From: Geobacteraceae bacterium | GTDB lineage: Bacteria > Desulfobacterota > Desulfuromonadia > Geobacterales > Geobacteraceae | NCBI GenBank assembly: GCA_024281055.1 | Contig: JAMXLF010000024.1 | Location: 1-64,000 of the forward strand | Direction: 5' to 3' | DNA length: 64,000 nt | Shown here: piece after piece, positions 1 to 64,000 of the stretch | Numbering within the stretch: position 1 is the stretch's first letter | How the letters are laid out: every line of letters begins with the position of its first letter | The notes under the pieces: model-generated | Databases searched by the model: none | What the model saw: the letters and a program-made list of their open reading frames with translations, nothing else | Told to the model about the DNA's origin: nothing | Made by a program: the position numbers and the translations under genes

Positions 1-57
1 TTGCTGTGCGAAGATGACTGGTCCGCCGGATAAATTTCAAGTCGTTAAATGCCATGA

Positions 58-696
58 TGTTACTTTCTCTCAGAATTTACGGGATGTTACGAGTTATCAA
101 CTCATCAACGTTGGGACACTACTGAAGATTTATGTGAACTTGTCACGGATGGAACTCATCAAACGCCGACTTATACTGATGAGGGTAGACCGTTCATTTC
201 TGCCCAATGTGTAAAGCCTTTTAAGTTTTTACCTGAAAACTGTCGTTTTGTTTCAGAAGAACATTATCAAGACTATATAAAAAATCGCAAGCCCGAATAT
301 CGCGATATTTTGCTAGCACGAGTTGGTGCCGGAATTGGAGAAGCAGCATTAATTGATACGGATTTAGAGTTTGCCATTTATGTAAGCACGGGTCTTATAA
401 AACCTGTAAAAACATTTGTGTTACCTGAGTATCTGGTTTTATGGTTGAACTCTCCTACGGGAAAGCATTTTTCAGAAAAACACACATACGGTAAAGGAGT
501 TTCACAGGGTAACCTAAATTTGTCTCTTGTACGATCATTTATAGTGACAATCCCCCCTCTCGCCGAACAACACCGCATCGTCGCCAAAGTCGACGAACTC
601 ATGGCCCTGTGCGACGCTCTCAAGGCGCGCCTCGCAGACGCCCAGACCACCCAGGTCCACCTCGCCGACGCCATCGTCGAGCAGGCCGTGGCATAG
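58..696 (+). pseudogene. Remnant of type I restriction-modification specificity subunit (HsdS), C-terminal part
   Basis: HsdS subunits recognise the target DNA of type I restriction-modification enzymes. The frame is open from base 58 and carries the usual start of a target-recognition domain (VTDGTHQTPTY, about 30 codons in). It ends in the conserved helical spacer (IPPLAEQHRIVAKVDELMAL), followed by the terminal alanine-rich helix. A stop at 55-57 closes the frame upstream, and the only in-frame start I found is a TTG at 310, inside the domain. About 210 codons remain of a normal 400 or more. The first 490 bases are AT-rich and the conserved spacer is GC-rich, as expected for a horizontally exchanged recognition domain. 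The window edge hides whether hsdM or hsdR lie upstream. It is most likely non-functional. Confidence 0.75.
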
Positions 697-698
697 CC

Positions 699-1335
699 AT
701 GACGAGCGGCTTCCTCCCCCAGCGTTGTCGTCCTCGACTTCGAAACTACCGGCCTCTCACCCGATTGCGGGGACAGGGCCATCGAGATCGGTGCGGTTCT
801 CATCCGCGACAACCGGATCGTCGACCGTTTCCAGAGCCTGATGAACCCGGGGATGAGGATCAGCAGCTTCATCGAGGGTTATACCGGCATCACCAACAAG
901 ATGCTCGCCAGCGCCCCGCCGGTTGCCGACGTCATGGAGAAGTTTGCAACGTTCATGGCGGAGCACCATCTGGTTGCCCATAATGCCAGCTTCGATCGGC
1001 GTTTTCTCGATGCCGAACTGCATCGCATCCGGAAACGGCGCAGACAGGAGTTCGCCTGTTCCATGCTCGTCTCGCGCCGTGTGTACCCCGATGGTCCGGC
1101 TCACAACCTGGAAGCATTGGTAAGACACAAGAGGCTCAAGACCAGCGGGGTCCACCATCGGGCACTTGCTGATGCGGAAATGACCGGTCATCTCTGGATC
1201 GGCATGGTCGACGATCTCAAGAGCGCTTTCAATCTCAGGTACGTACCGTTTGCTCTCATGCAGCAGCTGTCAAAGGTATCGAAGGCAGCTGCTCCTGCCT
1301 TTTTACAGCGAGTGGCAGCAGAGCAGGGAGGGTGA
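699..1335 (+). pseudogene. DnaQ-like 3'-5' exonuclease (DEDDh), apparent +1 frameshift near the start
   Basis: The product belongs to the DnaQ/RNase T exonuclease superfamily. In the frame used from 721 onward it shows ExoI (VVVLDFETTGLSP), ExoII around HNASFD and ExoIII HHRALADAEMT, so all DEDDh acidic residues and the histidine are present. The only plausible ATG, at 699, lies in another frame; a five-C run at 716-720 separates it from the catalytic frame. Removing one C would give a continuous protein of about 211 residues beginning MTSGFLP. The uninterrupted part alone could start only at 841, which would lose the ExoI aspartate and glutamate. It is either a real frameshift or a homopolymer sequencing error. 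It lies two bases after the hsdS stop. Confidence 0.7.
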
Positions 1336-1431
1336 TAGTTGAGTGGGGGCCGGAATGTGGTGCCCCGGAAGTATTGGGAGGGCAGGGTAGGGCTTGGTTC
1401 TGCTGATGCCGTACAGCTGAAAGGAGAAGCT

Positions 1432-1962
1432 ATGAGCGACGTTATGGAACTGTTGCGGCGGCGCCGCAGCATCCGCACCTTTACCCCGGAAAAGGTAGAT
1501 CCGGCGACCGTTGAGCTCCTCATCGAGGCGGCGCTTCGTGCCCCATCTTCCCGGGGGAACACCCCTTGGGAGTTCGTGGTGGTTGATGATGAGGAGCTTC
1601 TGTCAGGGCTTTCGCGGTCGAAAGAGCACGGCCCCGCATTCCTGAAAAACGCCCCCCTCGCCATCGTCGTCTGCGCCGACAGCGACCGGTCGGACGTATG
1701 GGTCGAAGACTGCGCCATCGCCTCGATCATCGTGCAGTTGACGGCACTGTCGCTGGGGCTGGGGAGCTGCTGGGTGCAGATACGCAAGCGCAGGCATGAC
1801 GGCGGCAAGTCGGCGGAGGAGTATGTCCGGGAGCTCCTCGGCCTGCCGGAACAGATCAAGGTGGAAGCGATCATCGGCATCGGACACCCCGGGGAGACGA
1901 AGAGCCCCGTGCCGGCCGGGGATCTGCAGTACGAAAAGGTGAAGTACAACCGCTGGTCATGA
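1432..1962 (+). CDS. Nitroreductase family protein
   Basis: This 176-residue FMN-dependent nitroreductase-family protein probably reduces nitro compounds, quinones or flavins with NAD(P)H. The N-terminal MELLRRRRSIRTFTPEKV is the typical FMN-phosphate-binding arginine/serine segment. It is followed by APSSRGNTPWEFVVV, and a C-terminal GIGHPGE motif is present, as in the NfsA/FRP-like and BluB-like folds. I chose ATG 1432 because GGAG lies just upstream and the homology starts there; the frame is open back to 1339 but that part looks non-coding. The substrate cannot be told from sequence. It stands alone between the broken exonuclease and the convergent MFS gene. Confidence 0.85.
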   Translation: MSDVMELLRRRRSIRTFTPEKVDPATVELLIEAALRAPSSRGNTPWEFVVVDDEELLSGLSRSKEHGPAFLKNAPLAIVVCADSDRSDVWVEDCAIASIIVQLTALSLGLGSCWVQIRKRRHDGGKSAEEYVRELLGLPEQIKVEAIIGIGHPGETKSPVPAGDLQYEKVKYNRWS

Positions 1963-2003
1963 AGGGAGCCGTGGTCTTCCTGCCCGGTTCCCGCCTGTCC
2001 CGG

Positions 2004-3275
2004 TTAGGTGGCAATTCCTTCCAGATTCACCAGGGTAGCGTGTGATGGCTCTGCCTTTGCCAGTGAGGCCAACCGGGCAACGAAGAGAAGCCCGCACACC
2101 AGGAGGAGCGCGATCAGGCCGGCAACCCCCTCCCAGTGCCAGCGCGTCCAGAAAAACCCGCCGACGGTCCCGGAGATGCTGGAGCCGAGATAGTAGAAGA
2201 AGAGGTAGAGGGACGTGGCCTGCGCCCTGGCCGTCTGCGCCCTGACGCTCACCCAGCTGGAGGCGACGGAGTGGGCACAGAAAAAACCGCAGGTGAAGAG
2301 GGCGATCCCGCCGATGATGGGTGCGAGCCCGGTGGCAAGGGTCGCCGCGGTCCCGAGGATCATGACGGCGAGGGAGAACCAGAGCGTCGTGCCCCGTCCG
2401 AAGCGGCGGGCCAGGTTACCCGCCAGGGTGGAGCTGCACGAACCGAGAAGGTAGACCAGGAAGATCCAGCTCACCTTCGTGTGGCTCAGGCTGTAGGGCG
2501 GGGCGAGGAGCCTGAAGGTCACGTAGTTGTATAAGGTGACGAAGGCCCCCATGCCCATGAAGATGATCCCGTACAAGCTGAGGAGGCCGGGTTCCCGCAG
2601 GTGGCCGGCAAGGGAGGCCGCCAGGGACCGGACCGCGAAGGGCCGCCGCCTGAAGTTGGCGGAAGAGGGGAGACTCCGGGCAAAATAGAGGCTCAGCACC
2701 AGGCAGAAAACGCCCACCGAGCCTATGGCCGTCCGCCACGAGAAGCAGTCGGTCACAGCGGCCGTGTAAATCCTGCCGGTCATTCCCCCCACGGCGTTGC
2801 CGCCGATGTAGAGCCCCATGGCGGTGCCGAGGGAGGTGGGGTCGATCTCCTCCCCCAGGTAGGCCATGGCCACCGCCGGCAATCCCGCCAGCACGGCCCC
2901 TTGCGCCAGGCGCAGAGCGAGGAGGGCGGGGAGCGTGTGGCTGAATGCGGTCAGGATCGCCAGCAGGGAGGTGAGGAGGAGGGAAGCGGTCATGATCGGC
3001 TTGCGTCCGACAGTTTCCGACACGCTTCCGGCGAGGAGCATGGTGACCGCCAGGGCGCAGGTGGCCACCGACAGGGGGAGGCTCCCCAGTGCCGCCGGCA
3101 CGCTGAATTCGCGGGAAAAGAGCGGCAGTAGCGGCTGCACGTCGTAGAGGGTGATGAAGGTGACGAAGCCGGCGGCAAAGAACGACAGATTGATCTGCCA
3201 GAACGTTACCGTTCCGCGCCGAACGGCGCCCGCTTGCCGCTTCCCGGTTTCTGTGCACATTTCGTTCGTTTCCAT
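2004..3275 (-). CDS. MFS transporter, YnfM-like
   Basis: This 423-residue integral membrane protein has about twelve hydrophobic segments. The loop after the second helix reads GSVSETVGRKPIMTASLL, a form of the major facilitator signature G-x3-D/E-x2-G-R-R/K, and a second partial copy (NLARRFGRGTTLW) follows in the C-terminal half. The overall pattern resembles the YnfM group of drug or small-molecule exporters. The start at 3275 has no clear Shine-Dalgarno; a second ATG five codons in is possible. It is divergent from the LysR gene across 92 bases, the classic layout of a LysR regulator controlling its neighbour. The substrate is unknown. Confidence 0.85.
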   Translation of the reverse strand: METNEMCTETGKRQAGAVRRGTVTFWQINLSFFAAGFVTFITLYDVQPLLPLFSREFSVPAALGSLPLSVATCALAVTMLLAGSVSETVGRKPIMTASLLLTSLLAILTAFSHTLPALLALRLAQGAVLAGLPAVAMAYLGEEIDPTSLGTAMGLYIGGNAVGGMTGRIYTAAVTDCFSWRTAIGSVGVFCLVLSLYFARSLPSSANFRRRPFAVRSLAASLAGHLREPGLLSLYGIIFMGMGAFVTLYNYVTFRLLAPPYSLSHTKVSWIFLVYLLGSCSSTLAGNLARRFGRGTTLWFSLAVMILGTAATLATGLAPIIGGIALFTCGFFCAHSVASSWVSVRAQTARAQATSLYLFFYYLGSSISGTVGGFFWTRWHWEGVAGLIALLLVCGLLFVARLASLAKAEPSHATLVNLEGIAT

Positions 3276-3367
3276 ACCACAAGAAGTACCACTTGCTTAA
3301 AGATAAGAAAAATATATAATTATTATCAGTTGGATAAGATTTTGTTATAGATGGCGAGAGGGTACTC
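3276..3367. promoter_or_regulatory. Divergent promoter region between MFS and LysR genes
   Basis: Ninety-two AT-rich bases separate the two divergent starts. The stretch at about 3308-3345 contains ATAATTATTAT and other short dyads, a likely place for a LysR-type operator. No exact T-N11-A box was assigned. Control of both genes from here is inferred from layout. Confidence 0.45.
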
Positions 3368-4282
3368 ATGGATGTGCGACAGCTGCGATTCTTCGTGGAA
3401 ATCGTCCGGCAGAGCAACTTCACCAAGGCGGCGGAACAGCTCCACATCGCCCAGCCGGCGGTCAGCATGGCGATCAGGAAGCTGGAGGATGAGCTGGACC
3501 TGGTCCTCTTCAACCGGCAGGAAAAGAGGATTTCCCTCACGGCCGAAGGGGAGATCTTTCTCGCCCACGCCCAGCGGATCCTGGCGGACGTGAAGGCGGC
3601 GGAGGCGGAGATGGCCGAGCTGCACGGCCTGGAGAAAGGGGAGGTGCGGGTCGGTATCCCCCCCATGCTGAGCGCCTACTTTTTCCCGAACATCATCCGT
3701 GATTTCGTCGGGCGTTTCCCGAACCTGCATCTGGCGGTCTCCGGCGAGGGGGCGTGGCGGATACAGAAGATGATCGGCGAGGGGGAGCTGGACATGGGGG
3801 TCATTGCCGGCGGCACCTTCCCCGAGAACCTGGAGGTGCGCCGCTTCCTGCGGGAGGAGGTGGTGGTCGCCGTTCCGGCGGGGCACCCCTTCGCCGGTCG
3901 GGAGCGGGTCTCCTTCGAGGAGTTCGCGCGGGAACCGCTGGTCTTCTACAAGGAGGGGTACTACCTGCGGGAACTTATCTTCGACGTGCTGAGGGGGCCG
4001 GCGGTAACCCCGAACATCGTGTTCGAGACAAACCTCTTTTCCCTGGTGAGGTCACTCGTCCAGAACGGCCTGGGGATATCCACGTTTCTCCGGATGGTCA
4101 TCACAGGGGACAGCGGCCTCAAGGCAGTATCCTTCGACCCGCCCCTCCATCTCGACCTCATGATCGCCTGGAAAAAGCACGGCTACCTCTCCCGGGCCAA
4201 CCGGGCGTTCGTCGATTTCCTGCTGGAACAGACCAAGGGATACACGGATTCCGCGCCATGGAACAGCGCCATCTCCTCATAA
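3368..4282 (+). CDS. LysR family transcriptional regulator
   Basis: This 304-residue LysR-type regulator has the N-terminal winged helix-turn-helix at residues 1-60 (MDVRQLRFFVEI, FTKAAEQLHIAQPAVSMAI). An effector-binding periplasmic-protein-like domain runs from about 90 to 300. It resembles the CynR/CatR subgroup. The start is supported by GAGAGGG ten bases upstream. Being divergent from the MFS gene suggests that it senses a compound exported or imported by that transporter; the ligand is not evident. Confidence 0.9.
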   Translation: MDVRQLRFFVEIVRQSNFTKAAEQLHIAQPAVSMAIRKLEDELDLVLFNRQEKRISLTAEGEIFLAHAQRILADVKAAEAEMAELHGLEKGEVRVGIPPMLSAYFFPNIIRDFVGRFPNLHLAVSGEGAWRIQKMIGEGELDMGVIAGGTFPENLEVRRFLREEVVVAVPAGHPFAGRERVSFEEFAREPLVFYKEGYYLRELIFDVLRGPAVTPNIVFETNLFSLVRSLVQNGLGISTFLRMVITGDSGLKAVSFDPPLHLDLMIAWKKHGYLSRANRAFVDFLLEQTKGYTDSAPWNSAISS

Positions 4283-4380
4283 CCGGCGCGCCCCGACGTC
4301 CGCTTCGTGGAGGTCACCCCGCAAACCGGCAGGCCCTTCCGGACGAGCTCGCCCGCTGGCTGGAAGAGCGGCTGTAAAGC

Positions 4381-6807
4381 TCATTCTCCCCAGAAGTCGG
4401 CAACGTCGCTCAGAATGCGGCCGGAAACCAGCTCCGCCACGTCGGACTCGAACCAGTCGGCCGGCATAGACCGGCTGTAGTCCGCTTTCGCGAACCTGCT
4501 GTCCATGAGGACGATGAGCCCGCGGTCGGTCTCGGAGCGGATGACCCTCCCCGCGGCCTGGATCGCCTTGGCCATGGCCGGAATCGTGTAGGCGTATTCG
4601 AAACCGGCACCGTAGCGCCGCTGGTAGTATTTCCGCATCTCTTCGCGCTCAAGGTCGTAATTGGGGAGCGGCGGGCCGATCACGAAGGCCCCGATCACCA
4701 TCTCCCCCACATAGTCAACCCCCTCGGCGAACGATCCCCCCTGCACGGCAAAGACGACAGTCGGCACGCTCACACTGCGGAGATGCTCGATGATTGCCTC
4801 CACCTGCGCAGCCTTCATGGTCCGTTCCTGCTTCAGCACCGTGAACCCGTCTGGGGGCCGGAAGAGATCTGCCACCTTCTCCAGGAATTCGAAGCTGGGG
4901 AGGAAGACGAAGTAGTTGCCGCGGCGCAGGGCCGTTATCCGGTGCACGGCATCGGCGATCTTTCCGTAGTTGTGCGCTCGCCGGCTGTACCTGGTGGAGA
5001 TCTGCGGAATGACCAGGAGCTTGCGCCGCTTCTTCGGGAAGGGGGAGTTGAATTCCGCGGTCCTCACCGCCCCGGGGTCCAGCCCGGAGAGCCGGGCGTA
5101 GTACTCGAAGGGTTTGAGGGTTGCCGAGAACCCCACTACCTGCCCGTAGTCGTCGTAGCACTCCCGGATCATGGCCGAGGCGTCGTAACAGGTGATCCTC
5201 ACGGTCCCTCCGGAGGGATGGGGGTGGAAGGTGGTGAAAAACTCCTCCCGCTCGGGATTGACCACGTACTCCAGGGCGGCGGTGAATTCTGACCAGTAGA
5301 AGCAGAGGCGCAGCACGGCGTCCTGCTGCTGTATCTCCACATCCGAGTCGAGGTAACGGGAGAGGAAGGCGCGGAGCCGCGCATCCTGCTCACGGAAAAG
5401 CTCCGCCGGCGGTTCGATCCGCCGCGGCCCGGCGCTGTCATCAGCGCGGCAGGAGGCGACGGCCCGGAGACACCCGACGAGCAGCTCCTCAGCCTCGCGG
5501 CGGAAGGAGCGGGGGACCGTGCGGAGCTCGTCCCGCATCCTTTCCAGCACAAGGGACGAGAGCGCAGGAGAATGGTAGTCCATGGTGCGGGCGGGAAGGT
5601 TGTGGGCCTCGTCGATCACCAGGTTCGTCTTCCCCGTCTGGTCGATGCCGACGGCGGCCAGGCGGCCGCTGGCCGAGCGTGGTGCGAAGACGTAGTTGTA
5701 ATCGCAGATGACGATGTCGGCCTCTTCCGCGCCGTCGAACTGCAGCTCGAAGGGGCAGACCTGATACTTTTCGCCGAGGTCGCGAAAGGTGCGGGCCTTC
5801 AGCCGCCTTTTTTTGGCCAGGATGGCGTGGAGCCCGTGGGTATCGACTTTTGTGTAGTAATCGCGGGCATACTCGCAGTAGTCGGGAGTGCAGAGCGGCT
5901 CGTTCTTGAAGCAGATCTTCCCCTTGGCGGTGATCGTAAGGGATTTCACGTTGGCGCCCGCCTCCTGGAAACGGCCGACGGCGTCCTCGGCCACCCCGTG
6001 CTGGCTGTTCTTCGGGGTGACGTAGACAACCTTCTGTCCCCGGCTGAGCGCTTCCCGCAGCACCGGGTAGAGGACGCCGACGGTCTTTCCGAGCCCCGTG
6101 GGGGCCTGGAGGAGCATCGGCTTTCCCCAGGCCATTCCCTCCTCGATTGTTTCCATGAGCTCGACCTGACCGGGACGCCGGCTGGCGAAGGGAAAGGAGA
6201 ACCCCGCGGCGATCTTCCGGCGTCTGGCGGCACGTTTTTCGGCCAGCCGTGTTTCCCTGACCAGTTCGTCAAGGCGCAGCTCGAGCCATGCTTCGTACCG
6301 GGGGATGTCGAGGGTGAGGTCCAGGTCTTCGGACTCGCCGTTGCGGGACGAGACGAGGTGGAAGGAAAGCCGGGGCATAACCCGGTGTTCGCGCCAGTAG
6401 AGGTAGCCGTACGTAAGCAGCTGGAGGCAGTAAGGGTGCTCCAGCGGGTTCGCGGCGAGCCGGCGAGAAAGCTCCCGGATGGAGAAGCCTGTCTTGATCT
6501 CCTCGATCTTCGGCGGGTCGTGCCGGAAAATTCCGTCCATCCGGCCGTCGATCCGGAAACGGTATCCATTCCGGTCAAACAGGCCGCTTACCGGGACCTC
6601 GGCCTGATATGCCGCATCAGCCCTGGCCCGTTTCCTCTGTACGCGCAGGTGGATTTCCTGCCCGTCGACAGCCGACCGGCCGTACCCCGAATGGGCTTCG
6701 ATGCTTCCGGCACGTGGCACCGGTACGGCAAAATCGCGGAGCGGGATGGTGACGAGTTTCAAGCGGGGGAGCACTCCTGCATTGAATGGTTTTCGGGAAG
6801 GTTGCAA
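4381..6807 (-). CDS. PD-(D/E)XK nuclease fused to XPD/DinG-type iron-sulfur helicase
   Basis: The 808-residue protein joins two modules. Residues about 70-130 contain a Cas4/RecB-like nuclease motif (IDGRMDG, then IEEIKTG, giving D91, E103 and K105). Residues 205-808 are a superfamily 2 helicase of the XPD/DinG type: Walker A APTGLGKT at 235-242, DEAH at 399-402, and the C-terminal motif AIQAAGRVIRSETDRG. Cysteines at about 299, 306, 311 and 351 fit the 4Fe-4S cluster of this family. It would unwind and perhaps trim damaged or branched DNA. The listed start is a TTG without a good ribosome site; a second TTG at 6762, behind GCAGGAG, may be the real one. It overlaps no neighbour. Confidence 0.8.
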   Translation of the reverse strand: MQPSRKPFNAGVLPRLKLVTIPLRDFAVPVPRAGSIEAHSGYGRSAVDGQEIHLRVQRKRARADAAYQAEVPVSGLFDRNGYRFRIDGRMDGIFRHDPPKIEEIKTGFSIRELSRRLAANPLEHPYCLQLLTYGYLYWREHRVMPRLSFHLVSSRNGESEDLDLTLDIPRYEAWLELRLDELVRETRLAEKRAARRRKIAAGFSFPFASRRPGQVELMETIEEGMAWGKPMLLQAPTGLGKTVGVLYPVLREALSRGQKVVYVTPKNSQHGVAEDAVGRFQEAGANVKSLTITAKGKICFKNEPLCTPDYCEYARDYYTKVDTHGLHAILAKKRRLKARTFRDLGEKYQVCPFELQFDGAEEADIVICDYNYVFAPRSASGRLAAVGIDQTGKTNLVIDEAHNLPARTMDYHSPALSSLVLERMRDELRTVPRSFRREAEELLVGCLRAVASCRADDSAGPRRIEPPAELFREQDARLRAFLSRYLDSDVEIQQQDAVLRLCFYWSEFTAALEYVVNPEREEFFTTFHPHPSGGTVRITCYDASAMIRECYDDYGQVVGFSATLKPFEYYARLSGLDPGAVRTAEFNSPFPKKRRKLLVIPQISTRYSRRAHNYGKIADAVHRITALRRGNYFVFLPSFEFLEKVADLFRPPDGFTVLKQERTMKAAQVEAIIEHLRSVSVPTVVFAVQGGSFAEGVDYVGEMVIGAFVIGPPLPNYDLEREEMRKYYQRRYGAGFEYAYTIPAMAKAIQAAGRVIRSETDRGLIVLMDSRFAKADYSRSMPADWFESDVAELVSGRILSDVADFWGE

Positions 6808-6915
6808 GGTCGTAACTGTTGGAGTGTAACCGATTTTTACCGGAAGATAAAGAGCGAGCTGACACCGTGAACCTTCGGACTGCCTTGTCGGTGCGATTCC
6901 AGGGAGAGGAGCGGA

Positions 6916-7137
6916 TCAGTTCATGTCATCGAGGATCTTGCATGCCTCCTGAATGTCGTCGGGGGAGAGGTAGTCGGGCACCTTGTGCCGGCCGCGACGC
7001 CGGTAGACCAGCAACCGGGCGCACGCGGCGTAATTGCCGGTGCAATACGTCTCGCGCAACTGCCCGGCAAGGCCGTAAGTGCCCTGGCGCGCGGTGTTGA
7101 AGAAGAAGCATGTTGACCGCATGTCACATTCGTCCAT
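6916..7137 (-). CDS. Small cysteine-containing hypothetical protein
   Basis: This is a 73-residue protein with cysteines at positions 4, 10, 32 and 39 and a hydrophilic, helical C-terminus (DDIQEACKILDDMN). ATG 7137 is preceded by GGAGAAG at good spacing, which supports translation. The four cysteines could bind iron-sulfur or zinc, but there is no recognised motif and I assign no function. It lies between the helicase and the cysE operon, transcribed away from cysE. Confidence 0.6.
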   Translation of the reverse strand: MDECDMRSTCFFFNTARQGTYGLAGQLRETYCTGNYAACARLLVYRRRGRHKVPDYLSPDDIQEACKILDDMN

Positions 7138-7258
7138 GACGGCTTCTCCATAGTGCCGCCCATTGTTTCCGCAGTTGGTATCATTCTAATCGGGAAGCCT
7201 CCATAGTCAAGTGCGCCATCGCTCCATTAAGACGCGGGAGTTCATCCTGTGTAACTTA

Positions 7259-7283
7259 ATAGTTGACAATTTTAGTAAGGTAT
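7259..7283 (+). promoter_or_regulatory. IscR type 1-like operator and sigma-70 promoter of the cysE-iscR-iscS operon
   Basis: The 25 bases begin ATAGTTGAC, continue with an A/T centre, and end AGTAAGGTAT. Compared with the remembered E. coli IscR type 1 consensus (ATASYYGACTR, then WWWYAGTCRRSTAT), 23 of 25 positions fit. The site contains TTGACA at 7263-7268; a weak -10 (TATCAG) lies 17 bases downstream at 7286-7291. An IscR-type regulator is the second gene of the operon, so autoregulation through its iron-sulfur cluster is likely. Confidence 0.7.
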
Positions 7284-7333
7284 GTTATCAGGGATAAAAT
7301 GCCTTATAAAACTGCGTAGGGAAAGGGGATTCC

Positions 7334-8005
7334 ATGTTTGCCAGGCTGAAACAGGACATCAAGGCGGTCTTCGAGCGGGATCCTGCGGCCAGGAGTGCGC
7401 TGGAGGTCGTTTTCTGCTATCCCGGCCTGCACGCCCTCTGGTTTCACCGGGTCGCCCACTGGTTCTGGAAGCATGAATTCTACTTCGTCGGCCGCTTCAC
7501 ATCCCACCTGGGGCGTTTTTTCACGGGGATCGAGATCCATCCCGGCGCGACCATCGGCAAGGGTTTTTTTATCGACCATGGAATGGGGGTGGTGATCGGC
7601 GAGACCGCCGAGATTGGCGACAACGTCACGCTCTACCATGGGGTTACCCTCGGCGGGGTGAGCTGGGAGAAGGTCAAACGGCATCCGACCATCGAGGACA
7701 ACGTGGTGATCGGGTCGGGGGCTAAGGTCCTGGGGCCGTTTTCAGTCGGCAAGGGGAGCAAGATCGGCTCCAATTCAGTGGTGGTGAAGGAGGTTCCTGC
7801 CAACTCGACGGTGGTCGGTATTCCCGGGCGGGTGGTCATGGCAACCGAGAAGCCGTCGGAGAAGGTCGACCTGGAGCACGGCAAGCTCCCCGACCCGGAG
7901 GCCAAGGCCATCTCCTGCCTGTTCGACCAGATACGGGAGCTGGAGCGCAAATACGTCGCCCTGGCCGCCGAGCACGAGGATCTCAAGAAGCGGGTCGGGA
8001 TGTAG
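7334..8005 (+). CDS. cysE: Serine O-acetyltransferase
   Basis: The enzyme makes O-acetylserine from serine and acetyl-CoA, the first step of cysteine synthesis. The 223-residue protein is of the short type. It has an N-terminal helical region with [13 protein letters not shown] and a left-handed hexapeptide-repeat helix at residues about 65-150, including [17 protein letters not shown] and YHGVTLGG with the catalytic histidine region. It ends in a predicted coiled coil ([20 protein letters not shown]) longer than in many homologues. AGGGAAAGGGG precedes the ATG. It is the first gene of an operon that goes on to iscR, iscS and mnmA, linking cysteine supply to sulfur mobilisation. Confidence 0.93.
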
Positions 8006-8006
8006 C

Positions 8007-8459
8007 GTGCGCATTTCCACCAAGGCACAGTACGCGGTGCGGGCGATGGTCGATCTCTCCGTTCACTCCAACGGCCGCCCGGTCCCCCTCAAGGAAATCT
8101 CCCAGCGGGAGGAGATCCCCCTCAACTATCTGGAGCAGCTCTTTTTTCGCCTGAAAAAGGCGGAGGTCGTGGCGAGCGTCCGCGGCCCCGGCGGCGGCTA
8201 TATCCTGGCCCGCCCCAGCGCACTCATCAAGGTCGGGGAGATCGTGGCCATGGTGGAAGAGCCGCTCAATCCGGTCTCCTGCCTCGATGACGGCGGGGCG
8301 GCGTGTCACCGGATATCCCGCTGCGTCACCCATAATGTCTGGCAGGGGCTGGGCGAGAGGATCCGGGGCTTTCTCGATGCCATCAGCCTCGAGGAGTTGA
8401 CCCGGGAGGCGCAGGCCGGGCTCGACGTCCTCAGCCCACCGGGCGGGACGACTCGCTGA
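8007..8459 (+). CDS. iscR: Rrf2 family regulator, IscR-like
   Basis: This 150-residue Rrf2-family winged-helix repressor starts with GTG one base after the cysE stop. The N-terminus (MRISTKAQYAVRAMVDLS) and the wing GPGGGYILAR are typical. The cluster-binding loop holds C92, C100 and C106 followed by H109. The spacing (7 and 5 residues between cysteines) is close to, but not identical with, the 5 and 5 of E. coli IscR. It probably binds a 2Fe-2S cluster and represses its own operon through the site at 7259-7283. An alternative reading is a CymR-type cysteine regulator, but the three cysteines favour IscR. Confidence 0.85.
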   Translation: MRISTKAQYAVRAMVDLSVHSNGRPVPLKEISQREEIPLNYLEQLFFRLKKAEVVASVRGPGGGYILARPSALIKVGEIVAMVEEPLNPVSCLDDGGAACHRISRCVTHNVWQGLGERIRGFLDAISLEELTREAQAGLDVLSPPGGTTR

Positions 8460-8488
8460 AGCTTGCGAACAAGGGAGTGCAGTAAAAA

Positions 8489-9634
8489 GTGCGGCAGATC
8501 TACATGGATTACAACGCCACGACGCCCGTTCACCCCGAGGTGCTGGAGGCGTTGTTGCCTTTTTACCGGGAGGCGTTCGGTAATCCGTCCAGCATCCACT
8601 GGGCCGGGCGCAATGTGAAGGGAGCGCTGGAAGAGGCCCGGGAAAAGGTGGCGCTCCTCGTCGGCTGCGATCCCGCGGAAGTGGTCTTCACCTCGTGCGG
8701 CACGGAAGCCGACAACATGGCTATCAAGGGGGTCGCCGCGGCCCTGCGGGGAAACGGCAACCATATCATCACCACGGGGGTGGAGCACCCGGCGGTGCTC
8801 AATACCTGTCTCTACCTGGAGCACGAGGGGTTCGAGATCACCCGGCTCGACGTGGACCGGCACGGCATGCTCGATCCGGAACGCCTCGAAGCTGCCATCA
8901 CCGAACGAACGATCCTCATATCCGTCATGCACGCCAACAACGAGACCGGCACCATCTTCCCGGTGGGGGAGATCGGCGAGATCGCCGCCCGGCGCCGGGT
9001 CCGGTTCCACTGCGACGCCGTCCAGGCGGTCGGCCGTATTCCAGTCGATTGCCGGGCGGATACTATCCATCTCCTCTCGTTGTCGGGGCACAAGCTTTAC
9101 GCCCCCAAGGGGATAGGGGCGCTGGTGGTCCGCAAGGGGGTGAAGCTCCATCCCCTTTTGCATGGCGGCTCCCAGGAGCGAAACCGTCGGGGAGGGACCG
9201 AGAACGTGGCGGGGATCGTCGCGCTCGGCACGGCGTGCGAGCTAGCACGGCGGGCCATGGTCGAGGAGGCGCCGCGTCTCAGGGAGCTCCGTGACCGCCT
9301 TGAAACGGGGATCCGGGAACGGATTCCCGGGGTAACGCTGAACGGCCATCCCGAGCAACGGCTCCCCAACACGGCGAACCTGTCTTTCTCCGGCACCACG
9401 GCTGATTCCCTCCTCATGAACCTCGACCTGGCAGGGATCGCGGCCTCGTCCGGGGCCGCCTGCAGCTCGGGGACCCTCAGGCATTCCCACGTCCTGGGCG
9501 CCATGGGGACGGAGCCGGTCGCTGCCGGTGGCTCGATCCGCTTCTCCCTCGGCAGGGAGAGCGCGGCGGCGGACGTGGAGTATCTCCTCGACGTCCTTCC
9601 GGGGATCGTGGCGCGATTGCGGGGAAACAAGTGA
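8489..9634 (+). CDS. iscS: Cysteine desulfurase (NifS/IscS type)
   Basis: The PLP enzyme removes sulfur from cysteine as an enzyme-bound persulfide for iron-sulfur clusters and tRNA thiolation. The 381-residue sequence starts MRQIYMDYNATTPVHPEV. It carries the PLP lysine in LSLSGHKLYAPKG and the mobile active-site loop SSGAACSSGTLRHSHVL with the catalytic cysteine. The start is a GTG behind AAGGGAG; an ATG five codons later is possible. No iscU or nifU follows, so the scaffold must be encoded elsewhere; the next gene, mnmA, is a natural sulfur acceptor. Confidence 0.92.
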   Translation: MRQIYMDYNATTPVHPEVLEALLPFYREAFGNPSSIHWAGRNVKGALEEAREKVALLVGCDPAEVVFTSCGTEADNMAIKGVAAALRGNGNHIITTGVEHPAVLNTCLYLEHEGFEITRLDVDRHGMLDPERLEAAITERTILISVMHANNETGTIFPVGEIGEIAARRRVRFHCDAVQAVGRIPVDCRADTIHLLSLSGHKLYAPKGIGALVVRKGVKLHPLLHGGSQERNRRGGTENVAGIVALGTACELARRAMVEEAPRLRELRDRLETGIRERIPGVTLNGHPEQRLPNTANLSFSGTTADSLLMNLDLAGIAASSGAACSSGTLRHSHVLGAMGTEPVAAGGSIRFSLGRESAAADVEYLLDVLPGIVARLRGNK

Positions 9635-9665
9635 ATGGTGAAGGGTGAAGGGTGAATGGTGAAAA
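9631..9665 (+). repeat. Heptanucleotide direct repeat at the iscS-mnmA junction
   Basis: The junction reads as consecutive seven-base units GTGAATG, GTGAAGG, GTGAAGG, GTGAATG, then GTGAAA. It begins over the iscS stop codon and contains the mnmA ATG at 9656. The period of seven and the GT-AA pattern resemble the GTTCAAC-type repeats at 60647 and 62962, but here there is no inverted arm. Confidence 0.7.
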
Positions 9666-10747
9666 ACGGTAAAAAGAGGCGCATCGTTGTCGCGATGAGC
9701 GGCGGGGTAGATTCGTCGGTGACTGCCCTCCTCCTCCGGGAGCAGGGGTACGAGGTGATCGGCATCTCCATGCAGGTCTGGGATTATGGGAAGTTCGCCG
9801 CCTCCGAGGGTGAAACGTTCGGGAGCTGCTGCTCCCTCGACGACATCCACGATGCCCGGCGGGTGGCGGAGCAGCTTGGCATCCCATTTTACGTGGTGAA
9901 CTTCGAGGAGGAGTTCCAGCGGCTGGTGATCGACGACTTCGTGGCCGAATACTTCCGCGGTCGCACCCCCAACCCGTGCGTCCGCTGCAACCAGCGGGTC
10001 AAGTTCGACCTCCTCCTGAACAAGGCGCGGGAGCTCGGTGCCGATTGCATCGCCACCGGCCACTATGCCCGCGCGGAGCGGGACAGCGGCGGGCTCTGGC
10101 ATCTCCTGAAGGGGGTGGATCCGGCCAAGGACCAGAGCTACTTCCTCTTTACCCTGACCCAGGCGCAACTGGCCGCCACCCTCTTTCCCCTCGGGGGGAT
10201 GACCAAGCCGGAGGTGCGCGCCATCGCGGCCAGCCACAACCTGCGGGTCGCAGAGAAGGGGGAGAGTCAGGAGATCTGCTTCATCCCGGACGATGACTAC
10301 GTCCGTTTCCTGGAGGAAGCTCGTGGGAAGGGAGCTCTATCGGGGGAAATCGTCGACAGCCGGGGAAATGTCCTCGGCAGCCATAACGGGACCTACCGCT
10401 ATACGGTGGGCCAGCGGAAGGGACTTGGCATCGCCCATCCCCAGCCGCTCTACGTGCTCGGGGTCGATGCGGAGCGGAGGCAGGTGGTGGTGGGCGAACG
10501 GGACGAACTGCTCCGTGACGGCTTCGTCGCCGCCCACGTGAACTGGATCGTTCCCCAGGGATCAGCCCCCGTGGAGGCGGCCTGCAAGATCAGGTACCGC
10601 CATCAGCCGGTCCCCTGCCAGGTTTATCCCCTGCCGGCGGGGCTGGCCGAGGTCCGGTTCCTCGAGCGGGAAAAGTCGGTCACCCCCGGCCAGGCGGTGG
10701 TGTTTTATCAAGGGGACGAAGTCCTCGGCGGCGGCTGGATCGAATAG
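9656..10747 (+). CDS. mnmA: tRNA-specific 2-thiouridylase MnmA
   Basis: MnmA places sulfur on U34 of Lys, Glu and Gln tRNAs, using ATP and persulfide sulfur delivered from IscS. The 363-residue protein has the PP-loop [13 protein letters not shown] at residues 15-27, the first catalytic cysteine in the region [13 protein letters not shown] and the second in [11 protein letters not shown]. The C-terminal beta domain has [17 protein letters not shown]. The start lies within a heptamer repeat. It is the last gene of the cysE-iscR-iscS-mnmA run. Confidence 0.95.
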
Positions 10748-10781
10748 GAAACGGTCCTTTTTCGCAATCTCTGCGTTGATC

Positions 10782-10985
10782 TTCGGGATTCCTTGTGACT
10801 CGGCCTGACGGCCGCCCCCTTCGGGGCGCCTTCGCGGTCCAATTTCACAAGCGAAATTGTGCGACGTAGCGCTGCTACGTCTCCGCGTCATCCCTCGATC
10901 GCCTTGACCTTGCGACAATTACATAGTAATTGGACAGCGAAGGCTGCCCGGAGGGTGAGGCGCAAGCCGAATCAAAAATTCCGCG
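10782..10985. repeat. Nested palindromic intergenic element
   Basis: About 200 bases form an imperfect inverted repeat. The left arm 10782-10844 ends CGCCTTCGCGGTCCAATT and the right arm 10928-10985 begins AATTGGACAGCGAAGGC. Between them sit three small perfect hairpins: CAATTTC/GAAATTG at 10840-10859, GACGTAGC/GCTACGTC at 10863-10881, and CAATTAC/GTAATTG at 10916-10932. There is no room for a transposase. It looks like a REP/BIME- or MITE-like element and fills the space between mnmA and mtaB. Confidence 0.75.
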
Positions 10986-11014
10986 TTTCCAAAGTAGGGA
11001 ACCTAAAGGAAGAC

Positions 11015-12310
11015 ATGCAAACTGTAGCGATAACGACTTTGGGATGCAAGACCAACCAGTTCGAGTCGGCGGCGATGGCGGAACTCTTGGGAAAGGAAGG
11101 GTTCCGGGTGATTCCGTTCGAGGAGCGGGCGGATATCTATGTGATCAATACCTGCACGGTGACTGCCCGGACCGATGCCGAATCCCGCAAGCTCATCCGC
11201 CGGGCCCAGCGGCGAAATCCCGCGGCGCGGATCGTGGTGACCGGCTGCTATGCCCAAGTGGCCTTCGACAAGCTGCAGGAGATGCCGGGGGTGGACCTGA
11301 TCCTCGGCAACGCGGAGAAAAGAGGGATTGTGGGGATGCTGCGGGAGGCCGCCGGACCGCGGGTCCGGGTTTCCGACATCTCCCGGGAAGCGCGGGCCGA
11401 GGGCCTCTCTCTGGAGAGCTTCGCCGAGCACACCCGGGCCTTTCTCCAGATCCAGAACGGCTGCGACGCCTTCTGCTCCTATTGCATCGTCCCCTACGCC
11501 CGGGGACGGAGCCGGAGTGTCCCGCCGGAGGATGTCCTGGCCGGGATCAGGGGTTTTGCCGCACGCGGCTTCCGGGAGGTGGTGCTGACCGGCATTCACC
11601 TGGGGGGGTACGGCCTCGACCTGGCACCGCCCACGAGCCTCCGGGAGCTCCTCGCCTCCGCCGACCGGGAGCGGCTCGTGCCGCGCCTCCGGGTGGGATC
11701 GGTGGAGCCGACCGAAATCTCGCCGGAGCTCATTCGCTTCCTCGCCGGCGCGCAGACCGTCTGCCCCCACCTCCACATCCCGCTCCAGAGCGGCAGCGAT
11801 CAGGTGCTGGCAGCGATGAACCGCAAGTACACAACGGAACAGTTCCGCTCGGTGGTGGCCGATCTTGCCGCGGCCGTCCCCGGCATCTGCCTCGGCTTCG
11901 ACGTGATCGCCGGCTTTCCCGGGGAAACCGAAGAGGAGTTCGCGACGGGTTTCCGGTTCATCGAATCCCTCCCCGTGGCTTACCTCCACGTCTTTCCGTT
12001 CTCTCCCCGCGAGGGGACGCCGGCGGCGACCATGGCCGGCCAGGTGCCGTCCCACGTCGTCCGCGCCCGCGCCGAGGCGCTGCGCCGTCTGTCGGACCGG
12101 AAGAAACTGGCCTATTACCGGGAATTTCTCGGCAAGGAACTGCCGGTGCTGGTTCAGGAGAGGGACGAGAAGGGGATGCTGCGAGGGCTGGCGCGAAACT
12201 ACGTGTCGGTGACCCTGGTCGGTGACGGCGCGCCCATCGGTACCGAGGTGACGGTGCGGATTGACGAGGTGACCCGGGACTCCGTGCGAGGCGAGATGAT
12301 ACCGGCCTAG
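11015..12310 (+). CDS. mtaB: tRNA t6A37 methylthiotransferase MtaB
   Basis: This radical SAM enzyme converts t6A37 to ms2t6A37 in tRNA. The 431-residue protein has the N-terminal UPF0004 domain with cluster cysteines (TLGCKTNQFES, NTCTVTARTD, GCYAQ), the radical SAM motif C-x3-C-x2-C in NGCDAFCSYCIVPYARG, and a C-terminal TRAM domain. The form GCKTNQ-E is that of the MtaB/YqeV group rather than MiaB. ATG 11015 follows AAAGGAAG; the frame is open back to 10859, but that part lies in the palindromic element. The stop overlaps the stop of the convergent DUF6178 gene by four bases. Confidence 0.92.
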   Translation: MQTVAITTLGCKTNQFESAAMAELLGKEGFRVIPFEERADIYVINTCTVTARTDAESRKLIRRAQRRNPAARIVVTGCYAQVAFDKLQEMPGVDLILGNAEKRGIVGMLREAAGPRVRVSDISREARAEGLSLESFAEHTRAFLQIQNGCDAFCSYCIVPYARGRSRSVPPEDVLAGIRGFAARGFREVVLTGIHLGGYGLDLAPPTSLRELLASADRERLVPRLRVGSVEPTEISPELIRFLAGAQTVCPHLHIPLQSGSDQVLAAMNRKYTTEQFRSVVADLAAAVPGICLGFDVIAGFPGETEEEFATGFRFIESLPVAYLHVFPFSPREGTPAATMAGQVPSHVVRARAEALRRLSDRKKLAYYREFLGKELPVLVQERDEKGMLRGLARNYVSVTLVGDGAPIGTEVTVRIDEVTRDSVRGEMIPA

Positions 12311-13593
12311 CTCCCTCCCAGTTTCTCCAGCAGTTCACCCATCTTCCGCACATCTTCCATATCCCGGAATTCCCGGTAGCCGTCGACCCCGTCCGGGTCG
12401 AGGGCCCGGTAAAATTGGGGATGTTTCGCCCTGAGGCCGGCGAGCGCCTTTCCCGAGGCGTAGTCGTCGCTGACGATCCCTTCCGCTTTCTGCTGCAGCA
12501 CGCGCAGGATATTCCAGCCGAGCTGGAAAAGCCTCTTCAGATACTCTCCGCGTACGATCTCCAGTGCTTTTGCCTCGTCATTGCCGCCCAGGAACTCAAG
12601 GGCGATGGTGAGACAGCCGTATACCCTCTGCAAAACAGCCTGTATCGCTTCGCCATCGACAAAGGCCGCTCCTTCGGCAACCAGGGCATTGTTGACGAGA
12701 TAGTTCAGCTCCTGGTAGAGCTCTTCGCTCTGTGCCTGCGCCAGCACCCGCTGCAAAAGGGAATTACCGCCGGCCGGCAGGATGGGCAGGCTTTCGGTGG
12801 AGGGAGTCGGAAGCGGCGCCTTGCCGGTCCCCGGGACGAAGGCTGCCGGGTCGAGGCGGGCATAGATGGTGAGGGCGTCGTCCAGTGCAGGAAAACCGTG
12901 GTCTGCCAGGCGTCCGGCTCGGAACTGCAGGGCGAGTTCCTCCTGTTCGCTCGCCACTTCGTTTTTCAACCCTTCCATGAGGGCGAGGTAGAGGGAATGG
13001 TCAATCCGGTAAACCATGTCGATGAGGTTGCCGACCAGGCGGGCGTGTTTCTCGCTTTTGAACGTGATGAAGTAGATGTTGTCGAAGGTGTGATCCCAGG
13101 TGCCGAGCCGTTCCTCGTCGGTGGCAAGTTCACCAAGGCCGCCTCCGACGCTGATCTCTTTTTCGAGGATGAGGAGCAGGAGCTCCAAATCCAGCTTGGG
13201 CAGAAGTTCCCGGAGAAATTCCTCCCCCCCCTCGACGAGGTACCCGAGCCATTCGAGGGCCTTTTTCTGGGACAGGCTCCACTTCTCCCAGAGCTCCATG
13301 TCGAGGAAAAACGTTACCTGTTCCGGCGACGCGAGATGGATCACCTCGGCGGCGTCGACTTCCCCGATTTCCTTGACCAGCCAGAATATCTCCAGGGAGG
13401 GAAAGCTTCGCACGAGCCGGCGGGCCTCGGGGTCTGCCAGGAGCAGGTCCCGCCGGCTCTTTGCGCCGATTCCCCGCAGGTGTTCCAGCTTTTCATCGAA
13501 GGGGAGGGCCGTAAACTCCCTGGCCGAGAGCTTCCCTCCTTTTAGCAGGGTAAGGCTCGCGTTCTTCGTGCTGTTATTCGTCTTCGTGGTCAT
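12307..13593 (-). CDS. DUF6178-like hypothetical protein
   Basis: This 428-residue, mostly helical, leucine-rich soluble protein has no signal peptide and no catalytic motif I can recognise. Its N-terminal part (LPFDEKLEHLRGIGAKSRRD, followed by LLLADPEARRLVRSF) matches my recollection of the DUF6178 family known from Geobacter and relatives. It is probably cotranscribed with the YkgJ-type gene, whose 3' end overlaps its start by 20 bases. Its stop overlaps that of mtaB on the other strand. The function is unknown. Confidence 0.7.
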   Translation of the reverse strand: MTTKTNNSTKNASLTLLKGGKLSAREFTALPFDEKLEHLRGIGAKSRRDLLLADPEARRLVRSFPSLEIFWLVKEIGEVDAAEVIHLASPEQVTFFLDMELWEKWSLSQKKALEWLGYLVEGGEEFLRELLPKLDLELLLLILEKEISVGGGLGELATDEERLGTWDHTFDNIYFITFKSEKHARLVGNLIDMVYRIDHSLYLALMEGLKNEVASEQEELALQFRAGRLADHGFPALDDALTIYARLDPAAFVPGTGKAPLPTPSTESLPILPAGGNSLLQRVLAQAQSEELYQELNYLVNNALVAEGAAFVDGEAIQAVLQRVYGCLTIALEFLGGNDEAKALEIVRGEYLKRLFQLGWNILRVLQQKAEGIVSDDYASGKALAGLRAKHPQFYRALDPDGVDGYREFRDMEDVRKMGELLEKLGGS

Positions 13594-13873
13594 TCGCTTT
13601 CCTCAGTGCCTTCACGTAACCGCACCCGTCATGGAGCCAGTGGAGCTTCCTGACCAGTTGCGGGGTAAGTTTGATACATTCGGGGTAGATGGTGAAACGC
13701 TTCTCGTAGATGCGGCACTCCCGGGTGACCACGTCCAGGTAGCGGCAGGGGGTCTGGGTGAAATAGACGGTGCCGTCGCCATCCTCGAATTTTTCGAAGC
13801 AGCAGAGGCCGCACCGCTCGCAGAGCCGTTCCCATGTGCTGCTGTTCTGATCGTCGTGTGTGGCCTTTTTCAT
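13574..13873 (-). CDS. YkgJ-like cysteine cluster protein
   Basis: The 99-residue protein contains the CxxCGxCC-type cluster (CERCGLCCFEKF) followed by further cysteines in PCRYLDVVTRECRIYEKRF and YPECIKL. This pattern is typical of the YkgJ/CxxCxxCC family, proposed to bind zinc or an iron-sulfur cluster. Its 3' end overlaps the DUF6178 gene, so the two are translationally linked. The biochemical role is not established. Confidence 0.8.
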   Translation of the reverse strand: MKKATHDDQNSSTWERLCERCGLCCFEKFEDGDGTVYFTQTPCRYLDVVTRECRIYEKRFTIYPECIKLTPQLVRKLHWLHDGCGYVKALRKANDHEDE

Positions 13874-13948
13874 AGGTCGAGGATACTCACCCGGGGAAGG
13901 TGTGTCAAGCGTTCAACGCAGGGATGGAGTGGGATCGCCCGGTCGGGG

Positions 13949-14623
13949 CTACTTTTCCAGTGGCACGTCGAAATGCTCGTTCCGGAACGAAAAACGGATC
14001 CGGTCCGGGAGGATTTCCTCGACACGTGCCCCTTCGACGATGGCCCCTTCGCTGACCGACATTCCGTTGACCACGGCCAGGCGGAGGGAATTGTTCTGCT
14101 GCCAGGCAATTCCTCCGACACTAAGGGTGGGACGGGATGGCTTTGCCGGGGCCGGAGGGGCCTTTTCTTTTGCCGGCTCGACTGTGGCATGCTGTTGACC
14201 GGCAGGAGCCGGTTTTGTCAGCTGGGGAGCGGGTTTTGACGTGAGCGATGTCTGTCGGGTGACCGTTCGACTCGCAACCGGGATGTCTCTGACTATCTCT
14301 ACCGGTGGCAGGGAAGGAGCTGGGGCAGTCGTGCCGCCAGTGCTTCCAGCCGGTGCCTGGCCGGTCGGTGTGGTACGCGGGGCCAGTGGCGTCGTATTGG
14401 GGGTAATGCCGGCCTTCCTGGCAGAGAAGCCTCCCATGACGGTGTAAGTTGCGAGCACCGCCATGGCAGCAACGACGGTCATGGCGGTTGGCAGACGCCA
14501 GCGCGGTGCCGCTTTTCCGGCCCTTTCCCGTTTCAGTATCTCCGCGGAAATATCCGGTGGCCCGCCGCTGCGGGCTGCCCGTTCCTGTTCCAGCTTCTGC
14601 AGGGCCTTCAGGATGGAGCTCAT
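13949..14623 (-). CDS. gspB: GspB-like general secretion assembly protein
   Basis: This 224-residue protein starts MSSILKALQKLEQERA, the usual opening of GspB/PulB-type proteins. One transmembrane helix follows at about 45-65, then a long periplasmic Pro/Thr/Ala linker, and a compact C-terminal GspB domain (LSVGGIAWQQNNSLRLAVVN). GspB works with GspA in helping the type II secretin insert through the peptidoglycan. Its ATG overlaps the gspA stop in ATGA, so it is translated with it. No other gsp genes occur in this window. Confidence 0.8.
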   Translation of the reverse strand: MSSILKALQKLEQERAARSGGPPDISAEILKRERAGKAAPRWRLPTAMTVVAAMAVLATYTVMGGFSARKAGITPNTTPLAPRTTPTGQAPAGSTGGTTAPAPSLPPVEIVRDIPVASRTVTRQTSLTSKPAPQLTKPAPAGQQHATVEPAKEKAPPAPAKPSRPTLSVGGIAWQQNNSLRLAVVNGMSVSEGAIVEGARVEEILPDRIRFSFRNEHFDVPLEK

Positions 14624-16239
14624 TGCGATCCCTCCCGGCCTTTTGCCAGCTGCGGTGGAGAGTACCCGCCGGCAACCTGGTAGAGGAGGATCAACGTCTG
14701 GGTTCCGGCCATCCCGTCGGGAGTGAGCCCCCGGTCTGTCTGGAACTTCTTGATGGCGGCGATGGTGGCACTGTCGAACACACCCGACGGAGTTCCCCGG
14801 TAGGGTCCGGCCGCGTGAAGGAGTTCCTGGAGGTGATTGACCTTCGGGCCGCTGGTTCCTTCTGCTGCCAGAAAGGGGATCTGGCGGAAATTCTTCCAGG
14901 GGATATAGCCCCTGCCGATCGAGAGCGTCGCCAGTTCGTCTTTGCTGAATGAGGTGCGTCCCAGGAGCGGCGGAGAAACCTGGAGGAGGCCGTCGGCACT
15001 CCCCGTGAGCGCAAGGTAACGCATTCCTCCGACGCCCGGAACGACATACTCCAGTATGGCCGGGGAATTGCTTCGCAGGAGGAGGTCAAGGTTGCCGCTG
15101 AACGTGAGGAGCTGGAGCCCCCGTCTGTTAGCCGCCCGCTCCAGGTCCTGTCCACCCGCGAGCCTTTCTCCGTTGCCGACCGGCTTTGCCCCCCAGAGCT
15201 GTGCCAGGACATTGAACGCCTGAACGGCGCTTTTCTTCTCGTTGAGGGCGGACTGTTCCCGCTGGAGCGCGCCGATCAGGTCGGATTGGGCCATGGTCCT
15301 GGCCGCGGGAGGGTGCTGTTTCGGCGACTCCTTCGGCATGACGAGCATCCCCGCTGCTGCAGCGACGGCCAGAAGCCCCGCCACTGCCGCTGCCGCCACC
15401 TGGTAACGGGAGAGGTGGAGGCGTCGTAGCTTCTTGCCCCGCAGTTCCGCGATGGCCCGGGCCGCTACCCGGTCGGAAACCGTGCGGTGCTCGTCGGTGT
15501 AGGCGATGAGCAGCGCGCGGTCGCAGATGATGTTTATCAGCCGCGGCACACCGCCCGTGGTCTGGTAGATCCGCTTGACAGCCGCCGGTTTGAAGAGGCT
15601 CGCGTCCCGTCCACCGGCAACCTCGACGCGGTGTTCGATGTACGCCCTGGTGTCTTCGTGGTCCATGGAGGTGAGGTTATAGCGTACCGTGATCCGCTGC
15701 CCGAGCTGCCGCAGTTCCTGCTTCTGCAGGAGCGCGTCGAGCTCCGGCTGTCCCGCCAGAATGATCTGGATCAGCTTGTCCGTCTCGGTCTCCAGGTTGG
15801 AGATGAGCCGGATCTGCTCCAGGGCGGCCGGATCCAGATTCTGGGCCTCGTCGATGACGAGTGCCACCGTGTGTCCCTTCCTGTTTTCCGCCAGGAGATA
15901 ACGGTTGAGGGTATCGAGGAGTTCGGTGCGGTCGAGCCCGTCCCACGGGAGACCGTATTCGCGGTTTATCGCCCGCAGGAGCTCGACCGCAGACAGTACC
16001 GGGTTGAAGATCAGGGCGATCCGGTGACTGTCGTCATCGAGCTGGCTGAGGAGGGTGCGAAGGACCGTGGTCTTCCCCGTCCCCACCTCGCCGGTGAGTT
16101 CGACGAAGCCGGCGTGGTTGTCGATGCCGTAGAGAAGATGGGCGAAGGCCTCCCGATGGTTCTTGCTGATGAAGATGAACCGGGGGTTGGGAGTTATGGT
16201 GAAGGGTTTCTCTCTGAAGCCGAAGTAATCGCAGTACAT
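14620..16239 (-). CDS. gspA: ExeA/GspA-type AAA ATPase with peptidoglycan-binding domain
   Basis: The 539-residue inner-membrane protein has an N-terminal AAA domain. It starts MYCDYFGFREKPFTITPNPR, with Walker A GEVGTGKTT at about 51-59 and Walker B VALVIDEAQNL at about 127. A transmembrane helix follows near 280-300, then a periplasmic part with a C-terminal PG_binding_1 domain (LLHAAGPYRGTPSGVFDSAT). In Aeromonas, ExeA binds peptidoglycan and is needed for secretin assembly. It is divergent from the giant exoprotein gene across about 395 bases, which suggests, but does not prove, that the exoprotein is secreted with its help. Confidence 0.87.
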   Translation of the reverse strand: MYCDYFGFREKPFTITPNPRFIFISKNHREAFAHLLYGIDNHAGFVELTGEVGTGKTTVLRTLLSQLDDDSHRIALIFNPVLSAVELLRAINREYGLPWDGLDRTELLDTLNRYLLAENRKGHTVALVIDEAQNLDPAALEQIRLISNLETETDKLIQIILAGQPELDALLQKQELRQLGQRITVRYNLTSMDHEDTRAYIEHRVEVAGGRDASLFKPAAVKRIYQTTGGVPRLINIICDRALLIAYTDEHRTVSDRVAARAIAELRGKKLRRLHLSRYQVAAAAVAGLLAVAAAAGMLVMPKESPKQHPPAARTMAQSDLIGALQREQSALNEKKSAVQAFNVLAQLWGAKPVGNGERLAGGQDLERAANRRGLQLLTFSGNLDLLLRSNSPAILEYVVPGVGGMRYLALTGSADGLLQVSPPLLGRTSFSKDELATLSIGRGYIPWKNFRQIPFLAAEGTSGPKVNHLQELLHAAGPYRGTPSGVFDSATIAAIKKFQTDRGLTPDGMAGTQTLILLYQVAGGYSPPQLAKGREGSQ

Positions 16240-16634
16240 CGATGCGTCAACTCCTCATGGGAGGCGGAAGAGGTTTTCCGGCTCAACCGGCGGTTCCGGT
16301 AAAGCCTATCTTTTAATTATGCATAAATGGCGCGAAATTTCAAGGAGTAAGCGGACCGGGGGGGTGCCGTAAGGGGTAGCGGGCTGTCCCGGTTTCCGGG
16401 GTGGTGGGGGCAGTGCGGAATATTACAGTTTTCATACAAGTTTGAACCTAATTTCATAAAACATATAACATTAAAATATTTATTGAAGATAATAATAAAC
16501 AGTGTTACGTTAATTCACTAATATCCTGAACTAATAGGAGAAATCGAGAGGCTCAGTCCCAATCTCAATGGGACGCAATGCTGAATTGTGAATTTTTTTA
16601 TTTGTGTTCACTATTTAAATTGCAGGAGGGATTC
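16240..16634. promoter_or_regulatory. Intergenic region between gspA and the giant exoprotein gene
   Basis: It holds no convincing gene. It changes from GC-rich near gspA to strongly AT-rich at about 16420-16550, where promoters for the plus-strand gene are likely. At 16556-16574 lies a small hairpin (GTCCCA/TGGGAC, seven-base loop) followed by GCAATGC. An excellent ribosome site, AGGAGGG, stands seven bases before the GTG at 16635. Confidence 0.5.
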
Positions 16635-19600
16635 GTGAAAGGAAAACGCACGCTACATAACCGCATCTCCGGTTTGCTGCTGTGGCCGCTGCTCGTTCTG
16701 GCCTGGCTCCTCTGGCTGCCGTCTGCGAACGCACTGCCCGGGGCGAAGCATTTCGAGGTGACCGGCGGGCCGGCCAGCATAACTGCCGGCGTTCCCTTCG
16801 ACCTGACGGTCACGGCGAAGAACGGCGACAGCACCACCGACACCGGCTACACCGGCACGGTCTACTTCAGCAGCACCGCCGCGGTGGCGACGCTGCCGGC
16901 CCCCTACACCTTCGTTGCCGGCGACAATGGCACGAAGACCTTCTCCGTCACCCTGGGGACCGCCGGGAGCCAGACGGTTTCAGTGAGTGACGATAGCAAC
17001 CCCGGCATTGCCGGTTGGTGGAAGCTGGACGAGGGGACAGGCACTGCCACCGCGGATTCATCCGGTCTCGGTCAGACCGGCACCATTACCGGTGCTGCCT
17101 GGAGCGCCACGGTACCGGACCCGCTGGTTGCCATGGCCGACCCCGCCTCGCTATCCTTCAGCGGGACGAACAACATGGTCGATATCCCCACGAGTGCCAC
17201 CCTCCAGACCGCCACCACATTCACCGCTGCCACCTGGATCAAGGCGTCAACGGATGTGAGCGCCTTCCGCGTCTTCCTCTCCGCTGAGGACGCTACCCAC
17301 GGATACTCTGTGTACCTCCTTCCGAGCACAGGGCTGCTTCAAGTGCAATTGCATACTGATAGTGGCGGGCCTTATCCTGTAGCTTTAGACAGTGGGCCGT
17401 TGAACGACAGCCAGTGGCACCACGTGGCGGTGGTTATCGACAACACCGCTAAGACCGGAACGTTGTATGTGGACGGGGTACAGCGGGGTAACGGGTCGTT
17501 CCCCGGCAACTTTATGCCCTTTGCCGGCAATCTCAAAGTCGGTCAATTTGCCAACGTCGGAGCCTATCCCTTCCTCGGCAACATCGACGACCTGCGGATC
17601 TACAACCGGGCCCTGAGTGCCGCCGAGATCGCAGCCCTGGCGGCAGGGAGCCAGGGAGTGGGCCTTTTAAGCACGAGCGCCGGCATCACGGTAAACGCGG
17701 GTCCGCCGGCCGTGATCACGCCCCAGGCGGGTACCCCCCAGGGGGCGCAGCCGAGCGCCACCTTCGCCACCCCCCTCCAGGCAAAGGTGACCGACCTCGG
17801 CGGAAACCCTATAGCGTCGATTGCGGTGACCTTCACCGCACCGGCTACCGGCGCCAGCGGGACCTTTGCCGGCGGCCTTGCCACCGCAAGCGTCGCCACC
17901 GGCGCCGATGGCATTGCCACCGCGCCGGCCTTTACCGCCAACGGCTTGTTCGGCAGCTATACCGTGACCGCGGCCGGAGACGGAATCGCTGCCCCGGCGC
18001 TCTTTAGCCTGACCAACTACCTGGCGCCGGCGATCACGGTCCAACCACAGCCTACCACCTGCATCGCCGGCCAAGTGCCGGTTATCTCGGTGACGGTGGG
18101 GGCCAACGGGACCCCGCCCATCAGCTACCAGTGGTACCAGGGTGCGAGCGGCGATACCAGCAGCCCGGTGGCGGGGGCGGTTTCGGCCAGCTTCGACAAG
18201 CCGTTGACCGTCACCACCAGTCTCTGGGTCCAGGTCACCAAATACGCGACGGTCCTTAACAGCGATGCGGCCCTCGTAACGGTGGTACAGCCGCCGGCCA
18301 TCACGGTACAGCCGCAGCATGCCCTGCTCCAGAACAGCCAGAGCACGACCCTCACGGTGACCGCCACCGGCGACGGCACGCTCTCCTACCAGTGGTACAT
18401 GGGGACAAGCGGCGACACCTCCGCCCCGATAGCCGGTGCGACCGCCGCCAGCTACAATACCCCGCCATTTACGACCCCGGGTTACTACTGGGTACGGGTC
18501 AGCAGCGAATACGGCCATGCCGACAGCAACGCCGCAAGGATTGCCGGCACCGCTTACGGGCCGTTCGACTACATCCCGAACTTTGCCGGCTCTTCTGTAT
18601 CCATAATCGAACCGGCCTCCAACCTTGCCGTAGCCACCATACCTACTCCCCCATATCCAGCCGGAGTGGCGGCGAGCCCGGACCGGAGCCGAATCTACAT
18701 CTCTCATGGCCTCTCTAGTCAGGTGACTGTCATCAACGCCGCCGACAACGCCATCGTCGCAACCGTCACGCTGGCAGGCGCCAGAGATGCGCGAGGGATA
18801 GGGATCTCCCCTGACGGCAGCCGGCTCTATGTGGCCAATATGGGCAGCAACAATGTCTCGGTCATCGACACTGTCATTAATGCAGTCATTGCAACGATCC
18901 CCGTCGGTGTAATTCCCTTTGGAATAGCCATTCATCCTGACGGTAGTCATGTATATGTCACCAATACAGGCACAACAACAGTCTCGGTCATCGACACCGC
19001 CTCGTACACGGTCAGCGCCACCATCGCCGTCGGTACTCAGCCCATTGGCTTGGCGATGCTTTCTGACGGCAGCCGCCTCTACGTGACCAATGTGGGCAGC
19101 AACACCGTCTCGGTGGTGGACACCGCATCGAACACGGTCAGCGCCACGGTGGCAACGGGGGCGGGGCCTGTCGGTGCGACCCTGAATCCCGACGGTACCC
19201 GTCTTTACGTCACCAACAACGTTGCCAACAGTGTGACGGTTGTCGACACCGCCGACAACTCCGTGACCGCCACCGTCACCGGTTCGTTGTCCGCTCCTTT
19301 CGGGGGGGCGGTCTCGCCGGACGGCAGCAGGCTCTATGTGGCCAATTACGGCGGTAACACAGTTACGGTCATCGATACCGCAACGAACACGGTCACTCCC
19401 CCGGCGATTGCCGTCGAGGGGGAGCCGGTTTCCGTCGGCCGGAACATCCCCTGGGACACCTCCCCCGATCCGATCAGTTTCGCCCCGCGCGGCGGGGTTA
19501 CCCCCGGGGCGACCATCACCGCCACGCCGGTGACGGTCACCGGCATCGACGTGCCGACCTATATCGGCGTTACCGGCGGCGAGTATGCGGTGAACGGCGG

Positions 19601-22600
19601 CTCCTTCACCACTAATCCCGGCTTGGTCCGGAGCGGCGATGCGGTTACGGTTCGTCTCGCTGCACCAGCCGCCTACAACAGCGGCGCCACCGCGACCCTG
19701 ACCGTTGGCGCGCGCTCGGCCGTCTTCACCGTCACCACCATGCCCGAGCCGGGCGGCGTCTCAACCGCCGGGGTCACCCTTTCCGCCGGCGGCCTGGTGT
19801 TCAGCGACCGGCCTGTCGCCACCACCAGCCCCCAGCAGAGCGTCATCCTCACCAACAGAGGAGCGGCCTCCCTCGTCATCGGCACCATCGCACTCACCGG
19901 CGCCAACCCCGGCGACTTTGCCCTGGGTGGGGGGAGCTGCGCCAATGGCATGACCATCGCCGTCGGCGGGAGCTGCACAATCGGCACCACCTTCACCCCC
20001 ACCGACCAGGGAGGGCGTAACGCCGCCATCAGCATCACATCCTCGGCCCCCGGCTCACCCAACACCGTTACCCTGTACGGGGGCGGGCTCACCATCCTGT
20101 CCGACACGTCATTCGCCAACGCAAGCGCCATCACGATCAACGATTACGCTGCGGCCAGCCCTTATCCATCCACCATTACGGTTTCGGGCTTCAGCGGCAC
20201 CGTCGGCAAGGTCCGGGTGACCCTGACGGGGGTGAGCCACACCTTCCCGGCCGATATCGGCGTCCTCCTGGTGGGGCCCCAGGGGCAGAGCGTGGTCCTG
20301 ATGAATTCGGCGGGTAGTGGCACTGGTATCACGAACGCCAACCTTACCTTCGACGACGCTGCGGCCGGGTCGCTCACGTCCGGCGCGATCGCCAGCGGCA
20401 CCTACAAACCGACCGATCTGGACACCGGCCGGGTGTTCCTGGCGCCCGCCCCCGCCCGCCCCTATGGCGCCAACCTGGCCGGCTTCGCCGGCACCGACCC
20501 CAACGGCGACTGGAAGCTTTACGTTCAAGGTTTCTTTAGCGGTGATGCGGGAAGCATCAGCGACGGCTGGCAGCTGAGCATTTCGCCGCTACCCCTCGAC
20601 ACCTCCCCCGACCCGTTCGCATTCGCGCCGAAGAGCACCGCCACGCCGGCCACACCGGTCGAATCCGACCCGGCGACCATCGCCGGCATCAATACGGCCG
20701 CCTCCGTCGCCATCGCCGGCGGGGAATATGCCGTGTCGACCGATGGGAGCACCTGGGGCGCCTGGGGGAGCGCACCCGGGACCATCAATACCGGGAACCA
20801 GGTGAAGGTGCGGGTAACTTCCGGGGGCACCCCGGGGGCTGTCACTTCCGCGGCGCTCACCATCGGCGGCTACAGCACCACCTTCTCCGTCACCGTAGCC
20901 GACAACATTCCTCCGGTGGTTGACAGTTTCGCCATGCCGGCCACCTCCGGGACACTCATCGTGCCGGTCACCGCCTTCACCGCCCACGACAACGTGGCGG
21001 TCACCGGGTGGATGATCACCGCCGACAGTGGCGTGGCCCCTGCTGCGGGCGATCCCGGCTGGCGCACTATCCGTCCCCCCGACTTCACCTTCGCCGGCGA
21101 CGGCCTCCACACCGCCCGAGCCTGGGTGAAGGACGGGGCAGGTAACGTCTCCACGGCTGCCACCTGCACGGTCACCGTCACCACCACGCCGGTTATCGCG
21201 CTCTCGGCGCTCCATGACGGCGCCACCACCACCAAGCCGATTGCGAACCTCACCGGTTTGGCCACCGACCCGAACGGCATCGCCACCTTCACTGTCACCA
21301 TTAACGGCGGCACGCCGTTTGCCGTGCCGGCAGCCGGCTTCAACACCGCCCTGCGCTTGGCTGCCGGTGCCAACACCATCACCCTGGCCGCTACGGACAC
21401 TAACGGCCATGACACCACCGTCACCCGACACGTCACCTACGACTTGGCGGCTCCGGCCTTGGCCGTGCTCTCCCCTCCCGACGGCAGTGCCGTCAACCTC
21501 ACCAATCATCCGAGCCTCGTGGTCGAAGGGACCTATGACCCGGCAGCGGCAACTGCGGTCCAAGTGACGGTGAACGGCGGCGCTCCCACGGATGCGTTCA
21601 CAGCTGGTGGCGGCTTCATGCTTCCGGTCACCCTCGTCGAAGGAATGAATACCATCGAAGTTACCGCCGTTGGCGCAATCGCCGGCAGCAGCGTTAAGCG
21701 GACCGTGTTCGCCAGCTACGATTCTCTCACCCTCGCGGTCGCCGACCCGGCGGAGGACAGTCTAGTCGCCCCGACCGGCTACCTGCTGGGCGGGAGCGTC
21801 TCCGACGCCACCGCGCCGATCACCATCACCCTTGTCGCTGACGGCGTTACCTATCATCCCGGCGTCACCGCCGGCTCGTTCGAGCAACAGCTTCCGCTGC
21901 CGACCGAGAAGAGCTATCCCATCACCATCATCGCCGTCGATGCCTGGGGGAGGAGCGCCACCGTCACCCGGACCATCATCCGGGAACGGCTGGACCAGAC
22001 TATCACCTTTGCCCTCGCTTCGCCGGTTACCTACGGCAATTCCCCTATCGCCCTGAGCGCCACCAGCTCCTGCGGCCTGCCGGTCACCTTCGGCAGCTCC
22101 AATACGGCGGTCGCATCAGTCAGTGGCTCCACTCTCACCATCGTCGGGGCCGGCAGTGCAACCATCACCGCCGTCAATCAGGACGGGAGCACTCTCTGCA
22201 AGCCGGCGTCATTGCCACAGCAGCTCCAGGTCGACAAGGCGTCCCTCTCCGTTACCGCCGACAGCAAGACCCGCGCCCTTGGTGCGGCCAATCCGGTCTT
22301 TACCGCTACCTACAGTGGGTTTGTCAACGGTCAAACCACGGCAGCGCTTGGTGGTGCGGCGACATTTTCCACGACCGCCACCGTCTCAAGTCCCGCCGGC
22401 ACCTACCCGATCACGGTCAGCCAGGGAACCCTCATCTCTGCCAATTACACCTTCACCTTTGTGGGCGGCACCCTCACCATCGGTTCACAGTACGGCCTAG
22501 ATCTCACCATTGCCGGCACCGGTGACGGTACTGTCCTCTACACTGAAAAGGGGATTGCGTGCAACAGTGGCTGCAGTATCATGATCAATCCCGGTGCCCA

Positions 22601-23009
22601 GGTCATACTTGAGCCGAACCCTGATGAATACTCGCTGTTTGCCGGCTGGAGCGGCGTCTGTACCAATACCAGCGGGAACTGCAGTTTCACCATGAACGGG
22701 AGCAAGACGGCCACAGCCACCTTCAACTTTGACAGCGCCCACGCGGTGCGGGTCGACGGGCCACCGGTCGCCAACTACTCTACAATCCTTGGGGCATACG
22801 CCAATGCGGCGACCCTGAACAACGCCATCATAAAGATATGGGGGGTAAATTTCACCGAGAACTTTGTGTTCGACCAGGGCAAGGCGGTGACCCTCAGCGG
22901 AGGCTACGACGGGGCCTACACCTACAACACCGGCAACACCACAACTCTCCAGGGGCCGGTGACTCTCAAGACCGGCACCATAATCATGGACAATCTGACC
23001 ATCAGGTAA
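16635..23009 (+). CDS. Giant secreted multidomain beta protein with seven-bladed YVTN propeller
   Basis: The 2124-residue protein has a signal peptide (residues 1-36, ending LPSANALPG). In order I see: a beta-sandwich; a LamG/concanavalin-like domain (about 125-335); a Big_1-like domain (356-462); two Ig-like modules with SYQWY (466-635); seven YVTN repeats (PDGSRLYVAN, then VSVIDTA) at about 643-926; two copies of a DTSPDP-FAP module; a HYDIN/ASH-like domain; a proprotein-convertase P-domain (about 1155-1318); several Ig-like domains; an MBG-like domain; an InlB-like repeat; and a short beta-helix-like C-terminus. GTG 16635 is chosen for its AGGAGGG. There is no membrane anchor, LPXTG or autotransporter domain. 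It is likely an extracellular adhesin or matrix protein, ligand unknown. Confidence 0.85.
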   Translation: MKGKRTLHNRISGLLLWPLLVLAWLLWLPSANALPGAKHFEVTGGPASITAGVPFDLTVTAKNGDSTTDTGYTGTVYFSSTAAVATLPAPYTFVAGDNGTKTFSVTLGTAGSQTVSVSDDSNPGIAGWWKLDEGTGTATADSSGLGQTGTITGAAWSATVPDPLVAMADPASLSFSGTNNMVDIPTSATLQTATTFTAATWIKASTDVSAFRVFLSAEDATHGYSVYLLPSTGLLQVQLHTDSGGPYPVALDSGPLNDSQWHHVAVVIDNTAKTGTLYVDGVQRGNGSFPGNFMPFAGNLKVGQFANVGAYPFLGNIDDLRIYNRALSAAEIAALAAGSQGVGLLSTSAGITVNAGPPAVITPQAGTPQGAQPSATFATPLQAKVTDLGGNPIASIAVTFTAPATGASGTFAGGLATASVATGADGIATAPAFTANGLFGSYTVTAAGDGIAAPALFSLTNYLAPAITVQPQPTTCIAGQVPVISVTVGANGTPPISYQWYQGASGDTSSPVAGAVSASFDKPLTVTTSLWVQVTKYATVLNSDAALVTVVQPPAITVQPQHALLQNSQSTTLTVTATGDGTLSYQWYMGTSGDTSAPIAGATAASYNTPPFTTPGYYWVRVSSEYGHADSNAARIAGTAYGPFDYIPNFAGSSVSIIEPASNLAVATIPTPPYPAGVAASPDRSRIYISHGLSSQVTVINAADNAIVATVTLAGARDARGIGISPDGSRLYVANMGSNNVSVIDTVINAVIATIPVGVIPFGIAIHPDGSHVYVTNTGTTTVSVIDTASYTVSATIAVGTQPIGLAMLSDGSRLYVTNVGSNTVSVVDTASNTVSATVATGAGPVGATLNPDGTRLYVTNNVANSVTVVDTADNSVTATVTGSLSAPFGGAVSPDGSRLYVANYGGNTVTVIDTATNTVTPPAIAVEGEPVSVGRNIPWDTSPDPISFAPRGGVTPGATITATPVTVTGIDVPTYIGVTGGEYAVNGGSFTTNPGLVRSGDAVTVRLAAPAAYNSGATATLTVGARSAVFTVTTMPEPGGVSTAGVTLSAGGLVFSDRPVATTSPQQSVILTNRGAASLVIGTIALTGANPGDFALGGGSCANGMTIAVGGSCTIGTTFTPTDQGGRNAAISITSSAPGSPNTVTLYGGGLTILSDTSFANASAITINDYAAASPYPSTITVSGFSGTVGKVRVTLTGVSHTFPADIGVLLVGPQGQSVVLMNSAGSGTGITNANLTFDDAAAGSLTSGAIASGTYKPTDLDTGRVFLAPAPARPYGANLAGFAGTDPNGDWKLYVQGFFSGDAGSISDGWQLSISPLPLDTSPDPFAFAPKSTATPATPVESDPATIAGINTAASVAIAGGEYAVSTDGSTWGAWGSAPGTINTGNQVKVRVTSGGTPGAVTSAALTIGGYSTTFSVTVADNIPPVVDSFAMPATSGTLIVPVTAFTAHDNVAVTGWMITADSGVAPAAGDPGWRTIRPPDFTFAGDGLHTARAWVKDGAGNVSTAATCTVTVTTTPVIALSALHDGATTTKPIANLTGLATDPNGIATFTVTINGGTPFAVPAAGFNTALRLAAGANTITLAATDTNGHDTTVTRHVTYDLAAPALAVLSPPDGSAVNLTNHPSLVVEGTYDPAAATAVQVTVNGGAPTDAFTAGGGFMLPVTLVEGMNTIEVTAVGAIAGSSVKRTVFASYDSLTLAVADPAEDSLVAPTGYLLGGSVSDATAPITITLVADGVTYHPGVTAGSFEQQLPLPTEKSYPITIIAVDAWGRSATVTRTIIRERLDQTITFALASPVTYGNSPIALSATSSCGLPVTFGSSNTAVASVSGSTLTIVGAGSATITAVNQDGSTLCKPASLPQQLQVDKASLSVTADSKTRALGAANPVFTATYSGFVNGQTTAALGGAATFSTTATVSSPAGTYPITVSQGTLISANYTFTFVGGTLTIGSQYGLDLTIAGTGDGTVLYTEKGIACNSGCSIMINPGAQVILEPNPDEYSLFAGWSGVCTNTSGNCSFTMNGSKTATATFNFDSAHAVRVDGPPVANYSTILGAYANAATLNNAIIKIWGVNFTENFVFDQGKAVTLSGGYDGAYTYNTGNTTTLQGPVTLKTGTIIMDNLTIR

Positions 23010-23033
23010 TTCACCTCTTTTCAAGAAAAAAAC

Positions 23034-23103
23034 AGTCACTGCGTCGAAGGCGCAGTGACTCAGATCACTGACAAACCCCGCTTGTAATCAGGCGGGGTTT
23101 TGC
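23034..23103 (+). terminator. Tandem hairpins ending the giant exoprotein gene
   Basis: The first hairpin, AGTCACTGCG/CGCAGTGACT with a seven-base loop (23034-23060), has no T run. The second, AAACCCCGC/GCGGGGTTT (23073-23100) followed by TTTTGC, is a typical intrinsic terminator. Confidence 0.85.
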
Positions 23104-23196
23104 TATTTCTGCTCGTAAGTAAAGGAATGCCTGCGAGTGGGAAAACCTAGCTGCGATGAAGCTTAGGAAAGTTCTCCGGACGTAATAGCAGCTGTA

Positions 23197-23218
23197 GAGG
23201 GCCCCGTGTGGGGCCCTC
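23197..23218. terminator. Strong hairpin downstream of the FN3 lipoprotein gene
   Basis: GAGGGCCCC and GGGGCCCTC pair perfectly around GTGT. It lies just after the 3' end of the minus-strand lipoprotein gene, but neither strand shows a proper T run. It may block RNA decay rather than terminate. Confidence 0.45.
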
Positions 23219-23242
23219 GTACCAGTCATGGAAACAGCATGA

Positions 23243-25561
23243 TTAATGGGATACTGCCGCTATGGCGGTGATCTGCGCAGCTGTCAGGCCAAGGGAGCCC
23301 ATTCCCCCGTAGTTCGCGTTGATTGCTGCAGTGATCTGAGCGGCGGTCCTGACGCCGAGCGTACCGTGGCAACCGAGGCAGACGGTGTTGTAGTACGTCA
23401 ATGCGTCAAAGGCTGGCGCTGACGTGGTCGTCGAAGCCTGGGGCGAAGCAGTGCTTTCACCTGCGCTGTTGACGGCCGTTACGAGGTAATAGTAGGTGGT
23501 GCTGGCCGCCAGCCCGGTCTGGACGTAGGGACTGGTGACTCCGGCGATCTTCGTGCCGGTGGCTGTCGTGAGCCCGCTCGTGGTGGAGTAGTAGATGTTG
23601 TATGAGGTTGCGCCGGGAACCGCCGGCCATGAGATGGTCACCTGATTGGCGCCGCCGGTGGCGGTAACGCCGGTGGGGGCTGCCGGGACGACCGGCACCG
23701 GAGCGGTGGTGGCGGCGGTGACCTGGACCGAAGCGGGGCTTTCGCCGGAGGCATTTACCGCCGTAACGATGTAGTAGTAGGCAGTGCCGGCGGTGAGACC
23801 GGTCTGGACGTACGGGCTGCTGGCTCCGGCGATCTTGGTGCCGGTCGCTGTGGTAACCCCTGAAGTCGTAGCCCAGTAAATATTGTACGAGGTCGCGCCG
23901 GAAACTGCCGTCCATGAGACGGTCACCTGGTTGGCGCCGCCGGTGGCGGTAACGCCGGTCGGGGCGGCAGGGACCGCCGGGGGGGGAGCGTTGGTGGCGG
24001 CAGAGGCCTGGGCCGAAGCGGCGCTCTCGCCGACGCTGTTTACCGCCGTGACGATGTAGTAGTAGGTCGTCCCGGCGGAAAGGCCGGTTTGGACATAGGG
24101 GCTCGTTACCCCGGCGATTTTCTTGCCGGTGGCGGTCGTGACGCCGGAGGTCGTCGACCAGTACACGTTATACGAGGTTGCCCCGGAAACTGCCGGCCAG
24201 GAGATGGTCACCTGGTTGGCGCCGCCGGAAGCGGTCACGCCCATCGGAACCGCGGGTACGGTCGGGGCCGGGGCGGGGGTGAGGGTGGTCGCTGCGACCT
24301 GGACCGAGGGAGCGCTTTCGCCGGCGCTGTTCACCGCGGTGACGACATAATAGTACGTGGTGCTGTCGTTGAGGCTTCCCTGGACAGCGGGACTGGTGGC
24401 GCCGGCAATCTTGGTTCCGGTTTTTGGGGTGACGCCGGAAGTGGATGACCAGTAAATGTTATACGAGGTGGCGCCGGAAACCGCCGACCAGGAGATGGTC
24501 ACCTGCTTGGTGCCGCCGGTGGCCATTACACCCATCGGAGCGGCGGGTACGGTCGGAGCGGGGGGGGCGGCAGTGGTGGTTGCCGAAACCTGGGACGAGG
24601 CGGCGCTTTCGCCACCGCTGTTCACGGCAGTGACAATGTAGTAGTACGTTGCACCTGCGGCAAGCCCGGTCTGGACATAGGGGCTCGTGACATTGGCAAG
24701 CTTTGTCCCGCTGGTGGTCGTGACGCCCGAGGTCGTTCCATAGTAGATGTTGTACGAAGTTGCATTGCTGACGGCGCTCCAGGAGATGGTCACCTGGCCC
24801 GCGCCGCCGAGGGCGGTCACGCCGGCCGGGGCTGTAGGAGCGCTGGGAGCCGGGGGCAGGCAGTCGGAGTTGAAGCTGCCGCTGGCGATGTCGGTGACCT
24901 GGCCGCTATAAATGACGGCTCCGGTTTGCGCATTGGTGATCGTTAGGGTGCCGCCGACGAGGGTTATTTTCACCTGGTCGAACATCTCGTCGAGGCCGAG
25001 GTGATTGGCCATGTACTGCGATGTGATCGGATTGGTGTTTTGTGCATTGTATTGCTGGAGAAGCGGTTGCAACTTGGCCAGCATGGTGGCGAGAACGGTC
25101 TGGAGATTTTCGCCGATCTTCTGGAGGGTGGCTGCATCAGGATGGTCATAGACCTGTGCCGGGTCATTGACGCCGGCAGCACTGGCGACGATCACGTTCG
25201 ACAGGGGATTGATGTTGGCGGTACCGGTCCCGCCCGCATAGGAGGTAAGCGTATACGTTGTTCCTCCAACGTTCCCCGTGGCCTCGATAATATAGGGGGC
25301 CTTCATGCCGGTGACATCGATGGCATATGAGCCGTCACTGCCGATAACGGCCGTCTTCACCTGGGGGGTAGTTGAAGAGTCCTTGAGGTTGACCTGACCC
25401 GACATGGTGGCGCCAACAGAGGCAACGCCGCTCACGACCTGGGACGAAATGCCCACCGGGGTGGACCCTCCGCCGCCGCAGCCGGCTAGCATGAGACCAA
25501 TGGTCACCAGGCAACCTACGGTGATGGTGGCAATTGTGCGTTTCATCCTGATCCCGTTCAT
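23243..25561 (-). CDS. Lipoprotein with five fibronectin-III repeats and a C-terminal c-type heme site
   Basis: The 772-residue protein has a lipoprotein signal (lipobox LAGC followed by GGGG). An N-terminal beta domain (about 40-130) follows, then a helical stretch, then five FN3 repeats of about 95 residues marked by QVTISW-AVSGATSYNIYW. The C-terminus of about 50 residues has one heme motif, CLGCH, followed by a helix like that of class I monoheme cytochromes. It is probably an outer-membrane, surface-facing protein that could carry or relay electrons. ATG 25561 is chosen because AAAGGAGATTTG stands directly before it. The gene is controlled by a cGAMP-type riboswitch at 25678-25789, which ties it to the surface-attachment signalling known in Geobacter. 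Confidence 0.88.
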   Translation of the reverse strand: MNGIRMKRTIATITVGCLVTIGLMLAGCGGGGSTPVGISSQVVSGVASVGATMSGQVNLKDSSTTPQVKTAVIGSDGSYAIDVTGMKAPYIIEATGNVGGTTYTLTSYAGGTGTANINPLSNVIVASAAGVNDPAQVYDHPDAATLQKIGENLQTVLATMLAKLQPLLQQYNAQNTNPITSQYMANHLGLDEMFDQVKITLVGGTLTITNAQTGAVIYSGQVTDIASGSFNSDCLPPAPSAPTAPAGVTALGGAGQVTISWSAVSNATSYNIYYGTTSGVTTTSGTKLANVTSPYVQTGLAAGATYYYIVTAVNSGGESAASSQVSATTTAAPPAPTVPAAPMGVMATGGTKQVTISWSAVSGATSYNIYWSSTSGVTPKTGTKIAGATSPAVQGSLNDSTTYYYVVTAVNSAGESAPSVQVAATTLTPAPAPTVPAVPMGVTASGGANQVTISWPAVSGATSYNVYWSTTSGVTTATGKKIAGVTSPYVQTGLSAGTTYYYIVTAVNSVGESAASAQASAATNAPPPAVPAAPTGVTATGGANQVTVSWTAVSGATSYNIYWATTSGVTTATGTKIAGASSPYVQTGLTAGTAYYYIVTAVNASGESPASVQVTAATTAPVPVVPAAPTGVTATGGANQVTISWPAVPGATSYNIYYSTTSGLTTATGTKIAGVTSPYVQTGLAASTTYYYLVTAVNSAGESTASPQASTTTSAPAFDALTYYNTVCLGCHGTLGVRTAAQITAAINANYGGMGSLGLTAAQITAIAAVSH

Positions 25562-25677
25562 CAAATCTCCTTTCCTTGTATGCCCGACGGGCATCTCCCG
25601 GTGCACTTCCCTGCCCGTCACGGGGGCACCGGATCTTTTCCTGTTGTCGAAGTACGGCGATGTCCGGAAACGGGCAC

Positions 25678-25789
25678 AAAAAAACCGGATGCCGAATGTT
25701 GGTTGACATTTCGGCGACCCGGCTGTCTCAGGGAGACCCTATAGGCTTTCCGTCCCACCCTCGCGGATGGTTTAGCATTGTCGTGTATC
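25678..25789 (-). promoter_or_regulatory. GEMM-Ib riboswitch (3',3'-cGAMP/cAG type) with overlapping terminator
   Basis: Read on the minus strand, 25789-25705 gives CACGACAAU, GCUAAACC, a P2 stem CCAUCC/GGGUGG closed by the GNRA loop GCGA, then GACGGAAAGCC. A P3 stem GUCUC/GAGAC follows, then AGCCGGGUCGCCGAAAU. This is almost the sequence I remember for the Geobacter cGAMP aptamer; ACAA replaces the ACAG of c-di-GMP-I aptamers, which I take as the A20 signature of cGAMP binding. The aptamer 3' strand is reused in a terminator: GCCGAA and TTCGGC pair, flanked by CCGG/CCGG, with seven U at 25684-25678. This fits a transcriptional ON switch for the FN3 heme lipoprotein. Confidence 0.9.
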
Positions 25790-25815
25790 AACTACCCTAT
25801 GTAACTTTGAAATGG

Positions 25816-25844
25816 AGTCTAATTAAAAACACGAATACTGTCAA
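25816..25844 (-). promoter_or_regulatory. Sigma-70 promoter of the riboswitch-controlled gene
   Basis: On the minus strand, TTGACA (25844-25839) and TAGACT (25821-25816) are separated by 17 bases. Transcription would begin near 25808, about 20 bases before the aptamer. Confidence 0.65.
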
Positions 25845-25926
25845 GAAAAATGTTACTAAAATGTTATTGGTTTGGAATAATAGTGTGGGAGCACGTCCTC
25901 CGACAGGAAACTGGCGAGAGGATTCC

Positions 25927-27201
25927 TCAGAGGGTGCTGGCCGGAGGGCCATTCTGGGCATGCCGGAGAAGGGCCAGTTGGTCGGAAAGCCCGGCGACAG
26001 GTTCCATCCCGGACTGACGCAGGAGCTTGGGGAGCGTCTCTTCCGGCGGGCAGCGGGGGAAGGGGCCGGCGCTCAGGTGATGGATGAGCTTGAGGGTCTT
26101 GAAGGCGTCGAACCAGCCGTGGAAGGAAGTGATGAACGAGTCCCGGTCGCGGCTGTGCCGCTGCAGCCGTTCCCAGACTTCCGGAAAGCCGACGGTGGCA
26201 AGGAAGGACGAGAGGTGCGGGGAAAGGTCGGCGGCCTGCCACTCGATTTCAGCCCCGGTCGCATCATGGTTTCCCGTCGCCAGAGCGAGCCACCGGCCGA
26301 GGAGGTCAAAGCACGCCAGCCGGTAAAAGGAGATTGTCTCCGGCCCTTCCGTCAGGGCGCGGGCGATGGTGCGGCCGGTGCCGAACGGCACCCGGTGGGA
26401 GGGACGCGGCGAGGGATGGACCACCGTGCCGTGCACCGGGGAGACGCCGCCGGTCCGGTGGAGCTGCTGGAGGAAATAGAAATCCTCCCCGGCGCTCCGC
26501 GTGTTCATCCCTCCTGCGCGGACATAGGCCGCGGCGGTGCAGGCCATGGCACTTCCCACGGTGTGAAAGGCATACGGGGAGGAGGCGAGGGCAAGGCCAA
26601 GCACGTAGTGCCTGAGGAAAAGCTCGTAGCGCTCGATGGCCGCATGTTCTTCCGGGGTGCCCTGCCGATGGCGAAACGGGATGACCGCTCCTCCCACTGC
26701 CGTACTCCGGAAATGGCGGACAACGGCGGCAAGGTAGGTAGTCTCCACGAGAGTGTCGGCGTCGAGGGAAACCAGCAGGGGGGGGGAGGTGACATGGTCA
26801 AGCCTGGAAAGGGCGAGGTCGAGACCGATCTTCCTGGCAAGCCCAACCCCGCCCCCCTTGGCGGGCAACTCCAGGCCGGACGAGGCGGCGTCTATCCAGG
26901 CGAGTCGCAGCGGTAAAAGCTCGGACGAGTGTGCCACGAACCGTGCAAGGGTCCGGCGGTTGTCTTCCTTGTCGGCCTCCGGTGCGTCCTCGCGGTGGTT
27001 CACCACCACCAGAACCAGGAAGCGGGCGAGCATCCCGGGCGGATTGGCGGCTAGAGAGGCGAGGGTGGCGAACAGCCGTTCGCTCTCCGCCAGGGCGGGT
27101 ATCACCACGACGCCGGTGAGGCTGGTTGCGGAGCAGCCTTCGATCCGCCAGGGGCCCTGGATGGCGCGGGTCGCGAGATACCTTTGAAGAGGGGATTTCA
27201 T
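25927..27201 (-). CDS. Family 2-like glycosyltransferase
   Basis: This 424-residue GT-A-type glycosyltransferase has an N-terminal Rossmann-like start (GVVVIPALAESERLFATL), the nucleotide-sugar metal motif SLDADT at about residue 145, and the later acidic AGEDFYFLQQL. It probably builds a cell-surface polysaccharide; donor and acceptor are unknown. ATG 27201 overlaps the miaA stop in ATGA; an upstream TTG at 27219 also exists, and neither has a clear Shine-Dalgarno, so translational coupling is likely. It is the last gene of the ctpA-miaA-glycosyltransferase run. Confidence 0.8.
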   Translation of the reverse strand: MKSPLQRYLATRAIQGPWRIEGCSATSLTGVVVIPALAESERLFATLASLAANPPGMLARFLVLVVVNHREDAPEADKEDNRRTLARFVAHSSELLPLRLAWIDAASSGLELPAKGGGVGLARKIGLDLALSRLDHVTSPPLLVSLDADTLVETTYLAAVVRHFRSTAVGGAVIPFRHRQGTPEEHAAIERYELFLRHYVLGLALASSPYAFHTVGSAMACTAAAYVRAGGMNTRSAGEDFYFLQQLHRTGGVSPVHGTVVHPSPRPSHRVPFGTGRTIARALTEGPETISFYRLACFDLLGRWLALATGNHDATGAEIEWQAADLSPHLSSFLATVGFPEVWERLQRHSRDRDSFITSFHGWFDAFKTLKLIHHLSAGPFPRCPPEETLPKLLRQSGMEPVAGLSDQLALLRHAQNGPPASTL

Positions 27202-28124
27202 GGAGGAGATGCGCCGCAAGAAAGGATCGCCAACGCCTCCTCACACGGCTCGCCCGCGCCGTCCAGCCAGTGGATCACTACACCGTTTCGTTCCATGCGG
27301 CGGAACCAGGTTTCCTGCCGTTTGGCGAAGTCGTGGATGGCGCTGTTGAGGCGCTGGAACATGTCGTTGCGGGAAAGCTCGCCCTTGAGATGGAGCGCCA
27401 CGAACCGGTATTCGAGACCATAAAATTCCAGCTGTTCCCAAGGAATCCCCGCGGCGTGGAGCCGCGCCACTTCTTCGACGAGCCCTGCATCGAGACGTGC
27501 CTTCAGCCGCTCCGTGATCCGGCGCCGCAGCAGATCCCGCTCCAAGCGCATCCCGAGAACGACCGGCCGGATTTCCGGCAGCGGTTCAGGTTCGCGGCTG
27601 TTTTCGCATTCGGCGATCTCGATTGCGCGGACGAGACGGTCCCGTTCCAGGAGGTCGGTGGTGTTGTGGAGGCGGGGGGTGGCCCTGCGCAGACGGTCGC
27701 GCAGCTCCTCCAGGGAGAGTCGGGCGAGAATCCGGCGGAGTTCAGGGTTCTCCGCCACCTCCACGAGCCGGTATCCCCTGAGCACTGCATCCAGGTACAT
27801 GCCGGTTCCCCCGACAAGAACGGGGAGCCTGCCGCGGCGGCAGATATCGGCGAAGGCCGCCAGGAAAAGGCGCTGGAACACGAAGACGTTGAACTCATCC
27901 CCCGGTTCGGCGACATCGATGAGATGGTACGGTACCTCTCCATACTCCGCCAGGTCCTTGCCGGTGCCGATATCCATGCCCCGGTAGACCTGTCGTGAGT
28001 CGGCGGAAATGATCTCGCCGTCCAGCACGCGGGCAAGCTGCACCCCCAGCCGGGTCTTGCCCGAAGCGGTGGGGCCGAGGATGACGAGGAGGTTGCAGGA
28101 CCGGCGCGCTGCGGGAGGCTTCAT
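27198..28124 (-). CDS. miaA: tRNA dimethylallyltransferase
   Basis: MiaA transfers a dimethylallyl group to N6 of A37 in tRNAs reading codons that begin with U. The 308-residue protein shows the P-loop ILGPTASGKTRLGVQLA, ISADSRQVYRGMDIGTGK, and GGTGMYLDAVLRGY, followed by the C-terminal RQETWFRR. It overlaps both neighbours by ATGA: ctpA upstream and the glycosyltransferase downstream. Confidence 0.95.
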   Translation of the reverse strand: MKPPAARRSCNLLVILGPTASGKTRLGVQLARVLDGEIISADSRQVYRGMDIGTGKDLAEYGEVPYHLIDVAEPGDEFNVFVFQRLFLAAFADICRRGRLPVLVGGTGMYLDAVLRGYRLVEVAENPELRRILARLSLEELRDRLRRATPRLHNTTDLLERDRLVRAIEIAECENSREPEPLPEIRPVVLGMRLERDLLRRRITERLKARLDAGLVEEVARLHAAGIPWEQLEFYGLEYRFVALHLKGELSRNDMFQRLNSAIHDFAKRQETWFRRMERNGVVIHWLDGAGEPCEEALAILSCGASPP

Positions 28125-29464
28125 TTCGCCGTGCTGGTTTTCTGTATGAGGTCAAGGCCCCGGACCAGCTCCAGGGCGCGGGCAAGCTGGTAGTCCTTGG
28201 CCGTTTCACTCTCGGCCTTGCCGGCCGGAACAGGCGTCCCGGGCCTGTCCTTGTTTGCCCCGTCATCAGCTTTGGCGGGAGCGGAGATATGGTTTTCCAG
28301 GTCCTGCTCGTGGAATTCCGGCTTCGACTTTTTCGCGGCAGCGGAGAGATCGAGCGGGGCAACGTAAATATCGGGGGTTATCCCTTTTGCCTGGATGGAG
28401 CGCCCCTTGGGGGTGTAATAACGGGCTGTGGTGAGCTTCAGCCCGGCGCCGTCGGCGAGAGGGATGATGGTCTGGATAGAGCCCTTGCCGAAGCTCTGGG
28501 TCCCCATGATAACCGCGCGCTTCTGGTCCTGGAGGGCGCCGGCGACGATCTCCGAGGCGCTCGCGGTGCCGCCGTTGATGAGGACCACCATGGGATAGCG
28601 GGATTCCTTCTCGCCGATTGTGGCGGAGATTTCTCCCTTCGCGCCGGACTCGCGTCCTTTGGTGTAGACGATGAGACTGTCACGCAGGCCTTCGCCGAGG
28701 AACCGGTTGGCTACCTGGGCGGACTGGTCGACGAGCCCGCCGGGATTGTTGCGGAGATCCAGAACAAGACCCCGCAGGGTGCCGCCGTTCTCCTTGTGCA
28801 GGGTCGTGAGGGCCTTGGTGAACTCATCACCGGTCCTTTCCTGGAAAAGGGCAATTCGCACGTAGCCGAAGCCCGGTTCCAGGGTCCTGAATTTTACGCT
28901 TTTCATCTGGATGATATCGCGCACCAGGGGAAAGACGAGGGGGGTGGTCGTGCCGTTGCGCAGAATGGTGAGGGTGACCTTCGTTCCCTTGGGGCCGCGC
29001 ATCCGCTTGACCGCGTCGGTAGTACTCATTCCGCGGGTAAAGGTGTCGTCGATCTTGGCGATGTGGTCGTTCGCCTTGATTCCCGCCCGATAGGCCGGAG
29101 TATCCTCGATGGGGGAGACGACCGTCAGCTTGCCATCCTTGATGGTTATCTCGATGCCGAGTCCTCCGAAAGAACCCGATATCTCCACTTTCATTTCCTT
29201 GAACGGTTCAGGGGGCATATAGGCGCTGTGGGGATCGAGGGAGGCGAGCATGCCGTTGATTGCGCTCTGCATGAGCTTCTTGTTGGAGACCTCCTCGACG
29301 TAATTCTGCTTGACGAGGACGACCACCTCCTTGAGCATGCGGAGGTACTCCTGGTCCTCCTTTGTCGCCGGCGGGCGAAAGTGCATATAGCCTATGGCCA
29401 CGCCGCCGGCAACCAGGGCAAACGTCGCAAAGATCACGACAAATTTCAACAGTCTTCTGCTCAT
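28121..29464 (-). CDS. Carboxy-terminal processing protease (S41)
   Basis: This 447-residue periplasmic protease has an N-terminal signal anchor (MSRRLLKFVVIFATFALVAG), a PDZ domain (about 85-170) and the tail-specific protease domain. The catalytic serine lies in GGTASASEIVAGALQD and the general-base lysine in QSFGKGSIQT. It trims C-terminal ends of envelope proteins. ATG 29464 is preferred because GGGGAGG precedes it; the frame is open to 29527 without a better start. The last 50 residues are charged and low-complexity. Its stop overlaps the miaA start. Confidence 0.9.
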   Translation of the reverse strand: MSRRLLKFVVIFATFALVAGGVAIGYMHFRPPATKEDQEYLRMLKEVVVLVKQNYVEEVSNKKLMQSAINGMLASLDPHSAYMPPEPFKEMKVEISGSFGGLGIEITIKDGKLTVVSPIEDTPAYRAGIKANDHIAKIDDTFTRGMSTTDAVKRMRGPKGTKVTLTILRNGTTTPLVFPLVRDIIQMKSVKFRTLEPGFGYVRIALFQERTGDEFTKALTTLHKENGGTLRGLVLDLRNNPGGLVDQSAQVANRFLGEGLRDSLIVYTKGRESGAKGEISATIGEKESRYPMVVLINGGTASASEIVAGALQDQKRAVIMGTQSFGKGSIQTIIPLADGAGLKLTTARYYTPKGRSIQAKGITPDIYVAPLDLSAAAKKSKPEFHEQDLENHISAPAKADDGANKDRPGTPVPAGKAESETAKDYQLARALELVRGLDLIQKTSTAK

Positions 29465-29703
29465 CGGCGGTCTGCCTCCCCACAGCATGCTGACAACCAC
29501 TTTAGTTTTCGTAGCAGTGGATGTCAACCTCTAATCAGCTCTTACGAAAGAGCCCGGCAGAGATGCCAGCACGGAAAGTTGGGAGCCGCCGGGAACGGGA
29601 CGGAAGGAGGAGGTCAAGAAAAAGTGTAAAGGGAGACGACAGGAGGCGGTTCTGCGGAGCCGAATGGACGAAATGAATATGCGCTGAACCACGACAGGGT
29701 GAG

Positions 29704-29994
29704 TCAGTTTTCAGGTTTGGAGTCCTCGACGTATCGGTCGATGAAGATTTTCTTGTCGAGACGGTCGAGCCCCCGGGAAATGAGGAGCAGACCGAGCATC
29801 ATGAGATAAAAACCGAGAAAAACAAAAAAGACGCTATGAAAAACCAGGCTGACGATGCCGGCTGTGGCATAGGCTATTCCCAGACCGCGGCAGGTGCTTT
29901 GCCGGTTTGTCCCGGTTCTGCTGACGGAATACCAGTAGAGTTGGGTCGTAATGATGACAAGAGGGATGGCGAGGAATATCTGGAGGAAATGCAT
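29704..29994 (-). CDS. Small integral membrane protein, hypothetical
   Basis: This 96-residue protein has an N-terminal hydrophobic segment (LQIFLAIPLVIITTQLYWY) and a second long hydrophobic part at about 42-72, and ends with a charged tail (RLDKKIFIDRYVEDSKPEN). GGGAGA lies ten bases before the ATG. No family is recognised. It stands alone between ctpA and the DUF502 gene. Confidence 0.65.
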   Translation of the reverse strand: MHFLQIFLAIPLVIITTQLYWYSVSRTGTNRQSTCRGLGIAYATAGIVSLVFHSVFFVFLGFYLMMLGLLLISRGLDRLDKKIFIDRYVEDSKPEN

Positions 29995-30225
29995 GGTGGA
30001 AATCTCCCGGGTTCAATTGTTGAGGTATTACAATATATGTACAATAATAAGTCATTGTCAATAAAATCTCTTACACATTAATAACAAATAATTTGCTTGT
30101 TGTTTGAGCAGTGTCGATGAGTTCTTTTTATCGTTTGTATCTAGGTTTAATGAAGGGAAAATGTTGACTTTGGCGGTGAAACGGGTATCTTCTGGCGTGA
30201 GTGTGGATACGTAGCGAGGTGCGCC

Positions 30226-30816
30226 ATGGAAAAGATGATCAATCATCTCAAGGAGAAGTTCGTTGCCGGACTGTTCGTGGTGATTCCGGTCGGCATCACC
30301 ATTTTTATTCTGAAGTTTCTCTTCAACTTTGCCGACGGCATCCTCGGCACATACCTGGACAGCCTCTTTACCGCAGTCAGTCACCGGGAAACCCACTTCC
30401 CGGGACTGGGCATGCTTACCGGTGCCGTAGCCATCTACCTGACCGGGCTCCTCGCCACCAATGTTCTGGGGACGCAGCTTCTCAAATGGGGGGACGAGCT
30501 CCTCTCGCGCATTCCCCTCGTCAGATCGATCTATACCCCGAGCAAACAGCTGACCAAGGTGTTCCGGGAGGGAAAGACTTCCTACCGTCGGGCGGTTTTC
30601 GTGGAATGGCCACGCCCCGGCGTACGGGCCGTGGGGTTCGTCACGGCCGAGGTGGAGCGGGAAGGGGAGCGGTTCGTTGTGGTCTACGTGCCGACCATGC
30701 CTAACCCCACGTCGGGCTTTGCCCTTTTTTTCAGGGCGGAAGAAGTGCAGGACAGCGGCATGAGTGTCGAGGAAGCGGTACGATTCGTTATGTCCGGCGG
30801 GGTCGTGAATCCCTAA
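30226..30816 (+). CDS. DUF502 family membrane protein
   Basis: The 196-residue protein matches the DUF502 pattern: KFVAGLFVVIPVGITIFILK with a first membrane helix, a second helix at about 60-85, and a soluble C-terminal part with VRSIYTPSKQLTKVF and PTMPNPTSGF. The family is widespread in bacteria and plants (COV proteins), and its role is unknown. GAGGTG precedes the ATG. Confidence 0.9.
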   Translation: MEKMINHLKEKFVAGLFVVIPVGITIFILKFLFNFADGILGTYLDSLFTAVSHRETHFPGLGMLTGAVAIYLTGLLATNVLGTQLLKWGDELLSRIPLVRSIYTPSKQLTKVFREGKTSYRRAVFVEWPRPGVRAVGFVTAEVEREGERFVVVYVPTMPNPTSGFALFFRAEEVQDSGMSVEEAVRFVMSGGVVNP

Positions 30817-30821
30817 AACAC

Positions 30822-32051
30822 CTACCTGCTCAGCCGGTTCCTTCCGCCGCGCTTTGCCCGGTACAGGGCCTGGTCGGCTTCTTTCAACACTTCGGCCGGT
30901 TTGCGCCCCTCGGCACTCGGTGCAACGCCGATGCTGACGGTTACCGATACCGTTTCCCCCTCGCCCCTGCTGCCGCGCTGCTGTTTCCCCTCCTGGTTTT
31001 TCTTCGGGCGGTCGGCGCCGCGGAGCCGAAGCTGGTATGAGGCGATGGCCTTTCGCAGCTCCTCCAGATGCGGGACCGCGTCAGCCAGTTCCCGGCGTGG
31101 GAAGACGATGGTGAACTCCTCTCCCCCGTACCGAAACGCCCTGCCCCCTCCTCCCACTCCCTGGAGCTTACCCGCCACCATCTTGAGCACCTGGTCTCCC
31201 ACATCGTGACCGTAGGTATCATTGAAGCGTTTGAAGTGGTCCACATCGACCATGGCGATCGCATACTGCCGCCCCAGCCCCATGAGCAGTTCATTGAGTG
31301 CCCTTCGTGCCGGAAGAGCGGTCAAGTCATCCCGGAACGCCATATCGTAGGAGTCCCGCAGCACACTCACGGTGAGGATGAGGGCAGCGGCCGAGCTGAA
31401 GGCGAGAGGCACATTTGCAGCAAGCAGCCAGTTGCAGCTTATGGCCACCGCGATCAGGGTGCCGAGCAATCCTGCGTCTACCGGGGATTGACGACGCACT
31501 GCACGGGCCAGGGTGAGGAGTGCGCCGGTGACGACTGCCAGAGCGGCCGGCTGCGAGATCGCCAGACGGTCGAAGAAGGGAGAGCTCAGAAAATGTCGGT
31601 CCAGGAGTTCCAGCACGCCGGTTCGCTGGTTGTGGATGAACCAGGCGATAAGTGCCGCCTGGGCGGCGAAGAAGCAGAAGCGCATCCGTCCGGCGACGGT
31701 GAACGGCCCGCGTTCGCGCATGAAAGAGATGAGGGTTATGTTGAGCGGGAGGAGGCAGGAAAACGCGTGAAAGAGCAGCATGGAGCGCAGGTCGGCGAGA
31801 CCGCCCTGCAGGAAGGTCCGGCTGCTCCAGAAGAAGAGTCCGACCATGAGGAGAACGAGCAACACCCGTCCCCGGTGAAAATGAAAGCTCAGGAACATCC
31901 CCGCGGCAATGATGGTGTACGGGAGAGAGGGGACGAGCTCCTGCCAGGCAGGCGACAGCACGGGAATTCGGGCAAGGCTGAAATACGCCGCCACAAGAAG
32001 AAAGGCCGGCACAGTAAAGACGGAGACCTTTTTGAGGACGGCACTGGTCAT
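30822..32051 (-). CDS. Membrane-bound diguanylate cyclase (GGDEF domain)
   Basis: The 409-residue protein has an N-terminal sensor region with about seven transmembrane helices (1-230) and a C-terminal GGDEF domain. The signature is GGEEF (RYGGEEFTIVF). The substrate-binding motif DVDHFKRFNDTYGHDVGD keeps the Asn and final Asp that read guanine, so c-di-GMP rather than cGAMP synthesis is predicted. No RxxD inhibitory site lies five residues before GGEEF. A short insertion rich in Lys/Gln/Gly (RPKKNQEGKQQRGSRGEGE) interrupts the domain near the end. ATG 32051 follows GGGAGGAG; longer starts exist. It converges on the DUF502 gene with five bases between stops. Confidence 0.87.
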   Translation of the reverse strand: MTSAVLKKVSVFTVPAFLLVAAYFSLARIPVLSPAWQELVPSLPYTIIAAGMFLSFHFHRGRVLLVLLMVGLFFWSSRTFLQGGLADLRSMLLFHAFSCLLPLNITLISFMRERGPFTVAGRMRFCFFAAQAALIAWFIHNQRTGVLELLDRHFLSSPFFDRLAISQPAALAVVTGALLTLARAVRRQSPVDAGLLGTLIAVAISCNWLLAANVPLAFSSAAALILTVSVLRDSYDMAFRDDLTALPARRALNELLMGLGRQYAIAMVDVDHFKRFNDTYGHDVGDQVLKMVAGKLQGVGGGGRAFRYGGEEFTIVFPRRELADAVPHLEELRKAIASYQLRLRGADRPKKNQEGKQQRGSRGEGETVSVTVSIGVAPSAEGRKPAEVLKEADQALYRAKRGGRNRLSR

Positions 32052-32268
32052 GCGGGGGGATTCTCCTCCCATAATTTGGCCTGCTGCGAAGTTCAATACA
32101 CCGTTGGCACCGGGGTGTCAACTGGATTCCGCAGCGACGGGCATTACGGGAAGAATGGCGGCTTCCCGGGGATCGGCGATGATGTTTGTGCTGCCAGGTG
32201 TGGACAGCAGGCGGTTGAGTGGTAAACTTGAACAGTAACAACTCAAATGACCGGGCAGGGAGGCGCGA

Positions 32269-32700
32269 ATGAAGAAAACTGAGGCGTCGAGACAGCTGGC
32301 AGAGCTTTTGAACAGGGCGGTTGCGCGGGAACTCCAGGTGTCGATCCAGTACATGTGGCAGCATGTTCTCTGGCGGGGGACCAGGGGGTTCGCCATCAAG
32401 GACGAACTCAAGAAGATTGCCATGGCCGAGATGAAGCACGCTGAACGGATTGCCGAGCGGCTCAATTACCTGGGGGGAAGACCGACCACCAAACCGACGC
32501 CGATCGTTATCGGTGATAATCTCAGGGAGATGATCGAGCAGGATGTCCGTGACGAGGAGGGCGCGATCGAGTTGTACCGGGAAATCGTTGCCCTTGCCCG
32601 TAAAGAGGGGGACGAGGTGACAAACCGGCTGTTCCGGGAAATCCTCGCCGACGAAGAGGAGCATCACGACATCTTTACAACGCTCATGGAAGACCTGTAG
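32269..32700 (+). CDS. Ferritin-like diiron protein (bacterioferritin family)
   Basis: This 143-residue four-helix bundle has the diiron ligands in ARELQVSIQYMWQH, MAEMKHAERIAERL (E-x2-H), DVRDEEGAIELYREI and ILADEEEHHDIFTTL (E-x2-H). The length and MKHAERI motif fit bacterioferritin-like iron stores or the related DPS-like proteins. No heme-ligand methionine was assigned. GGGAGGCG precedes the ATG. It is probably involved in iron storage or peroxide protection, relevant for an iron-rich anaerobe. Confidence 0.85.
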   Translation: MKKTEASRQLAELLNRAVARELQVSIQYMWQHVLWRGTRGFAIKDELKKIAMAEMKHAERIAERLNYLGGRPTTKPTPIVIGDNLREMIEQDVRDEEGAIELYREIVALARKEGDEVTNRLFREILADEEEHHDIFTTLMEDL

Positions 32701-32788
32701 GCGTCGTCGGGAGGCGCCTCCTCTGCACGCGTTGCGGGCTGCGTGTACTCCAAGCCCGGCTGGGAATGGCGATGCGTTGGATGCGTTC

Positions 32789-32924
32789 TTGACAAGGATC
32801 CGAGATTTGCCGTATATCTCCCGGAGGGCGTGTTGCCGCGCCGGAGGGGGATGCATGAAAACGTATGGCAAGTGAAGAGGAAGGGAAGCCATCCGGCAAG
32901 TGACAGGGCCGGATGGCTTTTTTT
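32789..32924 (+). ncRNA. Candidate short transcript or attenuated leader ending in a terminator
   Basis: TTGACA at 32789-32794 and TATATC at 32813-32818 are 18 bases apart and form a good promoter. About 70 bases later AGCCATCCGGC/GCCGGATGGCT (32887-32918) followed by TTTTTT forms a strong terminator. The next gene (ydcZ-like) starts 50 bases further. The short transcript contains several GGA motifs. It could be a small RNA or a leader with attenuation; no known riboswitch class was recognised. Confidence 0.5.
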
Positions 32925-32974
32925 GTTGCTGCAGCAAGTCGGCCGCTCTTGGCCGGACCCAATGAGGAGGAGTG

Positions 32975-33418
32975 ATGACCAATCCCCTGCTGTTTTTTTT
33001 GCTCATGTTTTGCGCCGGCGTCACCGTCGCCATCCAGCCCTCCATCAACGCGCGTCTTGCCGGACGGGTCGGGCCGCTGGGGAGCTCGTGCCTGTCCTTC
33101 GCCGTTGGGACCCTCGCGCTCCTCGCCGTCGTTCTTTTCCTGGGCCGTGCCGGGAATCTGCGCGGTATTGCCGATGCCCGCTGGTGGGAACTGACCGGTG
33201 GGTTGCTCGGGGCTTTCTTTGTCACCATGACCATCGTGGTCGTTCCCCGGATCGGGACCGCGTCCGCCATGGCGGCGACCATCGCCGCCCAGCTCATCAC
33301 CGGGCTCGTCCTCGATCAGTTCGGCTTGTTCGGCTTCCGCACCGTTCCCATGGATGGAAAGCGCCTCCTCGGGGTCGTGCTCCTCCTCGCCGGAGCGGGG
33401 CTGGTGTTTCGCCGGTAA
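32975..33418 (+). CDS. YdcZ/DUF606 family DMT-type membrane protein
   Basis: The 147-residue protein has five hydrophobic segments. It begins MTNPLLFFLLMFCAGVTVAI followed by QPSINARLAGRVG, typical of DUF606/YdcZ half-size members of the drug/metabolite transporter superfamily. It may form a homodimer or pair with another half. The start is ATG 32975 after GGAGGAG; a GTG one codon earlier is equally possible. It follows a terminator at 32887-32924, so expression may depend on readthrough. The substrate is unknown. Confidence 0.82.
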   Translation: MTNPLLFFLLMFCAGVTVAIQPSINARLAGRVGPLGSSCLSFAVGTLALLAVVLFLGRAGNLRGIADARWWELTGGLLGAFFVTMTIVVVPRIGTASAMAATIAAQLITGLVLDQFGLFGFRTVPMDGKRLLGVVLLLAGAGLVFRR

Positions 33419-33501
33419 GAACAGAGTTCAAAGCAAACGCCGAACGCTACGAGCTCTTTCAGATCGTATGCAGTATCAGCCAGAGGGGCACAGGAGGAAC
33501 G

Positions 33502-34226
33502 GTGGAATTTCAGACCATTCGCACGGCGGAGCGCCCCGGTGGCATCGGGGTCATAACCCTGAACCGCCCGGAGAAGCGTAACGCCATCTCCATCCTCATG
33601 CGCCGGGAGATTTCCGTTTGCCTCGACCGTTGGCGGGATAACGCCGAGATAGGCACGGTTATCTTCACCGGTGCCGGACCGGTTTTCTCTGCAGGCTTCG
33701 ACCTTGACGAATTCAGGCAACCAGCCTGCTTTGCCGATCTCCTCGAATCGTCGTCATGCTACCACCGTGACCTCTGGCGTTTTCCGAAGCCAACCATCGC
33801 GGCGGTGAACGGTCCGGCCATGGGAGGCGGATTCGACCTTGCGACCCTCTGTGACCTGCGCCTCTGCGCGGAGTCCGCTATCTTCGGCCACCCGGAGGTG
33901 AAATTCGGGGCTCCCCCACTGTTTACCCCGCTCCGCTGGATCGTGGGGGAAGGCTTGGCGCGCGATCTCTGTCTTACCGGACGCCGGTTCGATGCCCGGG
34001 AAGCCCACCGCATCGGCCTCGTGAGCGAAGTGTGCGGGACGATGCCCTGTGGGAGCGGGCGCTGGGGCTCGCCGGGACTATCCTCGAAGCTCCGCCAGAT
34101 ACCCTCGCGTTTCTCAAGAGATGCTTTACGGAGCATGCCGACAAGGGCTTTGAGGCATCATTTGCCGTCGAGCATGATCGGGCATTCCGGGAGGTGCTGC
34201 TGAAAAAATTTCCGGATGGCGGGTGA
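33502..34226 (+). pseudogene. Enoyl-CoA hydratase/isomerase, frameshifted
   Basis: This is a crotonase-fold protein. From GTG 33502 (behind AGGAGG) it reads IGVITLNRPEKRNAISI, the first oxyanion segment FSAGFDLDEF and AAVNGPAMGGGFDLATL. At about 34031 the frame is lost: after LVSEV the homologous sequence continues one frame over (RDDALWERALGLAGTILEAP) to the stop at 34226. One missing base explains it. The usual glutamate pair is not intact: the second motif has HPEVKFGAPPLF. The repaired length would be about 241 residues. It is a real inactivation or a sequence error. Confidence 0.75.
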
Positions 34227-34239
34227 CGGCCAGCAAAAC

Positions 34240-34343
34240 GTAAATAAAGTTTACACTCGTAAACTTTATTTACACCCGTTGCAACGCTACACCCTCCAAC
34301 CGTTTGCGGCTGCGACACCTTCTTCCGTGTAAACTTTGTTTAC
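34240..34343. promoter_or_regulatory. Cluster of GTAAA-N5-TTTAC palindromic sites
   Basis: There are three 15-base sites: GTAAATAAAGTTTAC (34240-34254), GTAAACTTTATTTAC (34259-34273) and GTAAACTTTGTTTAC (34329-34343). A half site, GTAAAC, is at 34388. The first two are exact inverse complements and can also form a 13-base-pair hairpin. Sites 2 and 3 are 70 bases apart, about seven helical turns. They look like an operator array upstream of the gene at 34472; the regulator is not identified. Confidence 0.6.
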
Positions 34344-34471
34344 GTACCCCTGCCGGGGGTGGCGCACTTGTTGCCGGCTAACTCCTTGTAAACAGCGGAT
34401 TCCGACGTTCGGCACGGTTTGTGGAAGTGAAGCCGTCGTGATTGTTAATTCCGGTTGTCAGGGGGGAAGAC

Positions 34472-34909
34472 ATGAAGAAGCCGCAATTCGTGCTGTACTC
34501 AAAGAATACGGGGGTAGAAATCTCCTCCAGCGAGAAGCGCTCCGATGGCAGGCCGCCGGAGGGCCGGGTCGTCCTGCGCTTTTTCAAGCTGGAAGAGGGG
34601 GCAGCGGCGATCCGCTTTATGGTGGAGCCGTGGGAGTGTTTCGATCTGGCCAGAAAAATCGGTCGGGTCTGCGATGCGGGTGGCAGGGAAAAGCTGACGC
34701 ACAGGTTCGAGGGGAGCGACGGAGAAGTCGTTACCACTCTCACCGTCGAGAAGTGGGAACGCAACGGCAAATCCGGTTGCGCCTTGGCCGTGCAACGCGA
34801 CAAGGATGCCATCAATGTTCCTGCCGACGAGGGGCGCATCCTCTATGCGGCGGAATTCCTGCGCTTTCTGTCAACGGCGCAATCCTGGGTGGATCTGGCG
34901 GAAAAATGA
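34472..34909 (+). CDS. Hypothetical protein, 145 residues
   Basis: This is a soluble protein with no signal peptide. It begins MKKPQFVLYSKNTGVEISSS, followed by a predicted beta-rich body (VVLRFFKLEEGAAAIRFMVE; VVTTLTVEKWERNGKSG) and a C-terminal helix (YAAEFLRFLSTAQSWVDLAE). GGGGGGAAG precedes the ATG. I do not recognise the family. It lies downstream of the palindrome cluster at 34240-34343, which may control it. Confidence 0.65.
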   Translation: MKKPQFVLYSKNTGVEISSSEKRSDGRPPEGRVVLRFFKLEEGAAAIRFMVEPWECFDLARKIGRVCDAGGREKLTHRFEGSDGEVVTTLTVEKWERNGKSGCALAVQRDKDAINVPADEGRILYAAEFLRFLSTAQSWVDLAEK

Positions 34910-34925
34910 CGATCTCTCTGGACAC

Positions 34926-35074
34926 TTGACGAGGCGCCCGTTTGCGTGTAATTTGAAACTCTGTTAATGATATGTCGGGAATGGGGGAAAACGGATGGTT
35001 TCCCAGCAACGGAGCAATGGTTATGGAACCGAAGCCGCTCGTGCCAGCAGAATGCTGGCGGAGCGGCTTTTTTT
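34926..35074 (+). ncRNA. Candidate structured leader or small RNA with GGA loops
   Basis: TTGACG (34926) and TAATTT, 17 bases apart, form a possible promoter. The following RNA can form GGGAAA-ACGGATGG-TTTCCC, whose loop carries a GGA, then GGTT-ATGG-AACC. It ends in a strong terminator, AAGCCGCTC...GAGCGGCTT with inner GCCAGC/GCTGGC (35032-35069), plus T run. The CGGATG loop resembles CsrA/RsmE binding sites. It could be a CsrA-binding RNA or an attenuator for the gene at 35099. Confidence 0.45.
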
Positions 35075-35098
35075 GTGCGCCGGAAAGGATGAGCCGAT

Positions 35099-35545
35099 AT
35101 GAAACAGGCTTGGACAGTTCTGCTGGCCCTGGTCGTCCTGTCGGGTGATGCATGGGGCGAGACCTACCGTTGGATTGACTCCAGGGGCGAGATGCACTTC
35201 ACCGACAACCTCGCTTCCGTTCCGAAACAGTACCGGCAGCAGGCTGCGACCGGGGACGATATCACCCTTGAGGACCCTGATGTGCGCGCCTCGGTGGCCA
35301 ATGACCGCCGGAGAGCCGCTGCTGTCCGCGAAGAAGAGGCGCGGAAAGAATGGGTGCGGGAGCAGGAATACCAGAACGAGGTGTATGTCCGCAGAGAGGC
35401 CGAGGCAAGGGCCCGCTGGCAGCGGGAGCGTGAGGCGGAGCGTGAGAGGCAGGCCAGAGCCCGGCGCAGGGAGCATTTCCAGTCAGTCAAGAATAAGGCG
35501 CTGGGTCGGAGCCGTCGGCAGACGGAACAGGATGATGATGACTGA
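35099..35545 (+). CDS. DUF4124-type exported protein
   Basis: The 148-residue protein has a signal peptide (MKQAWTVLLALVVLSGDAWG) and a short DUF4124 domain at about 20-65 (YRWIDSRGEMHFTDNLASVP). A long arginine/glutamate-rich coiled-coil-like tail (90-148) follows. DUF4124 proteins are small periplasmic proteins of unknown function. The gene follows the terminator at 35032-35074 by 25 bases, with GGAAAGGATG upstream of the start. Confidence 0.8.
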   Translation: MKQAWTVLLALVVLSGDAWGETYRWIDSRGEMHFTDNLASVPKQYRQQAATGDDITLEDPDVRASVANDRRRAAAVREEEARKEWVREQEYQNEVYVRREAEARARWQREREAERERQARARRREHFQSVKNKALGRSRRQTEQDDDD

Positions 35546-35680
35546 GCCCATCTCCGCTGCGCTTTCAACGTTGATTGGCGGTGGTGCGGCAGGTGCCGAG
35601 ACCGCTGGGAACCATGATTTCGGTAGTCACCTTTTGATGTTCCAGACGGATCTTTTGTCCAACGGCCATGGAGGCAACTC

Positions 35681-37357
35681 ATGAATATGCGCATTGCAAT
35701 CGTCACCGTGCTGCTCCTCCTCGCCTGGCCTCCGGTTGGTGGTGGCGCCGAGATGTACCAGGTGACGGCGGTGTCGCGCATCACAGGCGTGACGGTCTAT
35801 GCCGACCGGGCACTGGTGACGCGCAGTGCAGCCCTGACCCTCAAGGCGGGGACCAACCTGATCACCTTCGCCAACCTTCCGCTGCTCATGGCCGAGGACT
35901 CGCTTCGGGCGGAAGGGAAGGGGACCGGCCAGGCGCGCATCGCCGGGCTCACCATGAAGACGGTTTTCCTCGAACGCCTCCAGGAGAAGCGCGTGCACGA
36001 ACTGGAGGAGGAGATCCGCACCCTCAGGCGCAAGGTGGAGAGCCTCGAGGCTCGAAGCAAGGCGCTCGCCGCCCAGCGGGCCTTCATCGACTCGGTTCGC
36101 GTAGGCTGGGGGGAGCGCATCTCCAAGGAACTTGCCATTGGCAAACCGACCTCCGCCGAACTGGGGGAAGCGGTGAAGTTCGTTGGCGACGGGATCGGCA
36201 GGGTCGAGGAACAGCTCAACGATGCCGAAGCCGAAAAAAAGCCGCTGGTTGAGCGGATCGCGGCCCTGGAAAAGGAACTTGAACAGAGCCGGGGTGGGAG
36301 GAAAAAGGAGGTGCGGGCCGTGGAGGTTGCCATCGAGGCCGCCCGGCCGATGGAGTTTACCCTCAACCTTTCCTACGTGATTGGCCAAGCTCGCTGGGAG
36401 CCGGCCTACGACGTTCGCCTGGCCACCGACGACAAGAGCGCCGAACTGGTCTACCGGGCCATGGTCTGGCAGAAGACGGGGGAGGACTGGCAGGGGGTGC
36501 GCCTCTCCCTCTCCACCGCCAGACCGGAGGTCGGAGGAGCGCCGCCGGAGCTCGTGCCGTGGCACGTTGGTCTGTACGAACCCCCGCGCCCCCACGCTTA
36601 CGGGCGGGCTTCCGGCTACCCGATGGGCGGGGTTGCGGCTTCGGCAGCGCCCATGTCCCTGAAACTGGGGGCAGTGGAGAGGGCCGGGGAGGCAAGAGAG
36701 CCCGAGGAAGCGGCCCTTCCCCTGTCGGCTTTGGTCACCGAGGGGTTGACCTCGGTGCTCTTCACGGTCTCTCAGCCGGTGGACATCCCCGCCGACGGGA
36801 CGCGGCAAGGGAGTGTCATCGCGCTTGAGCGGGTGCCCGTCACGGCGGAGTTTGTCACGGTGCCCAAGCTCTCCTCCCGGGTCTACCTGAAATCGGCGGT
36901 GGTCAACAACACGGCCTATCCGCTCCTGGCCGGGCCGGTGAATGTCTTCAACGACAACACCTTTACGGGAAAGGCCGTGCTCAAGACCGTTGCGGCCGGC
37001 GAGAAGTTCGACCTCTTCTTTGGCGCCGACGACCAGCTGAAGGTAAAGCGCGAAGTGGCTAAAAGTCGCAAGGATGCCGGTCTGCTCGGTGGCAACCGGA
37101 TGAGTTGGCGCTGTACCGTGGAACTGGAGAATTTCAAGAAGGAGGCGGTGACTGTCACCCTCATGGACCAGCTCCCCCTGGCGGGAAACGAGGAGATAAA
37201 GGTGAGCCTTGCCGAAGCGGTCCCCCGGCCGGACGAGACCAGGCAGGACGGGACGCTGGTCTGGAATGTGCCTCTCAAACCGGGGGAGAAGCGGAAAATT
37301 CTCTACGAAATCGCCGTCGAGTATCCGAAGGGGCGGGAACTTACCGGTGTTGAATAA
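35681..37357 (+). CDS. MuiA-like (DUF4140/DUF4139) exported protein
   Basis: This 558-residue protein has a signal peptide (MNMRIAIVTVLLLLAWPPVG) and a DUF4140 N-terminal domain (SRITGVTVYADRALVTRS). A coiled coil runs at about 100-220, followed by a large DUF4139 beta domain (LNLSYVIGQARWEPAYDVRL; LPLAGNEEIKVSL). It belongs to the mucoidy-inhibitor A family, best known by name only; a polysaccharide- or envelope-related role is presumed. GGAGGCAACTC lies upstream of the ATG. Confidence 0.85.
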   Translation: MNMRIAIVTVLLLLAWPPVGGGAEMYQVTAVSRITGVTVYADRALVTRSAALTLKAGTNLITFANLPLLMAEDSLRAEGKGTGQARIAGLTMKTVFLERLQEKRVHELEEEIRTLRRKVESLEARSKALAAQRAFIDSVRVGWGERISKELAIGKPTSAELGEAVKFVGDGIGRVEEQLNDAEAEKKPLVERIAALEKELEQSRGGRKKEVRAVEVAIEAARPMEFTLNLSYVIGQARWEPAYDVRLATDDKSAELVYRAMVWQKTGEDWQGVRLSLSTARPEVGGAPPELVPWHVGLYEPPRPHAYGRASGYPMGGVAASAAPMSLKLGAVERAGEAREPEEAALPLSALVTEGLTSVLFTVSQPVDIPADGTRQGSVIALERVPVTAEFVTVPKLSSRVYLKSAVVNNTAYPLLAGPVNVFNDNTFTGKAVLKTVAAGEKFDLFFGADDQLKVKREVAKSRKDAGLLGGNRMSWRCTVELENFKKEAVTVTLMDQLPLAGNEEIKVSLAEAVPRPDETRQDGTLVWNVPLKPGEKRKILYEIAVEYPKGRELTGVE

Positions 37358-37478
37358 CCGCTAGCTGCACGGCATGGCCCGGAGTGCGCTTTTCGGAGGA
37401 CGGCCATGGCTGGCAGGAGCAGGGAAAAAACATTCCCATGGCGGAACAAAATCAATAATGGTAAGCTTATAATCAAAT

Positions 37479-38081
37479 ATGCGGAACGATCGACGACATA
37501 CTTCCGATGACGACGCCGTGCAGGTCAATTCCTGGCGAAAGGGCGATTTTGCGTCGTTTGAGGCGCTGGTGGGGAAATACCAGAAGCGTATGCTCAACGT
37601 TGCCTTTCGTATCACGGGAGATTACGAAAATGCCTGTGAGGTGGTGCAGGATGCCTTTGTCGCCGCTTTCCGGGGGATCGATTCTTTCCGTGGCTCGGTC
37701 CGCTTTTCCTCTTGGCTGACGGCCCTCGTCATCGCATACTCGCGCGACCGCCTCCAGCAGAGGCCGGTACTGCAAAGAAACGGGGACCATTTTTTTGCCG
37801 CATCGGCCGGAGAGCCTTCCGTTCCCGCCGGCAACGCGACGGACGCTTCGTGCGTCCCTGATGGGGCAGGCATGGACGTTATGAACCGGCATGTGCAGGC
37901 GTGCATCACCAGCATGTTGGCTGATTTTCGGGTGGTGCTCGTGTTGAGTGACCTGCAGAATGTTCCCTGCAGCGAGATCGGCACTATCCTCAGGATTCGG
38001 GAGGCAACGGTGAAGTCCCGGCTGTTCCAGGCCCGGGAAATGGTGAGGGACTACCTGGCACGGACGGTCGGGGAGCGCTGA
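37479..38081 (+). CDS. ECF-like RNA polymerase sigma factor
   Basis: The 200-residue protein has region 2 (FEALVGKYQKRMLNVAFRIT, then ACEVVQDAFVAAFRGIDSF) and region 4 (VLVLSDLQNVPCSEIGTILR, then EATVKSRLFQAREMVRDYL). A longer and less conserved linker than usual joins them. The pattern is that of extracytoplasmic-function sigma factors. The TGA overlaps the ATG of the anti-sigma gene (TGATG). The ATG lacks a strong Shine-Dalgarno. The target genes are unknown. Confidence 0.88.
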   Translation: MRNDRRHTSDDDAVQVNSWRKGDFASFEALVGKYQKRMLNVAFRITGDYENACEVVQDAFVAAFRGIDSFRGSVRFSSWLTALVIAYSRDRLQQRPVLQRNGDHFFAASAGEPSVPAGNATDASCVPDGAGMDVMNRHVQACITSMLADFRVVLVLSDLQNVPCSEIGTILRIREATVKSRLFQAREMVRDYLARTVGER

Positions 38082-38758
38082 TGGACCATATGGAGATTCG
38101 CCGGAAACTTCCGGCCTACCTGGACGATGAAGTCAGTGCCGAGGAAAAGCAGGATATAAAGAAACATCTCGGTAGTTGCGGCATTTGTCGTGGGGCTCTC
38201 GCCGATCTTGAGTTGACGATGTGGCACCTTAAGCGACTCCCCGAAGTCGAGCCGCCTCCATGGCTGTCCAGCAAGATCCTGGCAAAGGTTAAAACCCCGG
38301 CCGAGCCACGTCATGGCCTTTTGCGGCGGTTCCTCTCGTCACTCGGCATGAAGCTGGCGCTCGTGGTGCTTGTCCTTGCTCTGCTCGGCAGCGCGGGATA
38401 TTTCATCCTCCGGGCAATCAGGCCGGAGGAGAAGCCCACCACTTCCCGGACAATTTCGCGTGGGACAGTGCCACGGCCTGTCCCGGCCCCGGCCGCCCCT
38501 CAGGGGCCTGCTGCCATACCTGCGCCTCCACGGGCAGCACCTTCCCTGCCAACATCATCTTCGTCCGGAATGCCCGCTGCCGTTCCACTTCCCCCTCCTC
38601 CCGTTTCTCATCCCGCACCGGCGCGCACACCTGCCCCATCTCCTGCCCTGCACGATGAGGAATCGCGACCAGCAGATGAGACAGCTCTGCCGGGGAAAGA
38701 AGCGGTGCAGCCGTTTGGTCAGGAGGGGCAGGGTGCGCCGCAGGATGAGAAGCGATAG
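38081..38758 (+). CDS. Zinc-finger anti-sigma factor
   Basis: The 225-residue membrane protein has an N-terminal ZAS-type zinc motif H-x3-C-x2-C (HLGSCGIC) at about residues 29-36, a transmembrane helix at about 89-110 (LALVVLVLALLGSAGYFIL), and a Pro/Ala-rich periplasmic tail. It should hold the upstream sigma factor inactive at the membrane. Its stop is followed without a gap, in the same frame, by the CorA remnant at 38759. Confidence 0.87.
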   Translation: MDHMEIRRKLPAYLDDEVSAEEKQDIKKHLGSCGICRGALADLELTMWHLKRLPEVEPPPWLSSKILAKVKTPAEPRHGLLRRFLSSLGMKLALVVLVLALLGSAGYFILRAIRPEEKPTTSRTISRGTVPRPVPAPAAPQGPAAIPAPPRAAPSLPTSSSSGMPAAVPLPPPPVSHPAPARTPAPSPALHDEESRPADETALPGKEAVQPFGQEGQGAPQDEKR

Positions 38759-38914
38759 CTCTATCCCCTCACCTTCATTGCAGGAGTCTACGGCATGAAC
38801 TTCCAGAACATGTCCGAACTCCACTGGCAGTGGGGGGACTTCGGCACGCTCGGGATCACGTCCACCGTTGCCCTTGCCATGCTCGTCTATTTCAAACGGA
38901 AAAGGTTGCTTTAG
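38759..38914 (+). pseudogene. Remnant of CorA magnesium transporter C-terminus
   Basis: Reading on in the anti-sigma frame after its stop gives LYPLTFIAGVYGMNFQNM, then SELHWQWGDFGTLGITSTV, then a hydrophobic segment ending YFKRKRLL and a stop. This is the signature end of CorA: first helix end, GMN motif, periplasmic loop (usually MPEL, here MSEL) and second helix. Only about 51 of some 320 residues remain. An ATG at 38795 with GCAGGAG upstream could in principle still make a 39-residue peptide. Confidence 0.75.
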
Positions 38915-39052
38915 CAGAGGACCTAAGCGCCTCTTGTCATCTCCTTACCCATCGATAAGCGATTTCACCCTGCCCCACCCTGTTTTGATACCTCTGATCA
39001 GCCCCATGGAGTGCCGGTTGGCGATAAAGACGAAAGGCGGTGTATTTCTTCC

Positions 39053-39081
39053 TTGACGCGTCAGGGTTTATTACATAGATT
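39053..39081 (+). promoter_or_regulatory. Sigma-70 promoter before the SUI1-like gene
   Basis: TTGACG (39053-39058) and TAGATT (39076-39081) are 17 bases apart, about 70 bases before the ATG at 39153. The rest of 38915-39152 shows nothing further. Confidence 0.6.
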
Positions 39082-39152
39082 CGCTCCATGTCGCGGTAGG
39101 AAGGGATTTGTCTCTAGGTCTCTATCCGCTCATTGATTGGAAAGGAAACAGA

Positions 39153-39518
39153 ATGGCGAAGGAAACGAAGGGTGATGCGCCACTCGTCTGGTCGTCGGAG
39201 CTTGGGCGGATATGCCCAGACTGCGGCAGACCGGTGGCGGGGTGTACATGCCGGGGGCAGAAGAGTCGTCCCGCCGGTGACGGCATCGTTCGGGTGCGGC
39301 GGGAGAGCAAGGGGCGGGGCGGGAAGACGGTAACCGTGGTGAGCGGCATCCCCCTTGACGAAGGGGCGCTGAAGGTGCTGGCCGGTGAACTAAAGCGTCG
39401 TTGCGGAAGTGGCGGCACGGTGAAGGATGGAGAGGTCGAGATTCAGGGCGACCACAGTGAACTGCTGGTCGCGGAACTCACCCGCAGTGGGTTTCGGGTA
39501 AAGCGGTCAGGGGGGTGA
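39153..39518 (+). CDS. SUI1/eIF1-like translation factor (YciH family)
   Basis: This 121-residue protein has an N-terminal short cysteine motif (CPDCGRPVAGCTC) and a C-terminal SUI1 domain (about 50-120) with RGGKTVTVVSGIPLD and ELKRRCGSGGTVKDGEVEIQ. YciH-like proteins resemble eukaryotic eIF1 and affect start-codon fidelity. ATG 39153 follows AAAGGAAAC and is preferred over an upstream in-frame start at 39108. It is monocistronic between its promoter and the fatty-acid ligase gene. Confidence 0.88.
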   Translation: MAKETKGDAPLVWSSELGRICPDCGRPVAGCTCRGQKSRPAGDGIVRVRRESKGRGGKTVTVVSGIPLDEGALKVLAGELKRRCGSGGTVKDGEVEIQGDHSELLVAELTRSGFRVKRSGG

Positions 39519-39679
39519 GATGTGGTTGAGGGTCAGGAGGGTGACCGGATGCAAAAATTATAATACTCTGTTTTAAAATCCTTGACTTGATGTCATGGTC
39601 GTGATAATCATTAAAACCCTTTTATATCAAATGGTTGTGGGGCGTAATGGTTGCATTGCGCCATGGGGGAGGAGCGCGT

Positions 39680-41338
39680 ATGGCACAGCAGCTTGAGTTC
39701 ACCGTTGGAGGACTTCTGGACCACATTGCCGGACGGTACCCGGACAGAGATGCCCTCGTGTATCCCGAGCGGGAGCTTCGCTACACCTGGCGCGAGTTCA
39801 ACGATGTCTGCCGGCAGGTCGCCAAGGGGCTTCTGAAGCTTGGGATACGAAAAGGGGAGCATATCTCCATCTGGGCCTACAACGTTCCGGAGTGGGTCAT
39901 TCTCCAGTTCGCCACCGCCAAGATCGGGGCGGTCCTCGTCACGATCAATACGAGCTACAAATCGGCAGAACTGGAGTACATCCTCAGCCAGTCCGACTCC
40001 ACGACCCTATTCCTCGTCAAGTCGTTCAAGGATACCGACTATGTCCAGACCCTCTGCAATGTGGTTCCCGAGTTACCGACGGCCGAACCCGGGAAACTCG
40101 CGAGTGCGAAGCTTCCGTTCCTCAAGAACGTCTTTTTCATCGGTGCCGAGACTCCGGCGGGGATGTTCAATTTTGAGCGGATCCTGGAACTCGGGAAGGA
40201 CGTCCCGGAAGGAGAGCTGACAGAGGTGGAGCAGACCCTTGACTGCCACGAGGTGATCAACATGCAGTACACCTCGGGAACCACCGGCTTTCCCAAGGGG
40301 GTGATGCTGACCCATTTCAATGTCGTCAATAACGGCTTCAACATCGGCGAGTGCATGTGCTTCACGGAAAACGACCGTCTCTGCATTCCGGTCCCCTTCT
40401 TCCATTGCTTCGGCTGCGTGCTCGGCGTCATGGCGTGCGTGACCCACGGTTCCGCCATGGTGCCGGTGGAGATTTTCGATCCCCTCAAGGTCCTCCAGAC
40501 CATCGAAAAGGAGCGCTGCACCGCGGTGCACGGCGTTCCCACCATGTTCATCGCCGAGCTGGAGCATCCCGAGTTTTCGCAGTTCGACCTGACGAGCCTC
40601 CGTAGCGGGATCATGGCCGGAAGCCCCTGCCCCATCGAGGTGATGAAGCGTGTGATCCGCGACATGCACGCCTCCGAGATTACCATCGCCTATGGTCAGA
40701 CAGAATCGTCGCCGGTCATCACCCAGACACGAACCGACGACCCCATCGAGCTGCGCGTCGCCACGGTCGGCCGGGCGCTCCCCGACGTGGAGGTGAAAAT
40801 CGTCGACATCGAAACCGGCGTCACCCTCCCTCCCGGCAAACAGGGAGAATTATGCACCCGCGGCTATCTCGTCATGAAGGGGTACTACAAGATGCCCGAG
40901 GAGACGGCAAAGGCGATCGACAAGGACAACTGGCTCCATACCGGCGATCTGGCGGTCATGGACGAGAACGGCTACTGCAAGATCACCGGCCGGATCAAGA
41001 ACATGATCATCCGGGGCGGCGAAAACATTTATCCGCGGGAGATCGAGGAGTTCCTCTATACCCACCCGAACATTTCCGACGTCCAGGTGTACGGTGTCCC
41101 TGACCGGAAGTACGGTGAGCAGGTGATGGCGGCGGTCATCCTGAAGAAGGGGGTGAGCATGACCGAAGACGAGGTGCGTGAGTTCTGCAAGGGGAAGATC
41201 GCCAACTACAAGATCCCCAGGTATGTAAAATTCGTCGACTCTTACCCCATGACTGCTTCGGGAAAAATCCAGAAGTTCAAGCTGCGGGAGATTGCGATCA
41301 AGGAGCTGCACCTGGAGGACTCCGGCGAGACTGTTTAG
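39680..41338 (+). CDS. AMP-forming acyl-CoA synthetase
   Basis: The 552-residue adenylate-forming ligase activates a fatty or other carboxylic acid to its CoA thioester. The A3 motif YTSGTTGFPKGVMLTH is at about 198-213, YGQTESSP at about 341, the TGDLAVMDENGY motif at about 423, and the catalytic lysine in ASGKIQKFKLRE near the C-terminus. It most resembles medium- to long-chain FadD/FadK-type enzymes. The start after GGGGGAGGAG at 39680 is well supported. TTGACT near 39582 may belong to its promoter. Confidence 0.9.
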   Translation: MAQQLEFTVGGLLDHIAGRYPDRDALVYPERELRYTWREFNDVCRQVAKGLLKLGIRKGEHISIWAYNVPEWVILQFATAKIGAVLVTINTSYKSAELEYILSQSDSTTLFLVKSFKDTDYVQTLCNVVPELPTAEPGKLASAKLPFLKNVFFIGAETPAGMFNFERILELGKDVPEGELTEVEQTLDCHEVINMQYTSGTTGFPKGVMLTHFNVVNNGFNIGECMCFTENDRLCIPVPFFHCFGCVLGVMACVTHGSAMVPVEIFDPLKVLQTIEKERCTAVHGVPTMFIAELEHPEFSQFDLTSLRSGIMAGSPCPIEVMKRVIRDMHASEITIAYGQTESSPVITQTRTDDPIELRVATVGRALPDVEVKIVDIETGVTLPPGKQGELCTRGYLVMKGYYKMPEETAKAIDKDNWLHTGDLAVMDENGYCKITGRIKNMIIRGGENIYPREIEEFLYTHPNISDVQVYGVPDRKYGEQVMAAVILKKGVSMTEDEVREFCKGKIANYKIPRYVKFVDSYPMTASGKIQKFKLREIAIKELHLEDSGETV

Positions 41339-41408
41339 CCCGCCGATATTTCTGCTTTTCCGCTCCTGCTGAGTGCTGTGTTTGAACCTTACTCAAGAGG
41401 TATCGACG

Positions 41409-41555
41409 ATGCGAAATTTTGCCCTTGGCCTCCTGCTGTTTCTTTTTATTGCCTGTTTCATCGCCATCATCGTCGAGGAGCTGTTCCTCGGCGGCAGGCG
41501 GAAGCGGCGGCTCATGCGAAAGACGCGAATGCAGGCGAATACCGATTCGAATTAA
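41409..41555 (+). CDS. Small single-helix membrane protein
   Basis: This 48-residue protein has one hydrophobic helix (FALGLLLFLFIACFIAIIVE) followed by a basic tail (GGRRKRRLMRKTRMQ). AAGAGG lies upstream of the ATG. It sits between the acyl-CoA ligase and the M24 peptidase, 26 bases before the latter, and is probably cotranscribed with it. The function is unknown. Confidence 0.6.
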   Translation: MRNFALGLLLFLFIACFIAIIVEELFLGGRRKRRLMRKTRMQANTDSN

Positions 41556-41581
41556 CCCATATGAACTGACCCGGAGGAGAA

Positions 41582-42772
41582 ATGCGCATTACCCCCACCG
41601 CTGAACTGGAGATTCGTTACCGGAAACTGCAGGCCTATATGGCCGAGGCTGGCCTCGATGCGGTGATCGTTGCCCAGAATGCCGATCTCTTCTATTTTAC
41701 CGGTACCATTCAGAGCGGCAATCTCTATGTGCCGGTTGAAGGCGAACCCCTTTACATGGTCCGCAAGGAATTCCTGCGGGCCCGGATGGAATCGGGGTTG
41801 AAAGAAGTGGTACCGTTTCGGAGCATGAAAGACCTCCCCGCAATCCTCGCTAATTACGGATACCACCAGCCCCAGCGCGTCGGTATGGAGCTCGATGTTC
41901 TCCCGGTCGGATTTTTCCAGCGCTACGAAAAGCTGTTCCCGGGGGCGGAGTTCATCGATGCCACTCCTCTCATCCGTCGGGTCCGGATGATAAAAAGCCA
42001 CTACGAGATGCATATCCTCATGGACGCCGCCAACCAGGTAGACAAGGTGTATCGGCGGGCGAAGGAAGTGATCCGGGAGGGAATGAGCGACCTGGAGCTG
42101 GCCGCGGAACTCGAGTTTGTGGCTCGCAAGGAAGGGCATCAGGGCCTCATCAGGATGCGCGGGTTTAACTCGGAGCTCTTCTATGCCCATATCTTTTCCG
42201 GCGCGGATAGCGCGGTTCCGGCTTACGTGGACACCCCTCTCGGTGGGGTAGGGCTTACGCCGGCCTTCGGCCAGGGGGCGAGTTGGAAGCATATCGCCCG
42301 GAACGAACCAATCATCGTCGACTTCGCCGGCAGTTTCGACGGCTACCTTGTGGACCAGACACGCCTGTTTGCCGTTGGAGGCCTTTCGGATAAGCTGAAA
42401 AAGGGGTACGAGGATATGCTCAAGGTCCAGGAGCGGATGATGCTTCTTGCGCAAAACCGCCCGACCTGGGGGACGCTCTATGAAGAGTGTCTGGCGCTGG
42501 CCCTGAAAATGGGGTATGCCGATAACTTCATGGGGAACAAAGGTGCCCAGGTATCGTTTATTGGTCATGGAATCGGCATCGAGATAGACGAGTTTCCCTT
42601 CATCGCGCGGGGATTTAACGATATGCCGCTGGAACCGGGGATGGTTTTCGCCTTCGAGCCGAAACTCGTCTTTCCCGGCGAAGGGGCGGTCGGCATCGAG
42701 AACACCTTTTTCCTGACTGAAGACGGCATTAAACAGCTTACCTTCTCCGAAGAGAAGCTGGCGATCCTGTAA
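41582..42772 (+). CDS. M24 family metallopeptidase (Xaa-Pro type)
   Basis: The 396-residue protein has an N-terminal creatinase-like domain (1-150) and a C-terminal pita-bread fold. Metal ligands appear in VDFAGSFDGYLVDQTR (two Asp), GHGIGIEIDEFP (His), FEPKLVF (Glu) and GIENTFF (Glu). It probably cleaves X-Pro dipeptides or acts on another amide. CGGAGGAGAA precedes the ATG. Confidence 0.9.
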   Translation: MRITPTAELEIRYRKLQAYMAEAGLDAVIVAQNADLFYFTGTIQSGNLYVPVEGEPLYMVRKEFLRARMESGLKEVVPFRSMKDLPAILANYGYHQPQRVGMELDVLPVGFFQRYEKLFPGAEFIDATPLIRRVRMIKSHYEMHILMDAANQVDKVYRRAKEVIREGMSDLELAAELEFVARKEGHQGLIRMRGFNSELFYAHIFSGADSAVPAYVDTPLGGVGLTPAFGQGASWKHIARNEPIIVDFAGSFDGYLVDQTRLFAVGGLSDKLKKGYEDMLKVQERMMLLAQNRPTWGTLYEECLALALKMGYADNFMGNKGAQVSFIGHGIGIEIDEFPFIARGFNDMPLEPGMVFAFEPKLVFPGEGAVGIENTFFLTEDGIKQLTFSEEKLAIL

Positions 42773-43213
42773 AACACGCCGAAAATTTTTGTTGAATTTA
42801 ATGCAGCGTGATGGTATAAATCGTTGCACATTTTTTTGTATACAGTATACTAAAAACAAATTTCTCCGCACCGTAAACGTTCTATCCCAGTTGTTATCTC
42901 AGTTGTTTAGGCCGGTTTTCGGCCGACATGTGGCGCTGGCAACAATGCTGTTCCTAGCGTTGCAAACTGCTAAAGATAAGAAAATATTAAATAAAATATT
43001 GTTATTTCAAGGTTGGCCTGCTTCCGCAGGCTGGTTACAGCGGCGCACAGAGGAGTCTATCCGCCAGAATTGTGAACGGGCTTTCGCCGGGTCCGTTTCC
43101 TTGTCATCTTGCTGGATATCAGTGCAGGAAAGGAGGGATCCGGAAAACTCTTTTGTTTGCAATGAACATTCTGCTTCACCTCAACCCCAACAGTCGAAAG
43201 GAGATCAGGCACC
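42773..43213 (+). promoter_or_regulatory. Long upstream region of citrate synthase with a palindromic operator
   Basis: These 441 bases hold no convincing gene. A perfect palindrome GTATAC-A-GTATAC lies at 42838-42850 in AT-rich DNA, an arrangement typical of GntR-family operators. Further on come GGCCGGTTTTCGGCC, an AT-rich stretch near 42980-43005, and a small GCCTGCTTCCGCAGGC hairpin. The length suggests regulated transcription of gltA. The regulator is unknown; in Geobacter sulfurreducens gltA is reported to be repressed by HgtR, but I cannot show that this is its site. Confidence 0.55.
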
Positions 43214-44539
43214 ATGGCACTTAAGGAAACTCTCAAGCAGAAGATTGAAGCGTTCCGTCCGCGTACTACCCGGCTCGTCAAGGAGTTCGGCAAGGTTGTC
43301 ATCGACCAGGTGACTATCGACCAGTGCATCGGCGGCGCCCGTGACATCCGTTCTCTCGTCACCGACATCTCCTACCTCGATCCGCAGGAAGGGATCCGGT
43401 TCCGCGGCAAGACCATTCCCGAGACCTTTGAGGCGCTCCCCAAGGCTCAGGGTTCCGACTACCCGACCGTCGAGTCCTTCTGGCACTTCCTCCTCACCGG
43501 TGATGTCCCGAGCCAGGCTGAGGTGGACGAAGCCCTTGCCGAGTGGAAAGTCCGCCAGCAGGTCCCCCAGTATGTGTTCGACGCCATCCGCGCCCTGCCC
43601 AAGGAAAGCCACCCGATGGTGATGCTCTCCGTCGGTATCCTCGCCCTGCAGAAGGATTCCAAGTTCGCCGCTTTCTACAACTCCGGCAAGTTCAACAAGA
43701 TGGTTGCCTGGGAATCCGTGTACGAAGACGCCTACGATCTCGTTGCCCGCATCCCGATTATCGCCGCCTTCATCTACAACCTGAAGTATAAGGGCGACAA
43801 GCAGATCGCCATCGATCCGAAACTCGACTGTGGCGCCAACTTCGCCCACATGATCGGTCAGAGCGAGCAGTACAAGGACGTGGCCCGGATGTACTTCATC
43901 CTCCACTCCGACCACGAGTCCGGAAACGTCTCCGCCCACACCACCCACCTGGTGCATTCCGCCCTGTCGGATCCGTACTACGCTTATTCCGCCGGCCTTA
44001 ACGGTCTCGCTGGTCCGCTCCACGGCCTCGCAAACCAGGAAGTGCTCGACTGGACCATCAAGTTCCAGGAGAAATACTGCAAAGGGGTCGAGCCGACCAA
44101 GGAACTCGTCACGAAGGCCCTCTGGGATACCCTCAATGCCGGTCAGGTCGTCCCGGGTTACGGCCACGCCGTTCTCCGCAAGACGGATCCGCGCTACATG
44201 GCTCAGCGTGAATTCTGCCTCAAAACCCCGGGCCTCAAGGACGACCCGTTGTTCAAGCTGGTTGCCATGATCTTCGAGACCGCCCCGGGCGTCCTCATGG
44301 AGCACGGCAAGGCGAAGAACCCCTGGCCGAACGTTGATGCCCAGTCCGGCGTCATCCAGTGGTACTATGGCCTCAAAGAGTGGGACTTCTATACCGTCCT
44401 GTTCGGCGTCGGCCGTGCGCTCGGCTGCATGGCAAACATCACCTGGGACCGCGGTCTCGGCTACGCCATTGAGCGTCCCAAGTCCGTCACAACTGCCATG
44501 CTCGAGAAGTGGGCGGAAGAAGGCGGCCGCAAGTTCTAA
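43214..44539 (+). CDS. gltA: Citrate synthase, eukaryote-like type
   Basis: The enzyme joins acetyl-CoA and oxaloacetate to citrate, the entry of the TCA cycle used by Geobacter for acetate oxidation. The 441-residue protein shows SALSDPYYAYSAGLNGLAGP, followed by LHGLANQEVL (active-site His), PGYGHAVLRKTDPRY (His) and FETAPGVL (region of the Asp). The layout and length fit the group of bacterial enzymes close to mitochondrial citrate synthase. AAAGGAG is well placed before the ATG. The strong, pyrimidine-ending codon preference suggests high expression. Confidence 0.95.
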   Translation: MALKETLKQKIEAFRPRTTRLVKEFGKVVIDQVTIDQCIGGARDIRSLVTDISYLDPQEGIRFRGKTIPETFEALPKAQGSDYPTVESFWHFLLTGDVPSQAEVDEALAEWKVRQQVPQYVFDAIRALPKESHPMVMLSVGILALQKDSKFAAFYNSGKFNKMVAWESVYEDAYDLVARIPIIAAFIYNLKYKGDKQIAIDPKLDCGANFAHMIGQSEQYKDVARMYFILHSDHESGNVSAHTTHLVHSALSDPYYAYSAGLNGLAGPLHGLANQEVLDWTIKFQEKYCKGVEPTKELVTKALWDTLNAGQVVPGYGHAVLRKTDPRYMAQREFCLKTPGLKDDPLFKLVAMIFETAPGVLMEHGKAKNPWPNVDAQSGVIQWYYGLKEWDFYTVLFGVGRALGCMANITWDRGLGYAIERPKSVTTAMLEKWAEEGGRKF

Positions 44540-44550
44540 CCATACCTGCG

Positions 44551-44573
44551 GGGGGCGCAGTGACTGCGCCCCC
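44551..44573 (+). repeat. Hairpin immediately after citrate synthase
   Basis: GGGGGCGCAG and CTGCGCCCCC pair perfectly around TGA. No T run follows; it may stabilise the gltA mRNA end. Confidence 0.6.
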
Positions 44574-44585
44574 TTGGTTCCGCAA

Positions 44586-44623
44586 CAAAAAAAGGGAGAT
44601 GCGTTGTGCATCTCCCCTTTTTT
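44586..44623. terminator. Bidirectional terminator between gltA and the AMMECR1 gene
   Basis: An A run, GGGAGATGC, GTTGT, GCATCTCCC and a T run make a terminator that works in both directions for the convergent genes. Confidence 0.9.
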
Positions 44624-44643
44624 GTTCGCTCACAACCACCGAC

Positions 44644-45186
44644 CTAACTGAATACGTCAGCGCTGAAGATGTAAATATCAGCCCCTTCCTTCCAGTCGTC
44701 TCTTTTTAATCCTGCCTTGATGCAGGTCTGGCTGAGGAAGGTGTCTCTGTCCCATCCGTATTCGACTGCCACCTGGGGGAGAAGCACCCCGCGGAAAAAA
44801 TTCTTTTCCAGGTAGAGGCCGTGTGTCCCCACCTCGATCTCCTCAACGGAAGACACCTTCTGCAAAGGGGAAAGGACGGATATTTCCAGGTCGAAATCGT
44901 TAAGGTCTTCCTTTTTCATGGGATAAAAGCGGGGATCGCGGGTTGCGGCCGAAAGGGCCATCTCCTGAACCAGTTGGTAGAGTGGTTTGTCCGATGTAAA
45001 GTTACCGATGCAGCCGCGAAGCATGCCGTTCATTTTCACACACACAAAGCATCCGCGCATCTCAGTCAGAATCCCCGGTCGAACTTCGCGCGGCTGTATT
45101 TTTGCCCCCGTGATTGAGGCGATGATGGCTTCCCGGGCAAGCTCCAAAAGAAGCTTCTTGTCTTCAGCGGTCAGTTTTTTCGCCAC
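44644..45186 (-). CDS. AMMECR1 family protein
   Basis: The 180-residue protein carries the family's nearly invariant motif LRGCIGNF together with AATRDPRFYPM and DLEISVLSPLQKV. AMMECR1-domain proteins are found in all domains of life, often near MEMO1 and a radical SAM gene, but neither is next to it here. The molecular function is uncertain. Start GTG 45186 follows GGGGAGAAAA. It is divergent from the aldehyde dehydrogenase gene. Confidence 0.9.
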   Translation of the reverse strand: MAKKLTAEDKKLLLELAREAIIASITGAKIQPREVRPGILTEMRGCFVCVKMNGMLRGCIGNFTSDKPLYQLVQEMALSAATRDPRFYPMKKEDLNDFDLEISVLSPLQKVSSVEEIEVGTHGLYLEKNFFRGVLLPQVAVEYGWDRDTFLSQTCIKAGLKRDDWKEGADIYIFSADVFS

Positions 45187-45280
45187 GCTTTTTCTCCCCA
45201 GTATCTGTTGATAATAATAGCCTAATGTACTATATTGACGGAGGCTTGACAAGCGGGAACAACATCTCCAGGAGGTTGTC

Positions 45281-46708
45281 ATGGCGAAGCGTCACAGGGT
45301 TCTGATCGGTGGACAATGGGTTGGGGACGATTGGAATGGGATAGAGGTCGTCAATCCTTACGACGATACAGTGATCGGTGTCGTACCTGAAGCCTCGCCG
45401 GCTGCAGTAGAACAGGCCATCAGGGCGGCCCGGGCCGGTTTTGACACGATTTCCCGAATGCACGCCTATGAGCGTGCCGATATACTTGGGCGAGCCGCTG
45501 ATTTTATCCTGCGCGACAGGGAGGAGATTGCCGGAATTATTGCCAGGGAAGCGGGGAAATCCTGGAAATATGCCGTTGCCGAAGCTGAGCGCAGTGCCGA
45601 GACATTCCGTTTTGCGTCCATAGAGGCCAAGGCCAGTCATGGCGAGATCGTGCCGATGGATGCTTCGCCGGTTTCTGCCGGCCGGTTCGGCTTTTTCCTC
45701 CGCACCCCCATCGGAGTGATCGGCGCCATAACGCCCTTCAACTTTCCCTTGAATCTCGTTGCGCACAAGGTTGCGCCAGCCATCGCCGCCGGCAATTCTC
45801 TCGTGCTGAAGCCCGCCACTAAGACCCCTTTTTCCTCCATCAAACTTGCGGAGTTGCTGGCCGAGGCGGGGTTGCCGGCAGGAGGGCTGAACGTGGTAGT
45901 GGGAAGTGGCTCTACAGTCGGTAACCGGCTTGTCGAAGACGAGCGGCTCGCCATGATCACCTTTACCGGTAGCCCGCCGGTGGGTCGGGCGATCAAGTCG
46001 CGTGCCGGACTGAAGCGGGTTACTCTTGAACTCGGCTCCAACTCTCCGACCATAATCGACGAAGACGGAGATGTTGATCATGCGGTCTCCCGCTGCGTGG
46101 TGGGGAGCTTCGCCAACTCCGGCCAGGTCTGTATTTCGGTGCAACGGATATTTGTCCACCGGAGCAGGTACGATGAGTTTCTCGCCAAGTTTGTCGCGGC
46201 GACGAACAAGCTGCGGGTGGGGGACCCCTTTGACAAGGAATGCGACATCGGTCCGATGATTTCCAAGGACGAACTGCAAAGGGCCGTTTCCTGGCTTGAG
46301 GAAGCCAGGCGCCTTGGTGCTTGCGTCGCCGCAGGCGGGGAGGTGGTGGGGAACTGTCTTAAGCCGACCATTCTGACCGGAGTCACGCGTGATATGCAGG
46401 TTATGTGCTCCGAGGTTTTCGCGCCGATCGTCTCCGTTATCCCCTGCGACGACTTCGACACGGCACTGGAAATGGCTGACGACTCGGTATACGGTCTGCA
46501 GGCCGGGGTGTACACACGTGATATCAATAAGGCGTTCAAGGCTATCCGGAAGCTTGACGTGGGAGGGGTTATCATCAACGACATCCCCACTTTCCGGGTG
46601 GATCACATGCCCTACGGAGGGAATAAAGAAAGCGGCCTGGGGCGTGAGGGCGTCCGCTATGCCATGGAAGAAATGACAAATATCAAAATGGTCTGCATCA
46701 ACCTGTAA
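45281..46708 (+). CDS. NAD(P)-dependent aldehyde dehydrogenase
   Basis: This 475-residue aldehyde dehydrogenase superfamily member has the substrate-binding asparagine in TPFNFPLN, the coenzyme fold motif FTGSPPVGRAI, the catalytic Glu in LELGSNSP and the nucleophilic Cys in NSGQVCISVQR. It resembles succinate-semialdehyde/lactaldehyde-like and phosphonoacetaldehyde-like enzymes; the substrate cannot be assigned. CAGGAGG precedes the ATG. Confidence 0.92.
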   Translation: MAKRHRVLIGGQWVGDDWNGIEVVNPYDDTVIGVVPEASPAAVEQAIRAARAGFDTISRMHAYERADILGRAADFILRDREEIAGIIAREAGKSWKYAVAEAERSAETFRFASIEAKASHGEIVPMDASPVSAGRFGFFLRTPIGVIGAITPFNFPLNLVAHKVAPAIAAGNSLVLKPATKTPFSSIKLAELLAEAGLPAGGLNVVVGSGSTVGNRLVEDERLAMITFTGSPPVGRAIKSRAGLKRVTLELGSNSPTIIDEDGDVDHAVSRCVVGSFANSGQVCISVQRIFVHRSRYDEFLAKFVAATNKLRVGDPFDKECDIGPMISKDELQRAVSWLEEARRLGACVAAGGEVVGNCLKPTILTGVTRDMQVMCSEVFAPIVSVIPCDDFDTALEMADDSVYGLQAGVYTRDINKAFKAIRKLDVGGVIINDIPTFRVDHMPYGGNKESGLGREGVRYAMEEMTNIKMVCINL

Positions 46709-46793
46709 CGGACGGAAAAGCTTAAAGATATAGCTTCTTGGTGATAAATGGTTGAAATAGTGGTACAAAAAAACGGAATCCGTTAAAAAAATC

Positions 46794-46821
46794 TTGACAT
46801 TTAATTTAATGGTAGTATATT
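46794..46821 (+). promoter_or_regulatory. Sigma-70 promoter of the small lipoprotein gene
   Basis: TTGACA (46794-46799) and TATATT (46816-46821) are separated by 16 bases, a near-consensus promoter. Upstream lies a short dyad AACGGA-A-TCCGTT flanked by A runs. Confidence 0.75.
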
Positions 46822-46893
46822 TCGCTTCTGTTGTGTCTGGAAAACCATGCGCTTTGCGCTACGATGGTAATTAAAAAAAGAAAAGAGGTGATT

Positions 46894-47106
46894 ATGTCAA
46901 TGAAAAAACTGATCTCTTTCGCTCTGTGTCTTACGCTGGCCCTCGCTTTTGCAGGTTGCAAGCCGAAGGAAGAGGCTCCGAAGCCTGCTGAAGCTCCGAA
47001 AGCTGAAGCTCCGGCTCCTGCGCAGAAGCCGATGTCTTCCGCCAAGGCTCCGGCCGCTGCTCCGGCTATGCCCGCCGCTCCGGCTGCCCCGGCAGAGAAG
47101 AAGTAA
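46894..47106 (+). CDS. Small Ala/Pro-rich lipoprotein
   Basis: This 70-residue protein has a signal MSMKKLISFALCLTLALAFA ending in lipobox FAGC. The mature part, about 49 residues, is almost only Lys, Glu, Ala and Pro, with repeats of EAPKPAEAPKAEAPAPA. It is probably a small membrane-anchored spacer or cell-wall-associated peptide. A near-consensus promoter and a clear terminator enclose it, and AAGAGGTG precedes the ATG, so it is likely abundant. There is no known family. Confidence 0.8.
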   Translation: MSMKKLISFALCLTLALAFAGCKPKEEAPKPAEAPKAEAPAPAQKPMSSAKAPAAAPAMPAAPAAPAEKK

Positions 47107-47137
47107 CTTTCCCGAACAGCTGGTTTTTCACGGGACG

Positions 47138-47175
47138 AATAGCCTACAGAATCAATTCTGTAGGCTATTTTATTT
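47138..47175 (+). terminator. Terminator of the small lipoprotein gene
   Basis: AATAGCCTACAGAAT pairs with ATTCTGTAGGCTATT around CA, followed by TTATTT. Confidence 0.9.
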
Positions 47176-47192
47176 ACCGGGACAAAATCTCC

Positions 47193-47221
47193 TTGACAAT
47201 CGCCGGGTTACGTGGTATTTG
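47193..47221 (+). promoter_or_regulatory. Sigma-70 promoter of ndk
   Basis: TTGACA (47193-47198) and TATTTG (47216-47221) are 17 bases apart, about 45 bases before the ndk start. Confidence 0.65.
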
Positions 47222-47265
47222 AGACGGTCATTCAAACTCTCGGTCGATAAAACTCAGGAGGAAAG

Positions 47266-47679
47266 ATGGAAAAAACATTTGCGATCATCAAGCCTGATGC
47301 AGTGGAAAGAAACATCACCGGCAAAATAATCGACAGGATCGAAGCTGCCGGATTCAGGATCTGTGGGATAAAGAAACTCTTCCTCGCCAAAGCGGAAGCA
47401 GAGGGATTTTATTACGTACACAAGGAGCGACCCTTCTTTAACGATCTCTGCACCTTCATGTCGCGGAGCCCGGTGGTGGTCATGGTGTTGGAGCAGGAGA
47501 ATGCCATTGTCAAGTGGCGCGAACTGATGGGTGCTACGAATCCTGCCAACGCCGAAGCCGGCACCATCCGCAAGGAATTCGGGGTCAGTATCGAAGAAAA
47601 TACCGTCCATGGTTCCGATTCCCCCGAGTCCGCCGCTTTCGAAATTCCGTACTTTTTCAGCCAGCTCGAACTGGTCTGA
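47266..47679 (+). CDS. ndk: Nucleoside diphosphate kinase
   Basis: The enzyme moves the terminal phosphate between nucleoside triphosphates and diphosphates. The 137-residue sequence begins [16 protein letters not shown]. It has the ATP-site segment [18 protein letters not shown] and the phosphohistidine in [22 protein letters not shown] precedes the ATG. The gene has its own promoter and terminator. Confidence 0.97.
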
Positions 47680-47702
47680 GCGCACACCTCTCCCGCAATA
47701 TG

Positions 47703-47725
47703 GCCCTTCCCATGAAGGGCTTTTT
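47703..47725 (+). terminator. Terminator of ndk
   Basis: GCCCTTC and GAAGGGC pair around CCAT, followed by five T. It lies 16 bases before the rlmN start. Confidence 0.8.
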
Positions 47726-47740
47726 CATATCCACAGCACT

Positions 47741-48778
47741 ATGCATAAAGTCGACATAAAGAATTTCACCATTGAAGGACTGGAGGCTTTTCTTGCCGGA
47801 CAGGGCAAGGAGCGTTATCGGGCGAGACAGATCTTCAAGTGGCTTTACCAGAAGGATGCGGCAACATTTGCGGAGATGTCCAACCTCTCCAAGGAGTTCC
47901 GCCGGGAGCTTGAAGAGTCGACTTTCGTCAGCCGGCTTAAGCCTGAGGTGGTCGAAGTAGCCACGGACGGAACGCGGAAGTATCTGTTTCGTCTGGAGGA
48001 TGGCAACAGTATCGAATCTGTATTAATTCCTGACGAAGACCGCAACACCCTCTGTATCTCCAGCCAGGTGGGGTGTGCCATGGCATGTGAATTCTGTCTT
48101 ACTGGCACATTTCGGTTGACGCGCAACCTTAGCTGTGCGGAGATTGTCAATCAGGTCTGCGCAGTGAAACAGGACGCTGAGGTCAGAAACATTGTCTTCA
48201 TGGGAATGGGGGAGCCGCTTGCCAATCTGGACAACGTTATCCGGGCCTTGAAGATTCTTACCTGTCCCGATGGACTCCAGTTCTCCACCCGCCGGGTAAC
48301 GGTTTCAACCGCCGGCCTGATCCCGGAGATGGCTCTTCTGGGTAAGTCTGTCACGGTGAACCTGGCAGTTTCTCTCAATGCGACCACCGATGAGCTGCGC
48401 GACCGCCTCATGCCGATCAACAGGAAGTATCCGCTCCGTGAGCTCATGGCTGCTTGTAAAAATTTCCCCCTGCCGGCCAGGCGGATGATCACGTTCGAGT
48501 ACGTCATGCTCGGCGGGGTGAACGACACCCTGGATGATGCGAAGCGCCTGGTGAGGCTGATTAGCAATGTCCCGGCCAAGGTGAACCTCATCCCGTTCAA
48601 CGAACATGAAGGGTGCTCTTTCAGAAAACCCGACCAGGAAACCATTGACCGCTTCCACCGGTTCCTGCTTGATAAGCATATCACGGTCATCACCCGGGCG
48701 AGCAGGGGAGCCGACATCTCGGCCGCCTGCGGGCAGTTGAAGGGAAGGCTGGAAAAGCGGGGGCAGGACGGGGGGTAG
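47741..48778 (+). CDS. rlmN: Dual-specificity rRNA/tRNA methyltransferase RlmN
   Basis: This radical SAM enzyme methylates C2 of A2503 in 23S rRNA and A37 in some tRNAs. The 345-residue protein has the C-x3-C-x2-C motif in [30 protein letters not shown], and the C-terminal cysteine in [13 protein letters not shown]. It probably starts at ATG 47741 ([17 protein letters not shown]), where homology begins; no clear Shine-Dalgarno is seen and the ndk terminator lies right upstream. The frame open to 47531 overlaps ndk and is not real. Confidence 0.93.
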
Positions 48779-48837
48779 GTTGTCCTGGGGGCTGTACCTG
48801 TTGCTACTTTAATTCTCTATGTTTAACAGGAGGCGAG

Positions 48838-49701
48838 ATGTCTGAACAGATCATCGGCGTGATCGGTGGCAGTGGACTCTACGAAATGGAAGGGTTGACC
48901 GGAATCCAACGCGTAGCAGTTGATACGCCGTTCGGCAAGCCCTCCGACGACTACATCACCGGAACCCTCGACGGAGTTCGGATGGTGTTCCTACCCCGTC
49001 ACGGCAAGGGGCACCGGTTCATGCCGTCAGAGGTGAATTACCGGGCCAATATTTACGGCATGAAAAAGCTCGGTGCCGAGCGGATCATTTCCGTGTCGGC
49101 GGTGGGGAGCATGAGGGAAGAGATAGTCCCCGGCCACATCGTCATACCCGACCAATTCATCGACCGGACCAAAGGAATACGGAAGGACACCTTCTTCGGC
49201 AACGGCGTCGTCGGCCATGTCCAGTTTGCCGACCCGGTCTGCGCGGACCTCTCGGCGGTCCTCTACGATGCGGCCAGGGAGGCCGGCGCTACGGTGCATA
49301 AGGGGGGGGCCTACGTCTGCATGGAAGGGCCTGCTTTCTCCACCCGCGCCGAGTCCCGCATGTACCGCACTTTTGACGTGTCGGTGATCGGCATGACCAA
49401 TCTCACCGAGGCGAAGCTCGCCCGGGAGGCGGAAATCTGCTACGGGGTGATCGCTCTTTCCACCGATTATGACTGTTGGCACGCGGCCCATGAGGACGTA
49501 TCGATCGAAGGGGTCCTGACAATTATCAGGAATAATGTAGCCATGGCGAAGAACATCATCAGGCACGCCGTGGGCCGGATCGCCAGGGAACGGAGTTGCC
49601 CCTGCGCCGAGGCGCTCAAGTACGCCATAATCAGCGACAGAAAGGTCATTCCGGTCGAAACACGCGAGAACCTGGCGTTGCTCATGGGCAAGTATCTGTG
49701 A
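48838..49701 (+). CDS. mtnP: S-methyl-5'-thioadenosine phosphorylase
   Basis: The enzyme splits methylthioadenosine with phosphate into adenine and methylthioribose-1-phosphate. The 287-residue sequence starts with IGVIGGSGLYEMEGL. It also carries FLPRHGKGH, YVCMEGPAFSTRAESRMYR and the purine-binding region STDYDCWH. CAGGAGGCGAG precedes the ATG. The PfkB-type kinase gene follows after 50 bases and may act on a related nucleoside or sugar. Confidence 0.93.
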   Translation: MSEQIIGVIGGSGLYEMEGLTGIQRVAVDTPFGKPSDDYITGTLDGVRMVFLPRHGKGHRFMPSEVNYRANIYGMKKLGAERIISVSAVGSMREEIVPGHIVIPDQFIDRTKGIRKDTFFGNGVVGHVQFADPVCADLSAVLYDAAREAGATVHKGGAYVCMEGPAFSTRAESRMYRTFDVSVIGMTNLTEAKLAREAEICYGVIALSTDYDCWHAAHEDVSIEGVLTIIRNNVAMAKNIIRHAVGRIARERSCPCAEALKYAIISDRKVIPVETRENLALLMGKYL

Positions 49702-49751
49702 GGTTGTTTTTACAGACTCAATCGCCCTTACCGTTCATTTAGGAGATTAGT

Positions 49752-50681
49752 ATGTCCATCCTCGTTGTTGGCTCCGTTGCCTATGACTCCGTCGAAACTC
49801 CATTCGGAAAAGAAGAACGAATTTTGGGTGGGTCTGCCACCTATTTTTCTACCTCGGCGAGCTTTTTCAGTGACGTCAATCTTGTCGCCGTGGTCGGAGA
49901 GGATTTTGCCCAGGAGCATGTCGATTTCCTCAGTTCACGTGCCATCGATCTCAGGGGGCTTACCCGGGTGCCGGGCGAAACGTTCCATTGGAAGGGACGT
50001 TACGGGTATGATCTGAATGAGGCTCAGACCCTTGAGACTCACCTCAACGTCTTTGAAAGTTTCAGGCCGCAGATTCCCGCGGAATACACTGCCGCGGATT
50101 ATCTCTTTCTTGCAAACATTGATCCGGAACTCCAGATGGAAGTTCTGAGCCAGGTGTCTCGGCCCCGGGTCGTCGCCTGCGACACCATGAACTTCTGGAT
50201 TGCATCAAAGCCGGAGGCCCTCAGGAAGATCATCGAACGGGTGGATATCTTCATCATCAACGAAGGGGAGGCTCGCCAACTTTCCGGAGAACCGAACCTT
50301 GTCAAGGCGGCGCGTCGCATCCTCGACATGGGCGTAAAAACGCTCATCATCAAGCGTGGGGAGTATGGTGTCCTCATGTTTAACGGCGCATCGGTTTTCG
50401 CCGCTCCGGCCTATCCTCTCGAAGAGGTTTTCGATCCGACCGGAGCCGGGGATACCTTCGCCGGCGGCTTTATGGGGTATCTGGCCAACACTGGTGACGT
50501 GTCGGAGGAGGGAATACGGCAGGCCATCATCTTCGGGAGTGTCATGGCATCGTTCAACGTGGAGGACTTCAGCCTGAACCGGCTCAAGCGCCTTGATTAT
50601 GGGGAAATCGAGGAGCGAGTCAGGTATTTCAAGGCAATGACTCATTTTCAAGGACTTCCCGCTGCCGGGAGCCCGAAATAA
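49752..50681 (+). CDS. PfkB family sugar or nucleoside kinase
   Basis: This 309-residue ribokinase-like kinase has an N-terminal VGSVAYDSVETPFG, an internal IINEGEARQLSG and the anion-hole/catalytic motif DPTGAGDTFAGGFMGYL at about 228-244. Relatives near mtnP are often annotated as adenosine- or ribokinase-like; the substrate is not evident. AGGAGATTAGT precedes the ATG. It probably forms a salvage pair with mtnP. Confidence 0.87.
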   Translation: MSILVVGSVAYDSVETPFGKEERILGGSATYFSTSASFFSDVNLVAVVGEDFAQEHVDFLSSRAIDLRGLTRVPGETFHWKGRYGYDLNEAQTLETHLNVFESFRPQIPAEYTAADYLFLANIDPELQMEVLSQVSRPRVVACDTMNFWIASKPEALRKIIERVDIFIINEGEARQLSGEPNLVKAARRILDMGVKTLIIKRGEYGVLMFNGASVFAAPAYPLEEVFDPTGAGDTFAGGFMGYLANTGDVSEEGIRQAIIFGSVMASFNVEDFSLNRLKRLDYGEIEERVRYFKAMTHFQGLPAAGSPK

Positions 50682-50693
50682 GGGAGAGGAGCA

Positions 50694-50722
50694 TTGACAA
50701 TAGCCGGCAAATCTGCTAGGTA
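50694..50722 (+). promoter_or_regulatory. Promoter of the TPR-rodZ block
   Basis: TTGACA (50694-50699) and TAGGTA (50717-50722) are 17 bases apart, starting a few bases after the kinase stop. The -10 is weak. Confidence 0.5.
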
Positions 50723-50785
50723 TTACTCGGAATATTCTGCTCTTGTGAGTGATCCCGACGGTAAACGGTTTTCCTGAGGCATGCG

Positions 50786-51535
50786 ATGAACGCGAGAAAT
50801 CTCCCTCTGTATGGGGTGCTGCTGCTTCTTCAGTTGAATGCGGCTTGCGTCTCAACCGAAGCCAGCAAGCGGGCATCCTATCATTACCAGATGGGGGTAT
50901 CCTATCTGGCTGAAAATAATGCAACCGCCGCGTTGGTAGAGTTGTCTGAAGCAGAGAAGATCGATCCTAATAACCCCGACCTACAGAATAACCTGGGATT
51001 GGCTTATTTCAGGAAGGGCCGCTATGATATCGCCGAGCAGAAATTTCTTCGGGCCATTGCCCTGAAACCGGAATTCACCGAAGCGCGCAACAATCTTGCC
51101 CTTGACTATCTGCAGATGAAGCGTTGGGATGATGCCATCCATGAGTTTAAGCTGGTAACGGAGGACATCTTCTATCAGAACCAGGAGCCGGCGTTCATTA
51201 ATCTGGGAATTGCCTATCTCAGCAAGGGGGAGTACCCGAAGGCCCTTGTCACGCTCAAGTCGGTGGTCAGCAATTATCCACGCAATCCCATCGCAAGGGT
51301 GTATCTGGGTAAAGTATATTTCGCCCTCGACAAGGTGGACCAGGCAATCAGTGAATATCAGAAAGCGGTGGAGATCAACAAGGAATATGCCAATGCCCAT
51401 TATCAACTTGCCCTTGCCTATCTGAAAGTCAAGGACAACCGAGCGGCTCTCACTTCCTTCAAGGAAGTCCTTCGCATTGCTCCCGATTCTGATATAGGAC
51501 GGCTTTCCCTGGAATATCTCGAGTTGCTCAAATGA
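50786..51535 (+). CDS. TPR-repeat lipoprotein
   Basis: The 249-residue protein has a short lipoprotein signal (lipobox NAAC). About six tetratricopeptide repeats follow across residues 30-245 (YHYQMGVSYLAENNATAALV; NNLGLAYFRKGRYDIAEQKF). Its layout resembles PilF/PilW-type pilotins or NlpI-like scaffolds. Its TGA overlaps the ATG of the RodZ-like gene (ATGA), so the two are probably translated together. Confidence 0.87.
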   Translation: MNARNLPLYGVLLLLQLNAACVSTEASKRASYHYQMGVSYLAENNATAALVELSEAEKIDPNNPDLQNNLGLAYFRKGRYDIAEQKFLRAIALKPEFTEARNNLALDYLQMKRWDDAIHEFKLVTEDIFYQNQEPAFINLGIAYLSKGEYPKALVTLKSVVSNYPRNPIARVYLGKVYFALDKVDQAISEYQKAVEINKEYANAHYQLALAYLKVKDNRAALTSFKEVLRIAPDSDIGRLSLEYLELLK

Positions 51536-52368
51536 GGGGTAGTGTGCCTGAAACTGTTAACGAGAACAGGGCAGGGCAACCGGTCGGTGCGTATCTCCGG
51601 ACGATTCGCGAGTCGCGGGGGCTGACGCTTGAAGATGTGGCTTCAGTAACGAGGATCGGCAAGAATTACCTGCTGGCCATTGAAGAAGGCACATTCGAAA
51701 AACTCCCCAGTTCTACATATATCAAGGGTTTTCTGCGTGTTTACGCCTCTTATCTTGGCCTTTCCAGTGACGAAATTATCGCCAGGTTCGAGCCGGTCAC
51801 TGCTTCCCGCACTGCCACGGCACATGAGCAGAGCTCATCCGGTTTATCGAACGAGAAGAGGATGTGTCCAAAGGTCGGCGGCCGAGGTCGGTGGCTCACT
51901 TCCCTGGCCCTTCTTGCACTTGTCATAGCGGCTGCTTACCTTTTTGGTGAAAAGCCGGAGCGAACGAATCCGGCACCTCTTTCCGCTCCGGTTACACCGA
52001 CAGCGACCCAGGTTGCTGCCATTCAGCCTGCCCGGTCAACGAGCACTTCCCCTCTCCCGCCGGTTGCCGTCGTGACATCTCAGGCTGTCCCCCCGGCGAG
52101 TGGCACCTCATCATTCCCGGGAATAATCCTTCGGCTGAAGGTCAATCAGGACAGCCTGCTCAGCATTACCATCGACGATTCCATTACTCAGCAGTACGAC
52201 CTGAAGGCAGGCGATCTTATCGAGTGGAAAGCCGAACGGCAGTTTGCCCTCGATCTTGGCAATGCCGGAGGGGTTGAGGCCGAGTTCAACGGTAGGGCAC
52301 TCAAACCGTTTGGGGAAAAAGGCCGGTCGGCGCATGTTGTGCTAAAGGCCAATAATTCAGAAGGATAA
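51532..52368 (+). CDS. RodZ-like helix-turn-helix membrane protein
   Basis: The 278-residue protein has a cytoplasmic HTH_25 domain (about 15-85: GAYLRTIRESRGLTLEDVAS, then YIKGFLRVYASYLGL), a transmembrane helix near 120-140 (WLTSLALLALVIAAAYLFG), a Pro/Thr linker, and a C-terminal DUF4115 beta domain. RodZ links MreB to the cell-wall machinery. Here the linker is short, and the pair with a TPR lipoprotein may work in pilus or shape control. Confidence 0.87.
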   Translation: MRGSVPETVNENRAGQPVGAYLRTIRESRGLTLEDVASVTRIGKNYLLAIEEGTFEKLPSSTYIKGFLRVYASYLGLSSDEIIARFEPVTASRTATAHEQSSSGLSNEKRMCPKVGGRGRWLTSLALLALVIAAAYLFGEKPERTNPAPLSAPVTPTATQVAAIQPARSTSTSPLPPVAVVTSQAVPPASGTSSFPGIILRLKVNQDSLLSITIDDSITQQYDLKAGDLIEWKAERQFALDLGNAGGVEAEFNGRALKPFGEKGRSAHVVLKANNSEG

Positions 52369-52395
52369 TCAGCTTTCGGTACAATCAAGGAGAGT

Positions 52396-53133
52396 ATGCC
52401 CATGCAACTGGTGGCGCGCTGCAGAAAGTGCGGCAGGGTCATGAAAAGCGAAAGAATTGATAATTACCGGGTAAAAATGGTTTGCAGTTGCGGTTTTTCC
52501 GATTTCCGCACGATTACGGAAAAGATCAAGACGGTAAATCCATTTTATCATAAGGCGAGTTTCACCCCCTTTCTGGAAAGTGAGAGGGGGAAAATGGTTC
52601 TTACCATGCAGAAGGCGAACCGCGAGCATCTTGAGATCGTCTCCTTGGAAGAGATCAGCATGCTCGTTTCATCAGACTTCGATCTTCCCCAGGTCTTGCA
52701 GATGATGGCTGAAAAGGTGGCCAATCAACTCAGGGTTAGTGTATGCTCCATTTACCTCATGGAGGGAGGCGAACTGGTTCTTGCCGCAACCCATGGCTTC
52801 GATCCGGCATTCGTCGGAAAGATACGAATCAGGCTCGGAGAGGGGATCACCGGGACGGTCGCCAGGGACAAGCAGCATATCTCTCTTTCTCGCGCTTCCC
52901 AAGATCCTCGCTACAAGCATTTTCCGGAGTTGCAAGAGGAGAAGTACAATTCCATGCTTTCTTTTCCGATCACTGATAAGAAAGACATCTACGGGGTTAT
53001 TAACCTTAACTCGACTTCCATGAAGACTTTTTCCGATGACGAGATCTATTTTGTCTCCATTATTGCCAACCTGATCCTCACGGCTGTAAAGCTTCGGAAA
53101 AAGGTGGCATCCGGAAAAGCCTCTGTGTCATAG
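52396..53133 (+). CDS. Zinc-ribbon and GAF domain protein
   Basis: The 245-residue protein has an N-terminal ribbon with CRKCGRV and CSCGF (four Cys, about residues 9-35). A linker follows, then a GAF domain (about 85-235) with IRLGEGITGTVARDK and SMLSFPITDKKDIYGVINL. It probably senses a small molecule or redox state and signals by protein contact, because no output domain is attached. AAGGAG favours the second ATG at 52402 by spacing. Confidence 0.85.
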   Translation: MPMQLVARCRKCGRVMKSERIDNYRVKMVCSCGFSDFRTITEKIKTVNPFYHKASFTPFLESERGKMVLTMQKANREHLEIVSLEEISMLVSSDFDLPQVLQMMAEKVANQLRVSVCSIYLMEGGELVLAATHGFDPAFVGKIRIRLGEGITGTVARDKQHISLSRASQDPRYKHFPELQEEKYNSMLSFPITDKKDIYGVINLNSTSMKTFSDDEIYFVSIIANLILTAVKLRKKVASGKASVS

Positions 53134-53134
53134 C

Positions 53135-53162
53135 TTGACACCCACCAACTCCATGCTAAACT
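53135..53162 (+). promoter_or_regulatory. Promoter before the receiver-domain gene
   Basis: TTGACA (53135-53140) and TAAACT (53157-53162) are 16 bases apart, starting right after the GAF gene stop. Confidence 0.6.
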
Positions 53163-53198
53163 CAATACAAACGGGCGTGGAGCTGAACGGAGTCTGTC

Positions 53199-53579
53199 TT
53201 GGCAACAAAGCAGAAACGAATACTTGTGGTGGACGATGAAGAGAATGCCCGGATCGGGCTCACGAGGCTTCTCTCCCGGGAGGGTTTCATCGTCGACAGT
53301 GTGGCCAACGGGTTCGAGGCATTGAATTATCTGCGTCAACAGGACGTGAACCTCATCGTCACCGACATAAATATGCCCGAAATGAATGGAATTACCTTTC
53401 TCAGGGAATTGAACAAGAGCTTTCCTAAGAGCAACGTCATAATGATAACCGCTTATGGTGGTGTCGAATCGTATATCGAAGCCATGAACCTGGGGGCTTT
53501 CGAGTACATCAACAAACCGGTGAAGATCGAGGAGCTCAAGACGATTCTCAAGAAAATTTTCAAGGAAACAAGCCACTGA
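53199..53579 (+). CDS. Single-domain response regulator
   Basis: This 126-residue CheY-like receiver has acidic pocket residues in VVDDEENAR, the phospho-acceptor Asp in IVTDINMPEMNGI, Thr in MITAYGGVE and Lys in YINKPVKIEELK. There is no output domain. Its start is TTG 53199 with GGAG seven bases upstream. It may be phosphorylated by the histidine kinase downstream. Confidence 0.9.
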   Translation: MATKQKRILVVDDEENARIGLTRLLSREGFIVDSVANGFEALNYLRQQDVNLIVTDINMPEMNGITFLRELNKSFPKSNVIMITAYGGVESYIEAMNLGAFEYINKPVKIEELKTILKKIFKETSH

Positions 53580-53599
53580 TTTCGCTTGAGGGGGGGGCT

Positions 53600-54043
53600 A
53601 TGAAGCAGCTGGACAAGATCCTCTTTGCCACCGATTTCTCGGAAAATTCGGCGCACGCCTTCGAGTATGCCCTTACCCTCGCGAAAAAGTTCGATTCCCG
53701 TCTGATTATTATTCATGTCATTAACGAGCCGGTCGATTTGCGCGGCTTCTATGTCCCCCATGTTTCGTTCGAAAGCCTGGAAAAGGAGATAGAGGAAGGT
53801 GCGGAGAAAATGATGCAGAAGTTCTGCAACGCCGCGATCGGGGATTTTTCCAACTATGAAACGGCCATTGTGGCGGGAATTCCCTATGAGGAGATTCTCA
53901 AGAAAGCCGCGGATGAGAAAGTTTCCCTCCTCGTGATGGGGACACAGGGGCGCAGCGGGATCGACCATCTGTTGTTCGGCAGCACAGCTGAGAGGGTAGT
54001 GCGGAAGGCGACCTGTCCCGTTATGACCGTGCGTCTTCCTTGA
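53600..54043 (+). CDS. Universal stress protein
   Basis: This 147-residue UspA-family protein has the N-terminal ILFATDFSENSAHAFEYAL and the ATP-binding motif G-x2-G-x9-G-S (MGTQGRSGIDHLLFGSTAER) followed by VVRKATCPV. It is 20 bases after the receiver gene and probably cotranscribed with it. GAGGGGGGG precedes the ATG. Confidence 0.93.
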   Translation: MKQLDKILFATDFSENSAHAFEYALTLAKKFDSRLIIIHVINEPVDLRGFYVPHVSFESLEKEIEEGAEKMMQKFCNAAIGDFSNYETAIVAGIPYEEILKKAADEKVSLLVMGTQGRSGIDHLLFGSTAERVVRKATCPVMTVRLP

Positions 54044-54102
54044 GCGAACAGCGCATCCAGCAGAATAATCCTCACAAACGAAACGTAACTTGTAAATAAC
54101 TC

Positions 54103-54127
54103 GGGCAGCGGCCGCTGCCCTTTCTTT
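54103..54127 (+). terminator. Terminator after the universal stress protein gene
   Basis: GGGCAGC and GCTGCCC pair around GGCC, followed by TTTCTTT. Confidence 0.9.
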
Positions 54128-54192
54128 GTTCGCCGTCGCCACATGTCTGCTTGACGACACGATGCCGGCACAGACGCTCCATGGGACCCGAA

Positions 54193-55368
54193 ATGAGAAA
54201 AAACGGCAGAAATGTGCTGATTATAGATGACGAGAAGGTCATACTTGATCTTACGTCTATAATTCTCAAGAATCGCGGTTATAACGTTTACACCGCCGCC
54301 GACGGAGTGGCCGGTCTCGGTATCGTGGAAACAGTTCAGCCGGAACTGGTTCTCCTCGACTACATGATGCCGGGAATGGATGGTCTCACCGCGTTGCGGG
54401 AGATCCGAAAGTGCTTTCCCGATACGTATGTGATCATGTTTACGGGCAAGGGGAGCGAAGAGATAGCAGTGGAACTGATGAAGGCCGGCGCCTCCGACTA
54501 CATCCTGAAGCCGTTCAATAACCAGGATCTTGCCGACAGGATCGAAAACGTCCTGAAGATCAGGGACGTAGAGCTCGCCAATCGGGAGCTGCTGAGGGAA
54601 CGGGAGAGGCTCCTTGCCGAGATCGAAACATGGAACCGGGAACTCGAAGCCCGTGTGCAGGAGAAGACCGAGGCTCTCCAGAAGGCCCAAGCGGAGATCG
54701 TCCAGTCTGAAAAGCTGGCTACGCTCGGTTATCTGTCGGCAGGGATGGCACATGAAATAAGAAATCCTCTCAATTCCATCACTCTCTTTCTCCAGCTTAT
54801 TAAAAGCGGCATAGAAGATTCGGAAAAACTGGAATACATCGACAAGATATTCAAGGAAATAGACAGAATCGACGGGATTCTCCGCAAGCTGCTTGCCGCG
54901 TCGAAACGACCCAAATTCGAAATCAGGAATGTCCAGATCGATCAGGTGATCGAAGCCACCCTCGAAGTGTTCCGCCCCCAGACGGAGCTCCACAAGATAC
55001 TCGTCGAACGCGATTACCACCGTGTGCCGCCTGCCATCCAGGCTGACCCCTCCGAGATTGAACAGATTTTCACCAACTTGTTTCTCAATGCAATCCACGA
55101 AATGCTCAATGGCGGGACGTTACGTATACAGCTCGATCATGACGGCCGGGACATCGTCATCCGGGTTGCCGATACGGGGAAAGGGATTCCACCGGAGCAC
55201 CTCGCCAATATCTTCGATCCTTTTTTTACCACCAAGAGCATCGGTACCGGCCTCGGCCTCTCCGTGGTACTGCGAATCGTAAAAACCTACCAGGGAAAGA
55301 TCGAGGTGGAAAAGAGCAATTCACAGGGGACGACCTTCTGCGTGCGTCTCCCGATGCAGACGGGCTGA
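54193..55368 (+). CDS. Histidine kinase with N-terminal receiver domain
   Basis: The 391-residue cytoplasmic protein has a receiver domain (1-120; phospho-Asp in [13 protein letters not shown]), a coiled coil (about 130-175), a HisKA helix with the phospho-His in [19 protein letters not shown], and an HATPase domain with [28 protein letters not shown]. There is no sensor or membrane segment, so input probably comes through the receiver. ATG 54193 has no strong Shine-Dalgarno; ATG 54181 is an alternative. It follows the terminator at 54103. Confidence 0.9.
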
Positions 55369-55451
55369 CTCTTTCAGGGCTGTTTCCCCTTTTCTTTTAA
55401 GTGGCATTCCTGTATGATGCTGGCATCCTGTCCACTGCCGATGAGGTGCCG

Positions 55452-55856
55452 ATGGAAGCTCCGCAAGGGAAAATCCTGCTCATAGACGACGATCCTTTCT
55501 TTTTGCGGGTCATCTCCGATGCCTTCCTAGATAGTGGTTTTACGGTGGTTACCGCCAGTGATGGGGTCGAGGGAGTGAAGACCTTTCTCGACCAAGCGCC
55601 AGAGGTGGTCATCTCAGATCTTGTTATGCCGCGGATGGGAGGGGTAAGCACCTGTATGGAGATTTCCCGCCTCGCCGAGGGACAAGAACCGGTCATCATC
55701 CTCCTTACCTCTATGTTCCAAGGGGCTCCCCACGAGCACGAAACACCGGAAATGGGTGCCAAGGTTCATATCCCCAAGTCAACCAAGCCTCTGGATATAG
55801 TTATCATTGTTGAGCAGCTCCTGGAGCGACACCGAATGCGACGCGCAGCTGGCTGA
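55452..55856 (+). CDS. Single-domain response regulator
   Basis: This 134-residue receiver domain has LIDDDPFFLRVI, the phospho-Asp in VVISDLVMPRMGG, LLTSM, and Lys in HIPKSTKPLDI. The loop after the Thr is longer than usual (FQGAPHEHETPEMGA). It begins at ATG 55452 behind GAGGTG. It is close to the kinase gene and is a likely partner. Confidence 0.87.
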   Translation: MEAPQGKILLIDDDPFFLRVISDAFLDSGFTVVTASDGVEGVKTFLDQAPEVVISDLVMPRMGGVSTCMEISRLAEGQEPVIILLTSMFQGAPHEHETPEMGAKVHIPKSTKPLDIVIIVEQLLERHRMRRAAG

Positions 55857-55865
55857 CAAGTTCCC

Positions 55866-57452
55866 ATGCCCCTTCTGCTGCGTAATCTCACGTTGAGCCT
55901 CGGGGAGAGCGACGAACTCCTTCCGGACAGGATTGCTGCCAAGTTCTCACTTCGTCGCGCGGAACTGCTGAGCTGGGTCGTTGTCCGTAAGGGGATAGAC
56001 GCCCGTAAGAAGCCGCGGATCAAATTCGTCTATACCGTCCTCTTCTCCCTTGCCGATGAAACCGGTTTTCTGGCGAAGCATGGTCACGATCCCGACCTGG
56101 AACTTTCGGAAGAGAGATTGAGGCCGATATTCCCCCGGCTTCCCGCCGGGAAGCGGATCGTCATAGTCGGGACGGGACCGGCCGGGCTCTTTGCCGCCCT
56201 CAGACTCGCCGAATACGGGCATGCGCCCACGGTGCTGGAGCGTGGCCGGCCCTTAGAAGAGCGGGTCAGGGATGTCCAGGCTTTCTGGAGCAGGGGAATT
56301 CTCGATCCCGAGAGCAATGTGCAGTTCGGTGAAGGTGGTGCGGGCACCTTTTCCGACGGCAAGCTGACCACCCGGGTGCGGGACGCCAACATCGGGTATG
56401 TGCTGGAGAAACTGGTGGAGTTCGGCGCGCCCGAGGAAATCCTCTGCCTCGCCAAGCCCCACATCGGCACCGATCGGCTCCGCGGCGTGGTGAACGGCAT
56501 CCGCCGGCATCTGGAAGGCCGGGGCGCTGTCTTCCGCTTCCGCCAGAAGCTGACCGGCCTTGTTGCCGGTGGGGCACGACTTGCGGGAGTGGTCATCAAC
56601 GACCGACATGAGGAGCCGTGCGACGCGCTAGTGCTGGCTCCGGGGCACAGCGCCCGCGATACCTACGAAATGCTCCTGCAGGCGGGGGTCATGCTGGAGC
56701 GTAAGCCTTTTGCCGTGGGGGTGCGGGTGGAACACCCCCAAGAGTTGATCAACACGATTCAGTACGGTCTGGCTTCCCATCCGCAACTGCCGCCCGCGGA
56801 CTATGGTCTGGCCTGGAACGATCCGCACACCGGGCGCTCCGTTTACTCTTTCTGCATGTGTCCGGGAGGCGTGGTCGTGGCTGGCACATCGGAACCGGGC
56901 GGAGTGGTGATCAACGGTATGAGCAGATACCTGCGCAATTCCCCCTATGCAAACAGCGCGCTCGTAGTGACCGTTGGGGCTGGGGACTTCGCTGGCGACT
57001 CTCCCCTTGCCGGTGTCGAGTTCCAGCGACTCTACGAAAGGAAGGCGTTTGACGCGGGAGGAGGGGATTATCGGGCTCCGGCCCAGAATCTGATGGACTT
57101 CCTGGACGGGAAGGAGTCCCTGGCGGTTTCCTCCACGTATCGCCCTGGGGTCAGGAAGACGGACCTCTCCCTTGTGCTTCCCGCGTTTGCGACAGCAGCC
57201 CTCCGGGACGGGATTCGTTGTTTCGACCGCAAGATGCGCGGTTTCATGACGGCCGAGGCGACCCTGATCGGGGTAGAGACCAGGACATCTGCACCGGTTC
57301 GGATTGTCAGGGGCGAAAACCTCCAGTCCGTGAGCCTTGCAGGGCTCTATCCGACAGGGGAGGGGGCGGGGTACGCCGGTGGGATCATGAGTGCGGCCTT
57401 GGACGGGATTCGGGTGGCGGACGCCATTGTACGACAGCTGATGACACAATAG
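55866..57452 (+). CDS. FAD-dependent oxidoreductase
   Basis: The 528-residue protein has an N-terminal domain of about 90 residues (LLLRNLTLSLGESDELLPDR) and a Rossmann FAD motif VIVGTGPAGLFAALRLAEYG. It also carries FGEGGAGTFSDGKLTTR, typical of the YtfL/BKACE-adjacent dehydrogenase group, and a C-terminal GEGAGYAGGIMSAALDG. The family is widespread and mostly uncharacterised. It starts nine bases after the response-regulator stop. Confidence 0.87.
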   Translation: MPLLLRNLTLSLGESDELLPDRIAAKFSLRRAELLSWVVVRKGIDARKKPRIKFVYTVLFSLADETGFLAKHGHDPDLELSEERLRPIFPRLPAGKRIVIVGTGPAGLFAALRLAEYGHAPTVLERGRPLEERVRDVQAFWSRGILDPESNVQFGEGGAGTFSDGKLTTRVRDANIGYVLEKLVEFGAPEEILCLAKPHIGTDRLRGVVNGIRRHLEGRGAVFRFRQKLTGLVAGGARLAGVVINDRHEEPCDALVLAPGHSARDTYEMLLQAGVMLERKPFAVGVRVEHPQELINTIQYGLASHPQLPPADYGLAWNDPHTGRSVYSFCMCPGGVVVAGTSEPGGVVINGMSRYLRNSPYANSALVVTVGAGDFAGDSPLAGVEFQRLYERKAFDAGGGDYRAPAQNLMDFLDGKESLAVSSTYRPGVRKTDLSLVLPAFATAALRDGIRCFDRKMRGFMTAEATLIGVETRTSAPVRIVRGENLQSVSLAGLYPTGEGAGYAGGIMSAALDGIRVADAIVRQLMTQ

Positions 57453-57476
57453 TGCGTAAGACGGAGAGAAGGTAAG

Positions 57477-58625
57477 ATGAAGGCTTTGGCACTTCCTTAC
57501 CTTGGACCTCTGTGTAAACAAAGGAGCATGGATTTGCGCAAAATATTCGTCTCTGATATCAAGGAACGTGACCCTGTAGATACTGTGTTTCTCGTGAAGG
57601 ACAAGATCACCGCCATGGCCAAGAACGGCAAACCTTATCTAACCCTTAAGCTCATGGATAAGAGCGGCGAAGTGGAAGGGAAGGTATGGGACAATGTGGA
57701 CAGCCTTTCGGCAACCTTCGATCGAGACGATTTTATAGCCGTCCGCGCCAAGGCCACGGTCTACCTTGGGAAAATGCAGCTCGTGATCGGCGAACTGTCG
57801 AGGGTCCCGGAAGAAGAGGTGGTGCTGGCCGATTTCCTCCCCGAAACGGAACGCGACATCCGTGAGATGGAGATGGAGCTGACCGAACTGCTTGCCACGG
57901 TCGAGGAGAGCGACTTGAGGCGCTTGCTCGACGCCTTTTTCGGCGATCCTGCCTTCATGGGGCTGTATCGCACCGCGCCGGCAGCCAAGGGAATGCACCA
58001 TGTCTACCTCGGCGGGCTTCTCGAACATTCGCTGGCGGTGGCGAAACTCGTTGATCGGATCGTGCCGCTTTACCCCGGCATCAATCGCGACCTTCTCATT
58101 GCAGGTGCGCTCCTCCACGATGTTGGAAAGGTAAGGGAACTGCAGTATCTGCGCTCTTTCGACTACAGCGATGAGGGAAAGCTGCTCGGGCATATCACCA
58201 TCGGCGTCGAGATGATCCAGGAAAAGATCTTGGCCATAGGCGGCATTTCCCCGGAGCTCGCCTTGCTCCTCAAACATATGCTTCTCTCCCATCATGGCCA
58301 GTATGAGTTCGGTTCCCCCAAGCGCCCCAAGACCGTGGAGGCAACCATCCTCAACTATCTCGATGACCTTGACTCAAAGATCAACGGCATCAGGACCCAC
58401 ATCAGGAAGGAGGCTGCCAGCCAGTCCCGCTGGACCTCGTACCACCGCCTCTACGACCGGTACTTCTACAAGGAGAACGGCATGGAAGGGGAGGATTTGC
58501 CTCTGCCGGTGGAGGAGGAGCCTGTAGTGGCTGAGGCAAGCGAACGGCGGGAGGGACGGGAGCGGAAAGAGTTTCGCAACAGCCCGTTCGAGGAGCTGAA
58601 GGCAAAGAACCTCGACCTGTTCTGA
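57477..58625 (+). CDS. YhaM-like 3'-5' exoribonuclease (OB and HD domains)
   Basis: The 382-residue protein has an N-terminal OB fold (FVSDIKERDPVDTVFLVKDK, then KPYLTLKLMDKSGEVEGKVW) and a C-terminal HD phosphohydrolase domain. The latter has HHVYLGGLLEHSLAVAKL and GALLHDVGKVRELQYL, with HD at about 218-219. This order is that of YhaM/CBF1-type exonucleases. ATG 57477 follows AGAAGG at suitable spacing; the inner ATG 57528 has AAGGAG too close to it. The lysine- and glutamate-rich tail is not conserved. Confidence 0.87.
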   Translation: MKALALPYLGPLCKQRSMDLRKIFVSDIKERDPVDTVFLVKDKITAMAKNGKPYLTLKLMDKSGEVEGKVWDNVDSLSATFDRDDFIAVRAKATVYLGKMQLVIGELSRVPEEEVVLADFLPETERDIREMEMELTELLATVEESDLRRLLDAFFGDPAFMGLYRTAPAAKGMHHVYLGGLLEHSLAVAKLVDRIVPLYPGINRDLLIAGALLHDVGKVRELQYLRSFDYSDEGKLLGHITIGVEMIQEKILAIGGISPELALLLKHMLLSHHGQYEFGSPKRPKTVEATILNYLDDLDSKINGIRTHIRKEAASQSRWTSYHRLYDRYFYKENGMEGEDLPLPVEEEPVVAEASERREGRERKEFRNSPFEELKAKNLDLF

Positions 58626-58713
58626 TTTGAACGTAGGGACAACCCTCCGTGGCTGCCCAGATACGGGCACCCACAGGGGGCCTACATTCGATGTAATGGA
58701 TGGAAGGGATTCC

Positions 58714-59343
58714 ATGATTTTCGAGACTATAGCGGTCGGCCCCCTTGGGACGAACTGCTTCATCCTCGGTTGCGAGGAGACCAAGGAAGGGGTGGTAGTC
58801 GATCCCGGCGCCGATGCGGAGCGGATCATCACCGTCGTGGCGCGGCACGGCCTGCGGGTGAAGTGCGTCATCAACACCCATGGCCACTTCGACCACGTTG
58901 GTGGCAACCGTCGCCTGGTCGAGGCAACCGGTGCCGAACTTTTCATCCACGGTGACGATGTTCCCATGCTTTCCCGCGCCTCAGATGTGGCTGCCATGTA
59001 TGGCCTTGCCTCGGACAACTCGCCTCAGCCGCAACGGTTATTGGAAGACGGGATGGCAATCACATTCGGCCGGCATACTCTGCAGGTTCTCCACACTCCG
59101 GGGCATACTCCGGGCGGGTGTTCGCTCTACCTTCCGGCGGAGGACCTCGTGATCACCGGCGACACCCTGTTTGCCGATGGTGTGGGGCGGACCGACTTTC
59201 CCGGGAGCTCCCACGAGGCGCTCATGACAAGCATCAAGGGAAAGCTCTTTGTTCTGCCCGACGCCACTCGGGCTTGGCCGGGGCATGGACCAGCCACCAC
59301 AATCGGGCACGAAAAACGTTATAATCCTTACGTAACTCTCTAG
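58714..59343 (+). CDS. MBL-fold hydrolase (glyoxalase II-like)
   Basis: This 209-residue metallo-beta-lactamase-fold protein has the metal motif THGHFDHVGG, further ligands in HTPGHTPGGCSLY and ITGDTLFADGVGRTDFPG, and GHGPATTIGHEK. It resembles small bacterial hydroxyacylglutathione-hydrolase-like thioesterases. ATG 58714 with GGAAGGG upstream is chosen over the longer frame starting at 58627. The substrate is unknown. Confidence 0.9.
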   Translation: MIFETIAVGPLGTNCFILGCEETKEGVVVDPGADAERIITVVARHGLRVKCVINTHGHFDHVGGNRRLVEATGAELFIHGDDVPMLSRASDVAAMYGLASDNSPQPQRLLEDGMAITFGRHTLQVLHTPGHTPGGCSLYLPAEDLVITGDTLFADGVGRTDFPGSSHEALMTSIKGKLFVLPDATRAWPGHGPATTIGHEKRYNPYVTL

Positions 59344-59428
59344 AGCGGAAGGAGGAAACGCGGGGCGAAAAGAAGCAATGTCTCCTCCGCGCTTACGCTC
59401 CAAGGCGTTCCGCGTTGTCGGAGGCAGC

Positions 59429-60631
59429 ATGCTGAAAGGAAAAGTAATCGTCCTCGGCGTCACCGGCGGGATTGCCGCCTACAAGGCGGTGGAGCTCCTG
59501 CGCCTGCTTACCAAGGCCGGGGCCACGGTCCACGCAATCATGACCCGCTCCGCCATGGAGTTCGTCACTCCCCTTACGTTCCAGACCCTTTCCATGAACC
59601 CGGTCCACACGGAGCTCTTCAACCTCATTTCCGAACGGGAGATCGGCCACATCGCCCTGGCCGACCGTGCCGACCTGTTCGTCATTGCCCCGGCCACGGC
59701 CAATCTCATCGGCAAACTGGCCAACGGCATCGCCGACGACCTGCTCTCCACCACGGTCATGGCGACGAAGGCCCCTGTCCTCATAGCTCCGGCCATGAAC
59801 GTCAACATGTACCAGAACCCCATCTACAAGGAAAATGAAGCACGCCTGAAGGACCACGGTTACCTGTTCGCTGAACCGGCACGAGGGATGCTCGCCTGCG
59901 GCTGGGAGGGAGAGGGGAAGCTCCAGGAGCCGCAGGCCATTTTCGAGGCGGCCGCAGCAGCCCTCACGGGCAAGGACCTCGCCGGGGAGCGGATCCTCGT
60001 TACCGCCGGTCCCACCCGTGAAGAACTTGACCCGGTTCGCTATATCAGCAACCACTCTTCGGGAAAGATGGGATATGCCATCGCCCGGGCGGCTTGGCGT
60101 CGGGGGGCGGAGGTTATCCTGGTGACAGGGCCGACCTGTCTCGATCCCCCCTTCGGGCTTGATACCGTGGCCGTTGAGAGTGCGGAGGAGATGCGCGCGG
60201 CGGTAATGGAACGGCTCTCCGACAGCTCCGTCATCATCAAGGCTGCGGCGGTGGCCGATTACCGGCCGAGGCAGCGTTCTGACGGGAAGATCAAGAAGTC
60301 CGACCAGCCGCTCACCTTGGAGCTGGTGAAAAACCCCGATATTCTTGGCGAGCTTGGGAAGATCAAGGGCGAACGCATCCTTGTCGGTTTTGCCGCAGAA
60401 ACCGAGGCCTTGGTGGAAAACGCCCGCACGAAACTGACGGAGAAGAACCTGGACATGGTGGTAGCCAACGATATCGGTCAGGTGGGTGCCGGCTTTAACG
60501 TGGACACCAACATCGCCAAGCTCGTGTTTCGTGACGGGCGGGTGGAGGAGCTGCAGCTCATGCAGAAGGAAGATCTGGCGGACCTTATTCTCGACCGGGT
60601 GATTGAATTGAAGAAGGGAAATCGGGGCTAG
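59429..60631 (+). CDS. coaBC: Bifunctional phosphopantothenoylcysteine decarboxylase/synthase
   Basis: The two domains make 4'-phosphopantetheine for coenzyme A. The 400-residue protein has the CoaC flavoprotein part (1-180) with VTGGIAAYKAVELLR, the catalytic His region GHIALADRADLFVIAPATAN, PAMNVNMYQNP and the active-site cysteine in GMLACGWEGEGKL. The CoaB part (185-400) has TAGPTREELDPVRYISNHSS and GKMGYAIA. CGGAGGCAGC precedes ATG 59429. Confidence 0.95.
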   Translation: MLKGKVIVLGVTGGIAAYKAVELLRLLTKAGATVHAIMTRSAMEFVTPLTFQTLSMNPVHTELFNLISEREIGHIALADRADLFVIAPATANLIGKLANGIADDLLSTTVMATKAPVLIAPAMNVNMYQNPIYKENEARLKDHGYLFAEPARGMLACGWEGEGKLQEPQAIFEAAAAALTGKDLAGERILVTAGPTREELDPVRYISNHSSGKMGYAIARAAWRRGAEVILVTGPTCLDPPFGLDTVAVESAEEMRAAVMERLSDSSVIIKAAAVADYRPRQRSDGKIKKSDQPLTLELVKNPDILGELGKIKGERILVGFAAETEALVENARTKLTEKNLDMVVANDIGQVGAGFNVDTNIAKLVFRDGRVEELQLMQKEDLADLILDRVIELKKGNRG

Positions 60632-60646
60632 GGACTAGGACGACCT

Positions 60647-60719
60647 GTTCAATGTTCAACGTTCAACGTTAAGGCATCGAACCGTGAACCTTGAACGTGG
60701 AACCTTGAACCTTGAACCG
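60647..60719. repeat. Inverted heptanucleotide-repeat element between coaBC and the PLC-like gene
   Basis: The left arm consists of units GTTCAAT, GTTCAAC, GTTCAAC, GTT (60647-60670). After AAGGCATCG, the right arm has the inverse units (GTGAACC, TTGAACG, TGGAACC, TTGAACC, TTGAACC). The two arms can pair into one long hairpin. The element lies between convergent gene ends and resembles the one at 62962-63034. Confidence 0.8.
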
Positions 60720-60725
60720 TTTTTC

Positions 60726-61634
60726 TCATTCCGTCGAAAGGATCTCCAACAACCTTTCCGGCGCGCAGATCGCCCCGTGCAGCTTCCCCTTCAGGTGGTT
60801 CAGCTGTTCCAGTGCCTGTTCCCTGGTCATCTTGCCGCTCCGGTAGAGGAGCCGGAGATTCTTCCGGACCATTTCTGCCGCCTGAAGTGCCCGTTCGCCG
60901 GTCGGGTCGGCGTGAAAGAATCGGGAGTCCTTGCCGTTGTTGAGGAAATCGAAGACCGCCTCCTGCGCCAGGCTCATGTATTCATCCCGGTCACTTTCCT
61001 CCAGGGCGTAGCGCGAGGATTCACTTAGTGTCTGCAGTACCTGCTGCCATTTCTCCAGCCGGCTTACCAGGAGGATGGAGTTGAAGATCCGCTTGTTGGT
61101 GCCAAAGGAGAAGAGGGTGTCCGACAGGACTCTTCTCAGCAGGGCGTCGTTGGCTCGGTAGTTTTCCAGCGATACCTTCCTGCCGGTTTCCCAGATTTCC
61201 CTGTCCACGTATGTTTCGAACCGCATTTCCCAGTAGGCGTGCTTGAGGGTAAGGGTAGAGAAGCTGCGCATGACCTTGTAGGGAACGAAGTAGTTGTGGG
61301 CGATGGTGTCGGCGGCCAGATGGGAGAGATAGCCGTAGGCGCAGGCTTGCTGCGGCGCAGGTCCCGCATTCTCGAGGACCTTCATGCCGACGCGCCACCG
61401 GTGGCAGTGCAGGAGGTAATGGGTGAACTTCTTGCCGACAGTTATGTCGGCGGCAATGCAGCCGTAGAGGAAATCGTGGGGGAATTCGCCGATAACTGCA
61501 GCAATCGCCGGCTTGAGTATCTGCAGGTTGTTGAGCACCGCCGTTCCCAGTTGCAGGTGGATCCCTGCCCCCCAGGCCAGGGCGTCGTGCGGTGTGAGCA
61601 GGACGAGCAAGAGGACTGTCGGAACGAGTAGCAT
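60726..61634 (-). CDS. Zinc-dependent phospholipase C-like exported protein
   Basis: The 302-residue protein has a signal peptide ending DALA, so that the mature protein begins with Trp (WGAGIHLQLG). In bacterial zinc phospholipases C this N-terminal Trp is itself a metal ligand. Other candidate ligands are H26, the His/Asp of FPHDFLYGC, H72 and H77 (THYLLHCHRW), and the LSHLAADTIAHNYFVP motif. It may hydrolyse phospholipids or be a distant nuclease-like relative (S1/P1 fold). The start is supported by the signal peptide. Confidence 0.8.
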   Translation of the reverse strand: MLLVPTVLLLVLLTPHDALAWGAGIHLQLGTAVLNNLQILKPAIAAVIGEFPHDFLYGCIAADITVGKKFTHYLLHCHRWRVGMKVLENAGPAPQQACAYGYLSHLAADTIAHNYFVPYKVMRSFSTLTLKHAYWEMRFETYVDREIWETGRKVSLENYRANDALLRRVLSDTLFSFGTNKRIFNSILLVSRLEKWQQVLQTLSESSRYALEESDRDEYMSLAQEAVFDFLNNGKDSRFFHADPTGERALQAAEMVRKNLRLLYRSGKMTREQALEQLNHLKGKLHGAICAPERLLEILSTE

Positions 61635-61681
61635 GACAATTAAGCATAGTCAAAGCGGCAGGAAATGTAAAGGAGTTTACG

Positions 61682-62434
61682 ATGCCGGAAGAGAGCGAGG
61701 TCAGGGGACTCCTGGCATCGTTGCGAGTCTATCTGGAAGAACTTCAGGAGAGTGGCGTTGACGGGCTCCCGCTGGCTGGTGCCGGCACGGCGTCCGCCAA
61801 ACCCATACCTGACAGCGCGCAGCCGAACCCGCTTGTCGGAGCGGAAAACCGGGAGTCACTGGAAGAGATCCGGGCGGAGCTGGGCGACTGCCGCCGCTGT
61901 CAGCTCGGGAAGACGCGGACAAGCCTGGTCTTCGGCGTCGGCAATCCGCAGGCCCGCCTTGTCTTCGTCGGCGAAGCGCCGGGGCGCGACGAAGACCTCC
62001 AGGGGGAGCCGTTCGTCGGCGAGGCGGGTCAATTGTTGAATCGCATCATCACGCGCATGGGACTGAAGCGCGAGGACGTGTACATCTGCAATGTCCTCAA
62101 GTGCCGCCCTCCGGGGAACCGAAACCCGGAACTCCCCGAGATCGAGCGATGCGGGCCGTTCATGCTCAGGCAGGTGAAGTCAATCGCTCCCGAAGTAATC
62201 GTGGCGCTCGGTACCTTCGCCGCCCAGACCCTTCTGGGGACGAAGGCCCCCATATCGAAACTGCGTGGGCACTTCCACGATTACCACGGCATCCCCCTCA
62301 TGCCGACGTTTCATCCTTCGTTTCTGCTCCACAACAAGAAGGATACGAGCAAGTTCTGGGATGTATGGGACGACATGGTCAAGGTTCTGAAGAAGCTCGA
62401 CATGTCGGTACCGGACGTAAAAAGGAAGGAATAA
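61682..62434 (+). CDS. Type 4 uracil-DNA glycosylase
   Basis: This 250-residue family 4 UDG has an iron-sulfur cluster. Cluster cysteines lie in [27 protein letters not shown] and IERCGPF. The active-site motifs are [20 protein letters not shown] and [12 protein letters not shown]. It removes uracil from DNA. An N-terminal extension of about 55 residues is more variable. AAAGGAGTTTACG precedes the ATG. It is divergent from the phospholipase-like gene. Confidence 0.92.
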
Positions 62435-62440
62435 ACGCTG

Positions 62441-62464
62441 AAAGGCAAGGGAAACCTTGCCTTT
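62441..62464 (+). terminator. Hairpin after the uracil-DNA glycosylase gene
   Basis: AAAGGCAAGG pairs with CCTTGCCTTT around GAAA. The T run is short, so termination may be partial. Confidence 0.6.
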
Positions 62465-62514
62465 CGCACTCGTAACCTATACATCTGACTGACTGCCCCA
62501 TTGAAGGAGGAATC

Positions 62515-62958
62515 GTGTACGAAAAAACCTATGACGAACCGATGACCGAAGGCGCTCCGCTCCCCTTCGAGCTCCCTGCGTGGATCGCCTGCGCGCCGTT
62601 CGAGGAGTACCTGGGAATGCGGATCGAGGAGGCAGCTGCCGGGCGGGCCGTCCTTACCATGCCGTTCAAGGTAAAGCTGGCCCAGGGGAAGGGGCTTATG
62701 CACGGAGGGGCGCTGACGGCCCTCGCAGACACGGCAGTGGCCATGGCCATCAAGAGTATTCTCCCCGAGGACAGCCATTTCGCCACGGTGGAACTGGGGC
62801 TCTCCTTCCATGCCCCGGTGCATGGTGGAACGGTGCGGGCGGTCGCCCGGGTAATGGAGCGTGACGAGCGGACAATCAAGGGGGAGGCGGAGGTCTTCGA
62901 CGAAAAGGGGACGAAGGTGGCGACGTTTCACTCGCTGTTCAAGGTGAAAAGGCAATAA
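62515..62958 (+). CDS. PaaI-like hotdog thioesterase
   Basis: The 147-residue hotdog-fold protein has LMHGGALTALADTAVAMAI, the helix of the PaaI/YbgC group, and HFATVELGLSFHAPVHGG. It hydrolyses an acyl-CoA thioester; the substrate is unknown. Its start is GTG 62515 behind AAGGAGG. Confidence 0.88.
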   Translation: MYEKTYDEPMTEGAPLPFELPAWIACAPFEEYLGMRIEEAAAGRAVLTMPFKVKLAQGKGLMHGGALTALADTAVAMAIKSILPEDSHFATVELGLSFHAPVHGGTVRAVARVMERDERTIKGEAEVFDEKGTKVATFHSLFKVKRQ

Positions 62959-62961
62959 AAA

Positions 62962-63034
62962 CCGTTCAGCATTCAAGGTTCAATGTTCAACGTTAAAACG
63001 GAACCGACAACCTTGAACGTTGAACCTTGAACCG
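62962..63034. repeat. Inverted heptanucleotide-repeat element between thioesterase and sigma-54 activator
   Basis: The left arm has units GTTCAGC, ATTCAAG, GTTCAAT, GTTCAAC, GTT. The right arm has ACCTTGAACGTTGAACC followed by TTGAACC. The arms can form a long hairpin. It is a second copy of the 60647-60719 type and again lies between convergent genes. Confidence 0.8.
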
Positions 63035-63037
63035 CCT

Positions 63038-64000
63038 TTACTTTTCCATGCCGAGCCGGCGCATCTTCTCCACCAGCGTCGTCCGATTCAGCTTCAGGAG
63101 GGCCGCAGCCCGCGCTTTGACACCGTTTGCCAGCGCCAGTGCGTCGGTGATCATCCGCCTTTCGATTTCGGCGACCGTTCTGGCCAGATCGATCCCCTGC
63201 TCGGTCACCTTCGGCGGCCCTTCATCCCGTGTGCCGAACGCCTTGGCGATGCCGCTCGGGAGCTCCGCCGGGGTAATCAGGTCGCCGTCGGCAAGTGCCA
63301 CCGTCCGCTCCACCACGTTCTCCAGTTCCCGGACGTTGCCGGGCCAGGGATAGGATTCCAGGGCCTCAAGCGCTTCCTTGGAAATAGCCATCGTGGGGCG
63401 CCCCATCGTCTTGCAGTACTTCACCAGGAAGTGGCGGATCAGGGGGAGGATATCCTCAACTCTCTCTCTGAGAGGAGGGAGGGTAATGGGGATCACGTTG
63501 AGGCGGTAGTAGAGGTCGTCCCGAAAATTCCCCCTTTTTACCTCCTCCGCGAGATCGGCATTGGTGGCGGAAATAACCCGAACGTCCAGCTTGACAGGCT
63601 TGTTGGAGCCGACCCGTTCCACTTCTTCCTCCTGGAGAACCCGGAGGAGCTTTATCTGGAGGTGCATGGGGAGGGTGCCGATCTCGTCGAGGAAGATGGT
63701 GCCGTGGTTGGCGGCCTCGAATTTGCCCACCTTGTCGCGAATGGCCCCGGTGAACGACCCCTTGGTGTGGCCGAACAGCTCGCTTTCCAGGAGGTTTTCC
63801 GGGATGGCGCCGCAGTGAACGGCGATGAACGGTTTGTCCCGGCGCGGGCCGTTGCCGTGAATCGCCTTGGCGATGAGCTCCTTGCCGGTTCCGGATTCGC
63901 CGAGGATGAGGACGGTGGAGTCGGTCTTGATGATCTTTGCCATGCGCGAGAAGACCTTCTGCATGGCGGGGGAATTGCCGATGATGTTGGCGAACTCGTA
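63038..64000 (-). CDS. Sigma-54-dependent transcriptional activator, partial (N-terminus outside the window)
   Basis: At least 321 residues are present and the frame stays open to the window edge. The AAA domain has Walker [10 protein letters not shown], Walker [10 protein letters not shown], and the sigma-54 contact loop GSFTGA in place of the usual GAFTGA. The arginine-finger region reads [14 protein letters not shown]. The C-terminus is a Fis-type DNA-binding helix-turn-helix ([20 protein letters not shown]). The missing N-terminus should be a receiver or other sensor. The ATG at 63964 is internal. Confidence 0.92.

Follow-up and report, generated by a model that had tools for sequence, protein, structure and literature searches.

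The 64,000-nucleotide stretch of Geobacteraceae DNA analysed here (the window) carries a riboswitch on its minus strand, at positions 25786-25710. It is probably a GEMM-I ON switch that responds to c-di-GMP, built on the Geobacter GEMM-Ib scaffold with a G at nucleotide 20 (G20) and placed upstream of a gene for a PgcA-family cytochrome. What appears to be new at this locus, judging from its sequence, is a natural swap of the ligand-selecting base on the leader of a PgcA-family gene. Along the minus strand, from 25844 to 25678, a promoter-like site is followed by the aptamer and then by a terminator, and the start codon of the downstream gene lies at 25561. The features of the locus are as follows.

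25816-25844, minus strand: sigma-70-like promoter TTGACA-N17-TAGACT (10 of 12 consensus matches; 0.4 expected by chance, in shuffles of the region)
25710-25786, minus strand: GEMM-I aptamer, RF01051 (P1 CGAC/GUCG, P1b, P2 with a GCGA loop, P3)
25776, minus strand: ligand-selecting nucleotide 20 (Vc2 numbering), a G by alignment; A in close sibling copies
25713, minus strand: C equivalent to Vc2 C92 and pilM C75, by alignment; second C of GCCGAA
25678-25724, minus strand: intrinsic terminator, AGCCGGGTCGCCGAAATGT...ACATTCGGCATCCGG TTTTTTT, which reuses the aptamer 3′ strand (fold of about -22 kcal/mol)
25567-25573, minus strand: ribosome-binding site AAAGGAG, from the sequence
23243-25561, minus strand: PgcA-family lipoprotein gene, from domain and structure matches

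The class of the aptamer was established with Rfam covariance models. The GEMM-I model RF01051 scores 45.0 bits (E 1.5e-5) at 25786-25710, above its gathering score of 35 bits, and this is the sole Rfam match within the 64-kb window. The clan sister RF03167 reaches 53.2 bits, which falls short of its cut-off (59). At permissive Rfam thresholds, no second or remnant aptamer was detected in the window leader. The genome as a whole (4.44 Mb) contains 41 RF01051 matches, 40 of them above the cut-off. Among 27 of its GEMM copies, 12 of the 15 stem pairs show compensatory changes. The features that define GEMM-I membership are all present, namely compensatory change in P1b, P2 and P3, the invariant A47 and the C92 equivalent. 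The window aptamer resembles c-di-GMP-I (GEMM-Ia) riboswitches of RF01051 such as Vc2 in its G20, A47, C92 equivalent and fold. However, it differs from Vc2-type GEMM-Ia in its P1b (C-G/U-G) and in its core GACGGAAAGCC, both of which are as in Geobacter GEMM-Ib. The GNRA loop capping P2 is the GCGA at 25764-25761. The initial annotation had described the promoter, the GNRA-capped P2, the core, a terminator reusing the aptamer 3′ strand and an FN3-repeat monoheme lipoprotein downstream, and had proposed the covariance-model search. All of these elements are borne out by our analysis.

The same annotation named cGAMP as the ligand, on account of an ACAA placed in the ligand-selecting position. 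To locate that position, nucleotide 20 was mapped by pair spacing and A47: alignment columns 12 and 37 pair with each other (spacing 25), and A is invariant in column 38. Columns 12 and 37 were equated with G21 and C46, which we take to pair with each other in the Vc2 structure. G21, C46 and A47 are named as key residues in PMC9049102. Since columns 12-37 match the G21-C46 spacing and column 38 matches A47, column 11 corresponds to nucleotide 20. In the window this nucleotide is the G at 25776, which sits in ACAAUGCUAAACC immediately 5′ of the C25775-G pair (the G21-C46 equivalent). The ACAA lies 5′ of the ligand-contacting base and was rejected as a cGAMP cue; the selecting nucleotide is a G, not an A.

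Across the aligned copies, column 11 is only ever A or G. Of the AAT-x-CT...GGAAAGCC (GEMM-Ib) copies in its genome, the window copy alone has G. Its closest sibling aptamers there, at most 93.5% identical, are all A20, and the remaining G20 copies of this genome have different pocket sequences. In the 48 family genomes, where the genus of the window host is represented by one genome, the otherwise identical pattern occurs with A20 114 times and with G20 twice (rows counted by hand). Over the order (141 genomes), 13 non-A cases were found and all 13 are G, never C or T. An A20, which characterizes GEMM-Ib cGAMP riboswitches, is thus lacking in the window aptamer.

A change from A to G at nucleotide 20 switched the GEMM-Ib aptamer of Gmet_0970 from cGAMP to c-di-GMP selectivity (PMC6456294). 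The engineered A20G Gmet_0970 reporter of that study combines this base change with a scaffold of the type seen in the window aptamer; the window change, in contrast, is natural and lies within the leader of its own gene. Given G20 and this published switch, the predicted ligand of the window aptamer is c-di-GMP, and cGAMP is probably a misassignment. The riboswitch, its GEMM-Ib-like scaffold, the ON-type terminator and the heme-protein target of the earlier proposal are therefore retained, but its ligand is contradicted by G20.

The base at nucleotide 20 shifts selectivity by degrees and does not act as a hard filter (PMC9262584). Since, in addition, an aptamer with a natural A variant retained most of its affinity for c-di-GMP (PMC9481103), both messengers may bind. 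The omcST riboswitch of G. sulfurreducens is reported to be sensitive to both (PMC6456294). We nevertheless regard a similar dual response of the window leader, to c-di-GMP and cGAMP at cellular levels, as unlikely, since the A20G Gmet_0970 variant stayed c-di-GMP-selective when the RNA concentration was varied 100-fold (PMC6456294). It is improbable that the scaffold (P1, P2 and the U-G pair at P1b) overrides G20 and keeps the aptamer cGAMP-selective. The close similarity to the A20 siblings, the A20 leaders found before homologous genes elsewhere and the Hypr-type cyclases encoded by the genome would all fit such a reading, but in this same type of scaffold the A to G change was sufficient to switch selectivity experimentally. 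Finally, although the sequence comes from a single genome in a draft assembly (103 contigs, 3.4% contamination) and the nearest homologues are A20, a sequencing or assembly error at 25776, or a decaying aptamer whose functional state is A20, is very improbable, because the promoter, the terminator and every other conserved position are intact, and because independent genomes also show G20 in this scaffold, related ones among them sharing it (G014/G015/G023; G056/G057).

The 5′ arm of the terminator starts at 25724, inside P3, and continues through the 3′ strand of P1. Aptamer and terminator are therefore mutually exclusive. The hairpin was recovered by folding, with a 7-T run ending at 25678, and was missed by a consensus terminator scanner, because its stem is bulged. 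In most sibling copies of the genome the same arrangement of aptamer and terminator follows. In the pilM riboswitch of G. metallireducens, which is an ON switch, the terminator sequesters the ligand-pairing C (C75) (PMC9262584). By analogy with this arrangement, the window leader is most likely a transcriptional ON switch, as for pilM and pgcA. RNA polymerase would initiate at the 25844-25816 promoter and make the aptamer RNA. Upon c-di-GMP binding, G20 would read one guanine, the C92 equivalent would pair with the other and A47 would stack between them. The ligand-bound aptamer would lock P1 and P3 and hold the 5′ arm of the terminator, so that transcription proceeds into the cytochrome gene; without ligand, the 3′ strand would refold into the terminator. 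The window leader shares its scaffold, the P1/terminator overlap and a PgcA-family target with the GEMM-Ib leaders of pgcA (GSU1761, GSUR3008) and pilM/Gmet_0970, and presumably their ON logic. It differs from them in carrying G20 instead of A20, with c-di-GMP as the predicted ligand.

The product of 23243-25561 has a lipobox (LMLAGC), five FN3 domains and one CXXCH motif. Its N-domain (residues 40-232), of the cofactor-free type, matches the PDB entries 9i0d/9i0e, "Lipoprotein cytochrome c", over residues 40-231 (E 5e-46), and its heme domain matches 8qj6 and 8qjg (E about 2e-4), identified as PgcA heme-domain entries in PMC11520253. The PgcA-like homologue L133, which has PT linkers and monoheme domains, matches 9i0d as well as 8qj6/8qjg. 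The first domain of PgcA is cofactor-free (PMC11520253), and the number of hemes varies among PgcA homologues, with one in G. metallireducens (PMC5732950). The window protein shares with PgcA, a triheme extracellular lipocytochrome, the lipid anchor, the cofactor-free N-domain and a monoheme domain of the PgcA I/II type. However, five FN3 domains replace the (PT)x linkers, one heme is present instead of three, and domain III is absent. We call it a PgcA-family protein with FN3 spacers and not an orthologue of triheme PgcA. It is predicted to sit at the cell surface and to take part in extracellular electron transfer.

The pgcA gene is the best-known gene under cGAMP riboswitch control (PMC5732950), so that genes of this family were already known as targets of this riboswitch class. 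The pairing with the target had been put forward as the novel element of the locus. This claim was rejected, since a covariance model built from the copies of this genome finds GEMM aptamers before such genes in 14 genomes including this one. N-domain homologues occur in 36 of the 48 family genomes. A second PgcA-N-domain lipoprotein of the genome, without CXXCH, is preceded by a G20 GEMM-I aptamer whose P3 has a long insertion (L037, G000:C34:22915-23061). Both GEMM-controlled PgcA-N-domain genes found in the genome are thus G20. Convergent with the window lipoprotein gene is a gene on the plus strand (16578-23009) for a probably secreted protein of 2143 residues with laminin-G-like, beta-propeller, Ig-like and MBG domains.

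The nearest neighbours of the window protein in the tree are four homologues (G006, G028, G034, G037), with 59-68% identity to it in the N-domain. Their leaders have two or three aptamer copies each, all A20. In the adjacent clade (G014, G015, G023), a distal A20 aptamer is accompanied by a proximal aptamer reading AAATGCTAAACC, which is a G20 with one extra base inserted upstream. Most simply, the group would have had A20 ancestrally, and the G20 of the window would be derived.

In the 48 family genomes, G20 within the GEMM-Ib scaffold (WGCTNAACC...) is rare and occurs at seven places, the window included. Of the remaining six, five lie on the gene side of a distal A20 partner aptamer, upstream of PgcA-family genes (G014, G015, G023), a multiheme cytochrome gene (G029) and a lipoprotein gene (G040; named LysM/transpeptidase-like by eye). 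The sixth (G044) is cut off by a contig start, and the window is the only solo case. These mixed tandem loci, in five genomes, are also indexed as L172, L173, L174, L175 and L177. The A20 copy is distal and the G20 copy proximal in every mixed tandem; since G014, G015 and G023 share ancestry, this order represents about four independent cases. Two terminators, read by eye, follow the aptamers in the G014 and G023 leaders, and such an arrangement is predicted to act as an AND gate that needs both cGAMP and c-di-GMP. The gates catalogued in a published survey of tandem riboswitches include AdoCbl/c-di-GMP, AdoCbl/c-AMP-GMP and glycine/c-di-GMP (PMC9481103). A c-AMP-GMP/c-di-GMP pair is absent from that survey, though the two founding papers of 2015 may mention mixed tandems. 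We give roughly even chances to a scenario in which Geobacteraceae leaders integrate both messengers in the RNA itself: natural G20 arises repeatedly in GEMM-Ib by a single-base change, on the gene side of a distal A20 aptamer and with a separate terminator for each of the two, yielding AND gates for cGAMP and c-di-GMP on surface electron-transfer and envelope genes. The window would then be a solo, c-di-GMP-only PgcA leader, produced by loss of the A20 partner or by direct conversion.

Other arrangements were seen among the GEMM-I copies. A triple leader in the window genome (L041 4342-4911, G000:C26:76341-76910) reads A20, A20 and then G20 of another scaffold, and precedes a gene for an FN3-type secreted protein; no T-run follows its third aptamer, which may act at the level of translation. 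A degenerate copy altered at nucleotides 11-16 (L040, G000:C26:38714-38790), possibly a decaying tandem member, immediately precedes an intact A20 copy. Two G20 aptamers of GEMM-Ib scaffold stand in tandem in the genome of an uncultured member of the Desulfuromonadales (L113 1998-2218, DUZS01000001.1).

Both messengers are plausible in the cell, since the genome encodes canonical GGDEF proteins as well as two proteins with the Hypr serine. There are 26 GGDEF matches. Two with Ser at the Hypr position (L083, L089) carry GGDEF or GGDEY, and most of the others have the canonical Asp. L083 matches 6d9m, a fusion protein whose GGDEF domain carries the same Ser and which, by its description, we take to be the structure of G. 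metallireducens GacA. The construct is described in PMC6456294. About 5 kb from the riboswitch, the window encodes a GGDEF protein (30822-32096, minus strand) with RYGGEEF and an Asp at the base-reading position, which looks like a canonical diguanylate cyclase.

For the annotation of these genomes, the window aptamer is a caution that the scaffold alone is insufficient to assign cGAMP to a Geobacter GEMM-I copy. In Geobacter, growth on Fe(III) particles is favoured by cGAMP and growth on electrodes by c-di-GMP (PMC6456294). A PgcA-family leader with a swapped base, beside homologues whose leaders are A20 or A20 plus G20, suggests that one base could move a gene between these pathways. The natural pairs of A20 and G20 leaders may thus offer ready-made material on how cells separate or combine the two messengers.
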